DNA of 20,791 nucleotides from a virus. Positions 1 through 20,791 of this stretch are shown here, piece after piece. A program made the position numbers and the translations under genes. The notes beneath the pieces are model-generated. The model made no database searches and had not been told where the DNA came from. It saw only the letters and a list, made by a program, of their open reading frames with translations. The number at the start of each line of letters is the position of its first letter. Positions within the stretch are counted from its first letter, which is position 1. The DNA lies in the IMG/VR virus record IMGVR_UViG_3300042345_000306, positions 1 to 20,791 of that record; one strand, written 5' to 3'.

Positions 1-389
1 ACCGGTAAATCTTCGCCTAATTCTTTATAAATCGGCAAATCCAATCCCCAATCTTCTAAATCAGCCATTTCCCAATCATTAGCCAACAAATCCCAATCCC
101 ATTCACCATATCCCACATTGTCGGTAATAATAAAACGTTTCTGTTGTTCTGCTGTCAATGCTGATGCCTTAATAATTGGCACACGCTTCAATCCGGCTTC
201 AATACAGGCACGCAATCGCATATTCCCACCCAACACCACACAATTATCATCCACGATTATTGGGCGCAATTGTAGCATCTCTGGGAACTCCTTTATGGAC
301 TTCACCAATTTTTTAAATTTGTCATCTTTAATCAATCTCGGATTGTTTGGATGTGGAATTACCAATTTGATGTTTATTTCTTCAATCAT
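1..389 (-). CDS. ParB-like nuclease-domain protein, 3' end outside window
   Basis: The ORF reads through the window edge: 129 complete codons are visible and no stop is reached. The translation carries the ParB/sulfiredoxin-type N-terminal fold. It has an N-terminal strand followed by HPNNPR (residues 13-18), a helix with KLVKSIKEFPEM, then LRPIIVDD and the nucleotide/DNA-binding motif VLGGNMRLRA (about 52-61). A segment with NVGYGEWDWDLLANDW and a WGLDLP box follows. In phages this arrangement is usually the N-terminal half of a protein that also carries a DNA methyltransferase domain, or it stands alone as a ParB-like protein; the window ends before this can be decided. The ATG at 389 overlaps the stop of the DUF3310 gene as ATGA, which supports the start and suggests translational coupling. 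The family call is firm; the biological role is inferred. Confidence 0.85.
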   Translation of the reverse strand, partial: MIEEINIKLVIPHPNNPRLIKDDKFKKLVKSIKEFPEMLQLRPIIVDDNCVVLGGNMRLRACIEAGLKRVPIIKASALTAEQQKRFIITDNVGYGEWDWDLLANDWEMADLEDWGLDLPIYKELGEDLP

Positions 390-604
390 CCCTGAAATTT
401 GTCTAATTCTCGTTTTATATACCACAGGGATTTTTCCAAATCCTGTTTCTTGTTGCCTTTTTTGTCGGCTCTTAAAATATATTTGATTGCGTTTCCCAAA
501 TTAAAATTCAGGTTAAACCCTTCGATTACATCAATTGCCTCGATGCCTCCATTAGATTGATAATGTTGCGGATGATCCACCATTTCACGGCTCTCATTTG
601 TCAT
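386..604 (-). CDS. DUF3310 family protein
   Basis: This is a short soluble protein of 72 residues. It carries the DUF3310 signature: VDHPQHYQ near the N-terminus, then IEAIDVIEGF, then a helix with GNAIKYILRADKKG and a C-terminal KSLWYIKREL helix. The family is common in phages as a stand-alone domain or fused to nucleotide-metabolism enzymes; its function is not established. I chose the ATG at 604 because family members begin a few residues before the HPxHY motif and because AATACAAA directly precedes it. An upstream ATG at 652 and a TTG at 670 are in frame; the 652 ATG lies in the loop of a 6-bp hairpin (641-663). The stop overlaps the next start as ATGA. Confidence 0.85.
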   Translation of the reverse strand: MTNESREMVDHPQHYQSNGGIEAIDVIEGFNLNFNLGNAIKYILRADKKGNKKQDLEKSLWYIKRELDKFQG

Positions 605-676
605 TTTGTATTGATTAGGTAAATATGTGCTTTTGATCCGGCAGTTATTCATCACCCAACTGCGCAACAAAATTAA

Positions 677-1063
677 TTAATCTTTCCATAGGTTTGACAT
701 TGGTTTTTCCCAAGTATCAATCCCATATGATTTTAGTAAAATATTAATCTGTGTATTCAACGAATCTTTCTTTGTTTGATCCATCTGATCCATTTCCATC
801 CCTAGCATAAAAAATGACTCCATTGCTGTGCAAGCATTTTGGAACGTATCCAACGCATCAGGCAATTCCGGATCATCGTTTTTGTTTGCTGGGAATAATA
901 CGGCCATTGTTTTTTCCAACTCTCTAATCATTTGCTTTGTCACCATCTTTACGGCCTGTTTGTTTGCCGGATGACCGTGCCACGATCCATCAATGAAATC
1001 CAACATATTTTGGCACAATGCAAAAAATGTTAATAAACGTATTTTGTCTTTTGTATTTTTCAT
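677..1063 (-). CDS. Hypothetical protein, mostly helical
   Basis: The protein has 128 residues and I do not recognise the family. It is predicted soluble, rich in helix-forming residues and unusually rich in methionine, including a run with MLGMEMDQMDQ (about 86-96). No signal peptide, membrane segment or metal site is visible. The ATG at 1063 follows the A-rich stretch AACAAAAAAACAAACCG, the local style of ribosome entry. It lies between a small unknown gene and the DUF3310 gene in the early operon, so a DNA-metabolism or host-takeover role is possible, but nothing in the sequence shows it. Confidence 0.8.
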   Translation of the reverse strand: MKNTKDKIRLLTFFALCQNMLDFIDGSWHGHPANKQAVKMVTKQMIRELEKTMAVLFPANKNDDPELPDALDTFQNACTAMESFFMLGMEMDQMDQTKKDSLNTQINILLKSYGIDTWEKPMSNLWKD

Positions 1064-1108
1064 CGGTTTGTTTTTTTGTTAATTCTGGACATTTATTGCC
1101 TTGTATTT

Positions 1109-1303
1109 TTATGGTTTGCCTATGTCCAACAATTCACGTGGAAATTTGTATGGATCAATACACAAATCAATTTTTACAATTTTATGGAATATCATCAATT
1201 CCTGTATTTCTTGAATCAATTCGCTTGCATCCTCATGCGTTAATCCATCGGAACATTTGATGTCACCATGCACAAATATTTCATTGTCATTTATTAAGTT
1301 CAT
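1109..1303 (-). CDS. Small hypothetical protein (64 aa)
   Basis: This is a 64-residue acidic protein with a hydrophobic strand (DNEIFVHGDIKC) and a helix (EDASELIQEIQELMIFH), ending in a short IDLCIDPYKFP strand. I do not recognise the family. The ATG at 1303 lies inside the last codons of the upstream gene (17-nt overlap). The open frame continues upstream to a GTG at 1330, but that would overlap the neighbour further and has no better leader. Tight packing and strand agreement support a real gene; the function is unknown. Confidence 0.65.
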   Translation of the reverse strand: MNLINDNEIFVHGDIKCSDGLTHEDASELIQEIQELMIFHKIVKIDLCIDPYKFPRELLDIGKP

Positions 1304-1514
1304 TATAAAACATTTTAAAATTTCGCACACGGTTATAAACTACAATTTTTTCCCTTTCTGATCCGTAGGTAAGCCGGGCCACACAGGTTTCCAAAAACAA
1401 TTTTGGATTGTGAATCAGTTCCCATGCGTTCACCCGGATTGGCTGTTCTGTAAAATCAGGATCAGCAATTTTTTCATTGGCCCAATCAATGGCCTTTTGT
1501 CTGTTTATGTTCAT
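1287..1514 (-). CDS. Small hypothetical protein (75 aa)
   Basis: The protein has 75 residues, starting MNINRQKAIDWANEKIADPDF and ending FKMFYNELNK. It has an N-terminal amphipathic helix and a basic C-terminal half with several aromatic residues, and no recognisable domain. The open frame extends upstream to 1622, but that part overlaps the DUF7352 gene in another frame. I therefore take the ATG at 1514, four bases after the DUF7352 stop and preceded by AAACCT. It overlaps the next gene by 17 nt. Confidence 0.7.
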   Translation of the reverse strand: MNINRQKAIDWANEKIADPDFTEQPIRVNAWELIHNPKLFLETCVARLTYGSEREKIVVYNRVRNFKMFYNELNK

Positions 1515-1518
1515 AGGT

Positions 1519-1776
1519 TTAATTTTTATTAAGTTCAAATACGTGCCACACAAATGCATTTTGTTGAAATGTTGCAATGTATTTATAATCAAAATTTTCC
1601 GGCATTTCTTGACCTGTACCAAGTATTACTAATACTTTGTAATCTTTTTCAGCCTCATTGTCAATTAATGCCCAAATATAAGGGTATCCATTTTGTAATT
1701 GAATTGTAAGTATTTCCGCCCCTTTTGTCAAACATATTGGGCCTGATTCTAATTTGTATTTATATATTACTTTCAT
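1519..1776 (-). CDS. DUF7352 domain protein
   Basis: The protein has 85 residues and matches the DUF7352 pattern along its whole length. It has an N-terminal KVIYKYKLE strand, GAEILTIQLQNGYPYIWALID (about 20-40), a central ILGTGQEMP turn (51-59), and a C-terminal YIATFQQNAFVWHVFE strand. The family is small, all-beta by appearance, common in phages and of unknown function. The start overlaps the stop of the VRR-NUC gene in an ATGA, so the two are probably translationally coupled. The family assignment is from memory of its signature; no search was run. Confidence 0.85.
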   Translation of the reverse strand: MKVIYKYKLESGPICLTKGAEILTIQLQNGYPYIWALIDNEAEKDYKVLVILGTGQEMPENFDYKYIATFQQNAFVWHVFELNKN

Positions 1777-2198
1777 CGTATTGTCATTTGATTTTCAAGT
1801 TTGCCATCAATGTATCCTGACCGATATGCGGCACTAATTTTGTCCTGTTCCACAAATCGTTGCGCCTCATAGTATTTTAGCTTTTCAATCAATTCATCTA
1901 ATGAACGCACAATCATATATTCATATCCACATTCCCTTGCTTTCTGTTCAAAATCCTTTTGATTTGGCTGTTGATAATTGCCTGCAATTTTGACTTCAAC
2001 AAATAGGCCGTGAAACGTTTGGTTTGGCAATAGGATCAGTAAATCAGCCACACCGGCTTTCACTCCCTCAGCCTTTAATTTAGCCGCAACTGCTTTGTTT
2101 CTCCATCCACCGTTTGGAATGGCAAAAAACGTGTAATTGTTCAAATCAAGATATTTGGCCAACACCGTTTGCAATCTGTGTTCGTGTTCGTTTCTCAT
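1773..2198 (-). CDS. VRR-NUC domain nuclease
   Basis: This is a 141-residue protein with the VRR-NUC (PD-(D/E)xK superfamily) layout. An N-terminal helix (HEHRLQTVLAKYL, with E4/E6 candidates) leads to FFAIPNGGWRNKAVAAKLKAE (24-44), then GVKAGVADLL with the catalytic Asp at 52. GLFVEVK (64-70) follows, holding Glu68 and Lys70, then glutamines at 76, 77 and 80. Stand-alone phage VRR-NUC proteins are structure-selective DNA nucleases, often proposed as Holliday-junction-resolving enzymes. That role fits its neighbourhood with ERF and SSB-like genes, but the substrate is inferred. Residues 105-141 form a polar C-terminal extension. The start overlaps the upstream stop as ATGA. Confidence 0.9.
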   Translation of the reverse strand: MRNEHEHRLQTVLAKYLDLNNYTFFAIPNGGWRNKAVAAKLKAEGVKAGVADLLILLPNQTFHGLFVEVKIAGNYQQPNQKDFEQKARECGYEYMIVRSLDELIEKLKYYEAQRFVEQDKISAAYRSGYIDGKLENQMTIR

Positions 2199-2443
2199 TT
2201 TAAATAGGTTTCATTGTAATATTGTTCAAATGATTCATATTTTCTTTTGCCATCATACATATATGATGCTCCTTCATTCCACCAATCACCTGCTACAATA
2301 TCCATTTGTTCTTTTTCGATTTCTTTTGCTTTTTCAATCAAATCTTTATTGTCGTGGTAAAATGCAATTGCTTGAAAGGGTGAATTATCGACTAATGCTA
2401 AATTTGATATTAGCCACATAACTGCTGTCTGTTTCTTTTCCAT
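2195..2443 (-). CDS. Conserved small phage protein, function unknown
   Basis: The protein has 82 residues: MEKKQTAVMWLISNL at the N-terminus, then a central acidic/basic helix KAKEIEKEQM (38-47), then Trp, Tyr and Glu-rich sequence ending YYNETYLK. Short proteins with the same KAxxMEKEQ helix followed by a small tail are common among phages of Bacteroidetes, but no function is assigned to them as far as I know. The start shares one base with the stop of the upstream membrane protein (TAATG), and its own stop overlaps the nuclease start. This indicates co-translation. Confidence 0.8.
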   Translation of the reverse strand: MEKKQTAVMWLISNLALVDNSPFQAIAFYHDNKDLIEKAKEIEKEQMDIVAGDWWNEGASYMYDGKRKYESFEQYYNETYLK

Positions 2444-2673
2444 TATCGTTTTGTTTTAATTTGAACTAATCCCCTGTGATCATCAAAATAAATCATTTCA
2501 AAATTCTCAATGGGTTCATATGTATCCATCATAAATGCCTGACTAAATTCAGAACGTTTGGCAATTACTTGTTTTTTGCCACCATTCCTTTGTTTTCTGA
2601 CCTGATTAATTGCAATACATACAATTGATCCAATCGTGATAAAAACTGCGCTTAAAATCAAATTCTTTTTCAT
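2443..2673 (-). CDS. Small single-pass membrane protein
   Basis: The protein has 76 residues. A short N-terminal cap (MKKN) precedes one hydrophobic helix (LILSAVFITIGSIVCIAI, residues 5-22), followed by a strongly basic stretch (RKQRNGGKK) and a polar tail of about 40 residues. By the positive-inside rule the basic side should be cytoplasmic, so the tail probably faces the cytoplasm. It could instead be an uncleaved signal sequence. I do not recognise the family. Phage early proteins of this kind sometimes act at the host envelope, but that is speculation. Confidence 0.75.
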   Translation of the reverse strand: MKKNLILSAVFITIGSIVCIAINQVRKQRNGGKKQVIAKRSEFSQAFMMDTYEPIENFEMIYFDDHRGLVQIKTKR

Positions 2674-2694
2674 ATGTCGGTTATTGGTTTAGGT

Positions 2695-3444
2695 TTATAT
2701 TATTTGTCCGTTTTGATCCAATGTCATATCCATTTCCGCTAATTGGTGGCAAAACAATTTGTATGCCTCACCTTTGCATTCTGCATTGAATAATTTGTCA
2801 TCAGTAAATTTTGGCTTCAATCGTGTTTTGATTTGTTCACGATCCGTATCAGGGCAAACCCAAATTCCAAATTTTACTAAATAATCATACAAATGTGCCA
2901 ATCCTTTTGGCCAATCAAATTTGCCACCTGTTGCATCCAATGATTTGATTTTAGCAACATATGCATTTACATTATAAATTGCCAACTCTTTCAATTCTGC
3001 ATCAGATGGCACAGGCTTTTTTTCTTCTATTTCTGGCCTTTTAACTAATTTTGTTTCCTGCCTTGCATATTCAATGTATGCGTTCATTATCCGGCCAAAG
3101 TATTCACACGAAAAATTCTCATAACATTTACAATCAGTATTTAATTTGCCTGCAACTGCATATTCAAATGCAATAGCTATTTCCTCCGGTGTTTGATTTC
3201 CATAATTTGATTTGATAAATGCAAGCAATACGTATTTTTCCTCATCTGTTGGCAAATTTGATCCACGTAATCCAACCATTAACATTGCCAAACGCAAAAC
3301 CTGTTTTAATTCATCCTCAGTTCGATTGCGAATGTTTGGTGTGCTTTGTGCCTTAATTATCAAATTGGCTGTTCCCTTACCAATTTCGTAAGGCTTCATT
3401 TCGTGCCGCACTTGTTCCAAGTTTTTCACCGTTTGAATTTCCAT
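2695..3444 (-). CDS. Probable replication protein (possible helicase-loader partner)
   Basis: The protein has 249 residues, mostly helical, starting MEIQTVKNLEQVRHEM. Visible features are a helical core with LKQVLRLAMLMVGLRGSNLP and EEKYVLLAFIKSNYGNQTPEEIAIAFEYAVAGKL, then a YFGRIMNAYIEYARQE helix and a C-terminal half with no metal site. I cannot name the family. The position directly after, and 68 nt overlapping, a DUF4373 initiator-like gene mirrors the initiator/loader pairs of other phages, so a replication role is likely. The open frame runs upstream to 3621, but that part is a shadow of the initiator gene. The ATG at 3444 has the good leader AACAGCAACAACA. Confidence 0.7.
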   Translation of the reverse strand: MEIQTVKNLEQVRHEMKPYEIGKGTANLIIKAQSTPNIRNRTEDELKQVLRLAMLMVGLRGSNLPTDEEKYVLLAFIKSNYGNQTPEEIAIAFEYAVAGKLNTDCKCYENFSCEYFGRIMNAYIEYARQETKLVKRPEIEEKKPVPSDAELKELAIYNVNAYVAKIKSLDATGGKFDWPKGLAHLYDYLVKFGIWVCPDTDREQIKTRLKPKFTDDKLFNAECKGEAYKLFCHQLAEMDMTLDQNGQII

Positions 3445-4069
3445 TGTTGTTGCTGTTAAATTTATTCTTATTTGCCATCCATGTGCTAATGCGCCTGCTA
3501 ATATCAAAGAATTTTTCTGCTTGCCATCTTTCTTTGCCTTTTTTGTCTTTTTCTGTCCAATAAGAAAGAAAATTATCATATTGATTTCCAAGATCAAAAA
3601 TGTGTGGTGACAATAGGTCACTAAACACTATTTCATTTACTTTATTTTCATTTTCTTTTATTTCATTTACTTTACTTTCCTTTCCTTTGTTGAACGGTCG
3701 TTGAACGGTCGTTGAAATTCGTTTTTCTGCTGATGCTTTACCTGCCATTTTACGTTGCTCTTTCATCTTAAAATATGGCTCTAAATAAACCAACATTTTA
3801 GGTGAAAAGAATTTTTGATCCACATCAATTTCAAATAATTCATAATTACAAATCGTTGTCCTAATCTTTGCCTCTGATACACCAAATTCATCTGATAACA
3901 AATCCAGATCATCCATTGGGTACATCAAATCTTGTTGCTCTCTTAATGTTTCCAACAACATAAAATAAATGCCATATCCTTCAACTCCCAATTCCCTGCG
4001 CAACCTGCGGATTTTACGATCGTGCCTCGCATTACAGAAATGCGGAAAATAAAATGCCTCTTTGTCCAT
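3377..4069 (-). CDS. DUF4373 (Lin1244/Lin1753-like) replication initiator-like protein
   Basis: The protein has 230 residues. Residues 1-100 match the DUF4373 N-terminal domain: AFYFPHFCNARHDRKIRRLRRELGVEGYGIYFMLLE, then a winged-helix-like segment with SDEFGVSEAKIRTTICNYELF. Such domains resemble the DNA-binding parts of phage and plasmid replication initiators. Residues 105-150 are a low-complexity linker containing the repeat KVNEI...KVNEI, and 150-200 form a second small domain with WQAEKFFDISRRISTWM. The end is Asn-rich (about 202-213). The gene carries 11-bp direct repeats beside a T-rich tract (3629-3716), as in lambda O, where the origin lies inside the initiator gene. It is preceded by the structured RNA element at 4079-4187. 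Confidence 0.85.
   Translation of the reverse strand: MDKEAFYFPHFCNARHDRKIRRLRRELGVEGYGIYFMLLETLREQQDLMYPMDDLDLLSDEFGVSEAKIRTTICNYELFEIDVDQKFFSPKMLVYLEPYFKMKEQRKMAGKASAEKRISTTVQRPFNKGKESKVNEIKENENKVNEIVFSDLLSPHIFDLGNQYDNFLSYWTEKDKKGKERWQAEKFFDISRRISTWMANKNKFNSNNNGNSNGEKLGTSAARNEALRNW
3629..3716. repeat. Candidate replication origin: 11-bp iterons plus T-rich tract inside the initiator gene
   Basis: On the plus strand GTTGAACGGTC occurs at 3689-3699 and 3700-3710, followed by a partial copy GTTGAA at 3711-3716. Eleven is not a multiple of three, so the DNA repeat is not produced by a protein repeat. The adjoining 60 bases (3629-3688) are almost free of G on the plus strand and contain TATTTCATTTACTTTA twice (3629-3644 and 3659-3674, 30-bp period, encoding the KVNEI repeat). 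Iterons beside an easily melted tract within an initiator gene is the lambda-O-type origin layout. Origin function is inferred. Confidence 0.5.
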
Positions 4070-4078
4070 TAGATTTTT

Positions 4079-4175
4079 AAAAAAATAAAGCCTGAATGCG
4101 TAGGAGTGCAGACAGGCTTTGTGGTTCTTAAACCCAATTAATCACCGGAAAACTCCTACCCTTTCCGCTGATTAT
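4079..4175 (-). ncRNA. Candidate structured small RNA/attenuator with kissing loops
   Basis: Read on the minus strand, the element contains three hairpins. Hairpin B (4174-4139) has 6 bp, a G/G mismatch, 6 bp (CGGAAA/TTTCCG) and a 10-nt loop holding GTAGGAGT. Hairpin C (4134-4123) is GGTT/AACC with a 4-nt loop. Hairpin A (4120-4087) is AAAGCCTG/CAGGCTTT, a 2x2 internal loop, TGC/GCA and an 8-nt loop ACTCCTAC. The loops of A and B are perfectly complementary over 8 nt, which predicts a kissing interaction. Hairpin A is followed at once by ATTTTTTT, so it is also a good intrinsic terminator. A promoter-like TATATTTG ends 5 nt before hairpin B. It may be a free small RNA of about 95 nt or a leader attenuator of the DUF4373 gene, which starts at 4069. 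Confidence 0.55.
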
Positions 4176-4196
4176 GAAACAAATATAAATGTTTCA
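4175..4196 (-). promoter_or_regulatory. Promoter-like -7 box inside an inverted repeat
   Basis: The minus strand reads TATATTTG at 4187-4180, a perfect match to the Bacteroidetes -7 consensus TAnnTTTG. No TTG is present at the expected 19-nt distance upstream, so the -33 half is weak. The box lies in the inverted repeat TGAAAC-N10-GTTTCA (4175-4180 and 4191-4196), which could be an operator or a small hairpin. The stop codon of the upstream gene (4194-4196) lies in one arm. Confidence 0.45.
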
Positions 4197-4469
4197 CATT
4201 AATAAACTACCTTTTAACTGCTTAAATTTAAAAAGGTGTCCAAATTGTGGATGTTCTAAAACAAATTTACGTGCATACATTGGCGCAAAATTGTTGTTGA
4301 TTTTGAATGGATCACCATTGGTGGTGAACTGAAATTCAAAACGCATTTTTTGGAATATGTATCCTGATCCAATTACCTTGCGATTTTGCTGAATTAACTG
4401 CATTGCAATGGCTTTGTACAACTCATAAAGATGCGGATTGGCCTGATGATATTGCTGAAACGTTACCAT
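4194..4469 (-). CDS. Conserved phage protein, function unknown
   Basis: The protein has 91 residues and resembles a widespread phage family of unknown function. It starts with FQQYHQANPHLYELYKAIAMQLI, contains GSGYIFQKMRFEFQF, then the diagnostic GDPFKINNNFAPMYARKFVLEHPQF (53-77) and a short basic end. In other phages relatives sit in the early/replication region near recombination and replication genes, as here. The ATG at 4469 follows CTAAACAACAAAAAT, the best local leader. It is the last gene before the structured RNA element. Confidence 0.85.
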   Translation of the reverse strand: MVTFQQYHQANPHLYELYKAIAMQLIQQNRKVIGSGYIFQKMRFEFQFTTNGDPFKINNNFAPMYARKFVLEHPQFGHLFKFKQLKGSLLM

Positions 4470-4596
4470 ATTTTTGTTGTTTAGGTTGAATTTTATTTAA
4501 TTTTTCTAAATTATTTTCTAATTCCTGTGCGATATGCGCCCAAACTTGATTGAACGTGTACCCCAATTCGTTTGTTTTATTTGTTTTTGTTTTCAT
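4423..4596 (-). CDS. Small hypothetical protein (57 aa), overlapping the next gene
   Basis: The reading frame encodes 57 residues, starting MKTKTNKTNELGYTFNQVWA, with a charged helix AQELENNLEKLNKIQPKQQK, and ends 47 nt inside the following gene. The ATG overlaps the last 20 nt of the 36-residue membrane peptide gene. The C-terminal part (KYGNVSAISSGQSASL) comes from the overlap and looks random, while residues 1-40 look like a real amphipathic protein. It fills an otherwise empty 108-nt gap. The function is unknown; the gene is plausible but not certain. Confidence 0.5.
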   Translation of the reverse strand: MKTKTNKTNELGYTFNQVWAHIAQELENNLEKLNKIQPKQQKYGNVSAISSGQSASL

Positions 4597-4687
4597 TATA
4601 AATATTGATTAATGCACCTAATATCGTAAAAAACATTTGTGCAATGGCCCAATAAAATACTAAATCAATTTTTGTTTCTATGCTCAT
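4577..4687 (-). CDS. 36-residue membrane peptide
   Basis: The ORF encodes a 36-residue peptide with a short polar start (MSIETKID), one hydrophobic helix (LVFYWAIAQMFFTILGALINIY, about 9-30) and a polar/basic end (NENKNK). Its ATG overlaps the stop of the upstream gene as ATGA, which supports real, coupled translation. A second 36-residue single-helix peptide lies at 7073-7183; the two share length and layout but no clear sequence. Possible roles for such phage peptides include membrane modulation or superinfection exclusion; nothing here decides. Confidence 0.6.
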   Translation of the reverse strand: MSIETKIDLVFYWAIAQMFFTILGALINIYNENKNK

Positions 4688-4953
4688 TTTTTTACGTATC
4701 TAATGATTGACATAATCGGAATCCCAATCAATCTGCGTTCTGGATCGGGATGTTTAAAAAATAAAGTCCGATTCCCATCTGTCACGTGATCCAATGTGGA
4801 TTTTAAAAATAAAACCTGATTTCCCAACCGATATTCCAATTCATACACCGCACCGATTTCAATATCCCTGTGCTTTAAATTGGCCGTTGCAACGGAATAA
4901 ATTGCCCTCAATTCTCCGTGCCGTGTTGTGTAACTATCTACAATTTTTCTCAT
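4684..4953 (-). CDS. Hypothetical protein (89 aa), beta-rich
   Basis: The protein has 89 residues, apparently a small beta fold: GELRAIYSVATANLKHRDIEIGAVYELEY, then QVLFLKSTLDHV and RTLFFKHPDPERRLIGIPIMSIIRYV. No catalytic motif, cysteine pair or membrane segment is visible. It starts 3 nt after the stop of the SSB-like gene and ends in an ATGA overlap with the membrane peptide, so it is an operon member. I do not recognise the family. Confidence 0.75.
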   Translation of the reverse strand: MRKIVDSYTTRHGELRAIYSVATANLKHRDIEIGAVYELEYRLGNQVLFLKSTLDHVTDGNRTLFFKHPDPERRLIGIPIMSIIRYVKK

Positions 4954-4955
4954 TG

Positions 4956-5267
4956 CTAAAATGGAAGTTCAGATGTATCATCAATTGGATTGACTTCACG
5001 TTGAATAGGCTGTGCCGATACAGGTGCGCCCGGATCATTTAAGATTTTCAACAATTTAAAATTACCGATTATTGGCAATTTCAATCCTGCCTCACGTTCC
5101 TCCTTTGTTGTGTTCTGCTTTACGAATCCATTGTTTTCATATTGATCTGGTGTGTCTGTCAAAACACCTGTGATGTCCAAATATCTTGCCCCTGTTTTTA
5201 TGCTGTGAAAAACTCTGTTTTCATCGATTTTTGAAAGGTCAATTTTAATGCTTACTAAACGTGCCAT
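4956..5267 (-). CDS. Probable ssDNA-binding (SSB-like) protein
   Basis: The protein has 103 residues. The N-terminal part, MARLVSIKIDLSKIDENRVF, then ARYLDITGVLTDTPDQYENNGFVKQNTTKEEREAG, resembles a short OB-fold-like family found in Bacteroidetes phages. The protein ends DDTSELPF, an acidic tip with a terminal Pro-Phe like the DDDIPF tail through which bacterial SSBs recruit partner proteins. It lies just downstream of the ERF annealing-protein gene, where phage SSBs are common. The classical SSB signature is not obvious, so the call rests on tail, context and family resemblance. It could instead be an unrelated small protein. Confidence 0.55.
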   Translation of the reverse strand: MARLVSIKIDLSKIDENRVFHSIKTGARYLDITGVLTDTPDQYENNGFVKQNTTKEEREAGLKLPIIGNFKLLKILNDPGAPVSAQPIQREVNPIDDTSELPF

Positions 5268-5288
5268 TTGATTTTTTATTTAGATTGT

Positions 5289-5753
5289 TTATTTAATTAC
5301 TTTTTTGATTGTGGTTGTGGATGATTTCGATGGTGGGTAAAAATCAGCCAACTCACCTGTTTCCTCATCCAATATAGAAACCTTTGATTTCAATGCCTTA
5401 CAAAATGCCTCAATTTCTTTTTGTTTGTCTTTTAGGCGGTCAATTTCAAATTGTAATTTGCACCACGATTCGGTTTCTGAATAATCATATTTTACACCGC
5501 CCTCCATTTCTGAAAAGTCCACACCAAATGCTGATAATTTGCCATCTTTATTTTGGCGCAAATCAACAAATAAATGCTCTTTTAATAGTTTATCCATTTC
5601 GGCTGATAAATGCGTGAATTTTGCCAATTGTGCCGCCAATTTCACGGTGTTGATTGAATCTGCGTTGGCCATAAAGTTTTCGGCCAACTGCGTGATTTCT
5701 TTTTTGCTCAATTCTAGGATTTGGCCATCAACGGCCATTAATTCGTTTTTCAT
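5289..5753 (-). CDS. Conserved coiled-coil phage protein of the recombination module
   Basis: The protein has 154 residues, largely helical. Residues 18-65 form amphipathic helices with AAQLAKFTHLSAEMDKLLKEH. A central GGVKYDYSETESWCKLQFEIDRLKDKQKEIEAF (85-117) includes a long charged helix likely to form a coiled coil, and the end is basic (SSTTTIKKVIK). Similar proteins with a GGVKxDYS motif followed by a helix occur beside recombinase or SSB genes in many phages; no function is established. Its place between ERF and the SSB-like protein suggests a recombination-linked role. Confidence 0.75.
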   Translation of the reverse strand: MKNELMAVDGQILELSKKEITQLAENFMANADSINTVKLAAQLAKFTHLSAEMDKLLKEHLFVDLRQNKDGKLSAFGVDFSEMEGGVKYDYSETESWCKLQFEIDRLKDKQKEIEAFCKALKSKVSILDEETGELADFYPPSKSSTTTIKKVIK

Positions 5754-5764
5754 AGGTATGTATT

Positions 5765-6016
5765 TTAATTATTTAAATTTTCAATTAATATATCTGCAAT
5801 TAAAATTGAATTTTTAACAAGATTCTCTATATGTAATTTATCATTAATTTGAATTTTATCATTTGATAATAAACCCTGTATTGCTTTGGATGCAAAATAT
5901 TCCCTTTTGCTTAATCCTTTTTCAATATTTTTAATATATCTATTATTAGCTAAGTGATGCAATGTATCAACTTCATATTCAGAAGGAAAAGCATGGTTTT
6001 TATTAATATTTGCCAT
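5765..6016 (-). CDS. Conserved small phage protein, function unknown
   Basis: The protein has 83 residues, with a polar N-terminus (MANINKNHAFPSEYEVDTL) and a helical body. The body includes REYFASKAIQGLLSND (38-53) and a C-terminal helix NLVKNSILIADILIENL. The pattern of YFA..A.QGLL followed by IADxLI..L is shared by many short phage proteins near replication genes; no function is known to me. It starts 2 nt after the ERF gene stop. Confidence 0.75.
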   Translation of the reverse strand: MANINKNHAFPSEYEVDTLHHLANNRYIKNIEKGLSKREYFASKAIQGLLSNDKIQINDKLHIENLVKNSILIADILIENLNN

Positions 6017-6018
6017 AA

Positions 6019-6708
6019 TTATTTGATTGTTAATTCTGATTTTCTGTGATTAAATAATTGCTGAATTTCTTTATTGGTTTTTGCCTCATCGGTTAATTTT
6101 TCCCAAATGCCCTTTAATTCACCAATTGCAATCACACTTTTAACATCTGCAATCAATTCTTTGAACTCAATATCGAATTGCGATGGCGCAGGGATTGCAC
6201 CTTTGGCCTGTGGCCTTGATGCTTTGGCCTGTGGCTTTGTTTGAATCTCGTTGCTATGGATTGCATCGGTGTCATCAATATCGCCTGTTGGAACTAAAAA
6301 TGAATACAACAATGCATATTTTAACGCATACGTTGTTGCTTTGCCTGCGCCTTTGTCCTGCGGATCAACTCCGTGACCATATCCGCATATTTCCTGACTT
6401 TCACCGCTTTCGTGCATCAATAAAAACGTTGAATATACCTCCGTAAATACTGACTGCTTTGCCTTCATTTTGCCGTTGTAATCCAATTCATCCCAACGTT
6501 CAATTTTAATTGTTGGTGTGATGCCAATCGGTAAAATGCATAATCCATTTTTTGCCATTGATTGGCCAATGATTTTTTTGACCTCTTTATCTGGAACACC
6601 TTTGTATGCCATTTGCCCTGTGCCAATAGTCATTGATTTTTCAATCCCTTTGACATCGTTCATCACGTTAATGATTGCTTTAATTAGATTTGATTTCTGA
6701 TTCATCAT
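6019..6708 (-). CDS. erf: ERF-family ssDNA annealing protein
   Basis: The protein has 229 residues. The ERF core spans about 1-148 and shows the hallmark GYGHGVDPQDKGAGKATTYALKYALLYSFLVPTG (109-142), followed by an acidic DIDDTD. ERF proteins anneal complementary single strands during phage recombination and genome circularisation. A flexible linker with the repeat PQAKASRPQAKG (about 159-170) leads to a helical C-terminal domain (178-229), as in other two-part ERF proteins. The start is the first of two adjacent ATG codons (6708 or 6705), and the gene overlaps the upstream ORF by 29 nt. SSB-like, VRR-NUC and coiled-coil genes downstream complete a recombination module. Confidence 0.9.
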   Translation of the reverse strand: MMNQKSNLIKAIINVMNDVKGIEKSMTIGTGQMAYKGVPDKEVKKIIGQSMAKNGLCILPIGITPTIKIERWDELDYNGKMKAKQSVFTEVYSTFLLMHESGESQEICGYGHGVDPQDKGAGKATTYALKYALLYSFLVPTGDIDDTDAIHSNEIQTKPQAKASRPQAKGAIPAPSQFDIEFKELIADVKSVIAIGELKGIWEKLTDEAKTNKEIQQLFNHRKSELTIK

Positions 6709-6889
6709 ACATTTGTTTAGATATTCTATTGATTGCCTCCCACATTAGGGGATAATTTAATTTTCTTGAAATGGCCATCTGCACATTGTGCGATTCCCAT
6801 TTGTCTTTGCGTGGTGGCAGAATCCCTCGTTTGTTCAAATCATCTGCCACCTTTTGGTGCAATTCACCGTGATTAATTTTTACCCTCAT
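6680..6889 (-). CDS. Small hypothetical protein with recombinase-like helix motif
   Basis: The protein has 69 residues and is basic. VADDLNKRGILPPRKDKWESHNVQMAI (14-40) resembles the element of serine recombinases in which a helix with LNxxGIxxPR is followed by W and a V..I helix. That suggests a small helix-turn-helix-like DNA-binding protein, not a full recombinase, since no catalytic domain is present. It overlaps the neighbours on both sides (17 and 29 nt). The start ATG at 6889 follows GAAAAAAGAT. Confidence 0.65.
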   Translation of the reverse strand: MRVKINHGELHQKVADDLNKRGILPPRKDKWESHNVQMAISRKLNYPLMWEAINRISKQMYDESEIKSN

Positions 6890-7061
6890 ATCTTTTTTCT
6901 AACATTTCCTGCATTGATTCAAATTCCTCAATGCCTATTTCTTTACCGCCATAATTGGCCATTTCATTCTGTATGTATTTGCCCAACTCATCTGTGTTGG
7001 CAAAATCTTTTGTCACGGTGTAATACCCTGAACTATCTTTGAATGTGATTTTGTAGATCAT
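6873..7061 (-). CDS. Small hypothetical protein (62 aa)
   Basis: The protein has 62 residues. A strand pair (MIYKITFKDSSGYYTVTKDF) is followed by helices with ELGKYIQNEMANYGG and FESMQEMLEKRYEGK, so a small beta-beta-alpha fold is likely. No metal site or membrane segment is visible and I do not recognise the family. It starts 11 nt after the stop of the 36-residue membrane peptide and overlaps the next gene. Confidence 0.65.
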   Translation of the reverse strand: MIYKITFKDSSGYYTVTKDFANTDELGKYIQNEMANYGGKEIGIEEFESMQEMLEKRYEGKN

Positions 7062-7072
7062 TGCCGTAGTGA

Positions 7073-7183
7073 TTAAATGTTTCCAACGATGTACATAAGT
7101 TTCACACAGATTGCAATGGCTGTTAAAACGATAACTAAACCTGCAATATCATTTTTGTCAATTGTTTTTAATAGATTCCACAT
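7073..7183 (-). CDS. 36-residue membrane peptide
   Basis: The ORF encodes MWNLLKTIDKNDIAG, then one hydrophobic helix (LVIVLTAIAICVKLMYIV, about 16-33) and a short end. The ATG at 7183 is preceded by TTTAAACAACAACAAT, nearly the same leader as for the genes at 7482 and 4469, which strongly supports translation. It is the first gene after the terminator hairpin at 7204-7221. A second peptide of the same length and layout is at 4577-4687. The function is unknown. Confidence 0.65.
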   Translation of the reverse strand: MWNLLKTIDKNDIAGLVIVLTAIAICVKLMYIVGNI

Positions 7184-7196
7184 ATTGTTGTTGTTT

Positions 7197-7221
7197 AAAA
7201 ATTGCCGGGAATCCGCCCGGC
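7197..7221 (-). terminator. Intrinsic terminator
   Basis: On the minus strand GCCGGG-cggatt-CCCGGC (7221-7204) forms a GC-rich 6-bp stem, followed by AATTTTT. It lies 6 nt after the stop of the zinc-site protein gene. The genes downstream have no obvious own promoter, so it may be partial or subject to readthrough. Confidence 0.75.
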
Positions 7222-7227
7222 ACGGTG

Positions 7228-7482
7228 TTAAAATTTAAATATAAAATTTGATGGTAATCGTTTGCAACAATCGTTTCCAATTGGGAAAAATCCCTGTGAA
7301 TCTTCGTGATCCATAACGTTTGTAAAATGACTACTTGTTAAATAATGAACATATTTTGTTTTCTCTGTAATGTTTACCGGTCTTTCACAAATAATGCAAG
7401 GTTCCTGATTTTTTTTAAAATTGAAATGCTTATCTGTTGGTGTTTGATAATCATCTACATTTAATTTGATTACATTTTCCAT
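7228..7482 (-). CDS. Small probable zinc-binding protein, first gene after the early promoter
   Basis: The protein has 84 residues, starting MENVIKLNVDDYQTP. It has CIICERPV (CxxC), then a central KYVHYLTSSHF with histidines, and a C-terminal GFFPIGNDCCKRLP with a Cys pair. This arrangement suggests one zinc-ribbon-like site. Similar short phage proteins with PIGNDC near the end exist; their role is unknown to me. The open frame continues to a TTG at 7551, but that codon falls on the -33 promoter element. The ATG at 7482 has the A-rich leader TTTAAACAACAAAAAA, so I use it. Because it is promoter-proximal it is probably made early. Confidence 0.75.
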   Translation of the reverse strand: MENVIKLNVDDYQTPTDKHFNFKKNQEPCIICERPVNITEKTKYVHYLTSSHFTNVMDHEDSQGFFPIGNDCCKRLPSNFIFKF

Positions 7483-7521
7483 TTTTTTGTTGTTTAAATG
7501 TTTTGTTGTTGTTTGTTGATG

Positions 7522-7551
7522 TAAACATATAACCTTTATTTTACATTTCAA
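7522..7551 (-). promoter_or_regulatory. Bacteroidetes-type promoter of the early operon
   Basis: The minus strand has TTG at 7551-7549, exactly 19 nt, then TATGTTTA at 7529-7522. This matches the TTG-N19-TAnnTTTG consensus with one difference in the last base. It predicts transcription from about 7517 and a leader of some 35 nt, rich in CAACAA, before the ATG at 7482. Confidence 0.65.
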
Positions 7552-7565
7552 ACAATTTCAAACAA
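7546..7565. repeat. Tandem 10-bp direct repeat on the early promoter
   Basis: TTTCAAACAA occurs twice without a gap on the plus strand (7546-7555 and 7556-7565). The first copy covers the -33 element. A 10-bp period places both copies on nearly one face of the helix, as expected for cooperative protein binding. Confidence 0.6.
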
Positions 7566-7608
7566 AATAAATCAAAAAAATATCAATTATTTATTTAACG
7601 GTCAAAAA

Positions 7609-7643
7609 ATAGGTAAAAAATAGGTTACCTATTAAAAACCTAT
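7609..7643. promoter_or_regulatory. Symmetric array of four ATAGGT half-sites (candidate operator)
   Basis: ATAGGT occurs at 7609-7614 and 7620-7625, and its complement ACCTAT at 7627-7632 and 7638-7643. The array is mirror-symmetric around 7626. Each outer half-site is 11 bp from its inner neighbour and the inner pair is separated by one base. The spacers are pure A or nearly so. It lies about 60 bp upstream of the early promoter and downstream of a terminator, so it is most likely a repressor or activator site; origin-type binding is an alternative. Confidence 0.6.
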
Positions 7644-7660
7644 TAAAAAAATAGTGTAAT

Positions 7661-7692
7661 AAAAAAGGGCAAACCCATTGGATCTGCCCTTT
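7661..7692 (-). terminator. Intrinsic terminator of the phosphoesterase gene
   Basis: The minus strand has AAAGGGCA (7692-7685), a 13-nt loop and TGCCCTTT (7671-7664), continuing into a TTTTTT run. It lies 49 nt after the stop of the metallophosphoesterase gene and before the early control region. Confidence 0.8.
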
Positions 7693-7740
7693 CTAAACAA
7701 CAACTGTATGAATCATTAAACCTTTACTACCGATGCAAAA

Positions 7741-8751
7741 CTACACAATTTTCCCATCTTTTATCATTATATTTTCAACCTTTGCTTTTCCATCGGTTAT
7801 CATTACTAATGCAAACCCGTGATTGTGCTGGGCAAAAGGATAATATTTTGGGGATAATTGTGTCAAACATCCTGTGGAATACGTGTGGATGTATTCTTTA
7901 AAACCTGTCTTTTTGGTGGTATTTGTTGTCCTGTGTACGTGTCCAATCAACGTATTGCAGAATGTTTTATTAAACGTGCTTTGTGATGGATTTATTCCAC
8001 CTGCCATCAATTCGTGACCGTGACACACTAACAAATCGCCCATTTCCATTCCCTGCCAATCAGGAACATATTTAATGTCTAACACATCCAATCTAAAAAA
8101 TTGCTCAAATTGCAATTCGTGCAACTGCGCAAATTCTTCTGCCTGTTGGTTAATATATCTTTGATGCCTGTTTTCGTGATTGCCTGCCTTAAAATAAATC
8201 GGGATTGTTGGAAATATACCACGCAATGTTTGCAGGAAATTACGGCACATTTCTACTTCCTTTGGATAATCCCTAAGATCGGGATCACGTTCGTGTCTGC
8301 TGATGGAATATTGGTCAAAAGTGTCTCCATTCAGATACAAGCAATCAATTTTTTGTTCCTTTAAATACTTAATTGCGCACACAACTGCTTCAACCGAATG
8401 AAACGGCACGTGAATGTCCGATAATATGCCGATTTTCTTTAAATGATCAGGCAATCGTGCTGATTTGTATTCTTTACCAATTGATTCCTCAATTCCAAAA
8501 TTTTCTAATTCGAAAAATGTTGTGGATTCGATTTGTGCTTTTGGTAAATCAGCCAATGTTTTTTCAGCCCTTACACGTGACAAGATATTGTACCGGCTCA
8601 TCATTTTTCTCATCTGCTTTGCATCTACATAACCATACGTTTCGTGGTATTTTTCCGAAAAATGTTTCATTGATAATGGCGATGAAAAAAAATGATCCTT
8701 GATTTGATCGTGTTTTAAACCCATTTGTAGTTTTTTTTCAAAATTAGCCAT
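7741..8751 (-). CDS. Calcineurin-like metallophosphoesterase
   Basis: The protein has 336 residues. Residues 107-290 contain the full metallophosphoesterase motif set: SDIH (D112, H114), NGD (D143), GNHE (N191, H192), CHGH (H244, H246) and GHVH (H271, H273). All dimetal ligands are present, so it should be an active phosphatase, phosphodiesterase or nuclease; the substrate cannot be read from the sequence. Residues 1-100 are an extra, basic, helical N-terminal region that may bind nucleic acid or a partner (for example YVDAKQMRKMMSRYNI). The gene stands alone between two terminators, between the tail genes and the early control region. A perfect 10-bp palindrome, ACTAATTAGT, lies just before the ATG. 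Possible roles are DNA processing or removal of a host signalling nucleotide; both are inference. Confidence 0.9.
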   Translation of the reverse strand: MANFEKKLQMGLKHDQIKDHFFSSPLSMKHFSEKYHETYGYVDAKQMRKMMSRYNILSRVRAEKTLADLPKAQIESTTFFELENFGIEESIGKEYKSARLPDHLKKIGILSDIHVPFHSVEAVVCAIKYLKEQKIDCLYLNGDTFDQYSISRHERDPDLRDYPKEVEMCRNFLQTLRGIFPTIPIYFKAGNHENRHQRYINQQAEEFAQLHELQFEQFFRLDVLDIKYVPDWQGMEMGDLLVCHGHELMAGGINPSQSTFNKTFCNTLIGHVHRTTNTTKKTGFKEYIHTYSTGCLTQLSPKYYPFAQHNHGFALVMITDGKAKVENIMIKDGKIV

Positions 8752-8754
8752 TTA

Positions 8755-8764
8755 ACTAATTAGT
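8755..8764. promoter_or_regulatory. 10-bp palindrome before the phosphoesterase gene
   Basis: ACTAATTAGT is perfectly self-complementary and ends 4 nt upstream of the ATG. It could be a dimeric regulator site or chance in A+T-rich DNA. Confidence 0.3.
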
Positions 8765-8782
8765 AAAACCGACAAATAAAAC

Positions 8783-8812
8783 AAAAATGGCCGTAGATAA
8801 TTCTACGACCAT
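8783..8812 (-). terminator. Intrinsic terminator of the tail operon
   Basis: The minus strand has ATGGTCGTAGA (8812-8802), a 4-nt loop and TCTACGGCCAT (8797-8787), an 11-bp stem with one T-G wobble, then TTTTTG. The same bases on the plus strand would give a C-A mismatch, so the structure is better as minus-strand RNA. Confidence 0.8.
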
Positions 8813-8832
8813 TCTGCATTCAACCTAATCAA

Positions 8833-8862
8833 CATCCGATTCACCCATAAGATGAACGGATG
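8833..8862 (-). other. Stable hairpin in the 3' untranslated region of the hub gene
   Basis: The minus strand pairs CATCCGTTCATC with GGTGAA-T-CGGATG: 12 bp, one bulged T, one T-G wobble and a 5-nt loop TTATG. It lies between the hub-protein stop and the terminator and has no U tract of its own. It may protect the 3' end or be the 5' hairpin of a small RNA ending at the terminator. Confidence 0.5.
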
Positions 8863-8890
8863 CGCACTACCAAACCTATGAAAAACAAAA

Positions 8891-10822
8891 TTATTCCTGA
8901 TACGATACCCTGTAATTGCTTGCCACATCCGTGTAATTATTCGGTATATGGAATTGACAAGTATATATGTTTGATTTTAATTGAACACGTATTGAATCAA
9001 CAATTGCCGAATCTGTTTCGGTTAATGTGTCAAATTTGATCCATAATTTATGTGCCATTGACATCACACCAAAATCATCCATGTTGTACAAATCGCCTTC
9101 ATATTGCATTGAATATTGCCTAAAATCATTCAATCTTTGCTGTGTGACTATTTGTTCCAAAAATAAACCATTAGCATCCTGCGCACGTTTGAATGAATTA
9201 TTATCCGTAAATGCACCCGAAAATACAACTGAATCAACATCGGCCTGGACAACATCTTTATGCTCCATCACATCGGATGTCACAAATGTGCCTGATTGTT
9301 CCCTGATAAAATATGCCTCTTTGTAAACGTTTTGTTCTTTGTCAATATTACGTACCGCACAATTGTCCAAATACACACCTGTGTACGATCCGGTTGCGTT
9401 TACATAAGGTAATGCAAACCCCAATTGAATTTGTCCCGGTTCTGGTGCTTCTTTTGCCGTAAATTTGAATGATTCAAATGTACCTGCCCCAACTACCGCC
9501 GTTTCATTCCATAGTACCGATCCGGGTGATGTACCCCATGTTTTATTTGTTTCACTCCAATATTGATAAACTCCCGGAGAATATTCGATCCGCAAATACC
9601 ATGGCAATCTGTTGTCGCTTCCGCCTTTGTCTATATTTACCGAAAACAAAACCTGATATTGATTGCCTTTGATGGCATTTGCTGCCCCTGTGCTAAACAA
9701 TTTTGTTTGATATACACCCAATGCACTTGTGCCTGTGAATTTGATCGCCTTACGGCCTGCAAATGCGTTTGATTCAAATGTTCCAACTGCACCGAATGTG
9801 GTATCCCAATTTTCGTAACCAAATTCAAACGATGCATTTAGGTTTAAATCAACCTGTTGTTGTGAAATGTCCACAATTTCCTGATATTTTTTAACCGGTC
9901 TGCGTGGTGTTCTGAATAGGTTTTGGCCAATCGGTTGCATATTGGTTGGCACAATTTTCAGCATATTAGTTGTCACCGTTGATTGCTCAACCCCAGATGC
10001 ATTATAAATCCAATATTTGATTTCCTCTGATCCACCATTTAAAAATGCTTGTTTGGCTGTTAAAATACCCGATCCCGTGTATGTTCCTGCTTGGATTCCT
10101 GCAATGATTCGTTGATCACCATACGATGAATTGTTCACAATATACCAACGGCCAAACGATTGAAATAAACGGCAATTGAATCCAAGTAAAATTGAACGCA
10201 ATGTCATTTTTGCATCGTTGATGATATAATAATCGTGATAAAATCCGACCTTTTTGATTGTCACCTGATCAAACACGTTTTTCCAAGCAGAATCGGTTGC
10301 AATCCTTAAATCATTGCTAATGTAAATGTCATAATCCAACCCTAAATTGGTTAATGCATTCCACATAAATTTCCACAGGGTTGGATTATCTACATTAACT
10401 GCAGGCATCCACGTATCAAATCCATCTAATTGACCTAAATTGTCTGTGGCTGTGATTGATAATGAATATGGTGTAGAAACCAATGCCTGTGAATATAAAT
10501 CGTTTACAACCCAACCAGACCAATATGTTCCCCAATTGCCTGCCGATGATTCGTAATAAATCACGACTTTGTATTCACGTTCATCATACAAATAAAAGTC
10601 ATCATAGGTCACATCATCTGTCACCAATAAATTCAATGTGCATAATGATCCAATTAATGGCTCGTACAAATCTTCCTCAGCCTTCCACTCAATTTCAACC
10701 GGCTCACCTGTTCCAATCATTGGTAAAACCTCACCGGTGTACCCATTTTTGAAAATCTCAACCTTTCGTTTGTTGCCTTTTATGTCGGCAAATTCCAAAC
10801 GATATTTCACACCGTATGCCAT
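8891..10822 (-). CDS. Distal tail / tail hub-like protein with carbohydrate-binding-like insert
   Basis: The protein has 643 residues and follows directly after the tape measure gene, the usual position of distal tail and hub proteins. Residues 1-135 show the pattern seen in Bacteroidetes phage tail proteins: IGTGEPVEIEWKAEEDLYEPLIGS, then YDEREYKVVIYY, GNWGTYWSGWVVNDLY and PYSLSITATDNLGQL. About residues 328-492 look like a jelly-roll carbohydrate-binding insert (NASFEFGYENW, IKFTGTS, WYLRIEYSPG, GVYLDNCAV). Such inserts often help attach to host glycans. The C-terminal part (500-643) is beta-rich. The start lies 2 nt after the tape measure stop. The structural role is supported by position; the exact component is inferred. 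Confidence 0.75.
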   Translation of the reverse strand: MAYGVKYRLEFADIKGNKRKVEIFKNGYTGEVLPMIGTGEPVEIEWKAEEDLYEPLIGSLCTLNLLVTDDVTYDDFYLYDEREYKVVIYYESSAGNWGTYWSGWVVNDLYSQALVSTPYSLSITATDNLGQLDGFDTWMPAVNVDNPTLWKFMWNALTNLGLDYDIYISNDLRIATDSAWKNVFDQVTIKKVGFYHDYYIINDAKMTLRSILLGFNCRLFQSFGRWYIVNNSSYGDQRIIAGIQAGTYTGSGILTAKQAFLNGGSEEIKYWIYNASGVEQSTVTTNMLKIVPTNMQPIGQNLFRTPRRPVKKYQEIVDISQQQVDLNLNASFEFGYENWDTTFGAVGTFESNAFAGRKAIKFTGTSALGVYQTKLFSTGAANAIKGNQYQVLFSVNIDKGGSDNRLPWYLRIEYSPGVYQYWSETNKTWGTSPGSVLWNETAVVGAGTFESFKFTAKEAPEPGQIQLGFALPYVNATGSYTGVYLDNCAVRNIDKEQNVYKEAYFIREQSGTFVTSDVMEHKDVVQADVDSVVFSGAFTDNNSFKRAQDANGLFLEQIVTQQRLNDFRQYSMQYEGDLYNMDDFGVMSMAHKLWIKFDTLTETDSAIVDSIRVQLKSNIYTCQFHIPNNYTDVASNYRVSYQE

Positions 10823-10824
10823 AA

Positions 10825-13131
10825 TTATCCAATTCTATTTCGTTGCTTTTCTGCTCTTTGTAATGCCACCACCAAATCCTGACCTCTCAACACAAATTCA
10901 CCAGATACGTTTGCCGTTCCGCCATTGCCCTGATCCAACATACCTTGCAATTTACTTAATGGTGCAATCACCTCTGGATTTGATTTTGCGCCCGGATATT
11001 CACCCATCAAACCCATTGTTGGGCCTGATACAATACCACCTGCTGCAAACTTTGGAATTGCTGCAAATGCTGCTAAAACTCCACCAACTGCCGTTGCAAT
11101 AAATGCCGGTGTTGTAAATATTGCTGCCGGGCCTGTTGCTGCACCGGATTGTGATGCGCCTGCAATGGATGATGCCATTGCTGATGCCTGATTCATAATA
11201 ATTTGTTTTAAAATCATTGATCCTAAATCAATCAATGTCCTAAACATTACCTGTGCAAATCCTTCCAATCCTGTTGATGCCAAACCCATTGATTGTACAA
11301 TCGAATCACCTAATGCACGGAATGCATTACCTGCTGTGTCCGCAACCATTTGGCCAATTGTCATTATTCGTTCCATTTCTGATGCAACCTTTGCAACCGC
11401 AACCGCTGCATCCTCATCAGCAAATTTGGTAATAATTGCATTTACTTCATCAAATTTCTCAGTCATTGCGGCCAAATCTTCTTCATCGAATTTGGCTTGC
11501 ATTGCTTCTCTATCTGATTGGTATTTTTCATCAATCGCTGTTGTACTTTGATGCAATCGCTGTCTTGCTGCGACTTGCTGATCATATATTGATGCTAAAT
11601 TTTCAACCTCTTTTTGGCGATCACTTAAATATTTTGATGCCATTGCATCTGATGCTGCCAAATCCTCTTTCGCAACCCTATCCTTTTCGGCTTGTAATCG
11701 CTTTGAATAATCCTGATAAAATTCGAAATCATCTTTGTATAATTCGATATTTGGATCTTTTGCCGCTTTTGCTCCCTTTTTTGCTTTCTTGCCACTTAAT
11801 GCGCCTGAAATTCTTTGTTGTTCTTTTAATGCCGCTGCATCAGCAATTTTTGTGGCTGCTGCATCCGCAATTGCTTTCTTTTCAATTCCGGCAATTAACG
11901 CATTGTTTTGAGTCAATAATTTTTGCTGTGCTGCAATTTGAATATCATATGATTCTTTTGATATTCCCTGTGCCGTATTCATCCCGGTAATCGGGCCACC
12001 TGCCATTGCCTTTTGCTTTTTAAGCAATTCAATGGATGCTAATATTTGCTTGTTTTTTTCTCGAATCGCATTTGCATCCTTTTTTTCTTGCTCTGTTAGC
12101 TTATTATCAGGATTCATTGCCTTTGCATAATCGTATGCAGATGTTGCCGCCAATCCCAATAATGTTGCTAATCCTGCAATTCCACCGGCTGTTTTTAATG
12201 TTAAATTAAATTTAACCGCTGCTGCTGTCATTAAATTGAATCCCTCAATTACTTTCGGGACAATTGTTCCCACCAAAAATAACAATGGCCCTGTTGCTGC
12301 CGCAATTAACCCCAATGCAACCACAAATCCTTTTGTGCCTTCACTTGCACCGGAAAATCCTGTAATCATTCCATTTGCTGCCTTTGTAATTGATGTAACT
12401 GCCGGCAACATAACCTGACCAATTTCAGCACTCAATTGTTTCATCCCTTCCCCAAACATACGCATCTGATTAGCTGCGTTTTCGTTTGTTCTGGCAAAGT
12501 CACCCTGTGCATTCTTTGTCACCGACATCACGTATTGATAACGCAACATTACCTTTTCTGCCTGTGACATCGTTTCGTATTGCTTTGTAATGCCCTGTGA
12601 AAACGCATATGCTTTCACGTTGGCTTCGGTCATTACAATACCCAATCGTTTCAATGATTCTGTTTCACCGGTAAAAATTCCGTTTAATGCTGTTTGTGCA
12701 ACATCAATTCGAATATTTTTAAAGGATGCCATATCACCGGCCAATCCGACTAATGATGTGGACAATTTGGATGCCTCACCAACACCCAATCCCATTGATG
12801 TTGCCATATCTCCGAAATTGGATGCCATATCCAATGCCGTACCCGATGCAATACCGTATGATTTTAAAGATGTTTTTGCAAATTCCGTGACTGATCCAGA
12901 TGCGCTTTTAAATGACACATCAACTTTGTTCAATGATTCATTGAAATCGGACGCCATTTTAATTGATGCAGCACCTGCCGCCAATAATGGCGCAGTCACA
13001 TATGTGGACATTGTTTTGCCCAATTCTGCTGCTTGCTTTGAAAATTTAACCAATGATTTTTGCGCATTCGATAATGCCAAATCAAAATCGGTTGCGTCAC
13101 CGGTTATTCGTACTTTTAGTTCCTCTGCCAT
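10825..13131 (-). CDS. Tape measure protein
   Basis: The protein has 768 residues. About 45-250 match the TP901-type tape measure core, with APLLAAGAASIKMASDFNESL, SGTALDMASNFGDMATSMG, QTALNGIFTGETESLKRLGI and QMRMFGEGMKQLSAEIGQVMLP. A hydrophobic segment (about 268-294, VVALGLIAAATGPLLFLVGTI) and a second glycine/alanine-rich one near 315-330 follow. A long charged coiled coil (about 440-570) comes next, then the C-terminal AAGGIVSGPTMGLMGEYPG and a NPEVIAPLSKL motif typical of these proteins. It sets tail length and is ejected during infection. Compared with many siphoviruses it is short, which suggests a modest tail length. An intrinsic-terminator-like hairpin lies directly upstream. Confidence 0.92.
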   Translation of the reverse strand: MAEELKVRITGDATDFDLALSNAQKSLVKFSKQAAELGKTMSTYVTAPLLAAGAASIKMASDFNESLNKVDVSFKSASGSVTEFAKTSLKSYGIASGTALDMASNFGDMATSMGLGVGEASKLSTSLVGLAGDMASFKNIRIDVAQTALNGIFTGETESLKRLGIVMTEANVKAYAFSQGITKQYETMSQAEKVMLRYQYVMSVTKNAQGDFARTNENAANQMRMFGEGMKQLSAEIGQVMLPAVTSITKAANGMITGFSGASEGTKGFVVALGLIAAATGPLLFLVGTIVPKVIEGFNLMTAAAVKFNLTLKTAGGIAGLATLLGLAATSAYDYAKAMNPDNKLTEQEKKDANAIREKNKQILASIELLKKQKAMAGGPITGMNTAQGISKESYDIQIAAQQKLLTQNNALIAGIEKKAIADAAATKIADAAALKEQQRISGALSGKKAKKGAKAAKDPNIELYKDDFEFYQDYSKRLQAEKDRVAKEDLAASDAMASKYLSDRQKEVENLASIYDQQVAARQRLHQSTTAIDEKYQSDREAMQAKFDEEDLAAMTEKFDEVNAIITKFADEDAAVAVAKVASEMERIMTIGQMVADTAGNAFRALGDSIVQSMGLASTGLEGFAQVMFRTLIDLGSMILKQIIMNQASAMASSIAGASQSGAATGPAAIFTTPAFIATAVGGVLAAFAAIPKFAAGGIVSGPTMGLMGEYPGAKSNPEVIAPLSKLQGMLDQGNGGTANVSGEFVLRGQDLVVALQRAEKQRNRIG

Positions 13132-13142
13132 AATGTAAAGTT

Positions 13143-13180
13143 AAAAAAAAAGCCAACCCATTATTTGGATTGACTTTTTT
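13143..13180 (-). terminator. Terminator-like hairpin overlapping the chaperone stop codon
   Basis: The minus strand has AAAAAAGTCAATCC (13180-13167), a 7-nt loop and GGGTTGGCTTTTTT (13159-13146), a continuous stem with two T-G wobbles, then more T. The wobbles favour minus-strand RNA. The TAA stop of the chaperone extension (13163-13161) is in the loop, and the tape measure ATG is 12 nt past the T run. A partial terminator here would lower tape measure expression. Confidence 0.7.
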
Positions 13181-13463
13181 CAATTTGTTCTAAAAATGCT
13201 TTGAATTGTTCCGGTGTTGATTTCGGTTTGCCTTTCTCCAAATACACATCCTGTGGCAACGAGAATAATTTATCAGGTGAAATCACCTGTGATTTTTTGG
13301 TGGCATTCGAATTTACAATCATTGTGGAAATGAAACGTGCCATCTCCCAATTCAAATTTACGTTCACACTCCAACTCTCCCCCAACAACGCATTTTCTTT
13401 CCAAGTATTGCGCCAAAACTGATCCGGTGAAATACCTGCCTGACCTATATAAAAATCAAGCAT
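13161..13463 (-). CDS. Tail assembly chaperone, frameshift extension (T domain)
   Basis: This is the second part of the chaperone pair. Residues MLDFYIGQAGISPDQFWRNT are typical of T-domain extensions (gpGT-like), which recruit the tape measure protein during tail assembly. The same frame is open upstream of this ATG to the slippery site at 13502-13496, giving PKADQPLTWDRMLDFY. It is therefore probably made mainly as a -1 frameshift fusion with the preceding ORF (123 + 111 = 234 residues), and independent initiation at 13463 is less likely. The last codons form one arm of a terminator-like hairpin. Confidence 0.8.
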   Translation of the reverse strand: MLDFYIGQAGISPDQFWRNTWKENALLGESWSVNVNLNWEMARFISTMIVNSNATKKSQVISPDKLFSLPQDVYLEKGKPKSTPEQFKAFLEQIEKSQSK

Positions 13464-13474
13464 TCTGTCCCACG

Positions 13475-13864
13475 TTAGGGGTTGATCTGCTTTGGGTTTT
13501 TTGTGGATTTTTCAACGTTTCTGCGAACTCCTGCATTTAAGTCATTACCCAAAACACGTGATTCCATTAAGGTGTTTGTTAATAACGTCAATGATTCTGG
13601 CTGCAAATCCTCCATCCACGAACCAACGGTGTAAATATTGTAATCAGGTTTAATCCCATTTTCTTGATCATATGCCAATAATCCTGCATAAACTAATGCA
13701 CGAATGGTGTTCAATGAAATTCCTGATGAAAATACTTTGTCGATTTCTGATATTTTGTGGCCACTTGCATCCTCAAATGCAACCCAAAAATTCATCGAAA
13801 AATGTAGTGTGCGATTTTGACCGCCAATATTTAATTGACAATAACCACGTTTGCGATTTTCCAT
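13475..13864 (-). CDS. Tail assembly chaperone (G-like)
   Basis: The protein has 129 residues and starts MENRKRGYCQLNIGGQNRTL, followed by FSMNFWVAFEDASG, a central ISLNTIRALVYAGLLAYDQENG (49-70) and WMEDLQPESLTLLTNTLMES. This matches the small helical chaperones that sit between tail tube and tape measure genes in siphoviruses. Its last codons read ACA AAA AAC CCA AAG CAG ATC AAC CCC TAA, and A_AAA_AAC is a classic -1 slippery heptamer. The short form should be made in excess of the fusion. Confidence 0.85.
   Translation of the reverse strand: MENRKRGYCQLNIGGQNRTLHFSMNFWVAFEDASGHKISEIDKVFSSGISLNTIRALVYAGLLAYDQENGIKPDYNIYTVGSWMEDLQPESLTLLTNTLMESRVLGNDLNAGVRRNVEKSTKNPKQINP
13496..13502 (-). 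other. Programmed -1 ribosomal frameshift site A_AAA_AAC
   Basis: In the zero frame the codons are ACA AAA AAC, so the heptamer A AAA AAC is in the exact phase needed for -1 slippage. After the slip, translation continues with CCC AAA GCA GAT without a stop into the T-domain ORF. No strong downstream pseudoknot is obvious by eye. Confidence 0.85.
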
Positions 13865-13893
13865 TTGTGTTTGATTAGGTGATAAACTCTAAA

Positions 13894-13921
13894 CCCCTGC
13901 ACCATATTACCGATGCAGGGG
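13894..13921 (-). terminator. Stem-loop after the second tail tube gene
   Basis: CCCCTGCA (13894-13901) pairs perfectly with TGCAGGGG (13914-13921) across a 12-nt loop. On the minus strand it is followed by TTTAGAGTTTAT, a weak T tract, so it may be a partial terminator or a 3'-end protecting hairpin for the abundant tube transcript. Confidence 0.6.
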
Positions 13922-13941
13922 GTGTATTTTAATTCAACAAA

Positions 13942-14352
13942 TTATGCGTTTGTTGATTTTACGATTGCGCCTGTCAATGTGATTGAACCTGAGAATGTCA
14001 CCGCCGCTTCCATTTCTGCTGATTGCTCAATAGATGCAATGTAACCTTCCGCTGTGTAAATCACATCACCTGTTGCCGTTGTTCCGAATACACACGTGAT
14101 GATTGTACGGTTCAAAACGAAATCGACTAATTCCTCAGCATTTGCAGCCGATGCGTAGTTTACTAAACCATCAAATGAAATTTCACCTGAACGTAAACCG
14201 CTGATTCCCTCAGACCAACCGCCTGAATTTTTTGTTGTTGCATCTGCAATGTCCTGTGAAATAGACAATGAACATGATGTTGTGTGTGCAATTGCAGTCC
14301 CCTCAACTTTGATCAATAGGTTCGTGCCGTTAAATACTCCCGATGTTGCCAT
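13942..14352 (-). CDS. Tail tube protein paralogue 2 (TP901-1-like)
   Basis: The protein has 136 residues and is beta-rich. It shares a clear pattern with the preceding gene product: NGTN, a TS/SA.S.S strand, D.A..T.K.S.GW.E.. .G.RS, S..GLV.Y and ..R..I..VF.T, and ends SGSITLTGA. This is the TP901-1-type major tail protein family, which forms the tail tube. Two adjacent copies suggest that one is the main tube subunit and the other a terminator, a decoration or a second tube component. A -7-like box and two 11-bp direct repeats lie just upstream, so it may have its own strong promoter, consistent with being the abundant subunit. Confidence 0.8.
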   Translation of the reverse strand: MATSGVFNGTNLLIKVEGTAIAHTTSCSLSISQDIADATTKNSGGWSEGISGLRSGEISFDGLVNYASAANAEELVDFVLNRTIITCVFGTTATGDVIYTAEGYIASIEQSAEMEAAVTFSGSITLTGAIVKSTNA

Positions 14353-14361
14353 ATTTTTGTT

Positions 14362-14385
14362 TTATTTTATGCTCTTATTTTATGC
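14362..14385. repeat. Two 11-bp direct repeats in the leader of tail tube paralogue 2
   Basis: TTATTTTATGC occurs at 14362-14372 and 14375-14385 on the plus strand (13-bp period), within the 51-nt gap between the two tube genes. The second copy overlaps the -7-like box. Confidence 0.6.
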
Positions 14386-14391
14386 AAATAT
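14384..14391 (-). promoter_or_regulatory. Promoter-like -7 box upstream of tail tube paralogue 2
   Basis: The minus strand reads TATATTTGCAT (8-nt core at 14391-14384), a perfect TAnnTTTG. The same 11 bases occur before the gene starting at 15599. No clear TTG lies 19 nt upstream, so activity would need an activator or a phage factor. Confidence 0.4.
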
Positions 14392-14403
14392 ATTCAAAAT
14401 GCA

Positions 14404-14853
14404 TTATAGATTTTGCCATTGAATATTTAAGTTTTCCCAATTGGTAAACACCAAATTCCAAATCAATCGCTGATCAGTATAAATCCGGCCCGAAATTGTA
14501 AAATCAACCGAATACGTTGAAACGTTTTCCATTTGGGAAACTTGTTCTACATTGTTAATGTACCCCAATCCGTAATAAAACATCCCGGCCGTTTGAAATA
14601 CCCATTGCACCTCAGATCGTGTGATTATCCGTTCTGCAAAGTCATTAAAATTGACCTGATCGGAATAATCCACCAACCCTTCGGCTGAAAAGGATGCCGA
14701 TCTTTTACCGGCCAATACTTCCTTCCAACCTTGCGAATCCTTATTGGTAAATTCGGCCATATCCATTTGCAAAGACATCGTGGCTGATTTGGAATGACCC
14801 AATGCCACATCGCCTTCATACAAAACAACATTTGTGCCGTTTACTAATGCCAT
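14404..14853 (-). CDS. Tail tube protein paralogue 1 (TP901-1-like)
   Basis: The protein has 149 residues, starting MALVNGTNVVLYEGDVALGHS. It contains DMAEFTNKDSQGWKEVLAGKRSASFSAEGLVDY (about 31-63) and ends in a strand YSVDFTISGRIYTDQ plus a C-terminal extension of about 20 residues. It matches the TP901-1 major tail protein family and is a paralogue of the next gene product. Its C-terminal extension (RLIWNLVFTNWENLNIQWQNL) is absent from the paralogue, which may mark a specialised position in the tail. Confidence 0.85.
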   Translation of the reverse strand: MALVNGTNVVLYEGDVALGHSKSATMSLQMDMAEFTNKDSQGWKEVLAGKRSASFSAEGLVDYSDQVNFNDFAERIITRSEVQWVFQTAGMFYYGLGYINNVEQVSQMENVSTYSVDFTISGRIYTDQRLIWNLVFTNWENLNIQWQNL

Positions 14854-15201
14854 TTAAACTGCCGGTGATTCAACTGCCGGATCAATTGGTGTTTCTGGTT
14901 CTGGTTCTGGTTGTGGTGGCACAGGTGGAATATAATCGCCTGTAATTGTTAAATTTAATTGCTGTGCAACCCAATCCCATGCATATGCATCAACTTCCCA
15001 TTGTGCATAATCTTCACCTGTCATCAACAAATTACCCGATGTTAATTTTACACCAAATGTTTGATCATTGTTTTCAGTCAATAATTCATACCAAAAATTT
15101 GCAGAAATCCCTAATGTAACATTAACTGCACAGGCATTTAAAATTTTGGCCTCTTTTAATTGACCATTGTCCCAAATTGAAACCGGTTCGATTGTTTTCA
15201 T
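14854..15201 (-). CDS. Hypothetical tail-region protein with Pro-rich end
   Basis: The protein has 115 residues. Residues 1-90 form a compact domain of mixed strands and a Trp-rich helix (QWEVDAYAWDWVAQQL). Residues 91-115 are a Pro/Glu-rich tail (PPVPPQPEPEPETP). I do not recognise the family. It abuts the tail tube gene with no gap and follows the charged protein gene by 2 nt, so it is co-transcribed with structural genes. Confidence 0.75.
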   Translation of the reverse strand: MKTIEPVSIWDNGQLKEAKILNACAVNVTLGISANFWYELLTENNDQTFGVKLTSGNLLMTGEDYAQWEVDAYAWDWVAQQLNLTITGDYIPPVPPQPEPEPETPIDPAVESPAV

Positions 15202-15203
15202 AT

Positions 15204-15599
15204 CTATAATTCTATTTCTTCTTCTATGTTTGTAAACTCAACACCCTCAACCCAATCTTTCAAGAATCCAAATTCTTCTAATCCCTCCGGATTAATTACC
15301 TGAATTAATTCAAAATCAACCTCAGTCAAATTTAATGCCTTTGATTTCTCAGTCAATTTTTTCAATCCATCTTTTGTGTACGAATAGCCTCCATTTTCTT
15401 TTAAAATTAGGTTGCCATCCTTATCAACTGATGCATTGTCCAAACGGTATTCCTCAGCCTGTTCCTCGTATTTATCCAAATATGGCTTCAATTTCTCGTT
15501 GATTTTAGCCAATTTCTTTTGTGCCTTTGTCTTTTGCTCGCCGGCAAAATGACTCAATACACGTGACAAAACAATGATTTCTGCGTATTTCTTTTTCAT
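15204..15599 (-). CDS. Charged helical protein of the late region, function unknown
   Basis: The protein has 131 residues when started at the ATG at 15599, giving MKKKYAEIIVLSRVLSHFAG. It is very rich in Lys and Glu, with a long helix KTKAQKKLAKINEKLKPYLDKYEEQAEEYRLD. A DKDGNLILKENGGYSYT turn follows, then EVDFELIQV and an acidic end (NIEEEIEL). The layout, helices then a DxxGN turn then an acidic strand, recalls the small DUF1617-like proteins of siphovirus tail regions, but that is a loose resemblance. The open frame extends 16 codons upstream without a leader, while AACATAAA precedes the chosen ATG. Confidence 0.75.
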   Translation of the reverse strand: MKKKYAEIIVLSRVLSHFAGEQKTKAQKKLAKINEKLKPYLDKYEEQAEEYRLDNASVDKDGNLILKENGGYSYTKDGLKKLTEKSKALNLTEVDFELIQVINPEGLEEFGFLKDWVEGVEFTNIEEEIEL

Positions 15600-15622
15600 T
15601 TTATGTTGATTTGGTTGTTTAA

Positions 15623-15633
15623 TATGCAAATAT
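15623..15633 (-). promoter_or_regulatory. Promoter-like -7 box (TATATTTGCAT) before the gene at 15599
   Basis: The minus strand reads TATATTTGCAT, identical to the 11 bases upstream of tail tube paralogue 2. The nearest TTG is 10 nt upstream, which is too close for the usual 19-nt spacing. It may be a late promoter core of a phage-specific type. Confidence 0.4.
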
Positions 15634-15637
15634 ACGA

Positions 15638-16081
15638 TTATGGACAATACGTTGAACCTGTCACCCTTTGAATTGATCCATTGTAACCGGATGGAATCGG
15701 AATCTGTGGCCCTAATGATGTACCATTATAATAGAAAAACCGATTAGTAAAACCGGGCAAAATATACCGTTGCCCAACTCCTAATGTTGGGAAAATACGT
15801 GTCCACGCACCTGCACCACCATCGCACGGTGTTAATTGATAATAAGTATATGTAACACCCACCAATTGGCTTTTGACCACCAATTCATTGTTTGGAACAC
15901 CTGACAATGGCCCAGGCTCAATTTCAATGTACGATTGAATTAATTCCCTGCGAACGCAACGCAATGCCGATTGCCCTGATGGTGGCATCGGTAGCAATTG
16001 TAGGAAAAATCCATTATCGCAGGCATTTTGTAAACTATCCCACGAACAAGTTTGATTTGATGCCACATTTATCCATTGCAT
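15638..16081 (-). CDS. Hypothetical fibre-associated protein
   Basis: The protein has 147 residues, starting MQWINVASNQTCSWDSLQNACDN. It has six cysteines, spread along the chain, and a beta-rich second half (LVGVTYTYYQLTPCDGG, then AWTRIFPTLGVGQRYILPG). No signal peptide is visible. It starts 1 nt after the stop of the tail fibre gene, so it is probably a partner or cap of the fibre or baseplate. I do not recognise the family; the TPCDGG...LGVGQ element recalls short beta domains in Bacteroidetes surface proteins. Confidence 0.75.
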   Translation of the reverse strand: MQWINVASNQTCSWDSLQNACDNGFFLQLLPMPPSGQSALRCVRRELIQSYIEIEPGPLSGVPNNELVVKSQLVGVTYTYYQLTPCDGGAGAWTRIFPTLGVGQRYILPGFTNRFFYYNGTSLGPQIPIPSGYNGSIQRVTGSTYCP

Positions 16082-16082
16082 A

Positions 16083-19000
16083 TTATGCTGCGTTTAATTT
16101 TGCTTTTAATTCTGCCACCTCTTTTTCTAATCTTGCAATTTTAGCCGTGTGAACTTCACGATATGATAAATTCAAAAATCCATCAGCATTTTTTGTCACC
16201 GCATATGGCATTATTTTTTCGACATCCTGTGCAAAATATCCCAATTCAATTTTGCCATTCTTTTCATACAATTTAGCCTCTAAATTATCAATTCCTGCCA
16301 CAATTGGATTGTGTTCAATTAAAGTTTTTAAACGAAAATCTGATGATTCAAAAAATGCTGATGCTGTAATTGCACCGCTTGACATATTAATGTTCATTAT
16401 ATTAGATGAACCATTCCATAAATAAGTAACTCCGCTGTTTGTATACCATCCGCCCCAATTTGCTGAATTTGATCTATCCTCCCAAAAATATCCTCCAAAT
16501 GATCCTCGTGAATAAACTTCATTTGTGACTTGTAAAGATGCAGCAGAAATTCTACCCGATACAGCAGATGAATTATTAACTAATACACAACCATTGCCAT
16601 TTACCTTAAAACGATCATTTGTTGCTTTTTGAGAACCATTCCCACCTGATAATTTTAATAAATAAATTTCACTATTTGATGCTGAATCAATAGCCATTCC
16701 GTATCCATCATAATGTGATATGTAGGTATCAACTTTATTATTGTTTTGTAATTGAGACAACCAACCTGTTGCACCTGTTCCAACTACGTGAAATTTGAAA
16801 GATGGCGAACTTGTACCTAGTCCAACACTACCGCCATCCTGTGCTAAAATTACATTTGCTCCACCCCATCCAACGGTTACGTTTTTATAAACACTATTAC
16901 CATAATCATATGCATTCATCCCAAATAATGATGATCCATCTGAATAAAGATAAACTCCTTTTCTGCTTCCTGATGGGGCAACACCAATTCCTTCCTGAAA
17001 TGTGGCTGCCATCCACGATCCTAATGCACCATTTGTTCCAACTTGTAATTTATTATTAACGGTTGTTGTTCCAATACCTACAAAACCACTTGGTTGTAAA
17101 ATTAAATTTGTAGCCGCAGTACCTCCATCACCAAGAGCCCTTATAACTCCATATGTAGAATTACCTGTTGTTGCTCCTGTTCCTATGTATAAAATTGTTC
17201 CTGTTGATCCTTGTATTGCATCAGTAGTTTGAATTGCCAATGAATTTTGACCAACACTATTAATGGCTAATTTTGGGGAATAAATAAAATTTGTTGCTCC
17301 AATACTTACATTCCCATTTGATGCAATTACTAATGGATTAATTGTATCTGATAAAATACCAAAACCATTAAATGTTGGACTATAAACATATGCCCCTGAT
17401 GCACTATTTGCTGCAAATCTTGCTTTTTCAATACCTGAATTTCTAATACTTAAACCACCAAAATATGTTGAACTTGACGCATTAGAAATAAATAATGGAC
17501 TTGTAGCATCAATTTGTATATTCCCTGTTGTACTTAATGTACTATTGAATTTAACTGCTCCATTAACTTCAAATTTGAATCCCGAATCCGTTGTTGTTCC
17601 AACCAATACATTGCCATTTTGCTGAACGGTGAATATATCCGTTCCGCCTCCTAATGCTTGCGTATTAACGGTAAATTTACCACCTGATGATGCAGAAATA
17701 CCTGCTGTAATCCAACCCGGTTTTGTTGCGTGTGAATGTCCGTAAACTAAAATTGCACCTCCAAATCCTGATGATCCGCCACCTGCTTGCATTGTATATG
17801 ATCCGGCAAATGATGAATCTGAATCTACAATATTATATAAATTGGCTGTTCCGCTTGGTGTAATATAATATCTTGTTGCTGTGATTGAATTTGAAAATGT
17901 GGTTGCTCCATTAGTTCCATTTATGCTCATAATGTTTGTTGAACCATTCCACAATTTTACTGCACCCGATAATGCATACCAACCATACCAATTTGTTGTG
18001 CTTGTCACTCCTCCTGATCTATCCTCAAAAAAGAAACCACCCAATGATCCTGTTGCTAAAAATTCGCCTGCTCCCATAACAGCCAAATTTGTCAATAATC
18101 CTGTTCCTGTGGTTGCATTTTTAGTAATTAATCTTTCAGAAAATCTACCTGTTCCAACAACGTCTAATTTATATCCTGAATCTGTTGATGTGTTTAATCC
18201 AACGTTTCCTGAATTTGAAATATAAATTGCATTATCAGTATTTGTCCTAATTTTAAAATAACTATTAGAATTGTTTTTATATGCTTCTAAAAATATATTT
18301 GGTGAATTATATCCTGAATCATTACCTGATCCAATTACAAATCTAACCATTCCGCCGCCTGATTCTGAAATTACATCAACGGCACCATATCCTGATCCAT
18401 CAACAAATTGAGACCATCCTCCTGATACATCATCATAAATGTTTGCTCCAACAAATACTCTTTTAATATCATCTGATGACTGAACAACTCCGCCATAAGT
18501 AAATCCGTCACCTAATAATAATGTAGAATGACCACCTCTTTGAATGTTTAATCCTGTATTATTTATTCCATTAAATGGTGTAATAGTGCTTATTCCAATA
18601 CTTGAACCATTATCATAAATAATACCATTACCTATTGCTGATCCCGATGTCCATTTTGCGTGATAACCTGTTGTACCTGATCCTGCCACGACTGATGTTG
18701 TAACAGATCCATCAGCCAATAAAAATTGACTTGATGTGCCACCCGATTTGATAAAACCCCACGATGTAATTGTATTATTAACTCCTGTTGTTATGTTTCC
18801 GCTTGAATTTATTACAAATCTTGTTGCAGATCCGGCGTCCTGATAAATTGATAATTGCCCCGAACTATAACCAATAAAAAACTTTCTTAAATTGTTTTCA
18901 TCGTAAAAATTAATTCTTGATTCCAATCCTTGAATGTTCATTGATCCTGTAAATACAGGATTTGCGGCATCCGCTTTTAAAGCCAATCCGGCAATGACTG

Positions 19001-20714
19001 CGTTGTTATTTGGATAATTTGTTGCGCTTGCAAATAATGACGATGCAATCCTATCTAATCGCTGATATGTTGATGCCGCTGTTGTAATTAATAAATAATC
19101 AGCCAATGCTGTTGATGTAACATAGGTGCTTGAATCAATTGATCCATCTGCTTTCAAAAATTGTGTGGCTAATCCGCTTTCTTTTACAAATGATCCTGCT
19201 GTGATTGATTTTCCAACCCCTGAGCTAATATTACCGGTTGAACTAATTGAAAAACGTGTTGCGCCGGCTGTTTGATCGTATATAAAAAATACCCCCGAAT
19301 CAATAAAAACTGTGTAATCTGGATTATTATCTGTATCGGTAAAAAACAACTTTGGTTCTGCCCCTGAAATTGTCATATTACCTGTGAATACAGGATTAGC
19401 CGCATTTGCTTTCAATGCTAATGCTGCAATTACTGCATTGTTATTAGGGTATTGAATGTCACTTGCAAGCAAATTAATAGCCATTCTGTCCAACCTTTGG
19501 TATGTTGATGCTGCATCCGCTGTGGTTAAATACGTTGAATTGTCGTATGAAATTGTTGTGCCTGATGCTTTTACAAACCCTGTCCCATCTAACTGCGCCT
19601 GTGGTGTGTAACCCAACACCGTTGCAATGCTTTTATTTTTCCACAATCCTGTGGATGATTCGTAAAATAAACCTTGATTGTTGGCTTTTGATTGAATTAA
19701 TACATCGTGTAATTCTTCAATTTCAAACCCATTTTGAACGTTTACAAATATTTCACCATTGTTTGATTGTACACGTGTCACAACCCCAATGTAAACCATA
19801 TTTGCCGGTGCAACAGGTTTGTTGGCTAAACCGAATAATAATGCACCATTAACACCCAACCAAACCGGATCACCTGCCTGTGCTGTTGATGTATCCAATC
19901 CGGCTAATAATCCAAATGTTACGCATTTAACCAAATCATTTGTTGCGCCACCTGTTTCAAGTAAACCAAACGTTTTGGAACTCAATGCCTCACTTGCATT
20001 TGATGCGGCCATCACAATCATATTTGTTCCGCTGCCACCGGTTGATCCAGAAACATAAACCGCTGTGCCTTTGGCTAATGTTGCGCCTAATTTGACCTCA
20101 TTTTTGGTTTGTGTGGCAAAATTATCAATCCAATGTGTATTGTAATCGGTTGCATCAATTTTAGCCAAAATTTGACCTGCTGTGCCACCTGTTGGTAAAC
20201 CTCCCGGTAATGTTGGGAATGTAGCCAATGAACCATCACCACGAATGTATTGTGAAATTGTACCGGTCGGATTATTGTATTTGGCATTTAATGCCGTTTG
20301 CAAATCTGTTTGATTGGACAATGTACCTGAAATATTACCCCACACGGCTGCCGTTCCTGCGACCGTCCACGATCTATTTGCACTCAAATCATACGTTGTG
20401 CCATTGATTGTCAATGTACGTGTTGTTGGAACCGGTGTGTAACCTAATGCCGTGATGATTTGTGAACTCGTGATGCCGGTCAAATAAGTATTTGCATCCA
20501 ATGATCCATCCGCCTTTAAAAATTGCGTGGCTAAACCATTAGTGACCTTGTATTTATTTGCTCTTAAAAACCCCTGTGAATCAATGAAAACATTTGATCC
20601 GCCCCCTAATCCATCTGTGATTTGCTTTTCGCTTGCTGTTAGGATGTCATTGTCGATTGTTTTCAACAATGCTTTGTATGTTTCCGCTACTAATTGACCG
20701 GTTAATGATGCCAT
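16083..20714 (-). CDS. Tail fibre with C-terminal S74 intramolecular chaperone
   Basis: The protein has 1543 residues. The N-terminal third holds collagen-free fibre repeats with QFLKADGS, YIRGDGSL and LGYTP motifs. A block of about 144 residues is duplicated in tandem (TYQRLDR...PNNNAVIA.LALKA.AANPVFTG, starting near 404 and 548). The middle has repeated GNVGIGTTT...KL.V.G beta-fibre motifs, and a second module (GG(F/Y)F(F/W)EDRS...GWY...LWNGS.NIM.IN) appears near 895 and 1411. Residues 1457-1543 are a peptidase S74 chaperone domain: SDFRLK (1458-1463), GYFAQDVE (1492-1499), LSYREV and a terminal coiled coil. S74 domains trimerise the fibre and cut themselves off just before the conserved Ser. 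It is probably the host-recognition fibre. Unusually, it lies upstream of the tail tube genes. Confidence 0.92.
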   Translation of the reverse strand: MASLTGQLVAETYKALLKTIDNDILTASEKQITDGLGGGSNVFIDSQGFLRANKYKVTNGLATQFLKADGSLDANTYLTGITSSQIITALGYTPVPTTRTLTINGTTYDLSANRSWTVAGTAAVWGNISGTLSNQTDLQTALNAKYNNPTGTISQYIRGDGSLATFPTLPGGLPTGGTAGQILAKIDATDYNTHWIDNFATQTKNEVKLGATLAKGTAVYVSGSTGGSGTNMIVMAASNASEALSSKTFGLLETGGATNDLVKCVTFGLLAGLDTSTAQAGDPVWLGVNGALLFGLANKPVAPANMVYIGVVTRVQSNNGEIFVNVQNGFEIEELHDVLIQSKANNQGLFYESSTGLWKNKSIATVLGYTPQAQLDGTGFVKASGTTISYDNSTYLTTADAASTYQRLDRMAINLLASDIQYPNNNAVIAALALKANAANPVFTGNMTISGAEPKLFFTDTDNNPDYTVFIDSGVFFIYDQTAGATRFSISSTGNISSGVGKSITAGSFVKESGLATQFLKADGSIDSSTYVTSTALADYLLITTAASTYQRLDRIASSLFASATNYPNNNAVIAGLALKADAANPVFTGSMNIQGLESRINFYDENNLRKFFIGYSSGQLSIYQDAGSATRFVINSSGNITTGVNNTITSWGFIKSGGTSSQFLLADGSVTTSVVAGSGTTGYHAKWTSGSAIGNGIIYDNGSSIGISTITPFNGINNTGLNIQRGGHSTLLLGDGFTYGGVVQSSDDIKRVFVGANIYDDVSGGWSQFVDGSGYGAVDVISESGGGMVRFVIGSGNDSGYNSPNIFLEAYKNNSNSYFKIRTNTDNAIYISNSGNVGLNTSTDSGYKLDVVGTGRFSERLITKNATTGTGLLTNLAVMGAGEFLATGSLGGFFFEDRSGGVTSTTNWYGWYALSGAVKLWNGSTNIMSINGTNGATTFSNSITATRYYITPSGTANLYNIVDSDSSFAGSYTMQAGGGSSGFGGAILVYGHSHATKPGWITAGISASSGGKFTVNTQALGGGTDIFTVQQNGNVLVGTTTDSGFKFEVNGAVKFNSTLSTTGNIQIDATSPLFISNASSSTYFGGLSIRNSGIEKARFAANSASGAYVYSPTFNGFGILSDTINPLVIASNGNVSIGATNFIYSPKLAINSVGQNSLAIQTTDAIQGSTGTILYIGTGATTGNSTYGVIRALGDGGTAATNLILQPSGFVGIGTTTVNNKLQVGTNGALGSWMAATFQEGIGVAPSGSRKGVYLYSDGSSLFGMNAYDYGNSVYKNVTVGWGGANVILAQDGGSVGLGTSSPSFKFHVVGTGATGWLSQLQNNNKVDTYISHYDGYGMAIDSASNSEIYLLKLSGGNGSQKATNDRFKVNGNGCVLVNNSSAVSGRISAASLQVTNEVYSRGSFGGYFWEDRSNSANWGGWYTNSGVTYLWNGSSNIMNINMSSGAITASAFFESSDFRLKTLIEHNPIVAGIDNLEAKLYEKNGKIELGYFAQDVEKIMPYAVTKNADGFLNLSYREVHTAKIARLEKEVAELKAKLNAA

Positions 20715-20791
20715 TTTCTACCTGCTTATTTTAATGCAAGTTAAAAAATAAATAGCCTCATTTTATAAAACACGTATCCGATAATGATGAC
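20715..20791 (-). other. Leader of the tail fibre gene at the window edge
   Basis: Seventy-seven bases precede the fibre ATG. The minus strand contains TTAACTTGCATTAAAATAAG about 20 nt before the start. This resembles the TTGCAT-AAAATAAG element upstream of tail tube paralogue 2 and may be a third late promoter core. The far end may hold the last codons of an upstream gene; no complete frame can be judged. Confidence 0.3.

Follow-up and report, generated by a model that had tools for sequence, protein, structure and literature searches.

The element in front of a replication initiation gene

The DNA analysed here is a stretch of 20,791 nt (positions 1 to 20,791 of the IMG/VR virus record IMGVR_UViG_3300042345_000306); the whole stretch is referred to as the window. 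The open reading frames that read as genes lie on its minus strand. One of them, with its ATG at position 4069, codes for a Lin1244_N-type protein whose match to PHROG 2562, replication initiation protein, bears out the original prediction of an RNA element located just before an initiator gene. Upstream of the element, small genes and the gene of an ERF annealing protein are found. On the minus strand from 4187 to 4079, the order is a promoter box, a spacer of 6 nt, the hairpin P1, a linker containing the mini-hairpin P2, the hairpin P3 and, directly after P3 (4086–4079), an A followed by seven T. Nine nucleotides (∼10) separate this T-run from the start codon.

Table 1. Positions of the downstream gene and of the parts of the element in the window
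Feature	Position	Strand	Evidence
Lin1244_N / replication initiation protein gene, downstream	3377–4069	−	PF14297, E 2.4e-15; PHROG 2562, E 6.2e-18
Bacteroidota −7 promoter box TATATTTG	4180–4187	−	Sequence; boxes in related leaders
P1, 5′ hairpin, 12 bp with one mismatch, loop G-GTAGGAG-T	4140–4173	−	Fold, −13.5 kcal/mol
Kissing strand 1, GTAGGAG	4153–4159	−	Covariation with kissing strand 2
P2, mini-hairpin GGTT-TAAG-AACC in the P1–P3 linker	4123–4134	−	Fold; linker hairpins in relatives
P3, terminator hairpin, 8-nt loop ACTCCTAC	4087–4120	−	Fold, −14.9 kcal/mol
Kissing strand 2, CTCCTAC	4100–4106	−	Covariation with kissing strand 1
Terminator T-run, 7 T	4079–4085	−	Sequence

The coordinates and the description of the element given earlier hold: folding again yielded the 12 bp with one mismatch of P1 (5 bp, a G·G mismatch and 7 bp) and the 8 + 3 bp of P3, which consists of an 8-bp outer stem, a 2 × 2 internal loop and a 3-bp inner stem. 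Both hairpins of the two-hairpin layout that had been proposed are real, but the element is larger, as the third, small hairpin P2 (4134–4123) lies between them. The P1 loop GTAGGAG(T) and the P3 loop (A)CTCCTAC are complementary over 7–8 nt. The eight-base complementarity originally reported is present in the window, but only 7 bp (GTAGGAG/CTCCTAC) are invariant and the eighth pair is lost in relatives. The fold energy of the element corresponds to z = −5.65, with none of 200 shuffled sequences equally stable, and our architecture finder, which reported nothing in five dinucleotide shuffles per strand, detected a single element in the window.

Two further features were noticed in the window. 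An imperfect inverted repeat (TGAAACATTTATATTTGTTTCA, window 4170–4197) overlaps the promoter box; it occurs in some close relatives only, corresponds to CATTA-TATTTG-TAATG in L012 and L028, and is perhaps an operator. A second short promoter–terminator unit lies on the minus strand at window 7740–7660, after a metallophosphoesterase gene, with the box TAGTTTTG followed by AAAGGGCA...TGCCCTTTTTT; a unit resembling it (TAGGTTTG ... CCCCATTGG...GGTGGGGATTTTT) is found at the same place in L058, L061, L063, L105, L115 and L116.

Covariation of stems and kissing loops in related phages

Related loci were gathered by protein searches, which yielded 34 and then 80 of them. A covariance model (R1) built from P1, P2 and P3, with the loop–loop (kissing) helix left out, gave 71 strong matches, generally with a single match in each phage record. 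The plus- and minus-strand versions of the stem-loops both score in some loci; the copy with box, T-run and open reading frame was the one counted. In the covariation alignment, which holds 45 matches (43 distinct), the kissing helix is paired in 99.0% of the cells, and its three central pairs show 39 double changes among the 43 distinct relatives. When the kissing partners were slid against each other by 1–3 columns, pairing of the whole structure fell from 94% to 35–47%. Of the 12 pairs of P1, 10 show double changes, and 97.9% of the cells are paired; in the inner stem of P3 pairing reaches 100%, and each of its three pairs is doubly changed. For P2 the value is 83% on an imperfect alignment, and its counts are weak since MAFFT misaligns this hairpin; the median number of linker hairpins is one per leader (141 leaders). 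A direct example is provided by L115 and L422, which differ by five substitutions, four of them forming two compensatory pairs, one of which lies in the kiss. This pattern indicates that the structure of the element is under selection.

The loop words found in this first architecture (type 1) are GTAGGAG, GTGAGAG, GTGGTAG, GTCGGAG and GTCAGAG. The original prediction had likened the two loops to a Shine–Dalgarno core and its complement; we reject this reading, because an AGGAG-like word is not conserved among the relatives and the purine strand sits in the other loop in the second architecture described below. Since the words differ and the purine strand is swapped, complementarity is the only property of the loops that is kept. 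In the 59-kb record of L015 (G003) the element occurs twice, in two differing versions separated by ∼31 kb. This spacing is close to the length of one phage genome, and the contig may join two related phages.

A second architecture and turnover before Lin1244 genes

Loci without a type 1 match carry another RNA (type 2) at the same place before the Lin1244 gene. It starts with a 6-bp P1 bearing a 14-nt loop, followed by a long terminator hairpin that contains an inner stem; the loop–loop match comprises 8 bp and its purine strand is now part of the terminator. The type 2 kiss is paired in 100% of the cells, with double changes in five of eight pairs, and a model of it (R3) identified type 2 in 25 of the loci checked, including loci with open reading frames inserted before Lin1244. 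Loop–loop pairing was therefore kept while sequence and polarity changed. We looked for compensatory changes in stems and loops among relatives, as the original prediction implied, and found them in type 1 as well as in type 2.

An element lies upstream of all 95 distinct Lin1244-type proteins that were checked, 93 of them detected by script and the other two being L194 and L281. Where open reading frames are inserted before Lin1244, the element remains directly before the first of them. This site between terminator and Lin1244 takes up varied open reading frames (L005, L007, L008, L011, L052, L069, L111 and L114); the protein in L007 contains the motif TDPPY and may be a DNA methyltransferase. 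A tree of the Lin1244 proteins requires at least 31 changes of loop word and at least six swaps between types 1 and 2, both figures being parsimony counts on a quick tree in which many forks are weakly supported.

Distribution among phages

Viral contigs were scanned with a pattern made of a loop pair and GCTTTTT. The scans yielded at least 120 stretches each for GTGAGAG and GTAGGAG, 91 for GTGGTAG and 95 for GTGGAAG, a word that was absent from the earlier set of loop words, compared with three for the one scrambled word tried (GAGTGGA). The pattern matches are not all real, and some lie inside coding sequence. After filtering, 161 distinct elements were retained, 158 of which have the start of an open reading frame at most 60 nt from the T-run, most of them at 11–21 nt. 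The compact RNA originally proposed, equipped with a terminator and a promoter-like box of its own, agrees with the box and T-run read in the window and with the boxes present in 134 of 141 GTNNNAG leaders, where they nearly always end 19–20 nt before the kissing 7-mer. Within the leader a second TAnnTTTG box occurs in only two of the 141. On inspection of the sequences, the TAnnTTTG box is replaced by a sigma-70-like −10 box in phages whose G+C content is close to 0.5.

The genes downstream of the elements include Lin1244_N, HTH_36, DUF6291, BRO-N, helicase, CHC2 primase and pRha/KilAC antirepressor genes, and the families of DUF6291 and L139 match proteins of cultured phages annotated as replication protein or replisome organizer. 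As read from the sequences, phages that are unrelated to one another share the design of box, P1, kissing terminator and start codon, which they place before genes for replication proteins, helicases, primases or antirepressors; hundreds of phages preserve it, with the letters of the two loops changing together. The element has a defined structure, its pairs covary, and it is coupled in position to the gene that follows.

Four cultured phages show the layout as well. In Flavobacterium columnare phage FCL-2 it precedes gp54 (CATCCAC/GTGGATG), and in the FCL-2 relative V186, read by eye and folded, it is found at the equivalent position and has a different word (GTAGAGAG/CTCTCTAC). Flavobacterium phage tooticki6-1 has it before gp32 (GTCGTCG/CGACGAC, with an 8-nt P3 loop) and Bacteroides phage B40-8 before a Rha regulator gene (CCGCCAA/TTGGCGG). 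The strict finder missed these four, which were found at looser settings that gave five chance hits per 349 kb of shuffled strand sequence; we accepted them on the grounds that the box, P1, the terminator, the kiss and a start codon all occur together, and each single case taken by itself is weaker evidence. A BLAST search of the element against cultured phages returned nothing useful. Among Bacteroidota genomes the GTGAGAG pattern was found in none of 395, a scan covering too few bases to claim absence, and seven Bacteroidota genomes gave marginal model matches that lack the kissing architecture.

Seven phages (L058, L166, L238, L313, L320, L393 and L431) carry two kissing-terminator elements before different genes, and the two loop words differ in all seven. 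In another phage group with a G+C content of about 0.5 (L181, L304, L493, L502 and L558), GTNNNAG/CTNNNAC words occur in a branched RNA; here the second strand lies in a bulge of a terminator-like hairpin that is followed by another conserved stem, and the RNA is not directly before an open reading frame.

A putative kissing-assisted leader terminator

The element is a real and previously undescribed kind of phage control RNA with a putative role. We lean slightly towards a phage leader RNA with an intrinsic terminator assisted by the kiss, which would release an RNA of ∼95 nt and limit read-through into the replication operon. That the element is transcribed and terminated, in which direction it would control the operon and what would regulate it are points that we infer. 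At the sequence level it has the parts of an intrinsic terminator leader (attenuator), namely a promoter, a terminator hairpin with U-tract and a start codon, with no other promoter. The distance of ∼10 nt between terminator and ATG leaves no room for a promoter, so the gene would need read-through from the promoter of the element or from that of an upstream operon.

Transcription would start a few nucleotides after TATATTTG, at the base of P1, which would fold first and expose its loop. As P3 emerges, its weakly closed 8-nt loop, held by the 3-bp inner stem above the internal loop, could pair with the loop of P1, and this pairing may help the terminator hairpin to nucleate and to form at the U-tract. 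Most transcripts would then stop and be released as the ∼95-nt RNA, while the fraction reading through would be the mRNA of the replication operon; anything that occupied the loop of P1 or P3 would be expected to alter read-through. Assistance by the kiss is favoured because the inner part of P3 is weak and the loop duplex, computed as a free duplex, contributes roughly −9 to −11 kcal/mol. P3 alone, with its 8-bp outer stem, T-run and −14.9 kcal/mol, might terminate without the kiss. The loop 7-mers of the element are not enriched elsewhere in the phage DNA, either near the element (0.034 versus 0.037 per kb) or in whole loci (34/16 versus 38.4/19.8), which argues against a separate target. 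The branched relative in the other phage group, which is not directly before an open reading frame, counts against the leader–terminator model.

Alternative explanations

A rough geometric estimate bears on whether the kiss forms within one molecule. A straight rod of P1, kiss and P3 would measure ∼98 Å, while the linker reaches ∼56 Å (median) with P2 formed and 126 Å when open; by this coarse estimate almost every one of the 141 leaders seems to have a linker that, once P2 has formed, cannot span a straight rod. A kiss in cis would therefore need either the opening of P2 or sharp bending, and kissing complexes that are bent do occur. The same shortfall makes intermolecular pairing, as in the packaging RNA of phi29, a serious rival. 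Released leaders could use P1 and P3 to bind leaders still being transcribed from other genome copies, or form head-to-tail dimers, so that termination would be promoted as phage copies rise; the loop would be a specificity code, and co-infecting phages with another code would be unaffected. Copy-number or incompatibility control of this kind would fit the frequent change of code and the swaps of type on the Lin1244 tree (at least 31 and at least six), the different codes of FCL-2 and V186 at the corresponding place, and the phages with two elements, whose loop sequences always differ, although seven out of seven is a small sample and only suggestive. However, both loops reside on one RNA, so that a kiss in cis competes. 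The central pairs of the kiss are also about as variable as the stem pairs of P1, a pattern that calls for no diversifying selection. We regard control by kissing in trans as rather unlikely. Speculative, and on the whole unlikely, is the wider proposal of a common RNA device in phages of several bacterial groups, in which the exchangeable word (mostly GTNNNAG/CTNNNAC) would serve as an RNA incompatibility code between genome copies, timing or limiting early replication and separating co-infecting phages.

Another explanation takes the ∼95-nt RNA itself as the product, a stable small RNA that would act on host or phage targets via another segment; the kiss would merely give a compact fold, and the downstream gene would live on leaky read-through. 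The element's own promoter box and terminator suit such a product, as does the branched relative, which is not leader-like, and the Gifsy-1 RNA IsrK shows that one promoter can make both kinds of transcript (PMC4825925). Against this stand the location immediately before a start codon, which hardly varies, the lack of enrichment of any other complement of the loop word in the phage and the absence of a visible conserved seed in unpaired regions other than the loops, and we consider a small-RNA product improbable.

The P4 CI RNA and the P1 C4 antisense RNA (RF01695) are phage leaders that control replication or antirepressor operons by RNA pairing. The elements studied here likewise lead replication or antirepressor operons, but a lysogenic immunity RNA of this type is very improbable because no third complementary site was found and no Phage_integrase in 22 records. 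A further complementary target site, a feature of C4 and P4 CI, was not enriched around the element or in whole loci, and neither the window nor any of 21 related loci matched RF01695 at the gathering score. Phage_integrase was detected in none of the 22 phage records (some of about 31 kb and possibly fragments), while 14 of 14 control genomes were positive, and the genome collection contained a single, fragmentary Lin1244 relative.

Isolated 7-bp matches do arise by chance, but an ordinary strong terminator whose loop complementarity is a by-product or coincidence is hardly credible in view of the covarying kiss in types 1 and 2 and the scan counts for real and scrambled words (at least 120, 91, at least 120 and 95 versus 3), and the compensatory changes in the kiss refute chance complementarity.

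Comparison with known systems

The element matters as a compact, widespread RNA architecture, absent from Rfam, at the point where many apparently virulent phages begin their replication operon. Should termination prove to require the kiss, the element would be a clear natural example of a terminator controlled through a tertiary loop–loop contact; should the kiss act between molecules, it would be a phage counterpart of plasmid incompatibility. Both readings can be tested directly, since examples are available in cultured phages of Flavobacterium and Bacteroides.

In agreement with the original statement that no named RNA class has this layout, searches of Rfam with the window and 21 related loci, at gathering and at loose thresholds, matched no family at its gathering score; the best sub-threshold match was SpF36 with 25.5 bits versus a cut-off of 48. 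Literature searches for the layout of box and kissing terminator found nothing, and the phage and terminator passages of a published set of 104 candidate RNAs contained no fit.

The best functional analogy is IsrK of prophage Gifsy-1. Transcripts from its promoter are reported to end at the terminator of the small RNA or to read through into an mRNA, and the long transcript is a target in trans of the short one (PMC4825925). Common to both would be a phage promoter that gives rise to either a terminated small RNA or a read-through mRNA. Compared by description only, IsrK differs in that the abstract of that study describes no kiss between a 5′ hairpin and a terminator loop, in its genes and in being a single prophage locus. 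The packaging RNA of phi29 is likewise a phage RNA with two different hairpins and complementary loops; it is part of the packaging motor, and its loops pair between molecules head to tail through a 4-bp kiss (PMC7357161). The element studied here differs by a kiss of 7–8 bp, by the use of a terminator loop as one of the partners and by its place before replication genes. It is also unlike the P4 CI and P1 C4 RNAs, as it has no C4 match and no third complementary site and occurs in phage records without Phage_integrase.

The rep genes of the plasmids pT181 and pIP501 are controlled by attenuators whose pairing partner is an antisense RNA made separately, from the opposite strand. They resemble the phage element in being leaders of a replication initiator, in terminator formation that depends on loop–loop pairing (as proposed here) and in a loop that sets specificity; in contrast, the phage element carries both loops on one RNA. 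The RNA class is undescribed in the libraries searched, while the principle of leader control by kissing loops, as far as we infer it, would have analogies among known systems.
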